DNA of 64,000 bases from the NCBI RefSeq assembly GCF_000337575.1, contig NZ_AOIM01000007.1, positions 1 to 64,000 on the forward strand, in the 5' to 3' direction. The notes under the pieces were generated by a model. It searched no databases. It was given only the letters and a program-made list of their open reading frames with translations, and was not told the origin of the DNA. A program made the translations under genes and the position numbers. Below are positions 1 to 64,000 of the stretch, piece after piece (the stretch's first letter is position 1; every line of letters begins with the position of its first letter). The stretch is from Natrialba hulunbeirensis JCM 10989. GTDB taxonomy: Archaea > Halobacteriota > Halobacteria > Halobacteriales > Natrialbaceae.

Positions 1-1
1 A

Positions 2-229
2 GACGCTGCGCTCTCACAGGGTGGTGGTGCCACGCCTGAAGTTGTCGCCGAGACCGTGGAAACGAAACTCTCCCAGAGCGAGGACTTCGCCGAGAAAATC
101 GCTAGTAACGACGCCCTCGCTGAGGCACTGGCAGGCAAGGAGGCGTTTGTGGATAGGGTGGCCGATCTGGTCGCCGGCAAGACTGGTGCCGGTGAAGAGA
201 GCATCGAAGATGTTCACGGAGGGGACTAA
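2..229 (+). CDS. C-terminal end of an effector-like protein (partial)
   Basis: The reading frame is open from base 2 to a TAA at 227-229, giving the last 75 residues of a protein whose start lies outside the window. The tail is rich in Ala, Glu and Asp, looks helical and has no strong hydrophobic segment. The stop lies 2 bp before the ATG of the first partner gene. The two other effector/partner pairs in which the spacing is not an overlap show gaps of 2 and 5 bp, so by position this is inferred to be the end of another DUF4157-linked effector. No DUF4157 sequence is visible in the part present, so the family is not proven. Confidence 0.6.
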   Translation, partial: DAALSQGGGATPEVVAETVETKLSQSEDFAEKIASNDALAEALAGKEAFVDRVADLVAGKTGAGEESIEDVHGGD

Positions 230-231
230 TT

Positions 232-1203
232 ATGGAAGCTACCATCTTCGATGAAACTATTCACAAGGGTCAACAGCGTATCGGCGTTCGTGTAGTTGAC
301 AATAATAGCACTGAACACGAACTCTCGATCGACAAGTACGGCGAGATCTATATTCATGAACAAGACGGCTACCCAGACGTGCCAAGTGAACGGTCTCCTG
401 ACGGCGTACGCAACGTAACACAGGCCCAGCAGTACGCCAAGTACTACGTCTACAAGGACTGTGGCTACCCGACGATTTCGCTGCAGGAAGACCCCGACCG
501 CATTACGCTCGTCGCACTGATCGTCGCGGCGATGGACACTGAGACGTTCGAAGAGTACTTCGGTGACTTCTACCAGCAGTTCCGCCACCATCACGAAGAC
601 GAGGATCCAGCCATCGAAATCCCGGATGACCTCTACACCGAGGATGTCTTCTACTACTACACGACGGGGATTTTCCTCGGCCTGGACGAGACTGCCGAGG
701 CGGACCTGATCGAGCAACTTCAGGACGAGACCGTCCAGGAGTATCTCGAGGAAGCCGAATCGATCACGGGAAGCGGCGACGTTGCAGCCATCGCCGACGA
801 ACTCTCGGCGCTGGCTACCGAGCACGGCTTTGGTGGCGGTGACCTCCAGACGCTCGCACCCGAGCAGTGGATCGAGACGACCTCAGGGCTGCACGTCAAG
901 TGGGAGATCGGCGACGAAATTTACGGCGAATTCAACGGCGAGCCCGACCTCGACCGTGGGCCGGACGCCGAACTGGAGTTAGTGCCCCACGAGCCCGAGT
1001 CGATGGAGGCTCTCCAGGAGTACGCAGTGCACAACCTGAAGTGCCAGATTCGGGACTGTTACGTCTACATGGGCGTTACGCCGCCGGAATCCGTCCGAGT
1101 CACCGGACCGGGCAAGAACCTCTTTACTGGGCTCTACCAGCGATACGACGGCTGGCAACCGTACTACGACTCAGACGCCGACATCGACTGGGAGAACGTC
1201 TAA
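232..1203 (+). CDS. Partner protein A of the DUF4157 cassettes, unknown family
   Basis: This 323-residue acidic soluble protein has no domain I recognise and is one of four paralogues in the first 10.5 kb (also at 1932, 7836 and 9547). Conserved landmarks are an N-terminal block ending in GEI-x-x-HEQ-x-x-YP near residue 40, an aromatic A-x-x-YVY block near residue 65, an EEYFGDFY block near residue 105, and a C-terminal block with CQIRDCYVYMG and PPES near residues 270-285. The central ~100 residues diverge strongly between copies. No signal peptide or membrane segment is seen. The ATG lies 2 bp after the preceding stop, implying co-transcription and probable translational coupling. By position it could be an immunity protein, a chaperone or a loading adaptor for the effector upstream; the sequence does not decide. 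Confidence 0.85.
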   Translation: MEATIFDETIHKGQQRIGVRVVDNNSTEHELSIDKYGEIYIHEQDGYPDVPSERSPDGVRNVTQAQQYAKYYVYKDCGYPTISLQEDPDRITLVALIVAAMDTETFEEYFGDFYQQFRHHHEDEDPAIEIPDDLYTEDVFYYYTTGIFLGLDETAEADLIEQLQDETVQEYLEEAESITGSGDVAAIADELSALATEHGFGGGDLQTLAPEQWIETTSGLHVKWEIGDEIYGEFNGEPDLDRGPDAELELVPHEPESMEALQEYAVHNLKCQIRDCYVYMGVTPPESVRVTGPGKNLFTGLYQRYDGWQPYYDSDADIDWENV

Positions 1204-1257
1204 CGAACCGGTACGTTCTTTTTCGCTGGGTCCGGATTATGCACCAATTCCTGATTG

Positions 1258-1929
1258 ATGGCGACCGTCTCTCACGAACCCGCACGCGTCACACGGCAAA
1301 CCGGCGGCGCGGCTATCAGCACGATGCCTCAGGAAGGGACTGACCTCGAGATTGATCCTGATCCGCAGTTGGAGCGGGAAGCTGACGAGGCGGCGCAGCA
1401 AGCATTGTCTGGTGAAGAGCCACTGGTAGTCAATCGACTGGGGACGGACGTGCACATTCAGCGGACACCTGCTGAAGTCAGCGTTGAGAACAATTACAAG
1501 GGGATCAGCGACCTCGTCGACGAGGTCGCCAACCTTCGAGACCAGGTTTCCGAGAACACCCAGACGATTGAGCAGACCCGATCCTCGCTCGGCTCTCTCG
1601 AGGACGAGGTCCACTCCGGTCTGGGAGAGAAAACCGCTGGCCTCGCCGCCGGTGGCATCGGAGCCGGAGCCATCGCGCTCGGCCGAGCGGGTATGGAACC
1701 TGCCCTTCAGGAGGGCCTTTCCGAGACCGCGATGAATCCGGAACTGGGTGCCCCTACGATGGCTGCGGCCCTGATGGCTATCGGTGTCGGTGCCGCCAGT
1801 ACTGGTGCGAAAAGTCTCTGGGAACGGGCCAAAGAACGGTTCTCCCGGGACAAGGCTGATAAAGAGGAGAAGTTTAACTCACAAGAAGAATCCGACGAGA
1901 ACAGTCTACTCGGGAAGGTAGGATTGTGA
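1258..1929 (+). CDS. Orphan effector cassette with truncated DUF4157 domain
   Basis: This frame begins inside the eCIS-core (DUF4157) domain. Residues 6-16 read HEPARVTRQTG where the full-length gene at 6667 has HELAHVRQQTG, so the front half of the domain is missing and HExxH has become HExxR. About 40 further residues match the full-length gene closely, up to the VNRLGTDVHIQR block. After that the sequence is unrelated: a coiled-coil-like stretch (residues ~85-120), then two glycine/alanine-rich hydrophobic segments (~126-145 and ~162-182) and a charged tail. The ATG at 1258 is chosen; a TTG precedes it by one codon. No SD motif is evident. The gene ends 2 bp before partner B. It may be silent until recombined into a full-length gene, or be expressed as a short protein. 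Confidence 0.7.
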   Translation: MATVSHEPARVTRQTGGAAISTMPQEGTDLEIDPDPQLEREADEAAQQALSGEEPLVVNRLGTDVHIQRTPAEVSVENNYKGISDLVDEVANLRDQVSENTQTIEQTRSSLGSLEDEVHSGLGEKTAGLAAGGIGAGAIALGRAGMEPALQEGLSETAMNPELGAPTMAAALMAIGVGAASTGAKSLWERAKERFSRDKADKEEKFNSQEESDENSLLGKVGL

Positions 1930-1931
1930 CA

Positions 1932-2888
1932 ATGAACGCTGAAATAAAAGACGAAATAGAAGAAGGTGTGGGAGTAGTTGTTACTGATAACCGCGACAAA
2001 GAACATAGAATGGTCGTGGGACAGAGAGGGAAAATTAAGGCACACAAAACAGACGAATACCCAGATCCATCTGATCGTACCTTCGAAGAAGACGAAAGCT
2101 TCTCGCAGGCCCGCCGCTTCGCCCGTTGGCACGTCTACCGCGAGACGGGCTACGACACGGTCCCGAATCCCGACAACCCCGACCGCATCGCGGCTGCCCT
2201 GATGGCTGTCCTCGACCTCGAGGACGAGCAGTTCGACGAGTACTTCGGGACGCTGTACGAGCAGATGGCCAGCCACGAGCGGGCCGATCTCACTCCGGTC
2301 CTCGACATCCCGAACGAGGTCTACAACGAGGAGTTCATCGTCTACAAGCAAAATATCTACCTGTCGGCGGATCTCGACGCCATTCAGGAGCAACTGCAGC
2401 GCCCGGCGGTTGATGTCCTCGGCGAAGACACCATTCAGGAACTCGTCGACGCCCAAGGCCAGGGACTCGTCGCCAAAGCTCGGTCGCTCATTGGCGGTGG
2501 AACTGACCAGACTGACGACGAGTTCGACCCCGATATTTCCTTTACGGACCTAACTATCGAGGACTGTTCTGGGATTGAGACGATGTACAGCGAGCCGGAC
2601 GGCTACAAAACCATCGAGGGAGAAGATCCGATCAATCGTGAGCCAGACGCCCGGATCGAGACGCTCCCGATGGGCTTCACCCGACCACAGTTCCGTCGGC
2701 ACGTCGGACATACTCTCGTCTGCCAAATTCGCGATTGCTTCGTCAGCATGGGGTTGGAGCCGCCGGCTCAGTACCGCGTACTCGGGCACGGCAAGTTCAA
2801 GTACTCAGCAAAGTACCGGGATTTCGACTTCTACCCGGACTACTGGGACCACGACGCCCGCATCTCGGGCTACGTTTCGCCCGTGTAG
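1932..2888 (+). CDS. Partner protein B of the DUF4157 cassettes
   Basis: A second paralogue of the ~310-residue partner family. It keeps the N-terminal block (MNAEI start, YPD near residue 40), the ARRFARWHVYRETGY block, the DEYFGTLYEQ block and the C-terminal CQIRDCFVSMGLEPP motif. The start at ATG 1932 is preferred over the GTG at 1926 because all four copies then begin M-x-A or a close variant. It lies 2 bp after the stop of the orphan effector cassette. The middle (about residues 150-220) is not alignable by eye with the other copies, as expected if each partner is matched to its own effector C-terminus. Function unknown. Confidence 0.85.
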   Translation: MNAEIKDEIEEGVGVVVTDNRDKEHRMVVGQRGKIKAHKTDEYPDPSDRTFEEDESFSQARRFARWHVYRETGYDTVPNPDNPDRIAAALMAVLDLEDEQFDEYFGTLYEQMASHERADLTPVLDIPNEVYNEEFIVYKQNIYLSADLDAIQEQLQRPAVDVLGEDTIQELVDAQGQGLVAKARSLIGGGTDQTDDEFDPDISFTDLTIEDCSGIETMYSEPDGYKTIEGEDPINREPDARIETLPMGFTRPQFRRHVGHTLVCQIRDCFVSMGLEPPAQYRVLGHGKFKYSAKYRDFDFYPDYWDHDARISGYVSPV

Positions 2889-2956
2889 GGCGGAGTGGCA
2901 CTGTATCGAATCGTCGAATTACATTACTGGAATGCGAAACGTGTGATCGATGTCAC

Positions 2957-3120
2957 CCGTAGCAAGGGCCAACCACTCACGCAGCCGATTCAGCGTGCAC
3001 TCGAGGAGCGCATGGATGCGGACTTCTCAAACGTGCGCATTCACACGGGTACGAAAGTCGCCGGAGCGGCCGACGCGATCGATGCGAAGGCGTTCGCCTG
3101 TGGGAACGACATCGTGTTTC
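2957..3120 (+). pseudogene. Fragment of a DUF4157 (eCIS-core) domain
   Basis: About 55 codons match the front half of the DUF4157 domain of the gene at 6667: PIQRALEERM, then DFSNVRIHTG, then AADAIDAKAFACGNDIVF. The match stops abruptly after NDIVF at about 3120. What follows is the reverse complement of a PIN-domain gene, so there is no HELAH motif and no effector tail. The open frame runs on to 3296 but that part is antisense to the vapC remnant. It is a relic of another cassette cut by the same rearrangement that truncated vapC. Confidence 0.75.
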
Positions 3121-3123
3121 CGC

Positions 3124-3327
3124 TACCGGATAGGAATCGAGGACGGCTTCGACCTGCTGGCGCTCTTCGAGGGTGTTTGTTGCTTTCCCGACGCCAATGT
3201 AGAGTTTCAGAGCGGTCATCGACGGGATCACCAACGAAACACTCTCTGCTTCAAGTTCCCGTTCCTTCTGGATGGTTGGGTCGACGTCGTCGATGATGTC
3301 CAGAACGAAGCTCGTGTCGACGATCAT
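3124..3327 (-). pseudogene. vapC-like PIN ribonuclease, 3' truncated
   Basis: The first 68 codons encode the start of a PIN-domain toxin: MIVDTSFVLDIIDD with the first catalytic Asp at residue 4, then an alpha-helical stretch up to VLDSYPV. The normal remaining half, with the other acidic catalytic residues, is absent because the frame runs into the inverted DUF4157 fragment at about 3120. The ATG overlaps the vapB stop as ATGA (3324-3327), the usual vapBC coupling. The product is almost certainly inactive. Confidence 0.75.
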
Positions 3328-3563
3328 TCGAACCGCTCTGCAACCTCACGGACTTCGTCACGGTCTGCCTGATCAGCGGTCTCGATTGCTTCTCGCATCT
3401 CGTCCATCTGGTCGTCATCGGAGACATCACGGAAATCGCGGAGACCGCGGAGCGACCGTCCGCCGATGAGCCTGTTCACGATGTCACTGAACGACTCGTC
3501 ATCACGCTTGGTCGCTTTGATGCGTTCGTAGACATCGTTCTCGAGACGGCTCTGGTGTGACAT
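3324..3563 (-). CDS. VapB-type antitoxin
   Basis: A 79-residue, acidic, haloarchaeal VapB-like antitoxin. An N-terminal DNA-binding region begins SRLENDVYERIKATKRDDESFSD and continues IVNRLIGGRSL, the usual pattern of haloarchaeal VapB. It is followed by a charged helical tail that would occupy the toxin groove. The ATG at 3563 is preferred over a TTG three codons upstream. The partner toxin immediately downstream is truncated, so this antitoxin is an orphan in function unless it neutralises a VapC elsewhere. Confidence 0.75.
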   Translation of the reverse strand: MSHQSRLENDVYERIKATKRDDESFSDIVNRLIGGRSLRGLRDFRDVSDDDQMDEMREAIETADQADRDEVREVAERFE

Positions 3564-3746
3564 CCCCGACAACGTTGACGCTCTATGAGAATTACGGTTG
3601 GAGTGCGTAGCTATCGAAACGGCTGGTGTGATCGTCCTGGTTGCTGTGTTGATCCCTGCCGTTCGTCAGGCTCCAGACGCGTCACACTCCCAGCATCGCC
3701 CTCCCACTCTTCCCGTGGGAACACGGGCTCACTCACCTCGATTTTG

Positions 3747-3775
3747 GAAATTACGATTTTGGAAATCGTAATTTC
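3747..3775. repeat. Perfect 13-bp inverted repeat with 3-nt loop
   Basis: GAAATTACGATTT is followed by TGG and then its exact reverse complement. The first arm also sits in a direct repeat: CGATTTTGGAAAT occurs at about 3739-3751 and again at 3754-3766. The site is AT-rich within GC-rich surroundings and lies ~100 bp upstream of the TATA box of the winged-helix gene. It may be an operator for a dimeric regulator; a terminator is less likely as no T-tract follows. Confidence 0.6.
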
Positions 3776-3849
3776 TGTTTCCACCCCAAGAACTGTCTCA
3801 CACGATGTGACTGAGTATGGTGTTCCGAGAACCGATGTGCTTACATCAG

Positions 3850-3857
3850 TTATATAG
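3850..3857 (+). promoter_or_regulatory. TATA box of the winged-helix gene
   Basis: TTATATAG lies in a GC-rich background. A transcription start about 26 nt downstream would fall near 3880, next to an ATG at 3883 and 30 nt before the preferred ATG at 3910. Confidence 0.5.
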
Positions 3858-3909
3858 TAACACTGATGACAAGAGTACAGTTATGACTCAAAATATCTTA
3901 GTGACAAGT

Positions 3910-4248
3910 ATGCCTATCGATATCGAGACATTCAACGAACACTCTGACACTGAACTCAAGGGAGAGACGAACGCAGAGCGGGTTATCACGTATCTGGCCC
4001 GAAACGATGACAAGGCGTTCACACCCTCCGAAATAGCTGCTGGAGCAGGAGTGAAGAAGGGTTCAGTCAGTACTGTCCTGAGTCGTCTGGAGGATGCAAA
4101 CCTGGTTCGGCATAAGGGGGAATACTGGGCGATTGGGGATATGGACCGCGTCCGTGATGCGTATAACTTCCACAAGACCGTTCAGCGACTAAATGAGCAG
4201 TATGGGTCCGAAGATCCCGAAGAATGGAAGGAGCACGCAGTTGACTGA
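3910..4248 (+). CDS. Winged-helix (MarR-like) regulator, antitoxin-like
   Basis: A 112-residue DNA-binding protein with a clear winged helix-turn-helix: TPSEIAAGAGVKKGSVSTVLSRLEDA as helices 2-3 (residues ~36-60) and a wing ending in HKGEYWAI. It is a paralogue of the protein at 26544, which is coupled to a PemK/MazF-type toxin, and the two share the MPID/MSID start, helix spacing and EEWKEHA/EEWRAHA ending. Here no toxin gene follows; the next gene is a broken RelE on the other strand. The start at 3910 is chosen from the paralogue; ATG 3883 in the same frame would add nine residues and fits a leaderless transcript. Confidence 0.75.
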   Translation: MPIDIETFNEHSDTELKGETNAERVITYLARNDDKAFTPSEIAAGAGVKKGSVSTVLSRLEDANLVRHKGEYWAIGDMDRVRDAYNFHKTVQRLNEQYGSEDPEEWKEHAVD

Positions 4249-4356
4249 TTTACCCATGTAGGGTTGCGAACTGGACGGGAGCCTTCTCCAACGACCGTCT
4301 GTCCCCACTCTACGGGATCGTCAATTCTGGTTCCAGTGATCTCGTTTCCAGAGGCA

Positions 4357-4620
4357 TCATGGGGGAAGGTGTCGATCATACACATTCCGTCGGTGACCGA
4401 CTGCCTCGACGATGAGAATATCGTCGTCGCGATCCCAGGTGATGATCGCTCGGTAGTCACCGGCACGAAGTTTGTAATACGGGTAGCCGGAAAGACGCTC
4501 GAGTCGGTGTTCGGTCCAGTCAGTCGCCTCATCAGCTTTGTTCATTACACGATCGGCGACTTGTGGGTCTCAGTTCTCGAGATGACCGATCGCTTGTTCA
4601 GTGTACTCGACGTCAGTCAT
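4357..4620 (-). pseudogene. RelE-family toxin with in-frame stop
   Basis: Read from ATG 4620, the frame gives MTDVEYTEQAIGHLEN, then TGA at 4572-4570, and continues in the same frame DPQVADRVMNKADEATDWTEH up to a RelE/ParE-type C-terminus with YYKLRAGDYRAIITW and VGHRRNVYDR. The core sequence is otherwise intact, so a single nonsense change has inactivated it. The start overlaps the upstream antitoxin by 8 nt (4613-4620). An internal ATG at 4545 could produce a 62-residue fragment lacking the first strand and helix. Confidence 0.8.
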
Positions 4621-4894
4621 TCAAGCCGAGGCGATCACGAACATCATCAGCAGATTGCGTTTCAGCCTGCTTTCGCTGCTCGCGGCTCTTTACAAGTTCC
4701 TCGAGCGTTTCGTCGGAGAGCCTTGCCGGTGGATCAATCCAGTCGCGGAGTGCATCGCGGACCGCCTCCGACCGCGAGGTGTACCCCCGACGCTCGTACT
4801 CCTCGTCGATCTTCTCGAGGAGCCTGTTTGGAACCCGGATGTCGATTTTGGTAGTCCCGTTGCCGTCACCGGCATCACTGGTGTCAGTACTCAT
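4613..4894 (-). CDS. Ribbon-helix-helix antitoxin
   Basis: A 93-residue protein with an N-terminal ribbon-helix-helix domain: TTKIDIRVPNRLLEKIDEEY as the strand and first helix, then GYTSRSEAVRDALRDWI as the second helix. A charged C-terminal tail follows. It is the partner of the RelE-like toxin that it overlaps. The ATG at 4894 is preferred because a paralogous fragment at 10513-10651 begins the same way (MST...GD). Such antitoxins normally bind their own promoter. With the toxin interrupted, it may be a relic or act on other RelE toxins. Confidence 0.8.
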   Translation of the reverse strand: MSTDTSDAGDGNGTTKIDIRVPNRLLEKIDEEYERRGYTSRSEAVRDALRDWIDPPARLSDETLEELVKSREQRKQAETQSADDVRDRLGLND

Positions 4895-5021
4895 TACTGT
4901 GTGAGACGCTCGTCCCACAAATAACTGTTTCCCCTCTATTCTGGAGCTGTGTTCGCTACACTGTGTCTCGAGGTATCCATATCGTGCTCAGCAGAGAGCA
5001 CGCCGGTACCGATACAGATCG

Positions 5022-5297
5022 TTATCCGTAGAGCACGTCGTCGATGTCGCTCTCGTCCGTTTCGACGTCCGACCGGAACCGACCACGACGCATTGTTTCT
5101 TTCTCGTCTTCCGAAAGGGGTACGGACGACTCTCGGAACGAATTGATCACGTCACTGCGTGATTCGTACGCGTCGTTGATGAGGTGGGCCACCAGTTCCT
5201 GTCGCGTGACGTTCCGTCCCGTCTGGAGCCGGATCTCCGCCTGGAGTTCCTCGAGCCGCGATTTCGCGTCCTCGTGGATCTTTACTTCCGTGGTCAT
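5022..5297 (-). CDS. Orphan VapB-like antitoxin
   Basis: A 91-residue protein beginning MTTEVKIHEDAKSRLEELQA with a helix-turn-helix-like NVTRQELVAHLINDAYESR segment and an acidic tail. It resembles haloarchaeal VapB-type antitoxins normally followed by a PIN gene. The roughly 125 bp downstream (4895-5021) contains no PIN start, so it appears solitary. It could also be a stand-alone small regulator. Confidence 0.6.
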   Translation of the reverse strand: MTTEVKIHEDAKSRLEELQAEIRLQTGRNVTRQELVAHLINDAYESRSDVINSFRESSVPLSEDEKETMRRGRFRSDVETDESDIDDVLYG

Positions 5298-5477
5298 ACG
5301 CTATCGTTTCATCTGTAACTGGATACCCGTTTCTACGCACTCCTCGTTAGTGGCTATTGTTTCATACGCTCTGTACAAGCGGTCTCGAGTGCTGTTCTTG
5401 TTATTTATCGGGAATCAGCATCACTCACAACGCGGCGTTTCAACCCTGCCAACCGTGGGGGCGGGGAATCCGCCTCG

Positions 5478-5900
5478 CTACCTAGTTTGAAACCACGTTG
5501 CAACCTCCTGCTGAAACCGGTCGAACCACTCGAGATCCTCCTGCAACACATCGTACACGAGGTCGTGGTCGATATCCCCGTACCGATGGGCGAGGTGATT
5601 TCGAAAACCGACAGCTTCCGCGAGCTTCGACCCAGTTTCGGCCGCAATAATATCGGCCTCAACGAGCGCTTCGATTTCCTCACGTGAGGTTTCGGCGGTC
5701 CCGAGGTTCTCGGAAGCCCGGATATGACTCGCCAGATCGATACAGGATTGGATCGCGTTCATCAATGACCGTTCGACAGCACGCTGAAGAACGACATCTT
5801 CGAGATACTCCGTTCTGGAACCATCGCTCATCTCCTTGCATTCGTTCGTGTACTGATTGATCAACGCAAGCCGGTCTCCAACTACTTCTTCGTCGACCAT
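5478..5900 (-). CDS. hepT: HEPN toxin of a HepT-MntA system
   Basis: A 140-residue, mostly helical HEPN protein. The active-site motif RNHLAHRY is present: Arg100, His105 and Tyr107 fit the HepT pattern RX4HXY, in which the family is an RNase and the tyrosine is the site AMPylated by the cognate MNT antitoxin. The start at 5900 shares one base with the stop of the upstream MNT gene (TAATG), which shows tight coupling. An upstream extension of the frame is antisense-like sequence inside the MNT gene and is not used. Confidence 0.88.
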   Translation of the reverse strand: MVDEEVVGDRLALINQYTNECKEMSDGSRTEYLEDVVLQRAVERSLMNAIQSCIDLASHIRASENLGTAETSREEIEALVEADIIAAETGSKLAEAVGFRNHLAHRYGDIDHDLVYDVLQEDLEWFDRFQQEVATWFQTR

Positions 5901-6343
5901 TAGACATCTCCCGTAGCGAGTCGGTCGATGAACTCGCGTCGCTGTCGCGTGCGCTGTTCGTGGGCGTCCTCGACGCGCTGTGTAAGGCGTCGTTCGTCTG
6001 CCGCTTTCGTTTCCTCGTCGCCGTACACCAGCCACCCATCTCGAAGCGCGTTCAGCGCGACGGTATCGGGTACCGCCTGTCTATCACTGACATCGACGAA
6101 CATCTCGGCGTACGACTGGAGCTCGCTATCGATTTGATTGCGCCGCCGAAATCGTTCGTGCCGAGTACAGTCGTCTGGAAACCGAACGCAAACGTCGAGG
6201 TCCGACGCCGGTGACGCTGTTCCGCTCACGTGCGATCCGAACAGCACAGCATACTGTACGTCGGCATCAGCGAACACCGATCGAAAGCCCTCGAGATCGA
6301 CGCCAGTGAGGCTACCATCTGACTCCGGAGCGTCGCCTCGCAT
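5900..6343 (-). CDS. mntA: MNT nucleotidyltransferase antitoxin
   Basis: A 147-residue minimal nucleotidyltransferase. The signature GS-X10-DXD is complete, with Gly36-Ser37 and Asp48/Asp50, so the enzyme is predicted to be active and to modify the HepT tyrosine, neutralising the RNase. The C-terminal third is a charged helix rich in Arg. The start at ATG 6343 is supported by a TATA element 24 nt upstream; the 24-codon upstream extension is not needed. Operon order is mntA then hepT. Confidence 0.88.
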   Translation of the reverse strand: MRGDAPESDGSLTGVDLEGFRSVFADADVQYAVLFGSHVSGTASPASDLDVCVRFPDDCTRHERFRRRNQIDSELQSYAEMFVDVSDRQAVPDTVALNALRDGWLVYGDEETKAADERRLTQRVEDAHEQRTRQRREFIDRLATGDV

Positions 6344-6367
6344 ACGTTGGGGTACGTGTTGGACCGC

Positions 6368-6373
6368 CTTATA
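6368..6373 (-). promoter_or_regulatory. TATA box of mntA-hepT
   Basis: TATAAG on the minus strand lies 24 nt before the mntA ATG, the spacing expected for a leaderless haloarchaeal transcript. Confidence 0.6.
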
Positions 6374-6666
6374 CTGTCTGCCACGAGAGTACTGTGCCGT
6401 CCGTTCGTGATGCATTGGTCAGCACACACCCACACTCGCGGAACCTGTCGCCCGATCTGTACGTTTCGCCCGGTCGCACTCGAGTGCACTCCATCAGACT
6501 CGCTGTACTCAGAGACTCGCGTAGGACTGAGCCGTGATCAATTGTGGGTGTGCTTTGTCTGTCGTCAGCCTTCACTTTCCAGGAAACAAGTATTAATATA
6601 CCAAGAATTCAAGAGTTCGTGTATGATCAACTCGCTTCGAATCGACGGTGTCCAGAGGGACACGCC

Positions 6667-7830
6667 ATGAAGAAACGTCGTACCCGAACCGACTCGGACT
6701 CAGAGAGCGAGGACGGACACGAGCAGCGGCAATCGTCGCAGTCGCAGGCTGGCGGCCAGCCTATCGCCCGAATGCCGTCGGCACAACCTGACCCTGCTTT
6801 CTCTGGGGACCCTGTCCATCAGGCTCCGGACCCATATGCACATGCACATGCGTCACCCGAAGCAACACCTCCAGGCGAACCCGTTGTTCCGGGCTACGGT
6901 TCCACTGCAACAGAGACCGAAACGCGCGACCACCACATCCAGCGCGCACTCGAGGGAACCGACACCACGCAGGACGAGGTTCCTGATACTGTCCTTGACG
7001 TGCTAGGCGAGGGTGGGAAACCACTGGAGCAGCCGATTCAGCGGGCACTCGAAGAGCGCATGGGCGCGGACTTCTCGAACGTTCGGATTCATACTGGTGG
7101 GAGGGCTGCGCAGGCAGCTGACGCGATCGACGCGAAAGCGTTCACCTGTGGGAACGACATTGTGTTCAACGCCGGCAAGTATGATCCCGAGTCGGGCGAG
7201 GGTCAGTTCCTGCTGGCTCACGAGTTAGCACACGTTCGCCAACAGACTGGCGCGGCAATCAGCATGATGCCCCAGGAAGGTGCTGCTCTCGAAATCGATC
7301 CCGATCCGCAGTTGGAGCGGGACGCTGACGAAGCAGCACAACAGGCGCTCTCGGGTGACGAACCACTGATCGTGAATCGGATGGGGACAAATATTCACAT
7401 CCAACGAACTGGGGCCGGCGCACCTGTCCCTGGTGCTGGTGGCCCTCTGGTCGAGCAGATACGTGAACTCGAGGACGATACCGAAGACGATGAGGGGATT
7501 ACCCTTCGGAAACTCTTGAAAGGCGCAGCGAAAGCGGGTATTTCGACAGGAATAATCACGGCTCTAGTCCAGACGAGTGCTCTCGAGACGGGGCTCACTG
7601 ACCCAGAGACAGCAATGATTACTGGAGCAGCGAGTGTTACAGCCGCGACAGGGCTCACCGCGAAACGATTAGCCTATCGCAAACTTGATCCACAGATTTG
7701 GCGACGTATCTTCGCTGCTGCTGGCCACGAGGACCTGCTCGCAAACATTCTTCGGAACCTCGGTCATGAACCCGACTGGGCAGAAGATCTCGGGACGGGT
7801 GACTCGCAAGCAGACGAATTGGGTAGGTGA
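6667..7830 (+). CDS. Full-length eCIS-core (DUF4157) effector-like protein
   Basis: A 387-residue protein and the only complete DUF4157 gene here. Residues 1-110 are a low-complexity Gln/Ser/Pro/Asp linker. Residues ~115-245 are the eCIS-core domain: PIQRALEERMGADFSNVRIH, then AIDAKAFTCGNDIVF, the HELAHVRQQTG metal-binding-type motif at ~184, and EADE/ADEAAQQAL. Residues ~255-387 are unique, with two hydrophobic segments (~292-310 and ~319-337) and a helical tail. In other prokaryotes this domain is found at the front of cargo or toxins linked to contractile injection systems; no sheath, tube or baseplate gene is in this window. The ATG at 6667 is chosen over in-frame upstream codons, since a TATA-like element (~6593-6602) would start the RNA after those codons. 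Partner C begins 5 bp after the stop. Confidence 0.85.
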   Translation: MKKRRTRTDSDSESEDGHEQRQSSQSQAGGQPIARMPSAQPDPAFSGDPVHQAPDPYAHAHASPEATPPGEPVVPGYGSTATETETRDHHIQRALEGTDTTQDEVPDTVLDVLGEGGKPLEQPIQRALEERMGADFSNVRIHTGGRAAQAADAIDAKAFTCGNDIVFNAGKYDPESGEGQFLLAHELAHVRQQTGAAISMMPQEGAALEIDPDPQLERDADEAAQQALSGDEPLIVNRMGTNIHIQRTGAGAPVPGAGGPLVEQIRELEDDTEDDEGITLRKLLKGAAKAGISTGIITALVQTSALETGLTDPETAMITGAASVTAATGLTAKRLAYRKLDPQIWRRIFAAAGHEDLLANILRNLGHEPDWAEDLGTGDSQADELGR

Positions 7831-7835
7831 CCGTA

Positions 7836-8774
7836 ATGGATGCAATCATCACTGGCGAAAACGACGAACGGGTTGGACTCTATGTAACCGATAATGCTGG
7901 AGTCGAACACTGGATAGAAGTCGAGTTCGACGGAGAGATCCAGTATCATGAGCAGGAGGTATATCCAAACAAAGGATCTAAACGATCAGATGAAGAGAAC
8001 GTTCATGTTGCTCAATCTCGACGATTTGCTCGCTATCATGTCTACCGTGAACGTGGACATCCGACGCTCGAGCCATGGCAGACGCCAGAGGGCCCTGCAA
8101 TTGTCGCTGCTAGTATCGCTGACCTGCCAACGGAGACATTCGAGCACCATTTCGGGACGTATTACCAGCAGTTCCGAAGCACCATTGACGCAGATAGTAA
8201 CCCAGTGATCGATCCGCCGGAGGCCGACGGACTAACGGCATACCTGCAGTACGTTTATTTAGATATTGATCTGGAGTCACTCCTTGGTCAGCAGGTAGTT
8301 CGGTCTCTCGCGGCAGTGTTGGAGGCGAGCCATGATCGGGCAAAGGTAACTCAAGCCATTAGGGAAGCGCTCGAACAGTCTGGAGTCAATGCTGAGAGCT
8401 TCACAATTGCCGATGTTTCTGACCTCGGTGTGCTCTACCAGACACGTACCGGAGACGAGAAACGTGATCCCAGACGATCCGATATGGGTGCGCCTGACGC
8501 CCGGTTAGAACTGTTTCCCATCGACGCGCCTTGGGAAGCGTATCTCCCTGTCGAAGGGTTTCAGATGCTTGTCGTCCATCACCTCCTGTGCCAGACACGG
8601 GACTGTTATCTTCAGATGGGACTTGAACCACCCGCGTCTGTCAAGATTCTTGGTACTGGAACATTCCGTCAAACCGTTCGAAACGAGCACCTTGAACAGT
8701 ACGAACCTGTTCATTACACCGATTCATCAGTCGATTCCTATCGTCTCCCCGATCTTAGTGCGCTGGAACGGTGA
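7836..8774 (+). CDS. Partner protein C of the DUF4157 cassettes
   Basis: A 312-residue paralogue of partner A, following the only full-length effector. It carries the family landmarks: VTDNAGVEHWIEVEFDGEIQ and YHEQEVYP near the N-terminus, ARYHVYRERGH, HHFGTYYQQF and the C-terminal LLCQTRDCYLQMGLEPPAS. The ATG at 7836 aligns with the other copies; a GTG at 7827 lies inside the effector stop region. No signal peptide or membrane span is apparent, so it should act in the cytoplasm. It is the most probable cognate immunity or loading factor for the 6667 product, but this is inference from order. Confidence 0.85.
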   Translation: MDAIITGENDERVGLYVTDNAGVEHWIEVEFDGEIQYHEQEVYPNKGSKRSDEENVHVAQSRRFARYHVYRERGHPTLEPWQTPEGPAIVAASIADLPTETFEHHFGTYYQQFRSTIDADSNPVIDPPEADGLTAYLQYVYLDIDLESLLGQQVVRSLAAVLEASHDRAKVTQAIREALEQSGVNAESFTIADVSDLGVLYQTRTGDEKRDPRRSDMGAPDARLELFPIDAPWEAYLPVEGFQMLVVHHLLCQTRDCYLQMGLEPPASVKILGTGTFRQTVRNEHLEQYEPVHYTDSSVDSYRLPDLSALER

Positions 8775-9550
8775 CTACTGCCGGACCAGTCTTGGCCCAA
8801 ATCCGTACTCAACCTACCGTCCAAAATATGGTTCTCGGTTTCCTCGTGCCTCATATTGACGTGTTTTTGCGAGAGTCGGCACAAATCAAGGAAGTCGAGA
8901 TAGATCCCGATCAGCAACGTGAACGGGAGGCCGACAAGGCGGCAACGCAGGCAGTCTCTGGAGAAGACCCGTTGCTTGTCAACCGACTGGGTACCGACAT
9001 TCATATTCAACGAGTCGCAAAACTGGAGGCATTGGAGACGTTGGCGATGTTAGAACTCGAGAACGAGGAGTCGGCGGATCTAAACGAATTCCGTGAGGAG
9101 CAAAACACCCATCGCATCGAATATTTGCGAGAGGCACTCACTGAGCACCAAGCTGAATTCACCGACGTGGTTGCCGAGGATGACGAACGCAGTGGTGTCA
9201 GCGAGCGCCTCGATTTGAAAACACTCGACAACAAACTGGCAGACAAACTCCAGGATGTGGGGTTGACGGACGATCAGCGACAAAAACTCGAGCGAGGGAT
9301 CGACACCGGTGACTGGGTCGATTTCGGCACACCCGCTGCCTCCTCTCTAGTTGGGCAACTGCTCACACCGCTGGCAGGGTTGGCCACGGGAATCGGCCTT
9401 GTTGGCCTAAAAAAGTGGTTCGGTAGCCTAGACGGTGAGATCGAAGCGCGTATGGAGAAACTCACTATCGAACTCGAAGAACGAGGTTACTTGACTGGTG
9501 ATGGTGCCCGGCCTGATAGCGTTCCTACGAGTGGAGAGGTAAACCCATGA
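8771..9550 (+). CDS. Orphan effector cassette, second type
   Basis: The frame starts at GTG 8771 in a GTGA overlap with partner C. Its first ~35 residues match nothing by eye; from about residue 37 (EIDPDQQREREADKAATQAV) to about residue 80 (VNRLGTDIHIQR) it follows the rear part of the DUF4157 domain of the 6667 gene. The front of the domain with HExxH is missing. The unique part has a long charged coiled-coil stretch (~85-170) and a hydrophobic Leu/Gly-rich segment near residues 194-217, then a charged tail. An ATG at 8828 is an alternative start. The stop overlaps the ATG of partner D by 4 nt. As with the 1258 gene, it may be a silent donor cassette or a short expressed protein. Confidence 0.7.
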   Translation: MTTAGPVLAQIRTQPTVQNMVLGFLVPHIDVFLRESAQIKEVEIDPDQQREREADKAATQAVSGEDPLLVNRLGTDIHIQRVAKLEALETLAMLELENEESADLNEFREEQNTHRIEYLREALTEHQAEFTDVVAEDDERSGVSERLDLKTLDNKLADKLQDVGLTDDQRQKLERGIDTGDWVDFGTPAASSLVGQLLTPLAGLATGIGLVGLKKWFGSLDGEIEARMEKLTIELEERGYLTGDGARPDSVPTSGEVNP

Positions 9551-10488
9551 AAGCAGTCATAGGCGGTGAAGATGAGGATGGGGTTGGTCTCCGAGTGATC
9601 GACAATGATGATGTCAGCCATGGTATCCATGTCGCGTTCAACGGAGAAATTAAGTATCACGAACAGGACGGATACTCGGACTACCCATCAGAGCGCACAC
9701 AGGCTGAAAACGAGCACGTCCGGCAGGCCCGCCGCTTCGCCAAGTGGCACGTCTACCGAGAGCAAGGCTACGAGACGATGCCGCGGCACGAAAACCCCGA
9801 TTGTCTTGTCGCCGCCATGATCGCGTTGTCCGCACTTTCTGAAGACGCCATTGCTGACCGATTTGGCGACTTACGGTCTCAACTCGAAAGCCACTACAAC
9901 GGCTCGTCCGTTCAGTTGCCTTTTGAGGACGCCGATCCCGACGACGTGCTCATCTACCGAAAAGACCTCACCCTCTCACCGGACCCGCTTGCAGTTGAGC
10001 CACCACTGGCCGACCAGTACGCTGCTCTCGTCACAGCGATCCAAGACGAAGCGGAGGCCGTCCTTACGGACTCCGATGATATCGAACAGCAACTTCTCGA
10101 GTTGTTCAACTACGAAGACCGCCTTGAAGCCGAACTCCCGTCCTTCGACCTGGAAACGGTTTCAGAGATGCATTATCTGCACACCGACGGCAAAAGCGAG
10201 CAGACGAAGGGAGCCAAGTCGTCCCTCGACCGCGAAGCCGACGCTCGGATTGAACTGCCACCGATAGACCTCGATTCGTTCTCACTCTATCGGCTGCTGT
10301 TAGTGGCGAACCTGAGTAGTCAGATCCGCGACCGGTATCTGATGATGGGCGAAGAGCCGCCAGAAGCGTTCCAGCACCAGGGCTTTGGTACGTACCGCGG
10401 TACAGTCAAACAGGAGATACATGAGATCTATGATCGATACTATCTGTTCACTGAGTCAGTGAATACGTGGTCATCGACGCCTTTCTGA
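9547..10488 (+). CDS. Partner protein D of the DUF4157 cassettes
   Basis: The fourth paralogue, 313 residues, with MKAVIGGE start, GEIKYHEQDGYSDYPSER, ARRFAKWHVYREQGY and a C-terminal SSQIRDRYLMMGEEPPEAF. The two Cys of the CQIRDC motif found in copies A and B are replaced here (Ser and Arg), so they are not an obligate metal site or disulphide. It overlaps the effector cassette stop by ATGA. Function unknown. Confidence 0.85.
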   Translation: MKAVIGGEDEDGVGLRVIDNDDVSHGIHVAFNGEIKYHEQDGYSDYPSERTQAENEHVRQARRFAKWHVYREQGYETMPRHENPDCLVAAMIALSALSEDAIADRFGDLRSQLESHYNGSSVQLPFEDADPDDVLIYRKDLTLSPDPLAVEPPLADQYAALVTAIQDEAEAVLTDSDDIEQQLLELFNYEDRLEAELPSFDLETVSEMHYLHTDGKSEQTKGAKSSLDREADARIELPPIDLDSFSLYRLLLVANLSSQIRDRYLMMGEEPPEAFQHQGFGTYRGTVKQEIHEIYDRYYLFTESVNTWSSTPF

Positions 10489-10512
10489 TCATCACGTCCT
10501 TCGATCGCCTGT

Positions 10513-10651
10513 GACAACAGTCGCGGACCGCCCCCGACTGCGAGGTGTCCCCCCGACGCTCGTACTCCTCGTCGATCTTCTCGAGGAGCCTGTCTGGAAC
10601 CCGGACATCGATCTTGGTGGTCGCGTCGCCGGTATCATTGGCTGTACTCAT
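10513..10651 (-). pseudogene. Truncated ribbon-helix-helix antitoxin
   Basis: From ATG 10651, ~46 codons match the antitoxin at 4613-4894 closely (MSTANDTGD, TTKIDVRVPDRLLEKIDEEY, then RRGDTSQSGAVRD), after which similarity ends and the frame turns into unrelated sequence. The second helix and the toxin-binding tail are lost. It lies directly beyond partner D and in the same orientation as its paralogue, so the two bracket 5-10.5 kb. Confidence 0.8.
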
Positions 10652-11464
10652 TACTGTGAAGGGTGCCTACGCCACGAATAACCGCTCTCCTCCCTCCTGT
10701 GAGCGGGTCTGCACGCGGACGGATGCATCACCGCTGGCTGGGTGACCGTACTCGAGTACCCCGTAGACCTGGGCGACGCCACCGGGTTGCTCTCGTCGGT
10801 GGCGTGGTGGTTGTACTCGAGTTCGGCTGCGACCTTGTCTGCCGAGTCGGTGACGTGATTATCGTGCCCTCGGCGATTGACTGCACCTCGTTTTCAGCGA
10901 GCTGGTGGTCGCCGGTGAATTCGTTGTAGTCGTCCTGTAGCTGGTCACCGATGGAGGGGGACAGTTCTCGTCGTAGGTGGCTCCGTAGTGAACGCTGAGG
11001 TCGACGGGAGCGGCGAGTAAGACGAAAGTGATACCGAGTCAAAGGACAAGGCCAATTCTCCTTCTCACGTTCTAATAACAGCGCTAGCGTCGCTCAGATG
11101 ACCAGAGTAATCTATATTATAGGAAAAGGTTCCGGGGTATGTTCTCCTGAATAAATTCTATTTTGCGGTCTGACGATAGGACGCAAGGCACTGTCTCGAT
11201 GAGAATTTGAGGAATGAGCAGGTGGTGGCGAGAAGTGCTCATGCAACTCGCCAATGTGCCCAGAGGGACCTCAAATGTGGACTGGAACGAGGTTTGGGTG
11301 ACCGAGTGCACCTGATACCCATCAGGGTGTTCGGGGTGCGACTCCATTCGATGGGATTGTCGGCCCGGTTCGAGATCTCATCTTAACAGAATCAAATATT
11401 TAATTCACGAAGGTGAACCAAACAGTTGAAATCGATCCTTCGAGAAGTACACTTACTCGTAGCG
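10652..11464. other. Gene-poor region between the island and the glycan locus
   Basis: About 800 bp with no gene I can defend. Minus-strand frames at 10728-11042 and 11117-11347 have no family features. Around 10720-10860 the minus strand read in shifting frames gives short protein-like stretches (for example AQVYGVLEYGHPASGD), suggesting a badly decayed gene. A TATA-like AAATATTT at 11394-11401 could serve the glycosyltransferase that follows. Confidence 0.4.
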
Positions 11465-12640
11465 ATGGTAGTTGAACTCCTCTCCCTGATCGTCTTCTGG
11501 GGCGCACTGTATTTACTCATACATAGCTATGCCGTTTATGCACTCTCTATGTGGATTGGCGGCCGTATACGGGATCGGGCACTCACCTCTTCTACCTCTG
11601 AGTTACCATCTGTCGCCCTGATTATCGCTGCGTACAATGAGGAGGAAATCATTGGGGAAAAGATTGAAAATAGTCTCCGCTTAGCGTATCCAGATGAGAA
11701 ACTCAGAATAATCGTCTTTTCTGACGAATCATCTGATCGCACTGACGATATCGTGGAGGGGTACGCTGACCGCGGCGTTGAACTCATCCGAATTGAGGGT
11801 CGCGTCGGAAAGACATCTTGTCAAAACAAAGTGGTTGAAATGGTCGACGAGGACATCCTTGTTTTCTCCGACGCAAACAGCATGTATGAATCGGACGCGA
11901 TCCAGCGATTAGTGCAAAAATTCGACCCCAATGTCGGGTGTGTAGTCGGAGAACTTCGGTATCGTCAGTCCAGTGACGTAGAGGGTGAATCTGTCTATTG
12001 GCGATACGAATCCTTGATTAAGCGCCTCGAATCACGCGTCAATTCCCTCGTGACTGGTAACGGATCTATTTACGCGGTCCGTGCTGAGTCGTACGTCCCA
12101 CTTCCTCGAGAAGCCATCAGCGACTTCGCCGAACCATTAGAAATCGTTCGCCAAGGTGAACTCGTCACATACGCTCCAGGGGCAGTCGCGTGGGAGGATA
12201 CCGAAGGTTCATCGACGTCGGAGTTCCGCCGGCGCGTTCGTATCGTTACGCGGTGCTGGCATGCGATTGCGAACTATCCTGACCTATTAAACCCACTTCG
12301 ACATCCGTTGTTCTCGTACCAGCTCTGGTCACACAAAGTGCTTCGCTGGTTGTCCCCTGTCTTGTTGATCCTAGTATTAATCACAAATGTGGGACTCGTT
12401 GTAACGACCGGCTCAGTGCTCTATCAACTTCTATTAGCTGGGCAATTTGGCTTCTACTTCCTTGCGGGGGTTGGAGCATTAGCAGAGCGACTCGAAGTTG
12501 ATGACCCATTGTTTACGCACGTTCCTTACTACTTCCTTAGCGCCAATTACGGAATGCTTCTCGGACTGTGGAACTTCCTTCACGGATCAAATATCGTGGT
12601 CTGGGAAACTTCGAATCGAACAGCGGAAGAAAACAAGTAA
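11465..12640 (+). CDS. Membrane glycosyltransferase, family 2
   Basis: A 391-residue enzyme of the GT-A type. An N-terminal membrane segment (residues ~5-30) is followed by the GT2 domain with ALIIAAYNEEEIIGEKI near residue 50, the DxD-like FSDANSMYESDAI near 137-149, and a QXXRW-like RRRVRIVTRCW in the acceptor region. Two or three more membrane spans lie near the C-terminus (~305-370), as in processive or dolichol-phosphate type transferases. The ATG at 11465 is chosen; a TTG at 11426 would fit a leaderless RNA from the TATA at 11394 and add 13 residues. It probably transfers a hexose to a lipid carrier or growing polysaccharide. Confidence 0.85.
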   Translation: MVVELLSLIVFWGALYLLIHSYAVYALSMWIGGRIRDRALTSSTSELPSVALIIAAYNEEEIIGEKIENSLRLAYPDEKLRIIVFSDESSDRTDDIVEGYADRGVELIRIEGRVGKTSCQNKVVEMVDEDILVFSDANSMYESDAIQRLVQKFDPNVGCVVGELRYRQSSDVEGESVYWRYESLIKRLESRVNSLVTGNGSIYAVRAESYVPLPREAISDFAEPLEIVRQGELVTYAPGAVAWEDTEGSSTSEFRRRVRIVTRCWHAIANYPDLLNPLRHPLFSYQLWSHKVLRWLSPVLLILVLITNVGLVVTTGSVLYQLLLAGQFGFYFLAGVGALAERLEVDDPLFTHVPYYFLSANYGMLLGLWNFLHGSNIVVWETSNRTAEENK

Positions 12641-12646
12641 TAGACG

Positions 12647-13573
12647 CTATTTCGAAATAACCCGTGGTAGTAGTCTAATGAGACCTACAACCCGTCCGAT
12701 CAGCAGTGCACCGACTGCGAGTGTGGCGACGAGATGGACTCCGATAGACTGTTCGACATCTCGATCGGGTGGTGTCTCAGTTTTCTTCTCTGGCTCGTTG
12801 TTCACTTCAGTGAACATGAATCGCAGTGCCTTCAGTGGGAACCGGGCGAGGCCAGCGAGGATTGTCCACACGGTTGTCTGATCATCCAGATACCATATTT
12901 CGGCACTTCCGTTCCCGACACGATACATCTTCTTTAAAAGTGGTTGGAACTGTCGAGAGGGGTGGTTTACAATCGCGTCTGGCGAGTAAGCGATCTTCAT
13001 TCCAGCGTTCGTTGCTGCTCGTGTCCAGTACACGTCTCCACCTGAGCGCAGGTTTTGGGGAAACGTACCGATTTCGTTGACGACTGTTTTCCGTACGAAG
13101 AGGTTTGCTGTCTTCCCAACACCTTCGGGTACCGTCTTATCGTTGCGCATGTTCCCCATCGCGTCAAACCGTTCTGCAGGCGTTCGGTCAGGTGTGAACT
13201 CAAACCGCACCCGACCAGCGACGAGATCTGCGTCTTCTTGGGACATCGTTTCAACACCAGCTGCAACCCACTCCGGTTCAGGGGTACAGTCTGCATCGAC
13301 GAACGCCAGAACATCCCCATCTGACGCTTCTATCCCTTTATTTCGTGCGGCGTACGATCCCTGAACCTCGTCTTCTACGAGGAGTTGTACAGAAAAGTCC
13401 CGAATAACATCTCGCGTCCCGTCTGTGGATCCGTTGTCGACAACTAGTACTTCGAATTGAGTCTCTGGATATGCCTGTGACTGCAACGCAGTAAGACAAC
13501 TTCGAATCCCCTCTGGATCGTTGTAGACCGGAATGATGATGGAGACGAACGGATTCTCAGTATCAATTGTCAT
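12647..13573 (-). CDS. Glycosyltransferase, family 2
   Basis: A 308-residue GT2 enzyme with SIIIPVYNDPEGIRSCL at the nucleotide-sugar site, VVDNGSTDGT, and the metal-binding ADCTPEPEW near residue 94. The C-terminal ~50 residues contain one or two hydrophobic segments. Its start overlaps the stop of the AglQ-like gene by 11 nt, so the two form an operon on the minus strand, convergent with the preceding glycosyltransferase (6 bp between stops). The sugar is not predictable. Confidence 0.88.
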   Translation of the reverse strand: MTIDTENPFVSIIIPVYNDPEGIRSCLTALQSQAYPETQFEVLVVDNGSTDGTRDVIRDFSVQLLVEDEVQGSYAARNKGIEASDGDVLAFVDADCTPEPEWVAAGVETMSQEDADLVAGRVRFEFTPDRTPAERFDAMGNMRNDKTVPEGVGKTANLFVRKTVVNEIGTFPQNLRSGGDVYWTRAATNAGMKIAYSPDAIVNHPSRQFQPLLKKMYRVGNGSAEIWYLDDQTTVWTILAGLARFPLKALRFMFTEVNNEPEKKTETPPDRDVEQSIGVHLVATLAVGALLIGRVVGLIRLLPRVISK

Positions 13574-14765
13574 CGTCTATATCTGTCTCAATAGAAAGTT
13601 CGATATCGGGAAGTCGAGTCGCTTCGTACAGTCTAGCGGTCAGGGTGGCGGGATCAGGATTATTGCGTGACATTTCCATCGTTTCTGGATCAAGCGTTCG
13701 CCGGAACTGCTCTTCTAACCACCATTTTTGGAGGTCCCTGGCGTCATCAGCGAAAACGTCTAGAACATACGCCATCTCGATTCCCGTGCAATTATACGGG
13801 TAGCCGTAGGGATTCTTGTCGAGTTGGTCTTTGAATCGTTCACTTCGGGCATACGCGAGCGCCCGTTCGAATTTTTCGTGTCCCCAGAACGGATGATTCG
13901 GGAAGTATTCGTGGAGTACCGCGAAGGCGTACATATTGAACGAATGGTAGCCGACTGACGTTTCTTTCATCGGGTCGCCTTCTTCACCGCCGACAATTGC
14001 CTGTGCCACGTTCGAAACCATTTTGTGCGCAACACCAGAACGGACGCCCTCGGCAAATATTTTCGCGTACTTTTTGATGTCGAACTCCGGTTTGAACGGG
14101 TGGAATATCAACCCAGACGGATAGAGATTCAGGTTGTCCGGGAGTTCCTCGAGGAATCGTCGGACTTGTTCTTCGACGATTGGACTCGCCTCGGTGTGAT
14201 CAGCAAGGAGTGCACCGGCCATTGCAAACCATAACTGGTGGTTGAATGTCTTGTCGAGGGATTGGAATTCGCCATCGATATCAACGTATTTCCACGCCGC
14301 GAGTTCCTCGTCGAATGGATGGAGGAGAAACACTTCCTCTGCAAGCGCAACCAACTCCGGCCGGTCGAAGTATTCTGCTGCTTCGACCAGCGCCTCGATG
14401 GTCCACGCTTGTCCGATCAATCCGTTGCAGCGGGATTTCTCGTGCTCGCGTAGGTGGTAGAAGGTTTCTTCATAGGGACGGACTTCATTTGATTTCAAAT
14501 ACGAAATTATTGACTCTGCTACCTCCCGATGAGCTTGGACCTCATTTCTTTTCAAACAGTATATTGCGGTTATTAGGGCATGAGATGAATTTCTAACCGA
14601 TGTCTGTGGATTCTTCCAAGGCCCATTTAGCCCTGCTGGGAACTTCCCGTCTGTTTCTAAATCGTCAATATGATTTTCTATAGAGCCAACCAGTACCTCA
14701 TCTAGTATTGTTTCTGTATTCCCTACCATTCTTTTGCTAGTAATATACCTCACGGCGATAGTCAT
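13563..14765 (-). CDS. AglQ-like alpha/alpha-barrel protein
   Basis: A 400-residue soluble protein resembling the haloarchaeal AglQ family, which is needed for N-glycan assembly and has an (alpha/alpha)6-barrel glycosidase- or epimerase-like fold. Features visible are the GKFPAGLNGPWKNPQTSVRN start region, HLREHEKSRCNGLIGQAWTIEAL, FNHQLWFAMAGALL and SVGYHSFNMYAF blocks. No signal peptide is evident. An internal ATG (codon 13, 14729) is a plausible alternative start. Downstream it is coupled to a GT2 gene. I am fairly sure of the family and unsure of the biochemical step. Confidence 0.75.
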   Translation of the reverse strand: MTIAVRYITSKRMVGNTETILDEVLVGSIENHIDDLETDGKFPAGLNGPWKNPQTSVRNSSHALITAIYCLKRNEVQAHREVAESIISYLKSNEVRPYEETFYHLREHEKSRCNGLIGQAWTIEALVEAAEYFDRPELVALAEEVFLLHPFDEELAAWKYVDIDGEFQSLDKTFNHQLWFAMAGALLADHTEASPIVEEQVRRFLEELPDNLNLYPSGLIFHPFKPEFDIKKYAKIFAEGVRSGVAHKMVSNVAQAIVGGEEGDPMKETSVGYHSFNMYAFAVLHEYFPNHPFWGHEKFERALAYARSERFKDQLDKNPYGYPYNCTGIEMAYVLDVFADDARDLQKWWLEEQFRRTLDPETMEMSRNNPDPATLTARLYEATRLPDIELSIETDIDDDN

Positions 14766-14950
14766 GAAAGTTATTATCCGCGCACACTTCGTTCACTGGA
14801 ATATAAGCAGACCATCATTTGATTGCATTGTATTTACAAACTAATCTGCTTTCAAACCGCCCGTGAAGCCTCTGTGTGCTTAATATTGGAGGTGGGCTAA
14901 ATTCGGAATGCACTATATGTCAACAACTGTTTAGCGATTTCGTGAATGGT

Positions 14951-14958
14951 TTATATTA
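14951..14958 (+). promoter_or_regulatory. TATA box of the GT4 gene
   Basis: TTATATTA is centred 24 nt upstream of ATG 14978, consistent with a leaderless transcript. Confidence 0.6.
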
Positions 14959-14977
14959 GAATCCACTTGTTGTAGCC

Positions 14978-16078
14978 ATGGTTTCGCATATTGCTATTTA
15001 TAATGGCCAATTATCTGCTGGCGGAGCTAATAGAATGTTATTCCATATTTCTGATCACTTAACAAAAAAAGGCTACAATGTTGACTTTTTAGTTTCTAAT
15101 GCGTCTGGAGATTTTGCAGACAAAGTTCCTGAAGGAGTATCGCTCATCAATTTAAAGTCAGATCGGGAGTTAGCATCGTTACCGAAGATAAGTAGATACC
15201 TAAGAAAGACCGAGCCGGATATTCTTCTCTCAACAACCCACTCGTCAATTGTTATTGCTCACCTTTCACTCATAATTTCCAACTGCGAGACTGAAATGAT
15301 TTCCCGTCAAGGAACGGTTCTCACCAAACACTTTGAAAACCAAGACGGAATTAAAAACAAAATTGTATATGAGTTAATGAAGCACCTGATACCAAGAGCA
15401 GACAAAGTAATAGCAATTTCAGAGGGGGTTAAGACCGATCTCGTTCAATGTACTGGATTATCTGAATCCGACATCTCCGTCATCTATAACCCTGCAATTA
15501 CCTCTGTAGCGGACATCGAACAGAAAGCACAAGAAGAAACCGAACATCCATGGCTATCACAAAAAGACAATCCAGTTATATTAGGTGCGGGAAGGTTAGT
15601 CCAACAAAAGGGATTTTCAACTCTATTACGGGCTTTCAAATCTATTACTGACACAAGGGACTGTCGACTTATTATTTTAGGCGAAGGCGAAGACCGAGGA
15701 AAGTTGGAAAATTATGCCAAAGAGTTGGGAATATATGATTTAGTGTCTCTCCCTGGTTACATTGATAACCCATATTCATATATGGGATCTGCCGATGTTT
15801 TTGCATTGTCCTCTGAATGGGAAGGCTTTGGTATCGTTCTCGTTGAAGCGATGGCCTGTGGAACGCCTGTAGTGTCTACTGACTGTGAAAGTGGCCCTGA
15901 GGAAATATTAGAAAACGGTCGATTTGGACCGCTGGTCAATGTCGGTAATTATGAGCAACTAGCTGATTCTATACAGGATATGCTTGACGATCCTATCCCT
16001 GGATCAATGCTGAAACAAAGAGCTGAAGATTTCGATTTAGATAATGTACAACAGTATGAAGAGATCATATACGAATGA
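14978..16078 (+). CDS. Glycosyltransferase, family 4
   Basis: A 366-residue GT-B fold enzyme. The N-terminal acceptor domain starts IYNGQLSAGGANRMLFHISD; the C-terminal donor domain has GAGRLVQQKGFSTLLRAF, then LPGYIDNPYSYMGSADVFAL and the EX7E-type SSEWEGFGIVLVEAMACGTP with VSTDCESGPEEIL. The gene is markedly AT-rich compared with flanking genes, with many AAA and ATA codons, suggesting transfer from a lower-GC source. It is followed immediately by the polymerase-like gene. Confidence 0.9.
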   Translation: MVSHIAIYNGQLSAGGANRMLFHISDHLTKKGYNVDFLVSNASGDFADKVPEGVSLINLKSDRELASLPKISRYLRKTEPDILLSTTHSSIVIAHLSLIISNCETEMISRQGTVLTKHFENQDGIKNKIVYELMKHLIPRADKVIAISEGVKTDLVQCTGLSESDISVIYNPAITSVADIEQKAQEETEHPWLSQKDNPVILGAGRLVQQKGFSTLLRAFKSITDTRDCRLIILGEGEDRGKLENYAKELGIYDLVSLPGYIDNPYSYMGSADVFALSSEWEGFGIVLVEAMACGTPVVSTDCESGPEEILENGRFGPLVNVGNYEQLADSIQDMLDDPIPGSMLKQRAEDFDLDNVQQYEEIIYE

Positions 16079-17431
16079 ATGAGAAAGTCCAATTGTGTCC
16101 CGCGAACCACATCGTCTATGAGTAATCCACACTATTCACAAGGCATGACTAACATCAAGAATTTATCCCTAATATCTGGTCTTTTTTATATTTTGATTGT
16201 TGCGGGAACCTTTGTTTTGTTAGTGTATTTGGGAGAGATGGAATTTTATAACATAGAGTTCAATGGGGCGAAACATCTATACCCGGTAGTTCCTCTCGCA
16301 GTTTTGTCTGCTATCCCACTAATTACTATGCCTGAAGAAATAAAATCTCCTTCTGACTTAATTATATGGTCTGTATATATGCTAATGTATGTGCCCTCAA
16401 TAGTCACATCGCCATATGTTATATCTTCTAATGGTCATACTCTGTTGATAATATCGATACTGACCTTCTGTATGATTTTTCTTGGTGGGAATTTATTCCC
16501 CCAATTGGTTGTCAGACCAAGACCAAGTGTATCTGGAAATGTTTTTTGGATATTCATTTTATTGATAGGGTTCTTTATAGCATTTACTACAGTATTATCC
16601 CTGGATTATAGTCCAGGAATACCAACAAGTACACAAGAGATCTACCAGCTCCGGACTGCGTATTCAGCGACGATATCCGAACTTAGTCCAATCCAATATA
16701 ATATTGTTCATCGAGGTGTATTTTCACTTAACTATGTTGTACTCCCTACTATTCTAATATATTCTTTAATTACTAAAAAGAAGGCATATCTCTTATTATC
16801 GCTTCTTGGATGGTTATGTATATTTATATTCCTTGGTTTACAGGCAGCACTATTGATACCATTAATGATTATTTGCTTGTTCCTCATACTATCCTATTTT
16901 AGTTATGTAGTTCCATTTGTTGTGATTGGTGTGCTTCTTGGCGCTATTTTTTCGCTCATTCTATATATGATGGGGAACAGTTGGTTTCTGCACTCCTATA
17001 GGAGAATAATATTTGTCCCGCCAATAGCAGCGAATTACTATTTTGAATTCTTCTACATGAATGATAAGATTTATTTGCTGGGTAACACTCTTGGTTATTA
17101 TCCTTATGAACAGAATCATTTATACTTAGTTAGTGAACAATTTGATCCAGGCGCTTCTGCTACAGGGAACCCATGGGGTGTCGGATATGCAAGGTTTGGT
17201 ATCATTGGAATAATCCTTTTCACTATTTTATTGAAGATATTACTAACAATTATAGATTCGCTATCTCAGGATATTGACTCAAACCAATCAATATTACTTA
17301 TTGCAGCCTTCACATTCCCTATCACTAATAGTGGTCTTCTAACGGTACTAACGTTCCACGGAATGGCACTAATTATAGTAGTACTATATCTATTACCATG
17401 GAGAACGTATGAATATAAATTAAGTGATTGA
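16079..17431 (+). CDS. O-antigen-polymerase-like membrane protein
   Basis: A protein of up to 450 residues with about 11-12 hydrophobic segments and a larger polar loop (residues ~315-370) before the last spans, the usual shape of Wzy-type oligosaccharide-unit polymerases. No conserved catalytic motif can be read with confidence, so the name rests on topology and on the neighbours. It abuts the GT4 stop (TGAATG). The first 13-22 codons are not membrane-like, so starts at ATG 16118 or 16145 are also possible. Strongly AT-rich. Confidence 0.65.
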   Translation: MRKSNCVPRTTSSMSNPHYSQGMTNIKNLSLISGLFYILIVAGTFVLLVYLGEMEFYNIEFNGAKHLYPVVPLAVLSAIPLITMPEEIKSPSDLIIWSVYMLMYVPSIVTSPYVISSNGHTLLIISILTFCMIFLGGNLFPQLVVRPRPSVSGNVFWIFILLIGFFIAFTTVLSLDYSPGIPTSTQEIYQLRTAYSATISELSPIQYNIVHRGVFSLNYVVLPTILIYSLITKKKAYLLLSLLGWLCIFIFLGLQAALLIPLMIICLFLILSYFSYVVPFVVIGVLLGAIFSLILYMMGNSWFLHSYRRIIFVPPIAANYYFEFFYMNDKIYLLGNTLGYYPYEQNHLYLVSEQFDPGASATGNPWGVGYARFGIIGIILFTILLKILLTIIDSLSQDIDSNQSILLIAAFTFPITNSGLLTVLTFHGMALIIVVLYLLPWRTYEYKLSD

Positions 17432-17451
17432 TAAATATACTGTGCGAACTA

Positions 17452-18000
17452 CTAGATTGAGTCCCCTTGGTTGAGTGACTCGGCCGGCGGTTGATCAACA
17501 AGTGTTTGATGACTTCGGTGGCGGTTGTGGTAGCGGTGTAGGCAGCCAGCCCGCGCTCGGCGCTGACTTGACTACCGTTTCAGGTTTTATGGAATCGTTG
17601 AATTCGCATTGTATAGGTCTGAAGAGCATTTCTACGAGGTTGCGGTCAGTGTAGTTGAGATTGCCGTCGAGATCGTGCTTGTAGGCGGTTAGATAGCCTA
17701 TCCCATCAACGAGAAACTCCACGTTGGAGACGCAGTATTTCTTCTTTGAGTTTGCTGAGGACGCGTTCAGCCGGGACTCAACCCTTGTGTCTCGAAAAGC
17801 GTGTATGCAGTACGACTTTTGAATCAACATCGATTGCCGCGTAGAGCCACGTTTTCTGTTCATTTTCGAGTTGAATCTGTTTTCATCGATAGCGACACGC
17901 TCTGGCTTAGCGGTGAAATTGTTTTCGTAGGAGTCGCCGTAGTCTAATACCAGCGCTGGATCGTAGCTCGGCGTCTGTTGACGCCGAACCATTCACGGTA
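17452..18000 (-). pseudogene. IS6-family transposase, frameshifted remnant
   Basis: Pieces of a haloarchaeal IS6-type DDE transposase appear in different minus-strand frames: FGVNRRRATIQRWY, then ERVAIDEN, KTWLYAAIDVDSKVVLHTR in another frame, VEFLVDGIGYLTA, GNLNYTDRNLVEMLF and a terminal HRSHQTLVDQPPAESLNQGD ending at a stop near 17452. Several frameshifts are needed to join them, so it is dead. No terminal inverted repeats were found by eye. It separates the two AT-rich halves of the glycan locus. Up to 18202 nothing else is visible. Confidence 0.8.
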
Positions 18001-18202
18001 GTCTCGAAATTCCGCTAATGAAGCGGCTCTAGCATGAGTAGCGTACGTCAGCCTGATCAGCTAGGCTGGCTGTGTGCGTCCGATAACTATCCAAAAACGT
18101 CACATCATAGGAGCTCGTTACGTCAATCTGGTGTTCTTTGAACAGCATGTTCCTATTTCCCTCGAAGAACTCCGTTCCATTCAATCCCAATCTAGCAGTG
18201 CC

Positions 18203-19618
18203 TCACCGGATGACATCCCGTGCCTGTTCAACAGTCTTCATTCTTAGAGGCGAATACAGCAAAACAAATGCACTATATAAAGTTGCACCTACGAATACAT
18301 ACCCTGCCAAGTGAATGACCGTAGTTATTTCAATCCAGTTATTTGCTATGTGGAGTGAAAAATACATTGCGAGTGACGATAGTAGACACCAGCCGAGTTC
18401 ATAATAGGGCACTCGGATAGAAATTATCTTTGATAAGTAATAAGTTCGATGTATTGTACCGATGGTCATAGAGAGCGTCGTTCCTAAAGCGGCTCCCAAG
18501 ATCCCAAAATGCCATATGAGAATGATATTTAGTACAAGATTAGCAATGATATCCACGAGAGCAGCATGTGTAACCAAATCAGGCCGATTCAAGCCAAGGA
18601 GCGATTTGCCCACGATTTGTCTAATAGCTCGGGGGAGTTTTCCCGCTAAAAGGATGATAAGTGCTAACCAAGCGGCTGTGAACTCTTGACCGAAAATCAA
18701 ACCAAGTATTTCTTCCGATAATAGAATCCCTCCAAAGAACGCAGGGAATACAAATACGAGTGATGGTGTAATAATTTTTGGTAGTAGTCTTTCAAGTGAC
18801 TCTTTCGAATCTTCTGACTCCCAGGAGCTAATCTGGGGAAAAATAGTGGTTCCAATTGCACTCGTAAGTAGCAAAACAGGTCCAGCCACACGCCATGCAA
18901 TTTCATATGCCCCGACAGCTGCTTGAGTGACGAAGAATCCGATGATCAAAATATCCATCCAATTATGGACTTGCCCATCAATTTCAGGGATAATGCTATA
19001 CTTGGCATAATCAACCAGAGAACGGGCCTGAGTGATCGTTGGTTGACCAATACCAACTGATGTCTTACAGATCGCCCAAGCGAGTTGAACCCCTTTCCCA
19101 ACGATCACACCATACACGAGTCCGAAAACACCAAAATCAAACTGAACAAGAAGAACTCCGAGACCGACCCATGTGAAAGAATATGCAAATTGAAGAGTAG
19201 CTGTTTCTCCAACGCGGAGTTCCCCTTTCAGTACATTCATCATCAGCTCTGCTGATTCCTGTAGAATAATTGTAATAATAAGCAGTCCGGCGACATTTGC
19301 ACCAATATACTGATTGAGATATGATTGAAAAACAAGGATACTACCCGTGACCAGCAAGAGTAGTGTTGCCTTCAAAACAATAGCAGTTCCTATAATTTGA
19401 TCTGCAGGACCACCCTCGCTGATTCGTTTTTCAACAGCAATCCGGGTACCTAAGTTAGCCGGAAGTTCAGAGACAGCGAGTACTGCTTGGAACAAAAAAA
19501 AGATGCCAAGTAGTCTTGCCCCCAACTCTTGTGCAAAAAATGCTGTACCAACAAAAGTCAGCAGGAGACTGCCGACTCTTGCTGCGGCAATTTTAAGACT
19601 AGACCGAGCAACGTTCAT
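18203..19618 (-). CDS. Oligosaccharide flippase (Wzx/MATE-like)
   Basis: A 471-residue integral membrane protein with about 14 hydrophobic spans beginning ARVGSLLLTFVGTAFFAQELG and PANLGTRIAVEK, the pattern of polysaccharide-biosynthesis flippases of the MOP superfamily. Such proteins move lipid-linked oligosaccharides to the outer face of the membrane, which fits the surrounding transferases. It is convergent with the polymerase-like gene across the IS remnant, and 35 bp downstream of the asparagine-synthase-like gene. A TATA-like element at about 19638-19645 suggests its own promoter. Confidence 0.88.
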   Translation of the reverse strand: MNVARSSLKIAAARVGSLLLTFVGTAFFAQELGARLLGIFFLFQAVLAVSELPANLGTRIAVEKRISEGGPADQIIGTAIVLKATLLLLVTGSILVFQSYLNQYIGANVAGLLIITIILQESAELMMNVLKGELRVGETATLQFAYSFTWVGLGVLLVQFDFGVFGLVYGVIVGKGVQLAWAICKTSVGIGQPTITQARSLVDYAKYSIIPEIDGQVHNWMDILIIGFFVTQAAVGAYEIAWRVAGPVLLLTSAIGTTIFPQISSWESEDSKESLERLLPKIITPSLVFVFPAFFGGILLSEEILGLIFGQEFTAAWLALIILLAGKLPRAIRQIVGKSLLGLNRPDLVTHAALVDIIANLVLNIILIWHFGILGAALGTTLSMTIGTIHRTYYLSKIISIRVPYYELGWCLLSSLAMYFSLHIANNWIEITTVIHLAGYVFVGATLYSAFVLLYSPLRMKTVEQARDVIR

Positions 19619-19653
19619 GGTATAGGTAACTCAATCATTAAAAATTTAGTGGT

Positions 19654-21513
19654 TTATTTAAGGTCCAATGAGGATTTCAATACTGTTATTAGTGTATAAA
19701 GTTGATTCGTGTAATTTTCACCGTTAACATGATCCTGATAGCATTGCTGAACTCCATCAAAATCTAAATATGGTGAAGAGCGAATACGATCCTCATTTTG
19801 TGATATTATTTCTTTGACAAATGGATCCGATCGAATTAGTGTAGCATGGTTAATCCACGGTCCACCGTCATCAATAACATCTCCATCGCTGAAAGAAGAC
19901 ACTCTTTCTTTTATCTTGCTCTGGAGTGCAGACTTTTTTCTACGATAGTGTTTTGCATAACTGGGATAATGAAGAGGAAGATCGTAATCGGGATGAGGAA
20001 TAGAGGCTAGGTCTGGATTGAGTTCTGGCAGTGCAGTTTCAACTATATTTTGTCTATATCGGTATGAACTTGGTATTTGGAGTACCAAATCAATAATGCG
20101 GTTATCTAAGAAGGGATACCTTGTAGGAAGCATTTGATTAAGTGTTTCATAAAATGTAAACGTTTTAACATTTGTTAATGGATATATTATGCCATACTCA
20201 ACTAACGCCCTCCATGAGGAATACTCAACACCATGGTTTTGAATTGTGTTCTCACCGTGGGATAAACGCTTTCTGAAGGAATTTTGTGGACTTAATTCAC
20301 TTTTCAAATATGGTAACGGAGAGTTATAGTCCCCTACCTCCCCTCTGTTCATTGCCTCAACATATGCTGGCGGGGAATCTATTGGACGAGGCTGTGATAA
20401 TGGGTACAGATGTCTCAAAACTGGATACGATGCAAATTTTCTTGGAACATATGTCCCACCTAAAATTGTATCACTGTATTGCCCACAGATTATTTGGTCA
20501 ACTTGGCCAGTTATTTCATCAATAAAGCCAGTAGCATGAGCATGCTGGGGATGCCCATTGAAGTTTGTAATCTCAGTTGTCTTTTCAAATACAGTCGGGT
20601 AATATCTCTCATCCCGCAGTAGGAATTGGAAATCTTGGGAAATATTTTCTGCTACTTGTTTCGCTGTCTGGGCTTCAGTATTCCCATCCAATTGTTCGTT
20701 CATGTGGAACGCTGTGACATCCCTTTCTAACGTGTCCAAGAGTAATCTCGAGTCTGCACCGCCGCTGAGTAACAGCCCCTGTTTTTGGTCTTGACTCTCA
20801 CGTTCGCGTACTGCATTTTGGAAAATACTTTTAAATTTATCAACACACTCAGAAAACGAATAGTTTTGCTCAGATGGTACTGGCCACCAGTACTTACGAC
20901 TATTAACACGCTCTCCACTCATATCAAATGTAATGATAGATGCTGGCGATATCTTTTTTACTCCTTTTGCGGGTGTATGTATGCCGAAGGCACGGCTATA
21001 CATGAGAAATTCTCCGAGGAACTCTGGATCTGCTTTCAAACTAATATCTGGATGAACAGCAAGCGATTGTAGAAGGGAGGAAAACACAAGAGTTCCGTTT
21101 GAGGTACGTGTGTAGTAGATTGGTCTAGATCCCAATCGATCCGTGAATAGCGATACTGTCTTGGATTTGTGATCATAGATAACTCCTGAAAATTCGCTAT
21201 TCAGACCTGTGATGAAGTTCAGGCCGTATTCCTCATATAAATCGGCACAGAATTCTGCCTCGTTAGTGCTATCTGGACGTGGAGTATACTGACCTTTACA
21301 TTCGCAGCCAATTATATCCCCCCAACACCATATTGAGATGTCATCCGTGGTTACTGGCTGTTCTTTAAAATTAATATCATGATCTGAATTCCCAATAGCC
21401 ACGTAATCATCTCTATATGTAGACTGAATTTGGGACTCAGTCCAGCAAATAGCATCTGTGAGAGTATCTATTTTAGAGTCTTGCGAGCCAATGACACCAC
21501 AGATACCAACCAT
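19654..21513 (-). CDS. Asparagine-synthase-like amidotransferase without Cys2
   Basis: A 619-residue protein with an N-terminal class II glutamine amidotransferase-like domain (to ~190; FTDRLGSRPIYY, LVFSSLLQSL) and a C-terminal asparagine-synthase ATP-pyrophosphatase domain with GLLLSGGADSRLLLD. The start at ATG 21513 fits a TATA box 25 nt upstream; a GTG lies one codon earlier. It begins MVGICGVIG, so the catalytic N-terminal Cys of canonical MCGI enzymes is replaced by Val, with a Cys only at residue 5. Glutaminase activity is therefore doubtful. In glycan loci such proteins may amidate sugar acids or peptides; the substrate is unknown. Confidence 0.8.
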   Translation of the reverse strand: MVGICGVIGSQDSKIDTLTDAICWTESQIQSTYRDDYVAIGNSDHDINFKEQPVTTDDISIWCWGDIIGCECKGQYTPRPDSTNEAEFCADLYEEYGLNFITGLNSEFSGVIYDHKSKTVSLFTDRLGSRPIYYTRTSNGTLVFSSLLQSLAVHPDISLKADPEFLGEFLMYSRAFGIHTPAKGVKKISPASIITFDMSGERVNSRKYWWPVPSEQNYSFSECVDKFKSIFQNAVRERESQDQKQGLLLSGGADSRLLLDTLERDVTAFHMNEQLDGNTEAQTAKQVAENISQDFQFLLRDERYYPTVFEKTTEITNFNGHPQHAHATGFIDEITGQVDQIICGQYSDTILGGTYVPRKFASYPVLRHLYPLSQPRPIDSPPAYVEAMNRGEVGDYNSPLPYLKSELSPQNSFRKRLSHGENTIQNHGVEYSSWRALVEYGIIYPLTNVKTFTFYETLNQMLPTRYPFLDNRIIDLVLQIPSSYRYRQNIVETALPELNPDLASIPHPDYDLPLHYPSYAKHYRRKKSALQSKIKERVSSFSDGDVIDDGGPWINHATLIRSDPFVKEIISQNEDRIRSSPYLDFDGVQQCYQDHVNGENYTNQLYTLITVLKSSLDLK

Positions 21514-21537
21514 CACTTTTGGGAAATTCGTTTAGGG

Positions 21538-21545
21538 ATATAAAT
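21538..21545 (-). promoter_or_regulatory. TATA box of the asparagine-synthase-like gene
   Basis: ATTTATAT on the minus strand lies 25 nt before ATG 21513 and supports a leaderless transcript and that start. Confidence 0.6.
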
Positions 21546-21600
21546 TGACCGAAAGACTTCAGGTGGATATGTACTTCCCCGTCAATTCACAGACTGCGTT

Positions 21601-21888
21601 TCACTCGATATCATTTAACTCGAGCTCACCCGCTAAATACGCTTTCCCCTCCGTAGTGAGATGATAGTAGCCTGCCTCGTCAACCTTCTCTAGCAGCCCG
21701 TGCTTCTCGAGTTCTTTCAATCGTTGTCGAACAGTCGAATAGCCGATTTCGTGCCCGTGGCGGTTGAGATTTCGATAGAGTGGCTTTGCTGGGAGTTCGA
21801 GGTCGTGCTCGTCGAGGAACTCGAGTATAAGCCCATCTTTCAGCGACATCCACTCTGGACGAGGACGCATTCGACGGAGTTCTCCCAC
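21601..21888 (-). CDS. Winged-helix regulator (phage PhiH1 repressor-like)
   Basis: A 95-residue winged-helix protein. MRPRPEWMSLKDGLILEFLDE, KPLYRNLNRHGHEIGYSTVR and RQRLKELEKHGLLEKVDEAGYYHLT form helices 1-3 and the wing. The pattern is that of small haloarchaeal regulators often annotated as PhiH1 repressor-like. It stands alone on the minus strand. The start could be any of MGELRR or the next two Met codons. Confidence 0.75.
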   Translation of the reverse strand: MGELRRMRPRPEWMSLKDGLILEFLDEHDLELPAKPLYRNLNRHGHEIGYSTVRQRLKELEKHGLLEKVDEAGYYHLTTEGKAYLAGELELNDIE

Positions 21889-22097
21889 GGGCGGGCATTA
21901 ACGTGATTTGGTTTCTCGAAATGATAGCGTGAGTACGATACTTCTGTAGCATAAATACGCTAGAATAAAGTACGTAGAGTTGTTAGCAAGTTGTACGGAA
22001 GCACCGGTTCAGACGCGTCGCTCAGAATCTGGAAGTAGCGGACCGGTGGGGCAAACACCAGTCCGCGAACAGCCTCCGTAACCCGACTACGGAAGCC

Positions 22098-22685
22098 ATG
22101 TCAAACGACGAGACACGGGGTAATCAAAGCCCCGACAGACAGGACGCACTGATCGACCCGAACCAGTCCCTCCAGACGCACCTCGAGTATATCGACTCAA
22201 TCACGCGCGCACTGCTCGCCAGGACGACCCCGCCGAACGCGAGCGCGGTCGACCACCTGGAACCCGACCAGCGCCGTGAACTCCGCCGGCACCTCCGACA
22301 GATCAGAGCGGAGGCGAGCCGCGTCGGCCTGCTCGCGATCGGCCCCGAGGCGTCGATGCCCTACCGACCCGACACAGCGAACGTTCTCACGTACTCCGGG
22401 CCGGATGCATTGCCTGACACCACTGACGACCACTCGGAATCTGATCAGAGCACTGTAAAGGATCAGCCGAGCCACGACACTGCCGACGACCAGCCTAGCA
22501 ACGCATCCAACGACACCCAACCCAGCAACACACCTGCGGACAATCAGCCCAGCCAAAACACACCTGACGACACCCAACCCAGCAACACACCTGCGGACAA
22601 TCAGCCCAGCCAAAACACACCTGACGACACCCAACCCAGCAACACGTCCGACGACCACGACACCCGAGGTGAGCCCGATGAGTGA
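22098..22685 (+). CDS. Acidic protein with tandem-repeat tail, unknown
   Basis: A 195-residue protein. Residues ~1-100 are a helical, His/Arg-containing region (LRRHLRQIRAEASRVGLLAI); the rest is a disordered Asp/Pro/Ser/Asn/Gln tail made partly of a 19-residue repeat (QPSNTPADNQPSQNTPDDT). It ends in an 8-nt overlap (ATGAGTGA) with the coiled-coil gene, so both should be made together. No family recognised. The pair is reminiscent of accessory-element genes in haloarchaea; a role in the biology of a plasmid or provirus is a guess. Confidence 0.7.
   Translation: MSNDETRGNQSPDRQDALIDPNQSLQTHLEYIDSITRALLARTTPPNASAVDHLEPDQRRELRRHLRQIRAEASRVGLLAIGPEASMPYRPDTANVLTYSGPDALPDTTDDHSESDQSTVKDQPSHDTADDQPSNASNDTQPSNTPADNQPSQNTPDDTQPSNTPADNQPSQNTPDDTQPSNTSDDHDTRGEPDE
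22511..22645 (+). repeat. 57-bp tandem repeat inside a coding sequence
   Basis: A 57-bp unit beginning CGACACCCAACCCAGCAACAC recurs at 22511, 22568 and 22625 (third copy partial), with near-identical copies. It encodes the 19-residue Pro/Asn/Gln repeat of the protein at 22098 and should be able to change copy number in frame. Confidence 0.85.
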
Positions 22686-23583
22686 CGACCCGACACTCGA
22701 GTCCCTCCACGAACGAATCGCAGCGTTGGAGTCCGAACTCGAGTGCAAGGCAGAACGGATCGCCGAACTGGAGCGTGATTGTGATCGGCTCGAAGCGCGC
22801 CTCGAATCGGAGGGTGGGGTAGAGTCAGGCAGTGAGTCCGATACTAGAACTGAGCCTGACACCGAACCCGAGTCCAAGTCCAAGTCAGCGTGCAACTGCA
22901 CGTGCCAGTGCGACCCCCACACCGCAAAACTCGAGGCGGCCCTGAAGAAGGCCGCCACCAACAAGGCCCGCATCGAAGAACTCCAGGCGCGCGAACTCGA
23001 GAAGGGTGCCCATCTCGCCGCCGACCATATCGACCCACACGAGCTCGACGTTCCCGGCAACCAGATCGAACAGATCACCAAGGACGACGGCCGGACGTAC
23101 GTCCGCCTGCCCGAGAGCGCGGACCCGTTAGACGACGGTCACACGACACTCGCCTTCGGCGACCTGCTCCCGATCCAGCAACTCGCCCGGATGGATGCGG
23201 ACAGACGCCGGGCAACGGCAAACGCTCTCCCCACCCGACTCGCTGCACGACTCTGGCAGGCTCGCACCGACCCGCAGTTCGGCGACGATCCCTGGCGGGC
23301 CGGCTGTAAGGATGTCCGCGAGTACGTCACGGCGAGTGACCTGAAACACTGGATCCGCAGACAGGAACCCGGCACAAGCGAGAGCTACGCGAAGAAACTC
23401 GTCTCCAGAACGATCGACGCCCTCCTCGATCTGTCGAAGCACCGGCTCGCGGTCCACCGGACCACCCAGCGCAAGAATGGACTCGAGTACACCGAGCGTC
23501 GGCTGGTCCTCCCTGTGGATGCGGACCTCCCCGGCGAGACGAGCAGCAGCGAGCCACCGGAGACAGCTGGCGTCCACGGCTAG
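22678..23583 (+). CDS. Coiled-coil protein, possible DNA-binding partner
   Basis: A 301-residue protein. Residues ~5-45 form a leucine-heptad coiled coil (LESLHERIAALESELECKAE), followed by an acidic linker with a small CNCTCQC cluster (~73-79), a second helical stretch and a C-terminal globular region (~130-290) with WRAGCKDVREYVTASDLKHW, then SYAKKLVSRTIDALLDLSKH, which looks like a helical nucleic-acid-binding or oligomerisation module. Start at ATG 22678 (overlap ATGAGTGA). I do not recognise the family; the CXCXCXC cluster could bind a metal. Confidence 0.75.
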   Translation: MSDDPTLESLHERIAALESELECKAERIAELERDCDRLEARLESEGGVESGSESDTRTEPDTEPESKSKSACNCTCQCDPHTAKLEAALKKAATNKARIEELQARELEKGAHLAADHIDPHELDVPGNQIEQITKDDGRTYVRLPESADPLDDGHTTLAFGDLLPIQQLARMDADRRRATANALPTRLAARLWQARTDPQFGDDPWRAGCKDVREYVTASDLKHWIRRQEPGTSESYAKKLVSRTIDALLDLSKHRLAVHRTTQRKNGLEYTERRLVLPVDADLPGETSSSEPPETAGVHG

Positions 23584-24017
23584 GGCTGTCCACTCGACGA
23601 AAGCCACTCCCAGAACACATAGCGTACACCCAACGCACCAGACACGCGCCTAGCGTACCAGACACTACCCACACGCCCCGAAGCCCCCAACACGCCACGC
23701 ACACGCCCCTAAACCACTACCACGCCACACACCCCCGACGCACCACCACCACCGCTCCACCGACTTGAGTCCAACCACGAACCAACTCGAGTCCAGCCAG
23801 CCACCAGGGACGAGGAGCTGTGGGTCTCGTTACTCGAGTAGCTCGGTAGTTGAGCCAGGAGACACCCACCACAGCCACCACCGGTGACGACAGGTGTCCA
23901 CGGAACGCCGAGTGCTGTGCCTAGCGAATCGGGCGGCTAGCTGTCATTCTCTTCTAACCACTGCAGCGTACCTGTACCCAACGTCTAAGTCGTGTCAACG
24001 CATACGTTGACGTATCG
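23584..24017. other. Strand-asymmetric A/C-rich spacer before vapBC
   Basis: From about 23617 to 23765 the plus strand is almost entirely A and C with very few T or G, with recurring ACCAGACAC, CACGCCAC and CACCAC words; the downstream part has repeated CTCGAGT-type motifs. No gene is visible. The end of the spacer carries a palindrome at 23994-24011. Confidence 0.55.
23994..24011. promoter_or_regulatory. Palindromic operator upstream of vapBC
   Basis: GTCAACG-CATA-CGTTGAC is a perfect 7-bp inverted repeat with a 4-nt centre, ending 6 nt before ATG 24018. Its position over the expected start of transcription suits autoregulation by the antitoxin dimer. Confidence 0.65.
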
Positions 24018-24263
24018 ATGTCGACCGCTGATGAACAGATTCGAGTTAGCGACCGGGTGAAACGGCACCTCGATCGCCGGAGACGCGAAGGGGAGAGCTA
24101 TAACGATGTTCTCGAGCGACTCTTCGAAGAGGAGGGTGAGCACGATCTCCTCGCTGGGTTCGGACGGTGGTCGGACGACCACGCTGATCGCGTTCGTGAG
24201 GCGCGCAAGAAGGAGAAAGAGAAGTCGGAAGCGAGGAACCGCCGTCTGTCGGAGGAGAGATGA
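24018..24263 (+). CDS. vapB: VapB antitoxin
   Basis: An 81-residue antitoxin. The N-terminal half (IRVSDRVKRHLDRRRREGES then YNDVLERLF) is the DNA-binding region typical of haloarchaeal VapB; the C-terminal half is a highly charged helix. The stop overlaps vapC as ATGA. The 18-bp palindrome just upstream is the probable operator. Confidence 0.85.
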   Translation: MSTADEQIRVSDRVKRHLDRRRREGESYNDVLERLFEEEGEHDLLAGFGRWSDDHADRVREARKKEKEKSEARNRRLSEER

Positions 24264-24655
24264 AAGTACTCGATGCGAATTTTCTCATCGATTATCTGAA
24301 CGGTGTTGACGCGACTGCCGAGTACTTACTCGCCAACGAGAACGAACAATTTGTCTTTCCGGCACCAGCCTATGCTGAGGTGTTGGTCGGGGAAGGAAAC
24401 GCTCCGAATGGTGACGTGACTGCGGCAGCGGTCGATCTCTCGTGGGGAGAGGTATACGAGATCACCGAACAGACCACTGTTCTCGCCGGCGACATCGCAG
24501 ACGAGGTCGGCCCACAGGGGCCGTTCCTGACCGGAATGGACGCGCTCATTGCAGCAGTTGGCCGAGAGGTAGACGCGCCAGTCGTTTCAGCGGACGGTGA
24601 CCTTACGCACGAAGCGGTCAAGGCGGTCATTGCTGTTGAGGAATACCGGAACTGA
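24260..24655 (+). CDS. vapC: VapC PIN-domain ribonuclease toxin
   Basis: A 131-residue complete PIN domain. Acidic active-site residues are visible in order: Asp5 and nearby residues of MKVLDANFLIDYLNG, Glu40 in PAYAEVLVGEG, Asp95 in TGMDALIAAVG and Asp113-region in VVSADGDLTH. Family members cleave tRNA or rRNA when freed from VapB. It is complete and coupled to its antitoxin, unlike the truncated copy at 3124. Confidence 0.9.
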   Translation: MKVLDANFLIDYLNGVDATAEYLLANENEQFVFPAPAYAEVLVGEGNAPNGDVTAAAVDLSWGEVYEITEQTTVLAGDIADEVGPQGPFLTGMDALIAAVGREVDAPVVSADGDLTHEAVKAVIAVEEYRN

Positions 24656-24754
24656 TCGACCGACAACAGGTATAGAATGATCAAGCGGACTCTCCGGCGG
24701 TCGCTTTCCGATCGGAGGACTACGGCCTATTACCTGGCAAAATTATATGGGTAG

Positions 24755-24925
24755 TCGGAGTGCGACAACTGCTATTGTTCTCCTGACCAATGGTCGTATA
24801 CCAAAGGGCACGAACTGCACGTCGCACCGGATCCCGACCCAGACATACTCACGCTTCCCGGGATGGTCGAACTCTGGGAACGATTCTGGAGCGAGATCCC
24901 GAAATCCGAGTTCGAAATCAAGTGA
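24755..24925 (+). pseudogene. 3' fragment of a TumE-like (DUF6516) toxin
   Basis: After a TAG at 24752-24754 a frame encodes a 56-residue C-terminal piece with SYTKGHELHVAPDPDPDIL and PGMVELWERFWSEIPKSEFE, similar in pattern to the HELH...PG...LP end of TumE toxins. No start codon or N-terminal half is present. It lies 23 bp before the HVO_A0114-type gene, which is the usual partner of TumE. The family call is moderate. Confidence 0.5.
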
Positions 24926-24948
24926 AGCCATCACACGACGGTGATACC

Positions 24949-25398
24949 ATGAACGATACCACGCCACCACTGCACCCAATGGAGCGCGAACAGCTTCGGG
25001 CCGAATCAACCCTCGTCGTGACTGTAACGTCATCGAGTGAGTTCCACGATGCTGTCACCGACGGTATCGAGGCGCTCGAACGGGGCGACGCGGTGGATTC
25101 CCCACCGACGCTCTCGTTTACCAGCTACGACGACCTCATGGAGACGCTGACGCCGCGCGTCCTCGATCTCATCGAAGCCATTCGCCGGGAAGAGCCATCC
25201 AGCATCAACGAGACCGCACGGGTTGTTGACCGGGACGTGAAGAACGTCCACGAGGAACTCAGTCGGCTCGCCCAGCTGGGAATCATCTTCTTCGAGGAAG
25301 ACGGCCAGAGTAAGCGCCCGGTCGTCTGGTTCGATGAACTCGTCATCAACCTCCCGTTTGATCCAGAAGCTGGCGACACGGCAACCGCAGCGCCGTGA
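24949..25398 (+). CDS. HVO_A0114-type DNA-binding protein (TumA-like)
   Basis: A 149-residue protein with a C-terminal winged helix: VLDLIEAIRREEPSSINETA, then VVDRDVKNVHEELSRLAQLG and a wing ending FFEEDGQSKRP. This is the pattern of HVO_A0114-family regulators that act as antitoxins of TumE. The start at ATG 24949 follows the TumE fragment; the longer frame upstream is not coding. With the toxin decayed it may now only regulate. Confidence 0.8.
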   Translation: MNDTTPPLHPMEREQLRAESTLVVTVTSSSEFHDAVTDGIEALERGDAVDSPPTLSFTSYDDLMETLTPRVLDLIEAIRREEPSSINETARVVDRDVKNVHEELSRLAQLGIIFFEEDGQSKRPVVWFDELVINLPFDPEAGDTATAAP

Positions 25399-25443
25399 GT
25401 TGCCTACGGAACTAAAACCATCTCTTGGGCTGCCCCCGTCTGG

Positions 25444-26244
25444 TCACCGCCGATCTTCGAGATCATCAATCGCGCGGTGAAACTGCTCACTGTTTGGTGG
25501 ATGTGCCGCCCTCGCCTGCTCTTCTAGCACACCGATGTACGTCTCGAACTCGTCTTGCTCAAGCGTAGCCGCGAGCACGCACTCGACGTATCCGTCGAGC
25601 GCAGACTGCAAGGCGCTGGCGTAATGGTCGTATGCAGCGTCGATTCGATGCTCGTTGTCGTCGATCTCCTCGAACAACGCGCGATAGACGGTCGCGGCTT
25701 CCAGGTAGCGCTCACGCTCGCGATAGTGTGTAGCCACCTCGAAGAACTGCGAGAAGTCGATGGCGTCGGTGACGACCGGATACTCCTGTGTGTGCCGGTC
25801 GAACAGTTGCTCGATTTCGGCGCGGTAGTCGTCGACAGATTTTCCGGCACTGCCGAAACGCGAGACGAACTGCTCACGGAGGTCTGGCTGTTCTGCGAGT
25901 ACGTCACGGACGAACGCCCGGAGGTCGTCGGCCGAGACGGTTTGGAGCAGTGGCTCCACCTGTTCGCTCTCGTCCCGGGGCGGATCGGCGGCGATGTCCA
26001 GCACCACCGCAACAACGTGTTTGCACTCCTCAGGGCCGTCGCATGGACACGTACATCGGGCGTCGATGGTGTTCGCTCCCAATTCGACGACTACATCGTA
26101 GTGAGACGAGCCGCGTACGACGGCGGTGACGATGTCGTTGAACCGTTCGATTCGCTGGATACGTCCCTCGTTGTGATACCGTTGTCCCCGTTCGAACACG
26201 GCATCAGTGCACAGCCTTCGGATGGTCGACTCGTCGATGTTCAT
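25444..26244 (-). CDS. SWIM zinc-finger protein
   Basis: A 266-residue protein. A SWIM finger near residues 60-80 has the CxCxnCxH pattern in CTCPCDGPEECKHVVAV. The rest is helical and repeat-like (RAFVRDVLAEQPDLREQF, YLEAATVYRALFEEI), as in haloarchaeal SWIM proteins of unknown function. The start MNIDESTIRRLC at 26244 is preferred; the frame extends to 26331 with three further Met codons. SWIM domains bind DNA or proteins. It lies between toxin-antitoxin genes but has no evident partner. Confidence 0.8.
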   Translation of the reverse strand: MNIDESTIRRLCTDAVFERGQRYHNEGRIQRIERFNDIVTAVVRGSSHYDVVVELGANTIDARCTCPCDGPEECKHVVAVVLDIAADPPRDESEQVEPLLQTVSADDLRAFVRDVLAEQPDLREQFVSRFGSAGKSVDDYRAEIEQLFDRHTQEYPVVTDAIDFSQFFEVATHYRERERYLEAATVYRALFEEIDDNEHRIDAAYDHYASALQSALDGYVECVLAATLEQDEFETYIGVLEEQARAAHPPNSEQFHRAIDDLEDRR

Positions 26245-26543
26245 CCCATTGATCAGCACTCCCGCCACACTGTTGTTTTGTTCCATCGCCGTGTGGATGA
26301 CCTGCATCACAGCCACTCGTGCCCACCCCACGAGAGACGCACTCGAGTGCAGACGATTGAGAGGCAGGAGTCTCCTTCTCGAGCAACAACCCGGCGTACC
26401 GCGGCTACCCGTGAGTAGTCCATCAAGGTCGACCGTTTTCTACACCGTCGTACAACACAACTCATCAGAGCACAGAACTAACGGACGTTACATTTCTTTC
26501 AGGAGTAACACCCATAACGATCGACCCGCTACTAACAGCTACG

Positions 26544-26924
26544 ATGTCGATCGATAGGGACACGTTCGAGCACTCGAGCGAGGAGGAACTCGAGGGACTA
26601 TCGGCGACCGATCAGGTAATCGGTTTTCTTGCTGCGAACGATGAGTCGGCGTTCAAAGCGAAAGAGGTTGCTCGACGGACCGAACTGGACGAGGGTGCAG
26701 TGAGTACGGCGCTGTCCCGATTGAAGAATCGGTGCCTCGTCGAGCACAAGGGGTCTTACTGGGCGATTACGACGGACGTCGAGCGACTTGACGCGCACGG
26801 CGGCTATGCCCGGGCGACGGCGCTGTTCAACGACCAACTCGGGACAGAGGCGCGTGAGGAGTGGCGAGCACACGCGCCCGATGAACCGCATCCGAGTCAG
26901 CAAGACAATACTGACGATAGATGA
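26544..26924 (+). CDS. Winged-helix antitoxin of a PemK-type module
   Basis: A 126-residue winged-helix protein with KAKEVARRTELDEGAVSTAL, SRLKNRCLVEHKGSYWAI as recognition helix and wing. It is paralogous to the solitary gene at 3910. Its stop overlaps the toxin start as ATGA (26921-26924). It is likely to neutralise the toxin and repress the operon. Confidence 0.82.
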   Translation: MSIDRDTFEHSSEEELEGLSATDQVIGFLAANDESAFKAKEVARRTELDEGAVSTALSRLKNRCLVEHKGSYWAITTDVERLDAHGGYARATALFNDQLGTEAREEWRAHAPDEPHPSQQDNTDDR

Positions 26925-27271
26925 CGGCGACGGAGCCGATTTACGAGCCCGGCGACGTCGTCTATGGTGACGACCCGTACAAAGGCGACGAAGCGGCTCG
27001 TCCGTGGCTTATCCTCTCCAACCACGACGGGCGACCGTTCCACGGCGAGCAGTATATTGCAGTCACCCTGACGACCAGAACGTGGATGGACGGACTCATC
27101 GAAATCGAGTCTGACGACTGGCTCCGTGGCGGGACGCCTGCCGACAGCCGAATCGCTCCGTGGGGAGTCCAATCGATTACGAGCGAGGACATCGATTACT
27201 GGCAGGGACGAATCGCCGAGGGCTGCTGTACTGACGCGATTGAGTCCCTCGTCGAGTACCTCCGATCGTAA
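26921..27271 (+). CDS. PemK/MazF-type toxin
   Basis: A 116-residue SH3-like barrel protein: YEPGDVVYGDDPYKGDEAARP, WLILSNHDGRPFHGEQYIAV, TLTTRTW and SRIAPWGVQSI are the strands and loops typical of PemK/MazF-like mRNA interferases in haloarchaea. It is intact and translationally coupled to the winged-helix antitoxin. Confidence 0.82.
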   Translation: MTATEPIYEPGDVVYGDDPYKGDEAARPWLILSNHDGRPFHGEQYIAVTLTTRTWMDGLIEIESDDWLRGGTPADSRIAPWGVQSITSEDIDYWQGRIAEGCCTDAIESLVEYLRS

Positions 27272-27436
27272 CCCTCACCCATGAAGACCTGTTGACGAAC
27301 ATACAATACCGTCTCCACACAGCAGGCTGTCGATTGTTCGCTTCGATGATGCAGTGCAACTGAACGGACGAGTCGATACCGATCTGTGTCGTGATTCAGG
27401 GGGAGGCCCTCCACACTTCACCGTTTGACGCAGTTC

Positions 27437-27733
27437 TCAGAATGGGGGCTCAAACAGCTGTACGCAACAGTCGTGGGTCACAGCCACCGTATAGCCGTAA
27501 TACCGAAAGGTTACACGGACGGGTGACTCGTGACGATTTGCGTGGTCGACAAGCGAATCCAGTGCCGCCGGATCTATTCGGTCGTGCAGCGGCGGGAGGT
27601 CGGCCACTGGAGTATTGGTTCTGGCGGCAACCGCCCGCGTAATCGCTGCTGTGAGTGAATCGGACCCCTGAACGTTGACACGGAGAAGGAGGTCCTCACT
27701 CTCCGGATTGGAGTCGCTGTTGGGGTTGGTCAC
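27437..27733 (-). CDS. HalOD1 output-domain protein
   Basis: A 98-residue stand-alone haloarchaeal output domain 1. SLTAAITRAVAARTNTPVAD, LPPLHDRIDPAALDSLVDH and a terminal beta hairpin VRVTFRYYGYTVAVTHDC match the family. HalOD1 occurs alone or fused to receiver and PAS domains and is thought to be a signalling output. No sensor is next to it. Confidence 0.88.
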   Translation of the reverse strand: MTNPNSDSNPESEDLLLRVNVQGSDSLTAAITRAVAARTNTPVADLPPLHDRIDPAALDSLVDHANRHESPVRVTFRYYGYTVAVTHDCCVQLFEPPF

Positions 27734-28133
27734 ATTAGAGAGTGTGACTATCGTCCAAAGAGACTGGTTCCAATACAGTTGGGTATCATAACCCCTCTAA
27801 AACCACACAGTTTACACGATGGTCGGCCAGTAGATTAATACACGCCCCATACCACTGCACAGATAGCGAAGCAGGCGGCGTTGCCGATACAACCACCGTA
27901 CGAGTCGGCAACACCGTCCTCTTCGCGTCGCTACCGTCGTCAGACGGTAGCCCACTGCCGCTGTCCGATCCACCATCCCTGTGAATCGGACACAGGTCCG
28001 ACTGCAGGGTGCACACGTGTCCCACTACTCGTGTTGTGACCCGCAGTCGGCCTACTCATGTCTCAGTCCTCCTGCCAACTAGTCTCAACGGCGAGAGCAA
28101 TCCACTTTTCTTCATACACGTGTTCGTTCGGAT
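27734..28133. other. Intergenic region, no gene seen
   Basis: Short frames in either direction show no conserved features. It separates the divergent HalOD1 gene and the epimerase gene and should contain both promoters, but no convincing TATA box was found. Confidence 0.4.
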
Positions 28134-29120
28134 ATGGACATTCTCGTCACGGGCGGTGCCGGCTTCATCGGCGGTCACCTCGCCGAGTCGTTCGCCGCGG
28201 CCGGCCACGACGTTACGGTGCTGGATAACTATGAACCGTACTACGACCTCGGGATCAAGGACCACAACGTCGAGGCGGTCGAAGCGGCCGCCACCGACTC
28301 CGACGGCTCCTGCGAGATCGTCGACGGCTCAGTCACCGACGCCGACCTCCTCACCTCACTTACCAAACAAACCGACATCATCTACCACCAGGCCGCCCAG
28401 GCCGGCGTCCGCAAGAGCGTCGAGGAACCCGACAAGGTCAACGAATTCAACGTCACAGGTACCGTCAACGTCCTCGAGGCGGCCCGCACCAACGACGTCG
28501 ACCGTGTCGTCTACGCCTCCTCCTCGAGTGTCTACGGCAAACCGGAGTACCTCCCCTACGACGAGGCCCACCCGAACGAACCCGTCTCTCCCTACGGCGT
28601 CTCCAAGCTCTCGGCCGAACACTACATGCGCGTCTACAACGAGGTCTACGGCCTCCCGACGGTCTCCCTGCGCTATTTCACCGTCTACGGGCCACGAATG
28701 CGCCCGAACATGGCCATCTCGAACTTCGTCTCGCGCTGTATGCGCGGCGACCCCCCAGTCATCTACGGCGACGGCGAACAGACACGGGACTTCACCTACA
28801 TCGCGGACGTCATCGACGCGAACCACCGCCTGCTTACCGACGACAGCGCCGACGGCGAACTGATGAACATCGGGTCGACGGACAACATCGACATCGAGAC
28901 GCTCGCTGAGGTCGTCCGCGACGAAATCGATCCTGACCTCCCAGTCGAGTACACCGACGCACGAGACGGCGATGCTGAGCACACGCACGCGGACATCTCG
29001 AAGGCGAACGAACTGATCGGCTACGAGCCGAGTCGGGATATCCGCGAGGGTGTCAGGGAGTTCATCGACTGGTACGAGACGAACCGCGAGTGGTACGAGC
29101 CGCTCGTCGTGAACTCGTAA
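28134..29120 (+). CDS. NAD-dependent sugar-nucleotide epimerase/dehydratase
   Basis: A 328-residue extended SDR protein. The Rossmann motif GGAGFIGGHL is at residues 7-16 and the catalytic SSSSVYG...YGVSK region gives Tyr and Lys of YxxxK near residue 153. FTVYGPRMRP and GDGEQTRDFTYIADV are the substrate-domain signatures. Family members interconvert UDP-sugars such as UDP-Glc/UDP-Gal or form dTDP/UDP-deoxysugars; the substrate is not resolved. It may supply nucleotide sugars to the glycan locus 7 kb upstream. Confidence 0.9.
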   Translation: MDILVTGGAGFIGGHLAESFAAAGHDVTVLDNYEPYYDLGIKDHNVEAVEAAATDSDGSCEIVDGSVTDADLLTSLTKQTDIIYHQAAQAGVRKSVEEPDKVNEFNVTGTVNVLEAARTNDVDRVVYASSSSVYGKPEYLPYDEAHPNEPVSPYGVSKLSAEHYMRVYNEVYGLPTVSLRYFTVYGPRMRPNMAISNFVSRCMRGDPPVIYGDGEQTRDFTYIADVIDANHRLLTDDSADGELMNIGSTDNIDIETLAEVVRDEIDPDLPVEYTDARDGDAEHTHADISKANELIGYEPSRDIREGVREFIDWYETNREWYEPLVVNS

Positions 29121-29229
29121 CTATCATCGCTGCGTCTCCGGCCCGTCTCGTCGGCGATCGGCGACAAGCCACCTGAACGGTTGTTCACTGTCGCGAACAC
29201 TTATCCGGGCGTAGCACAGGTGTACGAGC

Positions 29230-31440
29230 ATGCACGCGCTCCACATTCTGCATGTGGACACCGATTCTGCGTTTTCTACCTACGTTTCTCGTGCGGGGGG
29301 ACAGCGATCGGACACAGCCACGGACACAAACACAGCTACAGCTACCGCCACAGTCACCACCGTCGACACAGCAGCGGCCGCACTCGAGTACCTCGCCGAT
29401 GACGACCACAGTATTGACTGTCTGGTAACCGAGTACGACCTTCCCGAGTCGGACGGACTCGAGTTACTCGAGCGTGTTCGGGAGACACATCCGGATATTC
29501 CGTTTATCCTGTTCACTGGGGAGGGGACTGAACAGGTTGTAAGCGAGGCGATCTCTGCTGGTGCGACCGACTATCTGGAGAAAACAGGCGGCACGGAACA
29601 GTATGAGTTGCTTCTCAGTCGAATCGAGAAGTTCGTCGATCGACATCGGTCCAGCCAAGAACGGGACAGGGTCTATCAGGCACTCGCGAGTGCGACTGAA
29701 GGGATCGGACTGCTTGGATCGGACGGTCGGTACATCTACGTCAACGATGCGTACGCAGCAGTGTACGGCTACGAACCCGAGGACCTCATCGGAACACACT
29801 GGAAACAGTTGTACCCTGCCGATGAAGTCGAGCGTTTCACCGACGACATCCTCCCATCACTGCACCGCACTGGCGAATGGAGCGGACGGAGTCGGGGAAA
29901 GCGGGTCACTGGTGAAACCTTCCCCGAGAAACTCTCGCTCACGAGTCTCGAAAACGGTGGACACGTCTGTGTCGTCCGCGATGTCTCCGATCAACTGGCG
30001 CGAGAACAGCAGTTCGACACGCTGGCGGACAATCTCCAGGGCGTTGTCTATCGCTGTGGGTACGATCCCGACTGGCCGATGCAACACGTTCTCGGGAACG
30101 TCGAGGAGTTTCTCGGCTACACGGCCCACTCACTCGAGACACAGCGACTCCTGTGGAGAGATGTGATCCACCCGGAGGACCGTGAGATGGTGTGGGAGAC
30201 CGTTCAAGAGGCGGTCTCAAATGACGAGCCGTACAACATCACCTACCGGGTGACCACACGATGTGGCGAGACGAAGTGGGTTATCGAGCGCGGCCGTGGT
30301 GTGCCTCGTGTTGACGGCTCAGTCACTACTCTGGAAGGGCTCATTACTGATATCACGGCACGCAAGGAACGCAAACAGGAACTCGAGTGGAAGACCAAGG
30401 CGATGGACGAAGCTTCGATGGGGATCGTCATCGCTGACCCCACCGAAGCCGACACGCCGATCACCTATGTCAACAAGGAGTTCTGTGAACTGACGGGCTA
30501 CGACAGGGAGGACGTACTCGGTCGCAACTGCCGATTTCTGCAGGGGCCACTCACCGCGGAATCGACGGTCGAGACGGTACGAGAGGGGATTGCAAACGCG
30601 GAGCCAGTCGACGTCGACATCCTCAATTACAGACGCGACGGTACCCCCTTCTGGAACAACTTGCAGATCACACCGGTGTTCGACGATGATGGCTCGGTGT
30701 CGTACTTCGTTGGGTTCCAGACCGATGTCACGGCACGGATCGAGTACGAGCGACGCATTGCGGTGCTCCACCGGATACTACGCCACAACATCCGAAACCA
30801 TCTCAACGTCCAGCTCGCCCAACTCGAGGAGTTGCTCGACTCGGAGTCGAATGAGGAGGCCGCCATAGAAAACGTTCGAGCGCCGGCGCTCAGCCTACTC
30901 GAATCGAGCGAGAAAGCCCGTCGGATCGAATCGGTCCTCTCCTCGGCCTCGTTCGATCCGGACACGGTCCCAATCTCGTCGCTCCTCGATCGAGCGTACT
31001 CGAGTGCCAGCCTTCCGGAGGGCGAGGAGAGTGTCCACGTTTCGCGGGAAGATGGAGCGGATCCGACCGTGTTGGCTCCGCCGGAAGTTGCCGTTGCGTT
31101 CCGCGAACTGATCGAAAACGCGGTCCACCATGCGACAGACGCCTCGCCCACCGTGTCGATTACCGTCGAAACGAAGACGACGACGGTTGCATCGGACGGG
31201 CGGACGACTGCGGTTGTCGTCGTGCGGATCGAGGATACGAATCCGCATATCGCCGAGATGGATCGGACGAGGCTGCTTGGGAACGACGAATCACCGGTCC
31301 ACCATGGGTCGGGACTCGGTCTCTGGCTGGTCAACTGGCTCGTCACGATGTCCGGCGGGATGATCGAACACGAGGCGATGGATGGTGGCGGAAACCGTAT
31401 TTCGGTCGCGCTCTTGCGTCCGGAACCACAGCGCTCCTGA
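29230..31440 (+). CDS. Receiver-PAS-PAS-LOV/PAS histidine kinase
   Basis: A 736-residue cytoplasmic sensor kinase with no membrane span. Residues ~1-130 form a receiver-like domain with a threonine-rich insertion (~28-45); at the phosphoacceptor position the sequence is LVTEYDLPESDG, with Glu68 where Asp is normal. Three PAS domains follow (~155-265, ~265-380, ~385-500). The third has GRNCRFLQG with Cys434, the flavin-adduct motif of LOV photoreceptors. The kinase core has RHNIRNHLNV with His519, ELIENAVHHA and GSGLGLWLVNWLV. A weak TATA (TTATCC, 29201) is 27 nt before the ATG. Confidence 0.9.
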   Translation: MHALHILHVDTDSAFSTYVSRAGGQRSDTATDTNTATATATVTTVDTAAAALEYLADDDHSIDCLVTEYDLPESDGLELLERVRETHPDIPFILFTGEGTEQVVSEAISAGATDYLEKTGGTEQYELLLSRIEKFVDRHRSSQERDRVYQALASATEGIGLLGSDGRYIYVNDAYAAVYGYEPEDLIGTHWKQLYPADEVERFTDDILPSLHRTGEWSGRSRGKRVTGETFPEKLSLTSLENGGHVCVVRDVSDQLAREQQFDTLADNLQGVVYRCGYDPDWPMQHVLGNVEEFLGYTAHSLETQRLLWRDVIHPEDREMVWETVQEAVSNDEPYNITYRVTTRCGETKWVIERGRGVPRVDGSVTTLEGLITDITARKERKQELEWKTKAMDEASMGIVIADPTEADTPITYVNKEFCELTGYDREDVLGRNCRFLQGPLTAESTVETVREGIANAEPVDVDILNYRRDGTPFWNNLQITPVFDDDGSVSYFVGFQTDVTARIEYERRIAVLHRILRHNIRNHLNVQLAQLEELLDSESNEEAAIENVRAPALSLLESSEKARRIESVLSSASFDPDTVPISSLLDRAYSSASLPEGEESVHVSREDGADPTVLAPPEVAVAFRELIENAVHHATDASPTVSITVETKTTTVASDGRTTAVVVVRIEDTNPHIAEMDRTRLLGNDESPVHHGSGLGLWLVNWLVTMSGGMIEHEAMDGGGNRISVALLRPEPQRS

Positions 31441-31667
31441 GCGAATCGGACTGGAAGTGCACAACCCAGACCTGGACTGACCGACGGAGAGTGACGACAG
31501 CGTACCCATTGTCCTGGACTGTACCCGAATCCACGACAGCAGTTAGCCAGTGGCTGGTTCACAGTGGCGACCTGCTCTGGGATGGAAATAGCCAACACAA
31601 AACAAGATTCGCTATACAGTCAACAGACAGAGTATTCGGTCATGAATACAAACTGGTTTGCCTGAAG

Positions 31668-31675
31668 CTTTATAC
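31668..31675 (+). promoter_or_regulatory. TATA box of the second histidine kinase
   Basis: CTTTATAC is centred 28 nt upstream of ATG 31700, consistent with a leaderless transcript separate from the preceding kinase. Confidence 0.6.
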
Positions 31676-31699
31676 CGCATGAATCGCTAGTAGAGTCGA

Positions 31700-32752
31700 A
31701 TGACTGGGGACGACCTATCTGATTATGAGTATATCTCTGATGAGCTCTCCGATATCGACGATCGCTTCTTTCGAATTCTTGTACTGAACACGTCGGAGGG
31801 ACTGCTCACAATCGACAAGCAGAGCCAAATTCTATTTGCAAACCCCGCTATCGAGGACATTCTCGGCTACACGCCGTCGGAACTGGTCGGGAGTTCGAAA
31901 CTCGAGATCATCCCTGAGCGATTGCGGCCGGTTCACGAGCGCCAACTCGCGAAGTACATCGACACCGGTGAGCAAAATATCAACTGGGACGGAATGGAGT
32001 TGCCTGCACTCCACAAGGATGGACACGAGGTTCCGGTATCGATTAGCCTCCGGGAGCACGAGTACGAGGGAACCAGGTTGTTCACCGGCGTGTTCCAAGA
32101 TATCTCTGACCGCAAGGAAAAAGAAAACCGCCTGCAGGAACAGAACGAGCGCCTCACAGAGTTCGCGAGCCTCCTTTCACACGACCTTCAGAATCCCGTC
32201 AACATCGCACAGGGATACACAACAGATCTGATGACTGACCTCGACCGGACCGAATTAGACGAGGTCATGGACGCTCTCACGCGGATTCAGGAGCTTCATG
32301 ACGACATGCTCACGCTCATCAAACAGGAGAATCAGGCCCACTGTCGCGAGCGTGTCTCACTTGCGGACGTTGCGACTGAATCCTGGCGCTGGGTCAATAC
32401 GGAGAACGCGACGCTGACCATCACGGACGACGTCCGACCAGTTCTGGCCGACGAAACGCAGTTCAAGTCGTTACTCGAGAACTTGTTCAACAACGCCGTC
32501 GAGCACGGCGGCCCGAACACGACTGTCGAGGTCGGTTGGCTCGCATCCGACACCGGATTCTACGTCGAAGACGATGGGGTAGGGATCCCCGAGGACGAAC
32601 GCGATTCGATCTTCGATCACGGATACACGACACACCGTGACGGAACTGGTCTTGGACTTTCGATTGTCGAGCGAGTTGCCTCCGCTCACGACTGGGAGAT
32701 CGAACTTGGCGAGAACAATGACGGAGCACGGTTCGAATTCCACATCGAGTAG
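31700..32752 (+). CDS. PAS histidine kinase
   Basis: A 350-residue soluble kinase. The PAS domain (~25-137) has DKQSQILFANPAIEDILGYT and ends FQDISDRKEKE; the HisKA helix has FASLLSHDLQNPV with His161; the ATPase domain has NLFNNAVEHGGP, DDGVGIPEDERDSIFDHG and GTGLGLSIVERV. No transmembrane segment or receiver domain is present, so it needs a separate response regulator. The input signal is unknown. Confidence 0.92.
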   Translation: MTGDDLSDYEYISDELSDIDDRFFRILVLNTSEGLLTIDKQSQILFANPAIEDILGYTPSELVGSSKLEIIPERLRPVHERQLAKYIDTGEQNINWDGMELPALHKDGHEVPVSISLREHEYEGTRLFTGVFQDISDRKEKENRLQEQNERLTEFASLLSHDLQNPVNIAQGYTTDLMTDLDRTELDEVMDALTRIQELHDDMLTLIKQENQAHCRERVSLADVATESWRWVNTENATLTITDDVRPVLADETQFKSLLENLFNNAVEHGGPNTTVEVGWLASDTGFYVEDDGVGIPEDERDSIFDHGYTTHRDGTGLGLSIVERVASAHDWEIELGENNDGARFEFHIE

Positions 32753-32844
32753 CGCCGTTCTGCGGTTGGACCAGCCATTGAAATCGAACTCGGTACTGTG
32801 CCCCAGAATGTGATCATCGGATGGCGATGGGGTAGACGTGTCAG

Positions 32845-33744
32845 TTACGTCTCGTCGTTCTGTCTCTCTCCCGCGATCTCTGTGTTCCCATCTGCTCCGT
32901 TTGTTCTCTCTCGCTCTGTCTCCGCCCCTGCCTCTCCCGCTTCCGACGAGTCCTGTTCATCGCTTCGCCTCGCCGTTTCTGGCGGTTCAGGCGGCTCGAA
33001 CGCCGCGATAAGCCATTGCCCGGCCCGCGTCTCCACCAACTCGTCGAGACTCCGCTGTGACCGGGTTCCCGCTGCTGCCAGAGCCGTGACACCGAGAGCG
33101 GAGACGACCACCAGTTCGGACGGGGCCGCGTCACGCTGAACCGAGTACAACAGTGAGATGAGAATCAGGGGAAGAACGAGAAGGCTCACGATCCGAACCG
33201 GTCGGTCACGAATCGTGGCCCACCCCTGACGCCCTCGCGTTGCGAGTCCGGAGGACTCGAGTGCGACGTCGAGACGTGCGAGCACGTGATCGAGCACTCG
33301 AATCACCGGCCCAACGGTCCACGTCTCGCGCAGGTCGATAACGATCACGTCGGGATCGGGTTCGGCCGTAAGCCAGCGATAGCAGTACGACTGTTCGACG
33401 TAGTGTTTCCAGGTAGCACCGATCGAGGCGATCCGTGACTGTTTTGCCACCGTCGTCGCTCGCGATTCGACGCGAGAGAACGCCGCTGACACGTCGGCCA
33501 GCCGCGACTGTGCGGCTGACTTGCGAGCCGTATCCGTGAGTTGGGCGACGCGAGAGGTGCCAGCGTCCCCGTCTGGCTGGGTTGCGGTGTCCACCACGTC
33601 CGCTGCATCGGCGTCCGTAGCCGGCGGTTCACGACTCGCGTCTTCAGTGGCCTCTCCGCCTGCCATCTCGTCGGCGTCTCGAGTCCGTTCTTCGGTGTCG
33701 TGATCGGTATCTGAGCCGGTAGCCGGCTCTGACCGATCACTCAT
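32845..33744 (-). CDS. Membrane protein with acidic N-terminus, unknown
   Basis: A 299-residue protein. Residues 1-80 are highly acidic and probably disordered. The middle contains VEQSYCYRWLTAEPDPDVIVIDLRETWTVGP region, recurring in haloarchaeal proteins of unknown role. Two hydrophobic segments (~188-205 and ~213-230) are followed by a charged tail. The ATG at 33744 is preferred over the frame start at 33837, whose extra residues are low-complexity. Confidence 0.7.
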   Translation of the reverse strand: MSDRSEPATGSDTDHDTEERTRDADEMAGGEATEDASREPPATDADAADVVDTATQPDGDAGTSRVAQLTDTARKSAAQSRLADVSAAFSRVESRATTVAKQSRIASIGATWKHYVEQSYCYRWLTAEPDPDVIVIDLRETWTVGPVIRVLDHVLARLDVALESSGLATRGRQGWATIRDRPVRIVSLLVLPLILISLLYSVQRDAAPSELVVVSALGVTALAAAGTRSQRSLDELVETRAGQWLIAAFEPPEPPETARRSDEQDSSEAGEAGAETERERTNGADGNTEIAGERQNDET

Positions 33745-33885
33745 CGTGCTCGCACCTCGGCCGATAGCTGCGGCCAGCGTCGCTGTATCACTCGCGGCCC
33801 GAGCGCTGTCGCTCGACAGACTGCGAAGCGTTCGCAATGAGCGGAGATCATAGTGAGAGCGAACATAGGACGACAGATGACGCCG

Positions 33886-34731
33886 TCACTCGAGTTCAGT
33901 GACGGTACCGCTAACAGTCGTGGACTCAAGGTCGAACGCAATAGTGTTTCCGGCCGTGAGTCGGTCACCGCGGAAGTAGACTCCCTCTTCACCGGCACGC
34001 TCTGTCGTTTCTAACTCGACGGTGAGCGTTACGTCCTCGTTCTGTGGGTGTTCGGTTTCGTAGAGTTCTCCGTCCTCGGTTTCGGCGACGACGGTTGCTG
34101 GGTCACGATCGACGGCGGTGACCGTTACAACGGTCTCGCCGTGTGCGGTTTCAGTCATGTTTTCTGAGAGGTGGTCCGCGACGCTCGGATCGACGTTCGA
34201 GAGAGACACGGTCGCGGTCGTCGTTGTCGGCTCGATACCGAGCGTGTCGTCGTCGGCATCGACCGCAGTGACCGTGCCGTTTGTGGCGTACCAGCCGAGA
34301 TCGAGGCGAAGGCTCTCGCCGAGGTGAAGCGGCTCCGATCCGACGCGGAACACGTCGCGGTCGTTCTCCGTACTCGCCAATCCGTCGACCTCTGCACGGA
34401 CGAGCGCCTCTTGCGGGCCGTTCGGTGGCGGTGCCGTGACGTAGACGTCGCTCAGCGTTACTTGCTCACCGGTACCTGCAACCGTCGCGGTCGTACCGTT
34501 ATCCAGGCGGTCGGCAACGTAGCCGGGCTGGTCACCGAGATCGAGGGTGACGTAGCGTGTCTCTGACTCCCCGTCGGGTCCGCTCTCCGATTCGTCCGTC
34601 GCTGGCTCGTCACCACTGCCCAAAACGAGTGCGGCCCCCGCCACGACGACGGCCAACACCATGAGGATGACAAGCGCGTCGACGACGTTGACGACCCCGA
34701 AGATGTTGCCGTCTTCGTCGATCAGTGCCAT
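33886..34731 (-). CDS. DUF4330 family membrane-anchored protein
   Basis: A 281-residue protein starting MALIDEDGNIFGVVNVVDAL with a single N-terminal membrane span (~17-38), the DUF4330 signature, then an acidic extracellular part with repeated beta-strand patterns (VTLDLGDQPGYVADRL; VSLSNVDPSVADHL). Its function is unknown. The membrane protein downstream (33744) may be in the same operon. Confidence 0.85.
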   Translation of the reverse strand: MALIDEDGNIFGVVNVVDALVILMVLAVVVAGAALVLGSGDEPATDESESGPDGESETRYVTLDLGDQPGYVADRLDNGTTATVAGTGEQVTLSDVYVTAPPPNGPQEALVRAEVDGLASTENDRDVFRVGSEPLHLGESLRLDLGWYATNGTVTAVDADDDTLGIEPTTTTATVSLSNVDPSVADHLSENMTETAHGETVVTVTAVDRDPATVVAETEDGELYETEHPQNEDVTLTVELETTERAGEEGVYFRGDRLTAGNTIAFDLESTTVSGTVTELE

Positions 34732-34972
34732 TGATTCGTTCGGTGGTGTGGTTGTCTCTGCTGAGACCGTCCCGGCGCTTTTATTTTCGTTTCGTTCGGA
34801 TTGACACCGGGAGCCTGTCCGGAACTCACTGCTTGCCGGCCAGGGCCGCTGCCTGACTCACGCTTGTTCATGCCACAGTTCTGCAGACACGATGCTAAAT
34901 AGGTTCTCCTTCGGGAATAAGTAATCGCAACTGGGATATCGAGTAGTAGTTCAAGAGCCCTCGGATAGCAGT

Positions 34973-35614
34973 TCAACAGTCTAGCGATACAGCCATGCTG
35001 ATTCCACTGGCACTGACTGTCAGTTCCGTCGTCCCTGTCGCACACGCTGTCGGCTCCCAGTTGATTGCCGTCTCGGTTGCACTCCCCGCTGTCTCAGCCG
35101 AAAGCTCGTACCGGCCACCCTCGCTGCACTCGAGTACCACGTCGCCGCGAGCCGGCAGTTCCAGTTCCCGAGCCAACAGCTCATCGCCGTTGTGTGTGAG
35201 TCCTACCGTTGTCTGCACCGGCTCGTCGGTCGCGTTCGCGATTCGGACACCGTAGAGCCCGTCCGAACCGGCCCACGGCTCGCTCTCGTCTGCGGTTCGA
35301 ATCTCCGCGCGCTCGATTGCGTCGCTGTCGATGGACTCGAGTGCGGTCGTGCCCTCCGCGTCTGGTTCCGCGTGGTCAGCGCTCGTTGCGGTTGGGGTAT
35401 CTGTGTCTGCCGTGTCGTCTGTGTTCGTCGGCGTCCGGTCAGTTGCGGAGTTGGCATCGAGACAACCAGCGAGGAAGGCTACCACGCTGCTGGCAAGTGC
35501 GGCGAACGTGCGTCTGGAGAGCGCTGTTGTAAGCAACACCGACACGGCCAACGCAACGACAGGGCGGAACGCTCGAATCATACTGGTTGTCCAGACGAGC
35601 AGCCTAATGGTCAT
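34973..35614 (-). CDS. Tat-type lipoprotein, unknown
   Basis: A secreted protein of ~213 residues. SRRTFAALASSVVAFLAGC looks like a twin-arginine signal with a lipobox cysteine near residue 51. A Thr/Asp-rich linker (~55-85) and a beta-rich domain with an EXXRXXXGLYGVRIAN-like core follow. An extra hydrophobic stretch precedes the Tat motif, so the true start may be the Met at codon 12 or later. It would be anchored on the outer face of the membrane. Confidence 0.75.
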   Translation of the reverse strand: MTIRLLVWTTSMIRAFRPVVALAVSVLLTTALSRRTFAALASSVVAFLAGCLDANSATDRTPTNTDDTADTDTPTATSADHAEPDAEGTTALESIDSDAIERAEIRTADESEPWAGSDGLYGVRIANATDEPVQTTVGLTHNGDELLARELELPARGDVVLECSEGGRYELSAETAGSATETAINWEPTACATGTTELTVSASGISMAVSLDC

Positions 35615-35855
35615 TTTTCACGAACCCGAGACTGTCCCCATACTGAGACCGTCGGTTTCCTTCGTCCAGTGCCTGGTTGTCCGGTAGGAGGATCCTACCA
35701 GTCAGTGGACGGTACTCGCATTCGCCGCTGCCAGTCGACGAAAACGCAAATACTCACTTAGAGCGACGGAAGTGGTCGGTTGTTGTGAAACAGGAACCGG
35801 ATGCTATAGTTGGGTGTCACGAGACGCCGATGCCCGCTGGGCACTGATCCATGAT

Positions 35856-36161
35856 ATGACGTTCCGACTACGATCAGCTCCGATCCGACGTACAGTGACG
35901 CTTGTTGTCGTCGCCAGTCTCCTCGCGATGGCGATTTCGACGGGTGCGATGGCGAGTGAAGATGAGGAGACCTCAGTCGTCATCAACGAGACGACTGTCG
36001 AGGAGAGTCTAACGGAGGTCCACGAGGAGTCTGTTGTCGAGGAGACGACCGAGACGAGCCCCGACGGTGATGTTCCCGAGTTCGACGCTGATCCTGGCTT
36101 CGAGTTACCGAGCCTGACTGAGTCAGACGAATCGCTGTTCGGTGGCTGGCTCTCGTTCTGA
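35856..36161 (+). CDS. Small secreted acidic protein
   Basis: A 101-residue protein with a Sec-type signal peptide (RSAPIRRTVTLVVVASLLAM, cleavage probably after AMA near residue 29), then a strongly acidic Glu/Thr-rich region ending FGGWLSF. The ATG at 35856 is used, since the frame upstream from a GTG at 35772 is not signal-like. It lies near two other secreted proteins. Function unknown. Confidence 0.65.
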   Translation: MTFRLRSAPIRRTVTLVVVASLLAMAISTGAMASEDEETSVVINETTVEESLTEVHEESVVEETTETSPDGDVPEFDADPGFELPSLTESDESLFGGWLSF

Positions 36162-36324
36162 GCCACCCAGTCAGTAACAACTCAGTCTTTCGCCGGCGTT
36201 TGCTAGATTCAGGTTGACGGACCGGCGTGCAGGAATTCGGAAGGTACCGTTTCGTCGAATCAAAACGAGAAAGAGTCGAAAGTCGAATAACGAAATCGGG
36301 CGAACGTATGCGCTGAAGCGGGAA

Positions 36325-37944
36325 TTAGGCTCCGGCCCAGACGTTCGTTGCGGAGACGGCTCCGAACTGAACGTTTTCGTTCTCCTGGAGGGTCACCTGT
36401 GCAGCGTCAGCGCTGCCACCGTCGTCGGCAATGGCGACTGCGGCCTGCTGCTGGTTGACGTTCTCCTGAAGGACGTACTGGATCTGCTGGATCTGGGCGG
36501 TTGCGTCCTGCTCAACGTCGTTGGTCTGCTGTGCGTCGGTGTCGAACGCGATACCAGGTGCACCCTCGACATCACCGCCACCAAGCGTCATGCTGGTGGT
36601 CTCGGAGTGGATGGTGCTGTCGTGGACGTAGCCGGGCCCGGCGTAGACGTTCAGCGCATCGGCGAAGCCGATCTGTGCGTTGAGGTTCTGCTGGTGGGCA
36701 AGCTGGACTGCGGTGGCGTCACTGCCGTTGGTGGCCCACGCGATCGCGGAACTCTGCAGGTTCACGTTCATCTGCTCGACCTCCTGAGCCTGAGCGACGC
36801 CGGAGGTGGCGGTCTGTGCGTCACCGTCGGCAGCGCCCTTCTTGTGGTGGTCCTTGTCCTTCTTGTCGTCGTGCTTCTTGTCGTCCTTCTTATCGTCGTG
36901 CTTATCGTCGTGCTTCTTGTCGTCGTACTTCTTCTCGTCCGCCTTCTCATCGAGCCCGCTCACTGCCTGTGCGGTGTCTTCCATCGCAGCGGCGTCATCG
37001 ACACCGCTCGTCGCGATGTTCATGCCGGCGAGCGAGGCGAAGACGCTCGAGGCGTCTGCGGCACCGATCTGCTCGTTGAAGTTCGACTGTTCGGTAAGCT
37101 GGATTGCCGTTGCGGTGCTGTTTTCACCGACGGCGATCGCAACTGCGGCATCCTGCTGGTTGACGTTCTCCTGGTAGGCCGCCTGCTCCTGGTTGACCGT
37201 CGCGTCAGCGGACTGGTCCATGAAGTCACCGCCACCAGCGTAGACGTTCGTCGCGTTCGCGACTCCCTGCTGGAGGTTCTGGTTCGTCTGGTGGGACTGC
37301 TGGATTGCGAGCGCTTCGCTCTCGTTGTCCGCGAGGGCGAACGCAGTGCTCTGCTCGTTGTAGTTCAGCTGACCGACGAGCTGGCTCTGGGTCACTTCGG
37401 CTTCGGCGACCTGATCGGCGTCGGTATCAACGTCATCCTTGTGTCCCTTCTTGTCGGCAATACCCCAGCCGTCGAACTGCTTGCCGTCACCGTTGCCGAG
37501 GACGACGTTGACGGTGCCGACGTCGTCGAAGGTGGTCACCTGACCAGCGTCAGTCTCCGCGAGCGCTTCGGCGAACTGCTCGTTGTCGTTGTACTGGTTT
37601 GCTTCCTGCACCGCAGTCGCCTCGCCACCGTCAATCGAGATTGCGGTCGCGTTCGACTGCTGGTTGATGTTCACCTGTTCAACATCCTGGTACTGGTTCA
37701 CCGTCGCATCGGCTTCACCGCCGACGTGGGCTTCGATGTACTCATCGAGTGTCATCCCGTCGAGTTCGGCACCGAAGACCAGATACAGTTCTTCACCGTT
37801 CTCAAGCGCGTGGACGTCTCCGCTTGTACTCACGTCCTCGCCAGCTGCTGCTGCGGGGGCGCCCACTGCGAGCATTGATAGGGCGACGATACACGCCATC
37901 AGGACGGTCGTATACTGTGACCGTCTCGTTGTTGTGTTACTCAT
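36325..37944 (-). CDS. Secreted Q/N-rich repeat protein, curlin-like
   Basis: A 539-residue protein with a signal peptide (cleavage near residue 34). About five imperfect 40-50-residue repeats carry a ladder of Gln, Asn and Ala: NVNQQQAAVAIADDGG, ATAIQLTEQSNFNEQIG, AVQLAHQQNLNAQIGFADAL. The spacing Q-x-N-x5-Q with alternating small hydrophobic residues resembles curlin (CsgA/CsgB) repeats and could build a beta-solenoid amyloid fibre. Between the third and fourth repeats lies a Lys/Asp/His-rich linker (~335-372). Domains end in NVYAG or NVWAGA. No CsgG or CsgE homologue is visible. A convergent secreted protein of similar composition is encoded at 38589. The amyloid idea is inference. Confidence 0.8.
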   Translation of the reverse strand: MSNTTTRRSQYTTVLMACIVALSMLAVGAPAAAAGEDVSTSGDVHALENGEELYLVFGAELDGMTLDEYIEAHVGGEADATVNQYQDVEQVNINQQSNATAISIDGGEATAVQEANQYNDNEQFAEALAETDAGQVTTFDDVGTVNVVLGNGDGKQFDGWGIADKKGHKDDVDTDADQVAEAEVTQSQLVGQLNYNEQSTAFALADNESEALAIQQSHQTNQNLQQGVANATNVYAGGGDFMDQSADATVNQEQAAYQENVNQQDAAVAIAVGENSTATAIQLTEQSNFNEQIGAADASSVFASLAGMNIATSGVDDAAAMEDTAQAVSGLDEKADEKKYDDKKHDDKHDDKKDDKKHDDKKDKDHHKKGAADGDAQTATSGVAQAQEVEQMNVNLQSSAIAWATNGSDATAVQLAHQQNLNAQIGFADALNVYAGPGYVHDSTIHSETTSMTLGGGDVEGAPGIAFDTDAQQTNDVEQDATAQIQQIQYVLQENVNQQQAAVAIADDGGSADAAQVTLQENENVQFGAVSATNVWAGA

Positions 37945-38588
37945 GTTTCACTTGATCTGAGCCGTGAGAGTCTTTTGTTTCTGTATCTCCACGGCGCAAA
38001 CCTTCGTATCCTGATGACAGACTTTGTTATCTGGTTGTTGTCGAACTGATGGAAGGGCCTACTGAACGGAAGACGGCGACTTCTCCCCCGAATGGAGTGC
38101 TTTCGACGGTGGTAGCCGTCGGAACGGCTGACCGCCTGCATCCGGTTAGAGCAGTGTCTGCGGACGCACAACCAATCTGTTCGAACCCGTTGCACCTGAA
38201 CCGTCACCGATCGATGATTGTTACAGCGACCAAAGCAGGACGTTACCGTCCTCAAAACAGTCACCCCGTTCCTGTGTTTGGGTGCACTCATCTGTTGCAA
38301 CCGTTCAATGGGCGCTCAACGGCGGGACTGAGAGACCGCCGTATCGGTCCGGAGAAACACGCGTTTCAGCAAGGTGTAGGATGGCTCACAGAGCGATAGT
38401 TTCGGCTTCAATCGCGCTAATCGGAGTATTCGACGTGAAACCGTTGTTCGGGTTGAAGTAGTCCTCGCTGTTGTGTTGTGACCGGGCAACGCGCCACAGC
38501 AGTCGGGGTTCACCAGTGGCTTGGCCACTGAACTCGTCGTCACGAGCGGCCCCGGTCAGCCGTGGAGCGTGCCTCAGGATTACAACAC
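37945..38588. other. Divergent intergenic region between two secreted Q/N proteins
   Basis: A 644-bp spacer without a credible gene. The two flanking genes diverge from it, so it should hold both promoters. Frames in it (e.g. minus strand 37941-38300) are Arg/Ser-rich and lack any family feature. No clear TATA box was identified. Confidence 0.45.
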
Positions 38589-39008
38589 ATGAAGCGAACA
38601 CTCGCAATTACACTGACGGTAGCGCTCATTGGCAGCCTCATGTTCATGGGGTTCGCCGGCACGGCAGCAGCACAGAACGACGTCGATCAAGAGACGGGTG
38701 ATGCGAGCGTCGATATCAGCATTGATCAGGACAACAACAACGCACAGGTAGGCATCGCTGAGTCGTACTCCAGTTCGTTCGCCCTCGGCGCATCGGCCTC
38801 TGACAGCAAGTGGGGCACCTCGACCGGCGCATCCTCCTTCAGTGCCTCTAACGCTGAAGTGAACCAGAACCAGTTCAGTGTCCAGAGTAACAACGCGAAC
38901 GTTGAGGGCGTGACAGCTGAGAGCGGTGACAACGTCAACATCGGCGACATTGACATCGGCTTTGATGACGACGACAACGGTAACGGCGATGTCGCCATCC
39001 TCGGCTAA
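38589..39008 (+). CDS. Secreted Ser/Asn-rich acidic protein
   Basis: A 139-residue protein with a signal peptide (MKRTLAITLTVALIGSLMFM, cleavage after AAA near residue 28). The mature part contains Q/N blocks (EVNQNQFSVQSNNANVEGV; SIDQDNNNAQVGIAES) and a C-terminal Asp/Asn-rich IDIGFDDDDNGNGD tail. Its composition resembles the curlin-like protein transcribed away from the same spacer, so it may be a minor or nucleating subunit. Start at ATG 38589. Confidence 0.7.
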   Translation: MKRTLAITLTVALIGSLMFMGFAGTAAAQNDVDQETGDASVDISIDQDNNNAQVGIAESYSSSFALGASASDSKWGTSTGASSFSASNAEVNQNQFSVQSNNANVEGVTAESGDNVNIGDIDIGFDDDDNGNGDVAILG

Positions 39009-39105
39009 TCGCTAACCATCACCCCGACCGCGAATCACATTTCTTCCAATTTTAACACGTCAAAGCTCACTCGTAGTTACATCGGCGTCGAGATCGAGGT
39101 GGTCA

Positions 39106-40503
39106 CTATTTCTCGTGCAATTCCTCAGAAGCAATCTGTTCAGCCCGTTCTACGATCGTTCGAATAGATGTGCTCGCTTCAGACGCAACAGCCGCAGCCT
39201 CGTCGTACTCTGCACTCACGTCGTACACCTCACCGTCACTATCGCGGGCGATTTTGACAGTCACCTCGTAGCGCTCACCTCCGACTTCCATCGCCACCGT
39301 CTCGAACTCACGGTCGGCAATCCAGCGGTGGGTCACACCCGAATCACGAACCCCCAACGTACCGGTCTCCTCCGCGAGCCGCCGTGCAACCCGCGTTCGG
39401 TCCTCGGGCTTACAAATCACCTTCACCAGATGGCCGGGTCGGGACTTCTTCATCGTCGCCGGGAGAATCGAAACGTCTCGTGCACCCACCTCAGCCAGGG
39501 TGTCCTGCAGGCCGCCGAGTACCTCCGGCGTCGCGTCGTCGAGGTTTGTCTCGAGTACCGCGATCTCATCCTTGTACAATCCGCCGGTTCCCTCGCCGAC
39601 CAGCACTCGTAGCACGTTCGGGTGGGGATCGAGGTCGTACCCGCCAGCGCCGTAGCCGGCGGCCGTCACGTCGAGTTCGGGGAGCGAGTCGACGCCGTCG
39701 GCGAGGTGTGCGAGGATGGCCGCGCCAGTGGGTGTGAGCAGTTCTGCGTCGACAGGCCCACCGCGAAGCGCCCAGTCTGCTTCCTGGGCAATTTCGACGA
39801 CCGCAGGTGCGGGAATCGGATACTCACCGTGGGCCATCGTGGCCGTCCCGCCGCCGGTCGACAGTGGCGTGGTGACGATGCGGTCCGGCGCGAGATCGTG
39901 AACCAGCGCCGTCGCCCCGACGATGTCCGCGATGGCGTCGTCTGCTCCGACCTCGTGAAAGTGAATGGACTCGAGTGCCTCGCCGTGGACGCTGGCCTCG
40001 GCTTCACCGAGGCGTTTGAAGATAGCGAGTGCGTCGCGTTCGACGGGGTCGGGGAGGGCCATGTTTTCGACGATGGTGCGGACGTCGGTGTAGCTGCGGT
40101 GGGGGCCGTGTCCTTCGGCGTGGGTGTGGGTATGGGTATGCTCGTGATCGTCGTGTGTGTGCTCGTGTACGTGGTCATGGTGGGTGTGGGTATGCTCGCG
40201 GTCGTGCTCGTGATCGGCCTCATCATGGCTGTGATCCGCGTGACTGTGGTCGTGGTCGTGTTCGTGCCCATGCCCATGCGCCTCGTCGTCCGCATCGTCA
40301 TGCCCATCGTATTCCCCAGTCAGCACCACATCCACCGTCGTCCCCGAAATCCCACACCGAACCGTCTCGTCGATCTGATACGCGACATCGAGTTCGTCCG
40401 TGATGGACTCGAGTACGTCCGGGTCAGCGCCAGCATCCAGTAAGGCAGCGAGGATCATGTCGCCGCTTGCGCCCATGCGGCCGTCGAAGGCGAGAACGTT
40501 CAT
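39106..40503 (-). CDS. larC: Nickel-pincer cofactor biosynthesis protein LarC
   Basis: A 465-residue protein of the LarC family, which inserts nickel into the pyridinium-dithiocarboxylate precursor of the cofactor of lactate racemase-type enzymes. N-terminal GRMGASGDMILAALLDAG, FHEVGADDAIADIVG and TPTGAAIL, and C-terminal LETNLDDATPEVLGGL, KKSRPGHLVKVI are present. A ~60-residue His-rich region (residues ~68-135) interrupts the N-terminal part and could store or deliver nickel. It is a single frame, without the programmed frameshift known in some bacteria. No larA, larB or larE is in this window. Confidence 0.92.
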   Translation of the reverse strand: MNVLAFDGRMGASGDMILAALLDAGADPDVLESITDELDVAYQIDETVRCGISGTTVDVVLTGEYDGHDDADDEAHGHGHEHDHDHSHADHSHDEADHEHDREHTHTHHDHVHEHTHDDHEHTHTHTHAEGHGPHRSYTDVRTIVENMALPDPVERDALAIFKRLGEAEASVHGEALESIHFHEVGADDAIADIVGATALVHDLAPDRIVTTPLSTGGGTATMAHGEYPIPAPAVVEIAQEADWALRGGPVDAELLTPTGAAILAHLADGVDSLPELDVTAAGYGAGGYDLDPHPNVLRVLVGEGTGGLYKDEIAVLETNLDDATPEVLGGLQDTLAEVGARDVSILPATMKKSRPGHLVKVICKPEDRTRVARRLAEETGTLGVRDSGVTHRWIADREFETVAMEVGGERYEVTVKIARDSDGEVYDVSAEYDEAAAVASEASTSIRTIVERAEQIASEELHEK

Positions 40504-40910
40504 ACCTAGAGGAGGGATAGCGTGCGCAAAAAGCCATGCTTCTCTGGTGTCTGTGGTGTGTCTGTGTTGGTTCGTGGTGTGTTCGTGTTGCGTCTGCGGT
40601 CTGTCTGCGGTCGCTCGTCGACGTGCTCCTCGGATGGTGATTCTGGGTGTCTCGCCAGCGGTCGGCTGGAAGTGGTCCGGCTGTCGGGCTGGAAGTGGTC
40701 CGACTATAGACGTGAGTTGAATCGGGTGCGCCCGCGAACTTACTCCAGCTACGTGAGTGTCACGCTGGTTCTCTCAAAACACACCGCCGTCGACACTTCT
40801 ATGTATCTACCTGCCAAACATTGCTTTGGTAGCACCTAGCAAACTTTGACGAGCAAAAAACCTATCCGACCCGGTATCGGAGTCACAGACATTGCCGTGC
40901 ATCCTGAATC
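40504..40910. other. Intergenic region upstream of cdc48
   Basis: No gene is supported; the open frames on the plus strand are T/G-rich and lack protein features. It must hold the promoter of the CDC48 gene, but no strong TATA element is obvious. Confidence 0.4.
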
Positions 40911-43139
40911 ATGAATGAAGTTCAACTGGAGGTTGCGAAGGCGTACCCGAACGACTCGGGTCGTGGTATCGCCCGACTCGACCCGGACACGCTGTTACAT
41001 CTAAAGCTGAGTCCGGGCGACATAATCGAGATTGAAGGTGCAGATACGACTGCCGCGAAGGTGTGGCGTGCAGACCGGCAGGACTGGAACACGGATACCG
41101 TCCGAATCGACGGCTTCACGCGACAGAACGCCGACGTGGGAATCGGCGAGCGAGTCACCATCCGGAAGGCGGAAGCGACGAAGGCGGACAAACTCACACT
41201 CGCGCCGCCGGAGGAGGCGTCGGTACAGTTCGGCTCCGACGCGGCGGGCATGGTCAAGCGGCAGATCCTAAAGCGGCCGGTCGTCGGCCGCGACATCGTG
41301 CCCGTGATGAGCTCGACGAACCACCCGTTCATGCGCTCGCCGGGCCAGGCGATCCCGCTGATCGCCGTCGAGACCGAGCCGGAGGGTGTCGTCCTCATCA
41401 CCGAGGATACGGACGTCGAACTCCGAGAGGAACCGATTTCGGGCTTCGAGAAGACCGGTGGCGGGATCACCTACGAGGACATCGGCGGACTCCAGGGCGA
41501 GATCCAGCGGGTCCGGGAGATGGTCGAACTCCCGATGAAACACCCGCAGATCTTCAAGAAGCTGGGGATCGAGCCGCCACAGGGCGTCCTCCTGCACGGC
41601 CCACCCGGTACCGGGAAGACGCTCCTCGCGAAGGCGGTGGCCAACGAGACCTCCGCGTCGTTCTTCTCGATCGCCGGCCCGGAGATCATCTCGAAGTACT
41701 ACGGCGAATCCGAGCAACAGCTCAGGGAAATCTTCGAAGACGCGAGCGAGGAGTCACCCGCGATCATCTTCATCGACGAACTCGACTCCATCGCGCCCAA
41801 GCGCGAGGACGTCACGGGCGAGGTCGAACGCCGCGTCGTCGCCCAGCTCCTGACGATGATGGACGGGCTCGAGGCCCGCGGACAGGTCATCGTCATCGCG
41901 GCGACGAACCGCGTCGACAGCGTTGACCCCGCGCTTCGCCGACCGGGCCGCTTCGACCGCGAAATCGAGATCGGCGTGCCGGACGAGGTCGGCCGCGAGG
42001 AAATCCTGCAGATTCACACCCGCGGGATGCCCCTCTCGGACGATGTCGCACTCTCTCACCTGGCCGACGAGACCCACGGCTTCGTCGGTGCTGACATCGA
42101 GAGCCTGACCAAGGAGGCGGCGATGAAGGCGCTGCGGCGGTACCTCCCCGAGATCGATCTGGACGAGGAGGACATCCCACCGAGCCTGATCGACCGGATG
42201 ATCGTCAAGCGCGAGGACTTCCGCGGCGCACTCGGCGAGGTCGAACCCTCGGCGATGCGAGAAGTCCTCGTCGAGCTCCCCAAGATCTCCTGGGACGACG
42301 TCGGCGGCCTGCACGACGCCAAAGAACAGGTCCAGGAGTCCGTCGAGTGGCCGCTCAACAACCCCGGCCGGTTCAGTCGGCTGGGCATCGACCCGCCAGC
42401 GGGCGTCCTGCTATACGGGCCGCCCGGCACCGGGAAGACGCTCATGGCGAAAGCGGTCGCCAACGAGACCAACGCGAATTTCATCTCAGTTCGCGGCCCA
42501 CAGCTACTCTCGAAGTGGGTCGGTGAATCGGAGAAGGCCATCCGTCAGACCTTCCGCAAGGCGCGGCAGGTCTCCCCGACGGTGATCTTCTTCGACGAAC
42601 TCGACGCGCTCGCCCCCGGCCGCGGCGGCGAAACCGGGTCGAACGTCTCCGAACGGGTTGTCAACCAGCTCCTGACGGAACTGGACGGCTTAGAAGAGAT
42701 GGAGGACGTGATGGTCATCGGCGCGACGAACCGACCGGACATGATCGACCCCGCACTGCTGCGCTCGGGTCGATTCGATCGCCTCGTCATGATCGGCGAA
42801 CCAGATGTCGACGGCCGCGAGCGGATCCTCGACATCCACACGCAGGATATGCCACTGGCCGCAGATGTCACCCTCCGTGAGGTCGCCGAAATCACGGACG
42901 GCTACGTCGGCAGCGACCTCGAGTCGATCGCCCGCGAGGCGGCTATCGAGTCCCTGCGCGAGGACCACGAGGCCGACATCGTCGAGATGCGCCACTTCCG
43001 TCAGGCGATGGAGAACGTCCGCCCAACGATCACGGACGACATCCTCGACTACTACGAGCGCATCGAAGAGGAGTTCAAGGGCGGCTCGAGTGGCCCCGAC
43101 CCAACCGGCCGTCGTGGCAGTCGCATCGGCTTCCAGTAG
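40911..43139 (+). CDS. CDC48/VCP-family AAA ATPase
   Basis: A 742-residue double-AAA unfoldase. The N-terminal CDC48 double-psi barrel and N2 subdomain occupy ~1-190 ([35 protein letters not shown]). D1 has Walker A GPPGTGKT at 230-237 and Walker B IIFIDELD at ~285; D2 has Walker A GPPGTGKT at 503-510 and IFFDELD. Arg fingers ([17 protein letters not shown]) follow. It works in protein unfolding with the archaeal proteasome. High-GC codon use typical of a core gene, single transcription unit. Confidence 0.97.
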
Positions 43140-43537
43140 TAGTAGTCTGGCCCGTTCGACTCGAGACGTACTCGAGTCCACCGACTGATCGCGAGTGCTG
43201 TGCGGGTACCGATATTCGGTCCGTTTTCGCCACACTGTGAGCGCTGTGAACTGGTCGAGCCGCAGGCGTGATGCGGAGTAAGGAGTGCTTACCGACTGCT
43301 AACAAGTTCTTAGTCCCGGTCGCTGTGGCCGTCCCTGTCGAGTCCCCGTTCTCACACTGCGGATGCCGTTCCGCTGTACCGTGGACGGCCTCTGTATCGG
43401 GTAGCTGGCGTTTCTCGTACCAATTTCGCACTCATCTCTCGGTCGCTTTCGGCTGAATTGTCTCGAATGCGTTCGAATGTACCGAAACGGTCGCCGTTCT
43501 ATATCACGGTTCTCGCCCAGTCAGTAGACAATCGTCG
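43140..43537. other. Intergenic region downstream of cdc48
   Basis: No credible gene. A TATA-like CTATATC at 43499-43505 lies about 35 nt before the ATG of the next gene. Confidence 0.4.
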
Positions 43538-43924
43538 ATGTCTGAGTCCTCTGTTGGCCCTGACCAGTCTGCCGGATCGTCGTCGCCATCGGACCAGCAA
43601 GCGAATCGAGCGCATCACGAGTCAAACGCCGCCCATGTGGATCGGGCCACGACGCCACCCACCCAGATGAACCAGCCAAACGGAACCACTCGTCCGACCG
43701 CTGATCGTCCCACAGCCACGCCACAGCGCGATTCAGACCCGCTTTCGCTCCGTATTCGCGCACTCGCGTTCTGGTCTGCGATCGGCCTCCCGTTCGTTCA
43801 CATCCCGCTGCTGTTTACTGGCCTCTCGACCTGGGTCGAAACGACGATGTTTCTGCTCTTGCTTGGCTGTAATCTGGTCGCACTCTACGTCGGCCACGAG
43901 CACTGTCAGTCGAACGGTCGCTAA
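43538..43924 (+). CDS. Small membrane protein, unknown
   Basis: A 128-residue protein with a disordered Ser/Pro/Thr/Gln-rich first half and two hydrophobic spans (~75-95 and ~101-118) separated by a short loop, ending ALYVGHEHCQSNGR. A TATA-like element is 35 nt upstream. Function not known. Confidence 0.65.
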   Translation: MSESSVGPDQSAGSSSPSDQQANRAHHESNAAHVDRATTPPTQMNQPNGTTRPTADRPTATPQRDSDPLSLRIRALAFWSAIGLPFVHIPLLFTGLSTWVETTMFLLLLGCNLVALYVGHEHCQSNGR

Positions 43925-43977
43925 TTTACGCTCCTTGCTGTGCAACGACGTTGAAGGAAGACGCTCAGCGGAAGCGT

Positions 43978-44005
43978 TATTATGAATTATACACTATCCA
44001 TAATA
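43978..44005. promoter_or_regulatory. Inverted repeat over the core promoter of a winged-helix gene
   Basis: TATTATG (43978-43984) and its reverse complement CATAATA (43999-44005) flank an AT-rich core with ATTATAC. The second arm ends 3 nt before ATG 44008. This looks like an autoregulatory operator of the downstream regulator. Confidence 0.6.
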
Positions 44006-44007
44006 GG

Positions 44008-44541
44008 ATGTCCCAATCGACGACGCCGTCCGAGACGCCACCAATTGAGCAACTTCGAACGCTTGTTGATCTGCTGGAAAATCCAACACTCGCTCAGATC
44101 TATACGTACGTCCTTCAGACTGATACCGCGACTGTTGAGGATATGATTACCGACCTCGAGGTTCCACAGGGAACTGCCTACGACTATGTGAGAAAACTCG
44201 AGGATTCCGGGTTAGTGACGAAGACCCGTAAAGAGCGGCCATACGAGTTTACAACTGAGCCACTCTCGATCACACTGACGACGGATGGTCAAGCCCGTAC
44301 GATCACTGCCGAACTCGTCGATGCAGTCGGTCGCCGTGAGGGAAACACCGATATTGATGTGTATCTCGACCGCCATGGAATCGACGGGTTAGCAACCGCT
44401 CTCGAGTACGCGCATGAATATGTTGATGGAACAGTTAACCATCGAATCATGGCCCGTGAACTGGATCTCTCTCCAGTGGAAGCAGAGTGTATTCTCCAGG
44501 CGCTCGAACCGGTCGTCCTCCAGCATCGAACTGACGAATGA
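44008..44541 (+). CDS. Winged-helix regulator/antitoxin of a PIN module
   Basis: A 177-residue protein. The N-terminal winged helix has TLAQIYTYVLQTDTATVEDM, TDLEVPQGTAYDYVRKLEDSG and a wing KERPYEFTTEP; the C-terminal half is helical (GLATALEYAHEYVDG, LDLSPVEAECILQALEP). The pattern matches haloarchaeal regulators coupled to PIN-like genes. The start at ATG 44008 follows the operator; upstream codons to 43951 are not used. It overlaps the truncated PIN gene by ATGA. Confidence 0.78.
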   Translation: MSQSTTPSETPPIEQLRTLVDLLENPTLAQIYTYVLQTDTATVEDMITDLEVPQGTAYDYVRKLEDSGLVTKTRKERPYEFTTEPLSITLTTDGQARTITAELVDAVGRREGNTDIDVYLDRHGIDGLATALEYAHEYVDGTVNHRIMARELDLSPVEAECILQALEPVVLQHRTDE

Positions 44542-44690
44542 CGACGGCGTATATTGCAGATACAGGTGTGTTCATTCGCTGCGGTGGACCAGACACAGCA
44601 AAGTATCAGCGGCTTCGCAACGCAATCCGCCAGGCAGGAGTCTCGCTTCGCGTTCCACAACGAGTGTATATCGAGTTAGTTGGATATTAG
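44538..44690 (+). pseudogene. PIN-like toxin cut by a TnpB element
   Basis: The first 50 codons (MTTAYIADTGVFIRCGGPDT then KYQRLRNAIRQAGVSLRVP and ELVGY) carry the start of a PIN-like domain with the first acidic residue. The stop codon at 44688-44690 is at the left boundary of the IS element, so the rest of the gene was displaced. No remaining 3' part was found beyond the right end near 46112, which suggests a deletion accompanied the insertion. Confidence 0.7.
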
Positions 44691-44828
44691 GGCGCTAAGC
44701 CCCCGCCTCAAGGAACGAACGGCGTTAGCCGTGAGCGAGTAGGGCGGGGATACAGCGCCCGCACGAGTGACAATTGAGCCTAATCAGAACAGTTAATTAA
44801 CCGTAACGAATAGCAGAGGATAAGTCGC

Positions 44829-46097
44829 ATGGAGTACAGTCCACGATTCCGACTCTTCCCCTCGACCACGCAACGGGAGGGTCTGGACTGGACTCGTGAC
44901 ATCGTGCGACAAGTCTACAACCACGCGCTCCACGAATTCAACAAAATTCCAGAAGGCAAGGGGACGCTCAGACAGCGCGTCTGGCAAGTTCGAGACGACT
45001 TACCCAGTCTCAAACAACAGTGGACTGACCTCAAACAGGTCTATTCCACCGTGTTGCAGAAAGCTGTTGAACGTATCCGAACCAACATTAACAACCTTGG
45101 CAAGCTGAAATCCAAAGGCTATGATGTTGGCTCGTTGAACTGGAAAGGACCGTGTGAGTATCGGAGTTTCACGTATCGGCAATCGGGCTTCGAACTCGAC
45201 AAGAAGAGTGGCCCACGAGACCGAGCAATTCTCCGACTCAAAAAAGTCCGCGGTGATACGCTTGAAATCCCAATCCGCTTGCACCGTGACTTGCCCGAGC
45301 ACGACGCTATCAAAGAGGTCACAGTGAAGAAAGAACCTACGGGAGCGTGGTACGCCTCGTTCTGCATCAGTACAGATGAACCAGTGAAACCTGATGTAGA
45401 CAACATCGATACAGAGGATACCGTCGGCCTCGACCTTGGCGTCCGTAACTTCATCCACGATTCCGAAGGGCGTTCCATCGGACGACTCGACCTGGCCGAC
45501 GAGCGCGACCGCCTCGAACGCGAGCAACGCTCGCTCTCTCGCAAACAGTACGAGTCGAACAACTGGGAGAAACAACGGCGTCGAGTTGCTGAAGTTCACA
45601 CTCGCATGTCAAACAAGAAGCGCGATTACAAACATAAACTCGCGTATTTCTACGCGACGAAGTACGATGCCGTGTTTGTCGAGGACTTGAACGTGAAGTC
45701 GATGCTGGAAGGTGATGGGAACGCACGGAACAAAGCCGAAGTGGGGTGGAGTGATTTCCGCAAAATTCTCGAACACCACTGTGACAAGCACGGCACGCAC
45801 TACGTTGAAGTTCCTGCTCAGGGCACGACGAAGGAGTGTGCCAAGTGTGGCGCAGAAACCGAGAAGCCGTTGTGGGTTCGAGAACACTCGTGCCCAGCGT
45901 GTGGGTTCGAGTTGGAGAGGGACTGGAACGCGGCTTTGAACGTAAAGTCGCGTGGTCTAGAGAAACTAGGAGTGGTTCACTCCAAAGCAACGCCTGTGGA
46001 GACTGCGACCGCTGTGGACCCAATTACGGTGTCTGCAAGCCGTGTCGTCGAAGCAGGAAGCCCCTGCCTCGAGGAGCCAGCTTCCGCTGGCGAGTAG
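44829..46097 (+). CDS. tnpB: TnpB RNA-guided nuclease
   Basis: A 422-residue full-length TnpB. The N-terminal REC/WED part starts MEYSPRFRLFPSTTQREGL. The RuvC catalytic acids are present: Asp202 in GLDLGVRNF, Glu285 in VFVEDLNVKSM and Asp365 in ERDWNAALNV. A zinc finger CAKCGAE...CPACGFE (Cys337, Cys340 and two more) lies between the second and third acids. Family members cleave DNA guided by an RNA that overlaps the 3' end of the gene. All key residues look intact, so it may be active. Confidence 0.93.
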   Translation: MEYSPRFRLFPSTTQREGLDWTRDIVRQVYNHALHEFNKIPEGKGTLRQRVWQVRDDLPSLKQQWTDLKQVYSTVLQKAVERIRTNINNLGKLKSKGYDVGSLNWKGPCEYRSFTYRQSGFELDKKSGPRDRAILRLKKVRGDTLEIPIRLHRDLPEHDAIKEVTVKKEPTGAWYASFCISTDEPVKPDVDNIDTEDTVGLDLGVRNFIHDSEGRSIGRLDLADERDRLEREQRSLSRKQYESNNWEKQRRRVAEVHTRMSNKKRDYKHKLAYFYATKYDAVFVEDLNVKSMLEGDGNARNKAEVGWSDFRKILEHHCDKHGTHYVEVPAQGTTKECAKCGAETEKPLWVREHSCPACGFELERDWNAALNVKSRGLEKLGVVHSKATPVETATAVDPITVSASRVVEAGSPCLEEPASAGE

Positions 46098-46112
46098 GCA
46101 GAGGTAGTTCAC
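46053..46112 (+). ncRNA. Candidate omega/reRNA 3' end
   Basis: The last codons of tnpB and the right end form two hairpins, GCAGG...CCTGC (46053-46067) and GCCAGC-TTCC-GCTGGC (46076-46091), followed by an unpaired tail to the element end. In characterised elements the guide RNA scaffold has this position and the guide is the sequence just outside, here starting near 46113. The 5' end of the RNA cannot be located by eye. Confidence 0.5.
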
Positions 46113-47047
46113 GTATCGGTACCTGTACTCGAGTCCCCTTCAGGAGTACGACCGAGCGTCTCGCGAATCGCTCGTCGTTTGACGAGGACGAACCCGAGCG
46201 CGATGAGGAGGAAGCCGACCAGCGTCGTGGCGTCGACGACCTCGCCGAGGTAGAGCCAGCCGGCGATTGCCGTGAAGATCGGGGCCACGTAGGAGACCAT
46301 GTTGATTTCGACGGCACCGAGTCGCTCGAGGAGATCGAAGTACAGCAGGAAGCCAAGCGCGCTCGCGACGACGGCGAGGTAGCCGAGTGCGCCGAGTGCC
46401 TGCGGGTCGGTCCAGGTTGCCGGTTCGATCGGTTCTCGAAGGGCAAGGCTGATGAGGTGCATCAGGAGCGCGCCGCCGAGCATCGACCAGGCTTCCATCG
46501 TCTCGATCGGCAGCGCAGCGTCGATGCGGCGGGTGAGGACGCTGCCGAGTGCGAACGCGGCGGCCGCACAGAAGACCAGCACCTTGCCGATGACGTCTGG
46601 CGCGAACAGGTCGCCGGTGTCGGGCTGTGAGATGACTGCGACGCCGATAAGTCCGAGACCGACACCGACGACGCCGAGCGCCGAGAGCGCGTCGGATGGC
46701 ATCAGCAGGCGGGCGAACCCGGTCGTCAGGACGGGTGAGAGACTCACCAGAATCGCGGCTGCGGCGGCGGTCGTGTGCTGCTGGCCGACGAACAGGAATG
46801 CGTGGTAGGCTGCGATTAAAAGCGTCGCGCCGACGGCGACGACGGCCCACTCTGCACGCCCGGTCGGGTACCAGTCGTCGACGGCGTAGGCCGCGTAGGC
46901 GAGCATCAGGATACCGGCGATATCGTAGCGCAAGGCGGCGAACAGTACCGGCGGGAAATGGTCGAGACCGGCGCTGATGGCGACGAATGCGGTACCCCAG
47001 GCGGCAGCGAGAGCGAGAAAGAGTCCGGTGTTTCTGGCGCGGCTCAC
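46109..47047 (-). CDS. EamA/DMT-family transporter
   Basis: A 312-residue membrane protein with ten hydrophobic spans in two EamA repeats (start LALAAAWGTAFVAISAGLDH; second half LPIETMEAWSMLGGALLM), the drug/metabolite transporter fold. The substrate is unknown. Its stop codon lies within the last bases of the TnpB element's right end, so the insertion is right at the 3' end of the gene and may supply the stop. Confidence 0.9.
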   Translation of the reverse strand: MSRARNTGLFLALAAAWGTAFVAISAGLDHFPPVLFAALRYDIAGILMLAYAAYAVDDWYPTGRAEWAVVAVGATLLIAAYHAFLFVGQQHTTAAAAAILVSLSPVLTTGFARLLMPSDALSALGVVGVGLGLIGVAVISQPDTGDLFAPDVIGKVLVFCAAAAFALGSVLTRRIDAALPIETMEAWSMLGGALLMHLISLALREPIEPATWTDPQALGALGYLAVVASALGFLLYFDLLERLGAVEINMVSYVAPIFTAIAGWLYLGEVVDATTLVGFLLIALGFVLVKRRAIRETLGRTPEGDSSTGTDT

Positions 47048-47255
47048 AGCGATACTCGCCGGTCTGTGACACTATCTGTTACGATTCGATGAGAGTCACT
47101 GCGGTCTCAGCGTGGGTTGGAACAGACTCTTTTCGAGAACAAAATCGGAAAGATCGTCATCGCGAGTGCCGCCTCTCGAGCGACGTGGTGGCCGGTGGCC
47201 ACACTGCGTACCAGCGAGGGCTATCGTCGGGCCACGTGCGGATCCATCACCGTCG

Positions 47256-47633
47256 CTACAGCGTCGCTCGCTTTCGCAGCTCGGGATGTTCTTCTGTCTG
47301 TCTGAACTGCTCGAGCAGCGGCTTGATGTCCTCGAAGCCGTCGTCGAGGACAACGTCACCGCTTCGGAGGTCGTAGTCGATAATCTCGTAATCAGCCAGT
47401 CGTGGCAGATGATTGTGGATCAACGAGATATACACCTGTTGGCGCGTCTCCTCGTCGATGGCGTCGTGGTCTCCCTGCTGGTCGCCCTCGAGTTCCCAGG
47501 CTGCAATTTGGTCGATGAGGGCGTCGATATTCGCTCGGCGACCGTCCGACAGTTGATACAGCAGATACCGACGCTCCGATTTTGACAGCAGTGAGCATGC
47601 CGCTTCCATCCGAGAGGCACTGGTTTGGTTCAT
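47256..47633 (-). CDS. DUF7344 winged-helix protein
   Basis: A 125-residue haloarchaeal DUF7344-type protein: LLSKSERRYLLYQLSDGRRA, IDALIDQIAAWELEG and SLIHNHLPRLADYEIIDYD form a winged helix. It is a probable transcriptional regulator, alone between two convergent-type units. Plausible regulator of the adjacent peptide transporter, by position only. Confidence 0.85.
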   Translation of the reverse strand: MNQTSASRMEAACSLLSKSERRYLLYQLSDGRRANIDALIDQIAAWELEGDQQGDHDAIDEETRQQVYISLIHNHLPRLADYEIIDYDLRSGDVVLDDGFEDIKPLLEQFRQTEEHPELRKRATL

Positions 47634-47835
47634 ATCTGTGCCAAGCTAGTGACGGTATTACACCTACTGCCAATACAGATTGGGTCCGCTCGTTCAATAT
47701 TTCGAACCCGTTTCGGAATTTCGATGCTGGAGCCACTCTCGACCGGAAAATGGGACTCGTGTGTGAGGAAATACCATTATCCATCTCACGGCAACTGAAC
47801 ACTCTTCACTCCCTGAATATCGGTTGTGTGAGCGC

Positions 47836-49299
47836 TCAGCTCCAGGTGTCCGGATCGACTGCGTGTTCGCCAGCGCCTCCCTCACCGTAGAGATGGCAGG
47901 CAACCGGATGTGCACCCTCTCCGAGACCCGGATTCTCGCGCTCACAGACGCTCTCGTACTCCATCCGAAGGATCGACTCGGCTGCTTCCCAGTCGGCGTC
48001 TGCCAGTTCGGTGAAGGCCTCGTCGACGACCTCACGGTGTCGATCCGGCAACGGCTCGTCGAACAACCGCTCGTGGAGCAGATCAACGAACGCCGGGATG
48101 TCTTCGGACGGAATCGATCCGTCCTCGAACTCGATCTGCTCGCCACCGACCGTCTCGAGTGAGATGTCTCGGCTCTCGATCCGCTCTCGAGCGGTCATGA
48201 TCTTGCGGAAGATCTCCTGTTCGATCTGCAGGTCCTCCGGTGGGATCACCATCGGACACCGCGTCCGGAACCGACAGCCACTCGGCGGATTACGCGGCGA
48301 CGGCACGTCTCCCGCGAGCGTCTCCCGGTCGCGCTCTCGTTCCTCCGTCGTCGCTCGCGGGACGCTCTCGAGTAGCGCCTTCGTGTAGGGGTGTTTTGGG
48401 TCGTCGAACAGCTCCTCGACGGGGCCGATTTCGACGATCTCACCGAGGTACATCACCGCAACCCGGTCACAGATGTGGCGGATCACCGAGAGGTCGTGGC
48501 TGATGAGCAGGTAGGTGAGGTCGAACTCGTTTTGCAGGTCCTCGAGGAGGTTCAGGACCTGCGCCTGCACGGAGACGTCGAGCGCGCTCGTCGGTTCGTC
48601 GAGGACGAGGAACTCCGGCTCGAGTGCAAGCGCACGCGCGATGCCGATGCGCTGGCGCTGGCCACCGGAGAACTCGTGCGGGTAGCGGTCGAGCTGGTCG
48701 GTCGAGAGGCCGACGCGCTCGAGGAGGTCTCGAACGCGAGCACGGCGTTCTTCGGTGGTGCCGACATCGTGGATGTCGAGTGGCTGCTTGACGATGTCGC
48801 CGATCGTCATCCGCGGGTCGAGACTCGAGAAGGGATCCTGGAAGACGACCTGTGCGTTCTGTCGGAAGTCGGTGAGCGCCCCGTCGTCCATCTCGTAGAC
48901 GTTCTCACCGCCGAACTCGACGCGGCCGTCGGTCGGCTCCTGGAGGCGCAACAGGGTTTCACCGGTGGTCGACTTCCCACAGCCGGATTCACCGACGAGA
49001 CCGAGCGTTTCGCCCTCGTAGATGTCGAAACTCACGCCGTCGACGGCACGGACGGCGACTGGCTCGCCGCCCAGGAGTCGGTCGAGCAGCGAGTCGTTCT
49101 CCCAGAAGTACTTCTGGAGGTTCTGGACGCTGACCAGCGGTGCTTCGGCACCCGCGACGGCCGACGTGGTTGCGTGGGCGTCACTGTCGGCTACCGTTCC
49201 GGGCGTCGTGTCTGCCTCGGCCCCTGAGCCGGCAGCGTTCATTCCTGACTCCGTCCCGGCAGTCTCGGCTGCGTGTTCGTGTTGCTCATCAGAACTCAT
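47836..49299 (-). CDS. dppF: Peptide ABC transporter ATP-binding protein (DppF-like)
   Basis: A 487-residue ATPase with a 50-residue acidic N-terminal extension. Walker [10 protein letters not shown] is at 103-111, the signature is [16 protein letters not shown] and Walker B is [14 protein letters not shown]. The C-terminal oligopeptide domain has GCRFRTRCP and HPVACHLY with a ~100-residue acidic insert between them, as in other haloarchaeal DppF proteins. The last gene of a five-gene operon; the start overlaps the preceding gene by ATGA. Confidence 0.92.
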
Positions 49300-50585
49300 C
49301 GTGACTCACCTCCGGATTCCTCGACCGTCGTCTGTGGCTGTGTCCGCCCTTCCGGCGGCTCACCCGCAGACTGGTCGGGCGTTTCGTGTTTATCCCCTGC
49401 CGGCCGTTCGGTGTCATCGAAGTACCCTGCTGGAAGCGCGTCCTGCTCGTCGTAGGACCGCTCTGCGAGTACACACCGGACGGTGTGGTCGTCACTGCCG
49501 GCTGCAGCGTACTCGGGTGGATGCTCGAGACACTGATCCATCGCCTTCGGACACCGGTCGGCGAAGTGACACCGGTCACCCATTTCGTGATCGAGCAGGC
49601 TCGGCACGTTCCCGCCAATCGGCTGGAGTCGGCCGCCAGCACTCTCGAGGTCCGGGATCGAGCCGAGCAGCCCCTCCGTGTAGGGGTGGACGTGGTCGTC
49701 GAAGACGTCCTCGAGTGTCCCCCGTTCGACGATCTCGCCGGCGTACATCACACCGACGCGGTCGCACATCCGAGCGACGACGCCCAGATTGTGCGTGATC
49801 AGCAGGATCGTCATCCCCGTCTCCTCCTGTAACTCGTCGAGCAGGTCGAGGATCTGGGCCTGAATCGTCACGTCGAGTGCCGTCGTCGGCTCGTCGGCGA
49901 CGAGTACGTCCGGCTCACCCGCAAGCGCCTGGGCGATCATCGCCCGCTGGAGCATCCCACCCGAGTACTCGTGTGGATACTCGTCGGCGCGCTCGACGGG
50001 GTCCGGAATGCCGACTAACTCGAGTAGCTCGATCGCTCGCTCCCGGCTTTCGTCGGTGACGAACCGCTGGGAGGGAAGCATCGTCGAGAGCAGGTAGTTG
50101 CTAAAGGAGTAGTCGGCCGTCTCTGTCTTGGCCTTCGTTGAACGCGGGTTCGCGCTGGCGCGTTGCTGGACTTCGACGGCTTCGGCGAGCTGTTCGCCGA
50201 CCGTCAGACTGGGGTTGAAGCTACTCTCGGGGTCCTGGAAGATCATGCTGAAGGAGGTTCCCCGGAGTGCCGTTCGCTCCTGTTCGGTGATCGAGAGCAG
50301 ATCGACGAAGTCGCCGTCGACGGCTTCTTCGTTGTCTTCGGCGATGTGGTCGGCAAGTTCGGCGTCGTTGAACCAGATTCGCCCGTCCGTGATTCGGCCG
50401 GGCGACTCGATGAGGTCCATAAGCGAGCGGGCGGTCACGCTCTTCCCGCTCCCACTCTCGCCGACGATGCCGAAGACCTCGCCGCGTTCGATGCGGAAAT
50501 CAAGGTCGTCGACGGCGTTTACCTGTCCCTGTTCCGTAAAGAAGCGAGTCGAGAGTCCTTCGACGCGGATAATATCCTCAGTCAT
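49296..50585 (-). CDS. dppD: Peptide ABC transporter ATP-binding protein (DppD-like)
   Basis: A 429-residue ATPase. Walker [10 protein letters not shown] is near residue 43, then [19 protein letters not shown], signature [16 protein letters not shown], Walker [14 protein letters not shown] and the C-terminal [14 protein letters not shown] cluster. The ATG at 50585 is preferred over a GTG three codons upstream. It lies 1 bp after the permease stop and overlaps the next ATPase gene by 4 nt. Confidence 0.92.
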
Positions 50586-50586
50586 G

Positions 50587-51597
50587 TTAGACACCTCCCT
50601 CTCCCTCGATGTTCGGGTCGAGGGCGTCCCGGAGCCAGTCGCCGAGTAGGTTGATACTGACTACGGCGAGCACGATCGCGATGCCGGGGATCGTCGAGAT
50701 CCACCAGGCAGTTCGGAGGTAGTCCTGGCCCTGGCTGATCTCGTACCCCCACGAGAGCGTCGTCCCGGAGAAGCCGAGATACGACAGCGAACTCTCGAGG
50801 AGGATGATCGCGGCGACCTGGATCGTCGCGAGCACGATGATCGGCGTGAGACTGTTCGGCAGGACGTGCTTGCGAAGCACGGTCCAGTTGCTCGCACCGA
50901 GGCTTCGTGCGGCTTTCACGTACTCTTCGTTGCGTATCGCGAGCGCTTCACCGCGAGCGACGCGGGCGAACCACACCCAGTTGACGAGTGCAACGACGAG
51001 TGTGACGGTCCCGGGAAGCACCGCGTATTCGGGCATCCCGTCGGCGAATCCGGCCATAACGATCGGGTCCGGTATGTGTTGGACACTTCTGCCGAACACG
51101 CCGATGAGGGCGATCGCGAGGACGAGCGACGGGAACGCGAGCATGATGTCGGCGACCCGCATCATGGAGTCGTCCGTCCGCCCGCCGAAGTAGCCCGCAA
51201 CCAGCCCGAACGGCACGCCAAAGGCCGCCGCCAGGCCGGTTCCGATTAACCCGACTAACAGCGATGTCCGCGCACCGAACAGCATTCGCGAGTAGACGTC
51301 CTGTCCGAGGTTGTTCGTCCCGAGCACGTGCTCAGACGTTGAATCGACCGTGTGCGGGACGCGCTCACGGCCGTCGTCGCCGTCCTCCCAGGCGTGGGTC
51401 TGGTAGTCGAATCCGATCGGTGGGTAGGAACTGCCTTCCTCGTCGAAGTGACCGGTCTGGCCCGGATGGTGTGTTGCGAGTATCGGTGCGAAGGTCGCGA
51501 CCAGAATAATGACGAGCGCGATCGCAAGTCCGAGCTTCGCCATCAGGCTCTGGTCGAACTCCCGCTTCAAACTCGATTTGAGACGATCTGAAATCAT
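50587..51597 (-). CDS. dppC: Peptide ABC transporter permease (DppC-like)
   Basis: A 336-residue inner-membrane permease with an N-terminal span (LAIALVIILVATFAPILATH) and five more, plus the EAA-type loop ARGEALAIRNEEYVKAARSL GAS motif of binding-protein-dependent transporters. TNNLGQDVYSRMLFGARTS is typical of DppC/OppC. It overlaps the DppB gene by ATGA. Confidence 0.93.
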   Translation of the reverse strand: MISDRLKSSLKREFDQSLMAKLGLAIALVIILVATFAPILATHHPGQTGHFDEEGSSYPPIGFDYQTHAWEDGDDGRERVPHTVDSTSEHVLGTNNLGQDVYSRMLFGARTSLLVGLIGTGLAAAFGVPFGLVAGYFGGRTDDSMMRVADIMLAFPSLVLAIALIGVFGRSVQHIPDPIVMAGFADGMPEYAVLPGTVTLVVALVNWVWFARVARGEALAIRNEEYVKAARSLGASNWTVLRKHVLPNSLTPIIVLATIQVAAIILLESSLSYLGFSGTTLSWGYEISQGQDYLRTAWWISTIPGIAIVLAVVSINLLGDWLRDALDPNIEGEGGV

Positions 51598-52583
51598 TCC
51601 TCGACCACCCGCGGGTTGAGGTAGGCGTACAGCGAGTCGACCACGATGTTGATCACGACGAACCCGATCCCGATGAAGATGAGCACGCCCTGAATAACCG
51701 GCCAGTCACCGGCATAGAGGGCGTTGATCAGCCTCGTTCCGAGTCCCGGCCAGTCGAAAACCCACTCGGTGATGACCGCGCCACCGATAAGCGTCCCGAG
51801 CTGGAGGCCGAGCACTGTGATGATCGGGATCATCGTATTCCGTAGGACGTGCTTGTATCTGATCAGCACGCTCGGAAGTCCCTTCGCTTCGGTCGCCGTC
51901 ACGTACGGCTTCCCGAGTTCGTCGACCATACCACTGCGCGTGAGTCGCGTAATAAGGGCCGTAAAGTACGTTCCAAGCGTGAGTGCGGGCAGCGTCATGT
52001 GACGGAACCAGGTGATTAGGTCGTTGAAGTAGCCAGTCGTCACGAGCACGGTCACGGCTTCGACGAAGCCAACCGGCCGCTCGCTCACCGGGAACAGACC
52101 GAACTGCACCGACAGGACGAGAATCAACATGATCCCCAGCCAGAAGTTCGGCGTACTGATCCCAACCAGCGAGAACATCGTTGCGCCGTAATCCGACGGC
52201 TGGTGTCGCTTCGTTGCGCTAATCACGCCAAGTGGGATCGCGATGACGATCGCGACGATCGTTGCAGCGATCGCTAACTCGAGTGTCGCCGGCACTCGTT
52301 CGATAACCATGGTCGTTACGTCGCGGCGAGACTGGTACGAGAATCCGAGATCGCCGACCAGGATGCCTTGGAGGTACTCGAGGTACTGGATGAGCAGCGG
52401 CTGGTCGAGCCCCATATCCTCGCGAACCTGTTGACGGATTTCGGGGGACGTCGCCGGATCCACGATCAGGTCGACGGGGTCACCAGGTGCGATAGCCCGA
52501 AGCCCGAACGTGATCGTGACCACTCCCCAGACGACGAAGATACCCTGTAGTGTTCGTTTAATAAGGAATTTGGCAAGAGACAT
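51594..52583 (-). CDS. dppB: Peptide ABC transporter permease (DppB-like)
   Basis: A 329-residue permease with six spans. LIKRTLQGIFVVWGVVTITF is the first span, DMGLDQPLLIQYLEYLQGIL and GDLGFSYQSRRDV are the family signatures, and the EAA loop has YVTATEAKGLPSVLIRYKH. It heads the permease-ATPase block, 260 bp downstream of the substrate-binding protein. Confidence 0.93.
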   Translation of the reverse strand: MSLAKFLIKRTLQGIFVVWGVVTITFGLRAIAPGDPVDLIVDPATSPEIRQQVREDMGLDQPLLIQYLEYLQGILVGDLGFSYQSRRDVTTMVIERVPATLELAIAATIVAIVIAIPLGVISATKRHQPSDYGATMFSLVGISTPNFWLGIMLILVLSVQFGLFPVSERPVGFVEAVTVLVTTGYFNDLITWFRHMTLPALTLGTYFTALITRLTRSGMVDELGKPYVTATEAKGLPSVLIRYKHVLRNTMIPIITVLGLQLGTLIGGAVITEWVFDWPGLGTRLINALYAGDWPVIQGVLIFIGIGFVVINIVVDSLYAYLNPRVVEE

Positions 52584-52843
52584 CGACTATGTATGCGTTC
52601 GAATTGTGCGAAGACGGATCGGCCGTTGGTGTTGATAGGTGTACTGTGCGTGTGTTGGCATTGGTCCGACGTGGGTGTCGGTTCGCCACTTCGTGTTGTT
52701 CTGATCACCGGTCATCGGTTCGCTACCCGAAGCCGCGGAACCTGCCTCCCCAGCAGGCACCGCGTGTTGCGGGCAGCGAGTAGTCAGTGACGGTCGACAG
52801 GTGATGAGTGGCGAGTGGTGTTCGTGTCCTGCCGCTCGCTTGT

Positions 52844-54412
52844 CTATCGTTGCATCTCGTCCAGGAAGATGCTCTCGTCGGCACGTGGCTCCCAGTCGAC
52901 GTCAGAGCGGATGCCGTAGATACTCTCCTCGCGGTGCAGGAAGACCCACGGCGCTGCCTCGTAGAGCTCTGCGTTGATCTCCTGGAGGAGCTCTTCGCGC
53001 TCGTCTGGGTCGTCGGTGCTCTGGCTCTCGAGGATCATCTCCTCGATGTCGTCGTCCATGAAGTTGTACGACGCCTGCCCCTCGACGAACCATGGGGTAA
53101 GGCCGTAGTCGCCGTCGTACGTCGGGTTCCCCCAACCGATGAGGAAGAAGTCCGGCGATGTCGACGGATCGCCGTCGAGCGAGGACTCGGTGAGGCTCTC
53201 GAAGTCGGTAATCTGGAAATTACAGGAGACGTTGTCGAGTTCGTCGATCTGCTGGGCTGCCGTCTCTGCAACTTCGGTGTCGTTGAGGTACCGGCCTTCG
53301 GGCGACTCGAGCGTGATTTCAGCGCCCGCGTAGCCGCTCTCTTCGATGAGTGCCTCGGCCTCATCGGGGTCGTGTGGGTACGGATCGAGGTCGTCGTTGT
53401 AGCCGAAGATTCCCTCCGGAACGGGCTGCGTGCTCGGTTCACCGAAGCCGTCGAGCACGTTGTCGATGATGGAATCGACGTCGACCGCGTAGTTCATCGC
53501 CTGGCGGAACTCCTGACTGTCGAACGGTTCGTCGTCGTTCGGCATGACCAGGAAGATGTTCCGGAGGCTGACGACCGACCGAATATCGGCATCGTCGGCC
53601 TCGTCGATGCTCGCGGTGTCCGTCGGCGGAACGTTGACAATCAGGTCGCTCTCGCCCGTCTCGAGTTCGGAGACTCGCGTGCTCGCCTCGCTGGCTGCAC
53701 GGTAGCGGACGCGGTCGATATCGGGGACATCGCCCCAGTAGTCGTCGAACGTCGTGTAAATGATGTCCTGATCCGGCGTGTACTCTTCGACCTGGTACGG
53801 CCCGGTACCGTTCAGTTCCTCGTTTGCGGGCTGATCCTGGTCTTCCATCCACTCCTCGCTGACGACAGTCGCGACGGTGGCGAGGTTGAACTCGACCAGC
53901 GACGCCACCGACTCGTGCTCGACGAGCACGGTCGTGTCGTCCTCGGCTTCAGCGCCGGTGACGCCGGGGTAGCGGTCGGCCTGTTCGCTGACAATCCCGA
54001 CATCCTCGTCGACGGCACGGTTGATCGTATACGCGACGTCCGAGGCGGTCATCTCCTGTCCCTCGTGGAACACGACGTCGTCGCGAACCGTCAGTTCCAT
54101 CGTGTTGTCGTCGGGGTGGTCCCACTCCGTGACGACTCGTGGCTCGAGTTCGCCGTCGGGTGTGATGTCCCAGAGCGGCTCGTACACCTGGTCCAGGACG
54201 TTGTACGTCGGCGAGTCGTTGTGGTCGTTCGGGTCGACCGTCGTCGCGAACTCACCCTGCGTGACGACGAACTCGTCGTCGCCATCGCCGTTCGAGTCGT
54301 CGATACAGCCTGCAATTGCTGCAAGACCAGCAATACTCGTCGCTGCACCGGTACGCTGTAGTAGCGTCCGGCGGTCGAGTGAATAATTGGCACCCTGCAT
54401 ACGTTGACTCAT
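52844..54412 (-). CDS. Peptide ABC transporter substrate-binding lipoprotein
   Basis: A 522-residue family 5 extracellular solute-binding protein. SLDRRTLLQRTGAATSIAGL shows a Tat signal (Arg14-Arg15) and a lipobox Cys36 in AAIAGC, then DPNDHNDSPTYNVLDQVYEP and the conserved VRDDVVFHEGQEMTASDVAY. It is the binding component of the downstream transporter. An AT-rich TATA region (54425-54437) would start the RNA near 54408, so ATG 54400 (MQGANYS) is a credible alternative start. Confidence 0.93.
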   Translation of the reverse strand: MSQRMQGANYSLDRRTLLQRTGAATSIAGLAAIAGCIDDSNGDGDDEFVVTQGEFATTVDPNDHNDSPTYNVLDQVYEPLWDITPDGELEPRVVTEWDHPDDNTMELTVRDDVVFHEGQEMTASDVAYTINRAVDEDVGIVSEQADRYPGVTGAEAEDDTTVLVEHESVASLVEFNLATVATVVSEEWMEDQDQPANEELNGTGPYQVEEYTPDQDIIYTTFDDYWGDVPDIDRVRYRAASEASTRVSELETGESDLIVNVPPTDTASIDEADDADIRSVVSLRNIFLVMPNDDEPFDSQEFRQAMNYAVDVDSIIDNVLDGFGEPSTQPVPEGIFGYNDDLDPYPHDPDEAEALIEESGYAGAEITLESPEGRYLNDTEVAETAAQQIDELDNVSCNFQITDFESLTESSLDGDPSTSPDFFLIGWGNPTYDGDYGLTPWFVEGQASYNFMDDDIEEMILESQSTDDPDEREELLQEINAELYEAAPWVFLHREESIYGIRSDVDWEPRADESIFLDEMQR

Positions 54413-54424
54413 AGAAGGGCTGTT

Positions 54425-54437
54425 ATTTATATATACT
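54425..54437 (-). promoter_or_regulatory. TATA region of the peptide transporter operon
   Basis: TATATATAAAT-type sequence on the minus strand lies 13-25 nt upstream of ATG 54412, closer than usual for that start but well placed for ATG 54400. Confidence 0.55.
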
Positions 54438-54564
54438 GGTACGACATCACATATCTCGTGTGGAAGGAACCCATTTCTCTAGGTATTACGGACAAACACA
54501 CACTTTCGCGTAACATTCTGGAAGGGGGCACTGTCACGGATTCACCACCTGAGGCGTGCCACAA

Positions 54565-54571
54565 GTTTAAG
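54565..54571 (+). promoter_or_regulatory. TATA box of the RNase HI-like gene
   Basis: GTTTAAG is centred 28 nt before ATG 54596, supporting that start and a leaderless transcript. Confidence 0.55.
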
Positions 54572-54595
54572 TGCAACACAGGACGTACCACGAGT

Positions 54596-55246
54596 ATGGC
54601 CGCTCACGGCCGGTCCGCACTGCGGGACCTGTTCGACGAGTCGCCGACGCCCCACATCGCCCACCCCCCGCGGACCCATCACCGAGACTTCTACGTCGCT
54701 ACCGATGGGTCCTTCCGCCAGTCGGGTGGCGGGCTCGGCGCCGTCATTGAAACGCGCGACGGCACCCGCGTCGCCAGAGTTGCGACCGCGGATACGCCGC
54801 CGGACAACAACGTCGCCGAGTATCGGGCACTTCACCTCGGTCTCGACGTACTCGCTGCACGCGCACCGCGGGACGCCTCCGTCGGTGTCCTCATCGATCA
54901 CGACGCGCTGGCGAGCAACGTCAACAACACGATCCTGGCGACGAGCCACCCAGATGGGAAGCCACCTCAGCCGGTCTCGATTCCAGCCGCAACACGGTAT
55001 CACTGGCGCGGCATCCAGGCACGGCTCACCGGCTTTGGTGAGGTCCGGGCGGCCCGAATCGATAGCGACCAGAACCCGGCCCATCCGCTCGCGAACGCGC
55101 CCGGGCAGTACCAGCACGTCAACCGCGAACCCGACCGCTGTGTGCTCCCGGAGCCGCCGCGGTCGGAGCCGTCCCCTGCCGAGTTCCCACCACCGTCCCG
55201 CGCGAACAGAAACAGCGGTGGCGGCGGCAGTCAGGCCTCTGACTGA
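54596..55246 (+). CDS. RNase HI-like protein
   Basis: A 216-residue protein with an RNase H fold. The active-site carboxylates visible are Asp37 in FYVATDGSF, Glu75 in NNVAEYRALHLGL and Asp101/Asp103 in VLIDHDALASNV. At the fourth position, where ADxLA is usual, it reads NPAHPLAN with His163. A 30-residue N-terminal extension and a disordered Pro/Ser/Gly tail (~175-216) flank the domain. The enzyme would remove RNA from RNA-DNA hybrids. The upstream frame to 54404 precedes the TATA box and is not used. Confidence 0.85.
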   Translation: MAAHGRSALRDLFDESPTPHIAHPPRTHHRDFYVATDGSFRQSGGGLGAVIETRDGTRVARVATADTPPDNNVAEYRALHLGLDVLAARAPRDASVGVLIDHDALASNVNNTILATSHPDGKPPQPVSIPAATRYHWRGIQARLTGFGEVRAARIDSDQNPAHPLANAPGQYQHVNREPDRCVLPEPPRSEPSPAEFPPPSRANRNSGGGGSQASD

Positions 55247-55355
55247 CGATATCGTTGCCACCACCACCGAGTTTCGCGCAGGCCGAGCACACCCCTTCAG
55301 GCCGAGCGCAGCCGAACCGCCATCGTTATTTCGCCGCTCCAGAGAGTCGTCTCCG

Positions 55356-55814
55356 ATGAGCCTTCGCGTCGCCGTCGCCGCCCCGTTCGTCCAGAACGGC
55401 ACGAACCGACTCGAGGAGAACGAGTTCGTCGTCGCGCTCTCGCTCGACCGTGACTGGTTCTCGCCCGATCAGTCAAAACGCCTGATCGACGTGGCGACGC
55501 AGGACGGGCTCCTCGAACCCGATGGCAACGAACTCGTGGCCGGGTTCGACCCCACCGAGGTGACGATTCCAGAAGAGTTCGTTCCGGACGAAGATATTCT
55601 CACGGAGCGCTCCGCGTTCGAACGCGTCCTCGACACGCTCGTCGCCGAAGGCATGGCCAAACACGAGGCCGTCGGGGCGATCAACACACTCCAGGGCGAA
55701 CTCGGCGTCACGATCGAGACGGCAGCAGTGATCTACGCCCGTCGCGAGGGAATCGACGTCGACGATCTTGTTCCGGTTGCGCGTTCGGCGCTCGTCCCTG
55801 ACGCAGACAGCTAG
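55356..55814 (+). CDS. DUF2240 family protein
   Basis: A 152-residue archaeal DUF2240 protein: MSLRVAVAAPFVQNGTNRLE, then FSPDQSKRLIDVATQDGLLE and PDGNELVAGFDPTEV, and a C-terminal helical VYARREGIDVDDLVPVARSA. The family is widespread in Euryarchaeota, of unknown function. The start is ATG 55356. Confidence 0.88.
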   Translation: MSLRVAVAAPFVQNGTNRLEENEFVVALSLDRDWFSPDQSKRLIDVATQDGLLEPDGNELVAGFDPTEVTIPEEFVPDEDILTERSAFERVLDTLVAEGMAKHEAVGAINTLQGELGVTIETAAVIYARREGIDVDDLVPVARSALVPDADS

Positions 55815-55944
55815 GTGTCGGCTACCCAAAAGTCAGCACCCGGAAGCCAGTGGTCAGTATCCTGTGGCCAGTACCCAGCAACCGGAAGCCAGAAGCCAAA
55901 GAGCGTTAACCTCCACACCCAGAACAGCTACCAGAGACTCACTC

Positions 55945-56376
55945 ATGGTCGAGGACCGGATCACCGACGGCACCCGAATCGCACAACTGCTCTCCTCCGA
56001 ACTCGACGGTCGCGAAGACGGCGGACTCGAGTACCTCGCCGTCACGAACGCGGACAGGGATGTCGAGCCGACGGCGGATGGGACGCGTGCGTACGATGTG
56101 ACGATGACTAGAGCTGTGGATACTGCTGCAGGCGAGAGCGGTGATGACGACACCACACTACTCGCCCAGGTGTTCGTCCAGCCGGATCGCGCCCGACTCG
56201 AGTTCACCGCTGGACAGGACGGTGCGGCTGAGGCGGCCGCCGAGGCCGACCTTCGCGTTCGGCCGAAGGCGACCCAGCCGCCGCGAACGCTGGTGTTCGT
56301 CGAGAGCGGTGCAGAGGTCAAGCGAGCGACGGATGTCGTGCAGGCAGTTCTCAGCGCCGTCCAGACGGCAGACTAG
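55945..56376 (+). CDS. Conserved haloarchaeal protein, unknown
   Basis: A 143-residue acidic protein beginning MVEDRITDGTRIAQLLSSEL with a beta-rich central part (LAQVFVQPDRARLEFTAGQD) and a helical end (VKRATDVVQAVLSAVQ). I recognise the N-terminal pattern from haloarchaeal genomes but not a function. The 130-bp spacer before it contains short imperfect repeats (CCGGAAGCCAG at 55840 and 55882). Confidence 0.75.
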   Translation: MVEDRITDGTRIAQLLSSELDGREDGGLEYLAVTNADRDVEPTADGTRAYDVTMTRAVDTAAGESGDDDTTLLAQVFVQPDRARLEFTAGQDGAAEAAAEADLRVRPKATQPPRTLVFVESGAEVKRATDVVQAVLSAVQTAD

Positions 56377-56606
56377 CTGGACAGTGTGCCGGTGATGGCT
56401 GCGGTCCGGCGGTCGTGATAGAGACGGAGGGGGTCAACCGGACGGACGAGGTCGTATTGGGAATGCTCGCCTGGAGCAACCGGTAGTATCAAGTATTCTG
56501 AACAGTTGGGCGCAGATCACTGTCTGGCGTTTCCAACCCAAAATCGACAACTACGGTATCGCCTTTCGACATTATTACTTTCCTACGCTCGTATCGTTCG
56601 AACAGA

Positions 56607-58460
56607 ATGGCTACTGAGGTTGCGCTTACCGTCGATCTCGCTATTATTCTTTTCAGTGCGACACTCGCCGGATTCGTCGCCAAACAGACGGGCCAACCGA
56701 CGATCATCGCCTACATTCTCGCTGGGGTCGTAATCGGCCCAGCGGCGCTCGGAATCGTCGAGGTCAGCGAACTGACTGAACTGCTCTCCGAGCTCGGACT
56801 CGCGTTCTTGCTGTTCTTGCTCGGGATCAAGATGCGACTCGAGGAAATCCGTCACGTCCTCTCGTCGATCGTCAAAATCTCGATCCCGCAGATGATCGCG
56901 GTCTTCCTCGTGGGCGCAGGCATCGCGTTCGCGCTCAACTTCGGCCTCGTCGAGTCGGTGTTGATCGGTCTGGCGGTGATGTACAGTTCGACCGCGGTCG
57001 TCATCAAGATGCTCACGGACAAGGACGAGGCGACCTCGCTCCACGGGAAGCTCGACGTCGGTGTCTTGCTCGTGCAGGACGTCGTCGTCGTCATTATTCT
57101 GGCCGTCCTCGCGGCTGGACAGCCGGACAGCCTCGCCGAGGTTGCGACGACCCTCGCCGTCGTGCTCGTCCTCGTTGCGCTCGTGACGATTGCGGCGCTC
57201 GTCTCCTCGCGAACGGTCTTACCGGTCGTCTTCCGCCGGATTGCCGACAACGAGGAGATTTTCTTCCTCGTCGCCATTGCGTGGGCGTTCCTGTTCGTGT
57301 TCGTCTCCGACAACATCAACCTCTTTCTCGAGCCCCTGTTCGGGATCACAGCGTACCTCTCGATCGAGATGGGGGCGTTCATGGCCGGCGTGGCCATCGC
57401 ACAGCTTCCGTACAGCAAGGAGTTACAGGACCGGGTCAACCCGCTGACGGACCTGTTCGTCATGGTCTTCTTCGTCTCGGTCGCGATCGACCTCGAGGCG
57501 GCACAGCTCTTTGAGTACGCTCCGGAGGCAGCCATCGCCGCGCTGGTGTTGATGCCCGTGAAGTTCCTCATCTTCTTCTCGCTACTCGACTGGCAGGGCT
57601 TTGGCTCCGAGACGACGTTCCTCGGCAGCATTAACATGATCCAGGTCAGCGAGTTCGGGATCATTGTCGCCGCCGTCGCTGTCGAGGGTGGCTTCATCGA
57701 GCCCGAAATCCTCGGCTTCATGACGCTGCTGGCGATCTTCACGATGGCCGTTTCCGTGTACCTCATCGAGTTCAGCCACCAGCTATTCGAACGCTTCGAG
57801 CCGACGATCACGCGGTTTACGAGCGAAGGCGACTTCGAGGGCGGCAAACAGGAGTATCGCGATCATGCGGTCGTCGTCGGCTACGACGAGGTGACCCAAA
57901 ACGCGCTCCCATTGCTCGCGGCCCACTACGATGACGTCGTCGTCATCGACCGAACGGTCGAACACATCGAGACGCTCGAGGCAGAAGGATACGACGCCGT
58001 CTACGGCGACTTCCGCAACGCGACGATTCGGAAGGATGTCGCCGTCTCGAAGGCCGACTTCGTTCTCTCGTCGTCGGTCGATCCGGCGGTAAACTCGGTG
58101 CTACTCGAGTCGGTCGACGAGGAGGCGACTGTCCTCGTCGAAGCCGAGCGACTCGAAGACGCGCGTCTGCTCTACGAAAGCGGTGTTCACTGTGTGCTCA
58201 TGACCCCATATCTCGCGGCCGACAGACTTGGAGAGTATCTGGAGACGTACCTCAAGGAGGGCAGTGACGACGAACTCGAGGCGGCACTCGAGTCGGATAT
58301 CGAGTTGCTAGATAGCACTGGGTCGTTCCCGGGGCCTGGTGGTGGCACTGGGACTGGGACTGGTACTGGTGCTGGACTTGGTGCTGGTCCTGGAACTGAC
58401 GATAGCAATGGCAGTGGCAGTGGAAGTGGCAGTGGCAATGGAGGTGGTCTCGATGAGTGA
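56607..58460 (+). CDS. CPA2 cation/proton antiporter with degenerate RCK domain (A type)
   Basis: A 617-residue membrane protein. About 12 spans form a CPA2 exchanger with GQPTIIAYILAGVVIGPAAL, ELGLAFLLFLLGIKM, a conserved Asp in VGVLLVQDVVVVII and GSINMIQVSEFGIIVAA. A C-terminal RCK/TrkA-N domain (~415-530) begins HAVVVGYDEVTQNALPLL, where the GxGxxG nucleotide motif is degenerate. The tail (~575-617) is a Gly/Thr/Ser simple repeat. The stop overlaps the next gene by ATGAGTGA. Confidence 0.92.
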   Translation: MATEVALTVDLAIILFSATLAGFVAKQTGQPTIIAYILAGVVIGPAALGIVEVSELTELLSELGLAFLLFLLGIKMRLEEIRHVLSSIVKISIPQMIAVFLVGAGIAFALNFGLVESVLIGLAVMYSSTAVVIKMLTDKDEATSLHGKLDVGVLLVQDVVVVIILAVLAAGQPDSLAEVATTLAVVLVLVALVTIAALVSSRTVLPVVFRRIADNEEIFFLVAIAWAFLFVFVSDNINLFLEPLFGITAYLSIEMGAFMAGVAIAQLPYSKELQDRVNPLTDLFVMVFFVSVAIDLEAAQLFEYAPEAAIAALVLMPVKFLIFFSLLDWQGFGSETTFLGSINMIQVSEFGIIVAAVAVEGGFIEPEILGFMTLLAIFTMAVSVYLIEFSHQLFERFEPTITRFTSEGDFEGGKQEYRDHAVVVGYDEVTQNALPLLAAHYDDVVVIDRTVEHIETLEAEGYDAVYGDFRNATIRKDVAVSKADFVLSSSVDPAVNSVLLESVDEEATVLVEAERLEDARLLYESGVHCVLMTPYLAADRLGEYLETYLKEGSDDELEAALESDIELLDSTGSFPGPGGGTGTGTGTGAGLGAGPGTDDSNGSGSGSGSGNGGGLDE

Positions 58461-60171
58461 CCTGCTCACCGCCGTCTCGATTATGTTCATCGTCACCGGG
58501 CCGTTCTTGCTCGTGGCCAATCGGTACGATCTGCCGACGGTGCCGTTTTTCATCCTCGCGGGCATCGCCGCCGGCTTCGGGCTGGATGCGTTCGGTATCG
58601 CTGACGAGCTCACTCTCGAAATCGCCCAGTACGGTATCGCGTTGCTCGTCTTTTCCTTCGGTGTCGGTATCGATATCTCCGCTGTCCGCTCGGTGATCTG
58701 GGACAGTGAACTCGCCGCGCTTGCCCAGATCTTCGTCGTCGGTTCAGTCGGGTACGCACTGAGCGTTGCACTCGGTGTTACGCCCAGTGAGGGGATCTAC
58801 GTCGGCATTGCGGCGGCGCTCTCGTCGACGATCGTCGGACGTGGGCTGGTACAAACGGACATTCAGTCACGCCTCGTCCGCGGTCGGCTTTCGAACTCGA
58901 TCCAGTTCGTTCAGGATCTGTTCGCAATCCTGCTCGTGTTGATCCTCGGAACCGGACTCGGCACAGGAACGGTCGGGGCTGGTCCGGTCGCGATGGCCGT
59001 CGGATACGGTCTCGCGCTGATCGCAGCCGCCTTCCTCGTCAACCGGTATCTGTTCGACGCCATCGGCCGACTCGCCGGCGACTCGGACGAACTCATGATT
59101 CTCGGCGTCGTCTCGCTGCTCGCGGCGTTCGTCGGCGCAGCCCAGTCTGCCGACATCTCGATCATCGTCGGTGCGTTCGCCGCCGGTCTCGCGATCCGAC
59201 ACGATCCAATCGAGTATCTCGGCCTGTTCAACGGACTCGAGTCGGTCCGTGATTTCTTCGTCGCGATCTTCTTCGTGACGGTCGGTGCGCTCATCACGTT
59301 CCCGTTCGTCGAAGCCGCCTGGGACGAATCCGTCGGCAAACTCCTCGTCGCGGGTGGGATCGTCGTGCTGACGGCGGTCGTGAAGCCGGCGATCACGACG
59401 GCAGTCTTGCTCTTCAGAGGCTACGAGCGACGAACGGCGACGCTTACCGCCCTCAGCATCGATCAGGTCAGCGAGTTCGCGCTGATCATCGCAATACAGG
59501 CGCTGTTGCTGGGGCAAATCTCTGAGACGCTGTTCGACGCGATCATCCTCGCCGCTGCGGTGACGATGGTCACCTCGAGTCTGAGCCAACGCTACGACGA
59601 ACAGCTCTACCGCGCGCTCGTGAACCGTGGGCTGCTCCCGAGTGCACACGGCAAAATTGACGCGTGGAGCGACGTCCCGGATAATCTCTCCGATCACGTC
59701 ATCATCGTCGGCTACGGTCGCCAGGGGAAGCGACTGGCCCAGACCTGTGACGACCTCGACCAGCCGTACGTCGTCGTGGAGAACGATCCGGCACGCCGGG
59801 AGACGGTCGCGGCGGAGTCTGACGCCGTGGTCGTCGGCGATGCAATGGAGAGCTACACCTGGGAGAAAGCGAACGTCGAGGACGCCCGGATCGTCCTCTC
59901 GACGGTCGCGTCAAAGCCCGTCTCCAGACGGCTGCTCTCCTACAATTTCGACGCCGACATCGTGTTGCGAGCGACCGACCAGTCGGAGGCGCGGACCCTG
60001 CTTGAGTCCGGTGCCCTCTACGTCAGCGTCTCGGAACTGCTCGCTGGCCAGCAACTCGCCGAGCACATCGAGGCGCTCCTCGAGGGCGACCTGACCGCTG
60101 CGGACCTTCGCGAAGAACGGCAGGCGGATTTGGCGTTGCGTGCAGACGTGATTCAGCACCACCTCCAGTAA
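58453..60171 (+). CDS. CPA2 cation/proton antiporter with canonical RCK domain (B type)
   Basis: A 572-residue antiporter with ~12 spans: VPFFILAGIAAGFGLDAFGI, QYGIALLVFSFGVGIDIS, an Asp in QFVQDLFAILLVLILG and IDQVSEFALIIAI. The RCK domain begins HVIIVGYGRQGKRLAQTCDD, a canonical GxGxxG motif. The start ATG 58453 lies in the 8-nt overlap with the A-type gene; the frame upstream is antisense-free but only repeats the Gly-rich region in another frame. The two are probably assembled as a pair. Confidence 0.92.
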   Translation: MSDLLTAVSIMFIVTGPFLLVANRYDLPTVPFFILAGIAAGFGLDAFGIADELTLEIAQYGIALLVFSFGVGIDISAVRSVIWDSELAALAQIFVVGSVGYALSVALGVTPSEGIYVGIAAALSSTIVGRGLVQTDIQSRLVRGRLSNSIQFVQDLFAILLVLILGTGLGTGTVGAGPVAMAVGYGLALIAAAFLVNRYLFDAIGRLAGDSDELMILGVVSLLAAFVGAAQSADISIIVGAFAAGLAIRHDPIEYLGLFNGLESVRDFFVAIFFVTVGALITFPFVEAAWDESVGKLLVAGGIVVLTAVVKPAITTAVLLFRGYERRTATLTALSIDQVSEFALIIAIQALLLGQISETLFDAIILAAAVTMVTSSLSQRYDEQLYRALVNRGLLPSAHGKIDAWSDVPDNLSDHVIIVGYGRQGKRLAQTCDDLDQPYVVVENDPARRETVAAESDAVVVGDAMESYTWEKANVEDARIVLSTVASKPVSRRLLSYNFDADIVLRATDQSEARTLLESGALYVSVSELLAGQQLAEHIEALLEGDLTAADLREERQADLALRADVIQHHLQ

Positions 60172-60272
60172 CAGTAACGGGACTGTATCGATAGCGACAT
60201 CCCTTCTATCGAAACCACAGCAAGGTTCGGATGTCGGACCTGCCGCCGGATTCGGATTCTGTCTTCGTCTGT

Positions 60273-61952
60273 TCAGATGCGTTCGTTGCGACTCGCGAAT
60301 CCGTAGCGCTCGAGTGTCTCGAACATCTCGAGGTGCTGTTGTCTAACTGTATCGGAGTCAATATCGTCGGCTTCGATGGCGTCGACAATCTCGTCCAGTT
60401 GATCGCCGGCGAGCACGTTGGGGACGCTCACGTAGGTCGCGCCGTCGAGCAATTCACGCGCCGCAACAGAGGTGCCGGCGCGGAGGATTACGTCGGCATC
60501 GGTGTCGATATCGAGGACCGCCTCGGAGACGAGACTGTGATCGACAGTCGAGACCACGAGCGAGGCGTCTTCGATGGCCGCCTTCTCCCAGGGATAGACA
60601 GATAGCGCGTCCCCGAAGACGTAGTTGCGACACTCCGTTTGAATATCGTCCCAGAGGACGGGGTCGTTCTCGATGACGACGTAGTCGATGTCGCGTCGCT
60701 CGCAGGTTTCGACGAGTCGCCGTCCCTGTCGCCCGTACCCGACGACGACGATGTGGTCGGTCAGCCCCTCGGAGACATCGCTTCGGTCGTCGATCTTTCT
60801 GGTCTGGCGGCCCGCGACGACTCGTTCGACGATCGACCGATAGACCGGTTCCTCGTATCGTCTGGCGACCGACGTCAGGATCATCGTCGCCGCCGCAGCG
60901 AGGATGATTCCCTCGAACAGCGTCTCAGAGATGGCCCCGAGTAACAGCGCCTCGATCGCGATGACGAGCGAGAGCTCGCTCACCTGATTGAGACTCGAAC
61001 TCGAGAGGAACGCGGTTCGGACGTCGTACCCCTCGAAGACGAACGCGAGCGTCATCACGAGCGGGTTGACGAAGAGGACGAGCGCGGTGAGCGTGGCCCC
61101 GATGACGAACACGTCGAAGCTCGGAATCGTGACGAGCGAGCCGAGCGTGACGAAGAAGATGGCGACGAAGAAGTCACGGATGGAGGCGATACCGTTGCGG
61201 ACACCGAGCGAGGAGACGTCGTCGCTGCGGATCGCGATGCCGGCGGCGAACGCGCCAACGACGATCGAGAGACCCGCGAGTTCGGCACCGGCGATGAAGG
61301 CGATGAGAATGGAGATGCTCCCCATCATGACGAGTTCGTCGGAGTCGCCGGCGAGGTGCACGAGCAGCGGGAAGCCGTGGCGATAGACGAGCATCGAGGC
61401 GAGCAACAGGAGGACGGCGAAGCCGATCTGGGAGGTGACGAGCGTCGTCGTGTACTGGTCCGCAGAGAGGACGACGATCAGGCCGATCGCGAGCAGGTCG
61501 TCGAAGAAGTGCACCGAGGAGGCGAGCCGACCGTGGACGAGGTTGTTCCGGATCTCCTGTTCGAGCACCTCGGTGCCGACGATCGTCGAACTGAGCGTCG
61601 CCGCGATCGCGAAGTAGACGGCGTTCTCGGTGCCGAAGCCGAACAGCGTGGCGACGACGAACGCGATCGGCCCCACGACGATCAGTTGCGTGCCAGCAGC
61701 CGTTTCTGCGTCCCGAAGCACCGCCTGCACCGAGCTGAAATCGAACCGGTACCCGAACGTGAACACGAGGAACGCGATTCCCCACTGTGCGAGTTCGATC
61801 AACTGGTCCTGAGCGACGAGTTCGCCGGCCCCGATGACGAACCCCGCGAGCAGGTAGAACGGTACCGGCGACAGCGATAGCTGATTCGCAATCAGCAAGA
61901 ACAAGCCGGCCGCGATGAACACGATCGCGAGCGAGGTGATCAGATCAGTCAT
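60273..61952 (-). CDS. CPA2 antiporter, B-type paralogue
   Basis: A 559-residue antiporter resembling the B-type at 58453: MTDLITSLAIVFIAAGLFLL, PVPFYLLAGFVIGAGELV, HFFDDLLAIGLIVVL and LNQVSELSLVIAI, then an RCK domain with HIVVVGYGRQGRRLVETCER (intact GxGxxG). The ATG at 61952 is preferred because it overlaps the A-type stop by 8 nt, as in the plus-strand pair; ATG 61958 is also possible. Its last residues face the B-type gene of the other pair across 100 bp. Confidence 0.92.
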   Translation of the reverse strand: MTDLITSLAIVFIAAGLFLLIANQLSLSPVPFYLLAGFVIGAGELVAQDQLIELAQWGIAFLVFTFGYRFDFSSVQAVLRDAETAAGTQLIVVGPIAFVVATLFGFGTENAVYFAIAATLSSTIVGTEVLEQEIRNNLVHGRLASSVHFFDDLLAIGLIVVLSADQYTTTLVTSQIGFAVLLLLASMLVYRHGFPLLVHLAGDSDELVMMGSISILIAFIAGAELAGLSIVVGAFAAGIAIRSDDVSSLGVRNGIASIRDFFVAIFFVTLGSLVTIPSFDVFVIGATLTALVLFVNPLVMTLAFVFEGYDVRTAFLSSSSLNQVSELSLVIAIEALLLGAISETLFEGIILAAAATMILTSVARRYEEPVYRSIVERVVAGRQTRKIDDRSDVSEGLTDHIVVVGYGRQGRRLVETCERRDIDYVVIENDPVLWDDIQTECRNYVFGDALSVYPWEKAAIEDASLVVSTVDHSLVSEAVLDIDTDADVILRAGTSVAARELLDGATYVSVPNVLAGDQLDEIVDAIEADDIDSDTVRQQHLEMFETLERYGFASRNERI

Positions 61953-63678
61953 CGTCATCACCTCCCTGCTGGCGAGACGGGTCCGACGGTGCAGACTGTG
62001 CCCCGTCTCCGCGTTCGATACGGATGATGTCGTCCGCGATTGACCGCTCGAACGCCTCCCGGTCAGTGACGTACTGTTCGATGTACTCGCTCAGCCGTTC
62101 TGCAGTCAGGTACGTACTCATGATGACGTAGGCTGCACCCCGGTCGTAGAGTTCGCGCGCGTCGTCGATTCGCTCCGCCTCGACGAAGACCGTCGCGTCG
62201 TCCGGGGCCTCCTCGAGTAGCGCCTTGTTCACCTCGGGCTGGACGGTCGAACTCAAAACGAAGGCAGCGTCCTTGAGGTTCGCCTCCTTGCGGATCTCGC
62301 CGTGGCGGAAGTCGCCGTAAATGGAGTCGTACTGGCCCTCCGCTTCCAGCGCTTCGATGTGATCCGTTTGCCGGTCGATGATGACGACATCGCCGTACTC
62401 GTCTTCGAGTCTCGGCAGCACGCGTTCAGTGATTTCGTCGTAGCCGATCGCGATGACGTGATCCGAGTGGGACTCGAGTTCGACGTCGTCCTTGTCTTCG
62501 GACTCGAACCGTTCGAACCAGGGCTGGACGCTGTCGTAGATGGTGTGGTTGTAGCTGATGATGTACGTCGAGAGGCTCATCGTTAGCAGCGCCATCAGGC
62601 TGAGGTAGCCGAGTACGTCGGTTTCGATGAAGTCCTGCGTGACTGCGAGCGCGCCGACAACCAGCGAGAACTCGCTGACCTGGACCATGTTGATCGAGCC
62701 GAGGAACGACGTTTCGACGCTGAAGCCCTCGCGGTCGATCAGGTAGAACATGATCCAGAAGTTGCCGACCATCAGGATTGCGGAGGCGACGATCGCTTCG
62801 AGCCAGTAGGCGGTCAGATCGTCCGCCGCGAGCTGCAGGCCAATACTCGCGAAGAAGACGAGGATGAAGAAGTCCGTGATCGGCGTGATCCGGTCCTCGA
62901 GTTCCTTGCTGTAGGGAAGCTGTGCGATGCTGATGCCGGCGAGGAACGCGCCGACTTCGAGCGAGAGGTCGAAGTATTCGGAAATCGCGATGAAGAGGAA
63001 CGCCCATGCGATGGCGACGATGAGGAAGACGTCCTTGTTGTCCGCGATGCGCCGGAACAGTCGCGGGAGGAGATAGCGCGAGGAGGCAATGGAGAAAACA
63101 CCGATAAAGGTCATCATGACGGCGATGACGCCGAGCGTCGTTGTGATTTCACTCGCACTACCGAGTTCGTCTGCGCCGAGCAGTGCGAGCACGACGACGA
63201 GATAGATGTCCTGGACGATGAGGACGCCAACGTCGATTTTGCCCGGGAGCGAGGTGATCTCGTCCTTGTCGGTGAGAATCTTGACGATGATCGGCGTCGC
63301 GCCGAAGACGGTCGCCAGCGCGATGATGACGATTTCGGTCGGATCGAACCCGAGCGCCCAGGCGACGCCGAGTGCGAGTGCCGTCTGGAGGATCGTTTGC
63401 CAGACGGCGATGTTGACGATCGGGCGTAAGATCTCCCGAATGTCGTCGAAGCGCATCTTCATCCCGAGCAAGAACAGTAGAAAGCCAAGCCCGAGTTCGG
63501 CCATGAGTTCGACGAGTCCCTCCTCGGTGACGATGTCGAACATCACGGGGCCGAGAATGAGCCCGGTTAGAATGTACGCGATGATCGTCGGCTGCCCAAA
63601 CTGTCGGGCGATGACACCGATCGTCGTCGCCGTCACTACAATAATCGCAAAGTCGGCAGCGAGGGCGATTTCACTCAT
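61945..63678 (-). CDS. CPA2 antiporter, A-type paralogue
   Basis: A 577-residue antiporter resembling the A-type at 56607: GQPTIIAYILTGLILGPVMF, ELGLGFLLFLLGMKM, VGVLIVQDIYLVVVLAL, LEVGAFLAGISIAQLPYSKE, GSINMVQVSEFSLVVG. The RCK domain begins HVIAIGYDEITERVLPRLED, again without GxGxxG. A Gln/Asp-rich acidic tail ends the protein. Start at ATG 63678, with a TTG one codon upstream. Together with 60273 it forms the second two-gene module. Confidence 0.92.
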   Translation of the reverse strand: MSEIALAADFAIIVVTATTIGVIARQFGQPTIIAYILTGLILGPVMFDIVTEEGLVELMAELGLGFLLFLLGMKMRFDDIREILRPIVNIAVWQTILQTALALGVAWALGFDPTEIVIIALATVFGATPIIVKILTDKDEITSLPGKIDVGVLIVQDIYLVVVLALLGADELGSASEITTTLGVIAVMMTFIGVFSIASSRYLLPRLFRRIADNKDVFLIVAIAWAFLFIAISEYFDLSLEVGAFLAGISIAQLPYSKELEDRITPITDFFILVFFASIGLQLAADDLTAYWLEAIVASAILMVGNFWIMFYLIDREGFSVETSFLGSINMVQVSEFSLVVGALAVTQDFIETDVLGYLSLMALLTMSLSTYIISYNHTIYDSVQPWFERFESEDKDDVELESHSDHVIAIGYDEITERVLPRLEDEYGDVVIIDRQTDHIEALEAEGQYDSIYGDFRHGEIRKEANLKDAAFVLSSTVQPEVNKALLEEAPDDATVFVEAERIDDARELYDRGAAYVIMSTYLTAERLSEYIEQYVTDREAFERSIADDIIRIERGDGAQSAPSDPSRQQGGDDDD

Positions 63679-63816
63679 CAAAAATCCAGCTCGGATGGGC
63701 TTTCGTGTATCCGACCTTTATGCGTTGTTGTCCGTTGTCACTGGCCCTTCCGCCATTCTTGGCAAATTTTGCAGGATGGCCGTGTCCTCCCACTCCGACA
63801 GTGTCCCACTTGTCCC

Positions 63817-64000
63817 CTACTCCGATCCCATCTCGGCTCGCTCTCGATCATGGCCTCGCTCAACGAACTCCTCACGCGAAATCTCCCCTTCGAGAAACGC
63901 CACGAGATCGTCGCCGACCCGTTCGGCCGCGAGCACGTCCGGATAGATCACGCCGCTCGCCCCGCGCTCGCTACACTCGGCCGCCTGTTCAGTCGTGTCG
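63817..64000 (-). CDS. C-terminal end of a TrkA-N/RCK-like protein (partial)
   Basis: A minus-strand frame is open from the window edge (first full codon at 63999) to a TAG at 63817-63819 and gives 60 residues including SERGASGVIYPDVLAAERVG and DDLVAFLEGEISREEFV. The first block follows the end of the NAD-binding RCK domain of potassium channel and Trk-type proteins. The start lies outside the window. It may be a third transport-related unit next to the antiporters. Confidence 0.6.
   Translation of the reverse strand, partial: DTTEQAAECSERGASGVIYPDVLAAERVGDDLVAFLEGEISREEFVERGHDRERAEMGSE

Follow-up and report, generated by a model that had tools for sequence, protein, structure and literature searches.

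A conserved family of secreted five-repeat proteins in Natrialbaceae, candidate subunits of amyloid-like fibres

Introduction

Curli and Fap are functional amyloids built from imperfect repeats. The curli repeat is 23 aa long, its units are contiguous (22–24 aa) and its core motif is N-x-Psi-x-Psi-x-Q (PMC10192328). The FapC fibre of Pseudomonas consists of long imperfect repeats, one layer each, every layer having a core that measures about 52 aa or longer; the linkers comprise about 30 to 260 residues, and conserved Asn/Gln hydrogen bonds hold the fibre (PMC12392863). The number of FapC repeats is three, almost universally, according to a survey of curli and Fap, which sought those two operons and in the part consulted reports only bacterial phyla (PMC12822426).

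With respect to archaea, one unnamed protein with curli-like repeats was recorded by Dueholm in 2012 (PMC3521004), amyloid sheaths were described in two methanogens, and Haloferax biofilms were reported in 2014 to bind amyloid dyes, the candidate gene being only tentative (PMC4180959). The sheath proteins MspA and SH of Methanosaeta and Methanospirillum are archaeal, signal-peptide-bearing, amyloid-like surface proteins, as P0001 described below may be, and are set apart from it by tubular sheaths and by the Cys bridges proposed to link their subunits (PMC6242892, PMC10593813). Here we describe a divergent pair of genes from the haloarchaeon Natrialba hulunbeirensis JCM 10989, which a first-pass annotation had read as encoding secreted Q/N-rich proteins, one with curlin-like repeats. 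No description of the family was found in the literature.

Results

The gene pair was analysed within a stretch of 64,000 nucleotides (contig NZ_AOIM01000007.1, positions 1 to 64,000), referred to as the window. Both open reading frames were confirmed at the positions annotated. P0001 (36325–37944, minus strand) encodes a secreted five-repeat protein of 539 aa and P0002 (38589–39008, plus strand) a secreted Q/N-rich partner of 139 aa; the two diverge, as annotated, from a shared spacer of 644 bp (37945–38588) between both start codons, with conserved blocks adjoining each gene. Sequence and alignment bear out the signal peptide claimed for the large protein, which is of the Sec type, occupies residues 1–34 (37843–37944, minus strand) and ends APAAAAG; a twin arginine within it is not conserved in the alignment, and it holds the sole Cys of P0001. 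The signal peptide of P0002 ends GTAAA. Because of its homologues, the start of P0002 was placed at the ATG at 38589 and not at the GTG at 38562. Comparison with Natrialba orthologues indicated purifying selection on both genes, with Ka/Ks of 0.15–0.21 for P0001 and 0.21–0.37 for P0002. A 554-aa open reading frame antisense to P0001 was rejected as a spurious high-GC frame.

The neighbours of the pair are DUF4330, LarC-type nickel insertion and CDC48 genes, and the LarC-type and CDC48 ATPase genes adjoin the pair in many genera. The LarC-type protein (39106–40503, minus strand) has a very His/Asp-rich insert. Convergent with P0001 lies P0003 (35856–36161, plus strand), a small secreted acidic protein that could belong to the same system; in several further genera (loci L024, L026, L028 and L029) similar genes for small secreted proteins lie downstream of the large one. 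Matches of P0002 and P0003 to NCBIfam were below cut-off. Elsewhere in the window, positions 14001–22000 have a GC content of 0.40–0.44 as against about 0.60 around, and are possibly an integrated element. The nearest named relatives of the genome are Natrialba sp. SSL1, N. chahannaoensis and N. asiatica.

Upstream of P0001 is a long conserved 5' region (37942–38048, minus strand), in which conservation runs to the ATG. It includes the element GATAACAAAGTCTGTCATC (38013–38031, minus strand), about 70–87 nt upstream of the ATG, which is kept in nearly all Sec-type homologues and has a single genomic copy at up to three mismatches; the ATAACAAAG-type element is invariant across many genera. No RNA structure was predicted for the leader, so the GATAACAAAGTCTGTCATC region probably acts either as a binding site for a protein or as a leader without structure. 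The leader matched no Rfam family, and a sigma-70 scan of the region, not meaningful for archaea, gave no match. Haloarchaeal mRNAs are often leaderless, so a conserved leader here would be unusual.

Downstream of the signal peptide, P0001 carries an N-terminal module, ENGEELYLVFGAELDGMTLDEYIEAH (about residues 44–73; 37726–37815, minus strand), with near-invariant residues in an alignment of 60 members. The annotation had counted about five repeats; there are exactly five units of about 57 aa, each with an A and a B half. On the minus strand they lie at 37543–37707 (repeat 1, residues 80–134), 37237–37407 (repeat 2, residues 180–236), 37036–37209 (repeat 3, residues 246–303), 36640–36810 (repeat 4, residues 379–435) and 36340–36504 (repeat 5, residues 481–535). 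The A halves begin at residues 80, 182, 248, 381 and 483, and the B halves at residues 109, 211, 278, 410 and 512. Repeats 3 and 4 are joined by a K/D/H-rich charged linker (about residues 333–372; 36829–36948, minus strand), which is of variable length in homologues. The pattern Q...Q.N.N.Q occurs 10 times in P0001, whereas 1000 shuffles held 0.00 copies on average, and the short regular spacing of Gln and Asn given in the annotation is likewise real, Q/N recurring at spacings of 2 (z = 7.6), 4, 6 and 8.

Statistics for the unit were drawn from 300 units in 60 non-redundant homologues, with the consensus A.A.v.Q.Q.V.Q.N.N.Q..A.AiA..gs.AtA.Q...Q.N.N.Q.g.A.A.Nv. Conservation falls on alternate residues only (odd positions 1–19, even 22–26 and even 32–54), and Q or N is found in 98–100% of units at positions 7, 9, 13, 15, 36, 40, 42, 44 and 46. 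Such a pattern is characteristic of strands that stack and face inward. All 60 members have five units, of 52–58 aa, separated by successive linkers of 37–48, 5–70, 30–78 and 33–73 aa (5 to 78 overall), which are D/G/K-rich rather than Q/N-rich. When 393 genomes of the phylum were searched for the unit by its profile, matches came only from large proteins of the P0001 family, with five units per protein in all 15 matching genomes, one of which (G007) has ten units in two genes. P0001 combines the sequence features expected of a functional amyloid: secretion, regular imperfect repeats, and Asn/Gln at conserved positions. A lone fifth-repeat fragment lies beside other genes (L033:5617–5895) in a genome with a complete copy elsewhere, and looks like a pseudogene remnant.

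The structure of P0001 was predicted with AlphaFold2. The full protein, modelled from the 60-sequence alignment, gave a mean pLDDT of 57, with repeats at about 60–78 and all strand (strands of 16–21 residues) and low-confidence linkers. Repeats 2–3 alone gave a mean pLDDT of 75.5 and no helix, with strands of 20, 6 and 26 residues per unit and a pTM of 0.47. The helical or globular fold that would have told against the annotation was absent from the prediction. With a pTM of only 0.45–0.47 in the two models, the arrangement of the repeats in them is tentative. When the two-repeat model was compared with 350,542 PDB chains by Foldseek, the top three were FapC 9u4u (E 0.03), FapC 9nqd (E 0.05) and E. 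coli CsgA 8enq (E 0.46), and FapC also led the list obtained with the full model. With the two-repeat model, beta-solenoid Suf proteins and HET-s-type prions appeared at lower ranks. No match was significant: for the top three the probability did not exceed 0.07 nor the TM 0.17, and the rmsd was 23–30 Angstrom; the amino-acid term of Foldseek may simply reward Q/N-rich sequence. Given this poor superposition, the matches give a hint on fold class only.

The label curlin-like did not stand. Like CsgA and CsgB, P0001 and P0002 are a large and a small secreted protein with an alternating Q/N strand logic. The curlin profile PF07012, however, matched neither of them, its best score in the whole genome being 13.2 bits in another protein (cut-off 20.7); the core motif of curlin occurs in P0001 in 0 copies and the QxGxxN arc in one, the same as in shuffles. 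A search of the genome for CsgG gave no match at E<=10, with control genomes positive, in agreement with the annotation of a system lacking this exporter. Membership of the curlin family is excluded by the profile, the core motif, the absence of CsgG and a unit of 57 aa with linkers between units.

The layout of P0001 is nearer to that of FapC, with imperfect Q/N-rich long repeats, variable linkers and a nearly fixed repeat number. FapC differs in having three units rather than five, and P0001 in its two-half Q...Q.N.N.Q consensus and its one-membrane archaeal host. Against the one cross-beta Greek-key layer per repeat of FapC, the P0001 unit has three predicted strands, and the Foldseek match is weak (E 0.03, probability 0.07). 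A profile search of the PDB with the whole of P0001 and with the unit returned a PhoQ fragment and other spurious matches only, with no FapC chain up to E=10, and Pfam gave no match. With five repeats and the neighbours described above, the locus also departs from the fapABCDEF layout with its three-repeat subunit. The design is the same without detectable sequence homology, which makes P0001 analogous to FapC and not a member of its family.

Homologues of P0001 were found in 99 of 125 Natrialbaceae genomes, representing 26 of 29 genera. Across the class, 87 of 392 genomes matched at E<=0.001, nearly all of them Natrialbaceae; strong matches outside the family were few (three other families; Haladaptatus and Halomicrococcus plasmids). 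In Natronorubrum bangense, gene copies on the chromosome and on a plasmid (L155 and L156) have equal match scores, which suggests recent duplication or transfer. Among 60 representatives, 39 have no anchor, 13 have a PGF-CTERM tail (a C-terminal PGF motif and a transmembrane tail) and eight have a twin-arginine (Tat) signal. The PGF-CTERM sorting tail, known from haloarchaeal surface proteins, is thus shared by a subset of homologues and absent from P0001 itself; NCBI names two anchored homologues PGF-CTERM proteins and the other homologues listed hypothetical. These anchors and Tat signals support export of the family, as the annotation proposed. The export and anchor signals change independently while the repeat body is constant, a good if indirect indication that this body functions on the outer side of the membrane.

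Of the 84 loci whose upstream sequence was long enough, 52 had a small, divergently oriented gene for a secreted Q/N-rich protein, usually about 450–730 bp from the large gene and sometimes in two or three tandem copies. The search pattern was strict and missed some, for example two in L036; with the same pattern none was found at the Tat-type loci L037, L040, L121 and L123–L127. In the small proteins, conservation is much stronger in the signal peptide, MKRxLxxxLTVAxIGSLxFMGFAGTAAA, than in the mature part. Several of them were matched directly by the profile of the large protein (per-genome E up to 4.5e-11), and with the unit profile 65 of 73 scored sequences did better than 99% of their shuffles. 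P0002 carries an apparently degenerate single repeat, with Q.N.N.Q.G and V.Q.Q halves; it scored 10.3 bits, equalled by none of 200 of its own shuffles, and as the best of these reached 9.1 its kinship with the unit is probable rather than strong. A permuted repeat, modelled as two tandem units, gave no gain (5.1 bits, with three of 200 shuffles as good).

Two features of the DNA around P0002 were also noted. Over the region coding for its signal peptide (38589–38672), Ks was about 0.05, compared with 0.28–0.56 in the mature part, measured over few sites against three Natrialba relatives; this hints at constraint on the DNA or RNA itself. Upstream, at 38400–38480, a block CTAATCGGAGTATTCGCCGTGAAACCGTTGTTCGGGTTGAAGT is conserved in five Natrialba genomes and is a possible regulatory site.

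Discussion

The reading that we prefer, and to which we give an even chance, is that P0001 is a secreted five-layer beta-arch protein, most likely polymerising into surface or matrix fibres. Its basis is the repeats, their conservation pattern, the gene pair, the export signals and the anchored variants, all read from sequence, together with the beta structure predicted for the repeats. We infer stacking, polymerisation, surface location and the role of the small protein along the following lines. P0001 would be a structural protein exported by Sec; since archaea have a single membrane, the usual Sec (or Tat) route is enough, and CsgG is not strictly needed. Each 57-aa unit would form one long beta-arch, with a strand A of ~20 residues, a short strand and a strand B of ~24 residues, in which Gln, Asn and Ala at alternate positions would point into the core. 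The five repeats may stack as five layers from which the flexible charged linkers loop out, as in FapC, and through the open ends one molecule could stack on the next, giving amyloid-like fibres on the cell surface or within the matrix. PGF-CTERM homologues would hold the same structure tethered to the cell, and the role of the small divergent protein, with its putative degenerate version of a single unit, may be capping, nucleation or co-polymerisation.

The Tat signal of eight homologues speaks against fibres, since Tat carries folded proteins and would suit a monomer folded beforehand better than one that polymerises outside. The main rival is a non-polymerising beta-solenoid, a stiff capped rod acting as stalk, adhesin or S-layer-associated spacer with the YLVFGA N-terminal module as its functional head. 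We consider it rather unlikely, though a folded tethered monomer would suit both the Tat-exported and the PGF-CTERM-anchored homologues, the fixed repeat number suggests a fixed length, and the non-repeat N-terminal module is highly conserved. Most members, 39 of the 60, have no anchor, the nearest structural matches, though weak, are subunits of fibres, and FapC also has a fixed repeat number and yet polymerises (PMC12822426).

An intrinsically disordered, low-complexity secreted protein rich in Q/N and charge and lacking ordered beta structure, such as a matrix polymer that binds water or ions, appears improbable. Neither the strict alternate-residue conservation nor the near-invariant length of 300 units would be expected of it, although AlphaFold2 confidence is only moderate and the linkers are D/K/G-rich and predicted with low confidence. 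It is more doubtful still that the small protein is a secreted, halocin-like peptide effector with the large protein as carrier or immunity partner: this would fit the tandem small copies seen in several genomes, whose mature part changes fast beside a frozen signal peptide, but the repeat of the large protein recurs in the small ones, the NCBIfam 'ocin' match reached 15.2 bits against a cut-off of 40, and no self-protection gene was seen. Transfer of a true curli system (CsgA/CsgB-like) to haloarchaea is scarcely credible, for the Q/N-rich repeats, alternating pattern and large and small secreted pair that recall it come without curlin profile match, core motif, 23-aa contiguous unit or CsgG.

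Returning to the fibre reading, it may be proposed, more tentatively, that the family adds to curli and Fap a third functional amyloid of imperfect repeats, evolved independently and the first from haloarchaea. It would consist of two genes, rely on ordinary Sec export, occur in released, anchored and Tat versions, and have a divergent one-unit partner as nucleator or cap. The P0001 family offers a concrete and widely conserved candidate in Natrialbaceae for a haloarchaeal amyloid, and the unit profile can be used for screening archaeal genomes. If the reading is true, the long-repeat amyloid design arose outside bacteria as well, and would work without an outer-membrane exporter and in near-saturated salt.
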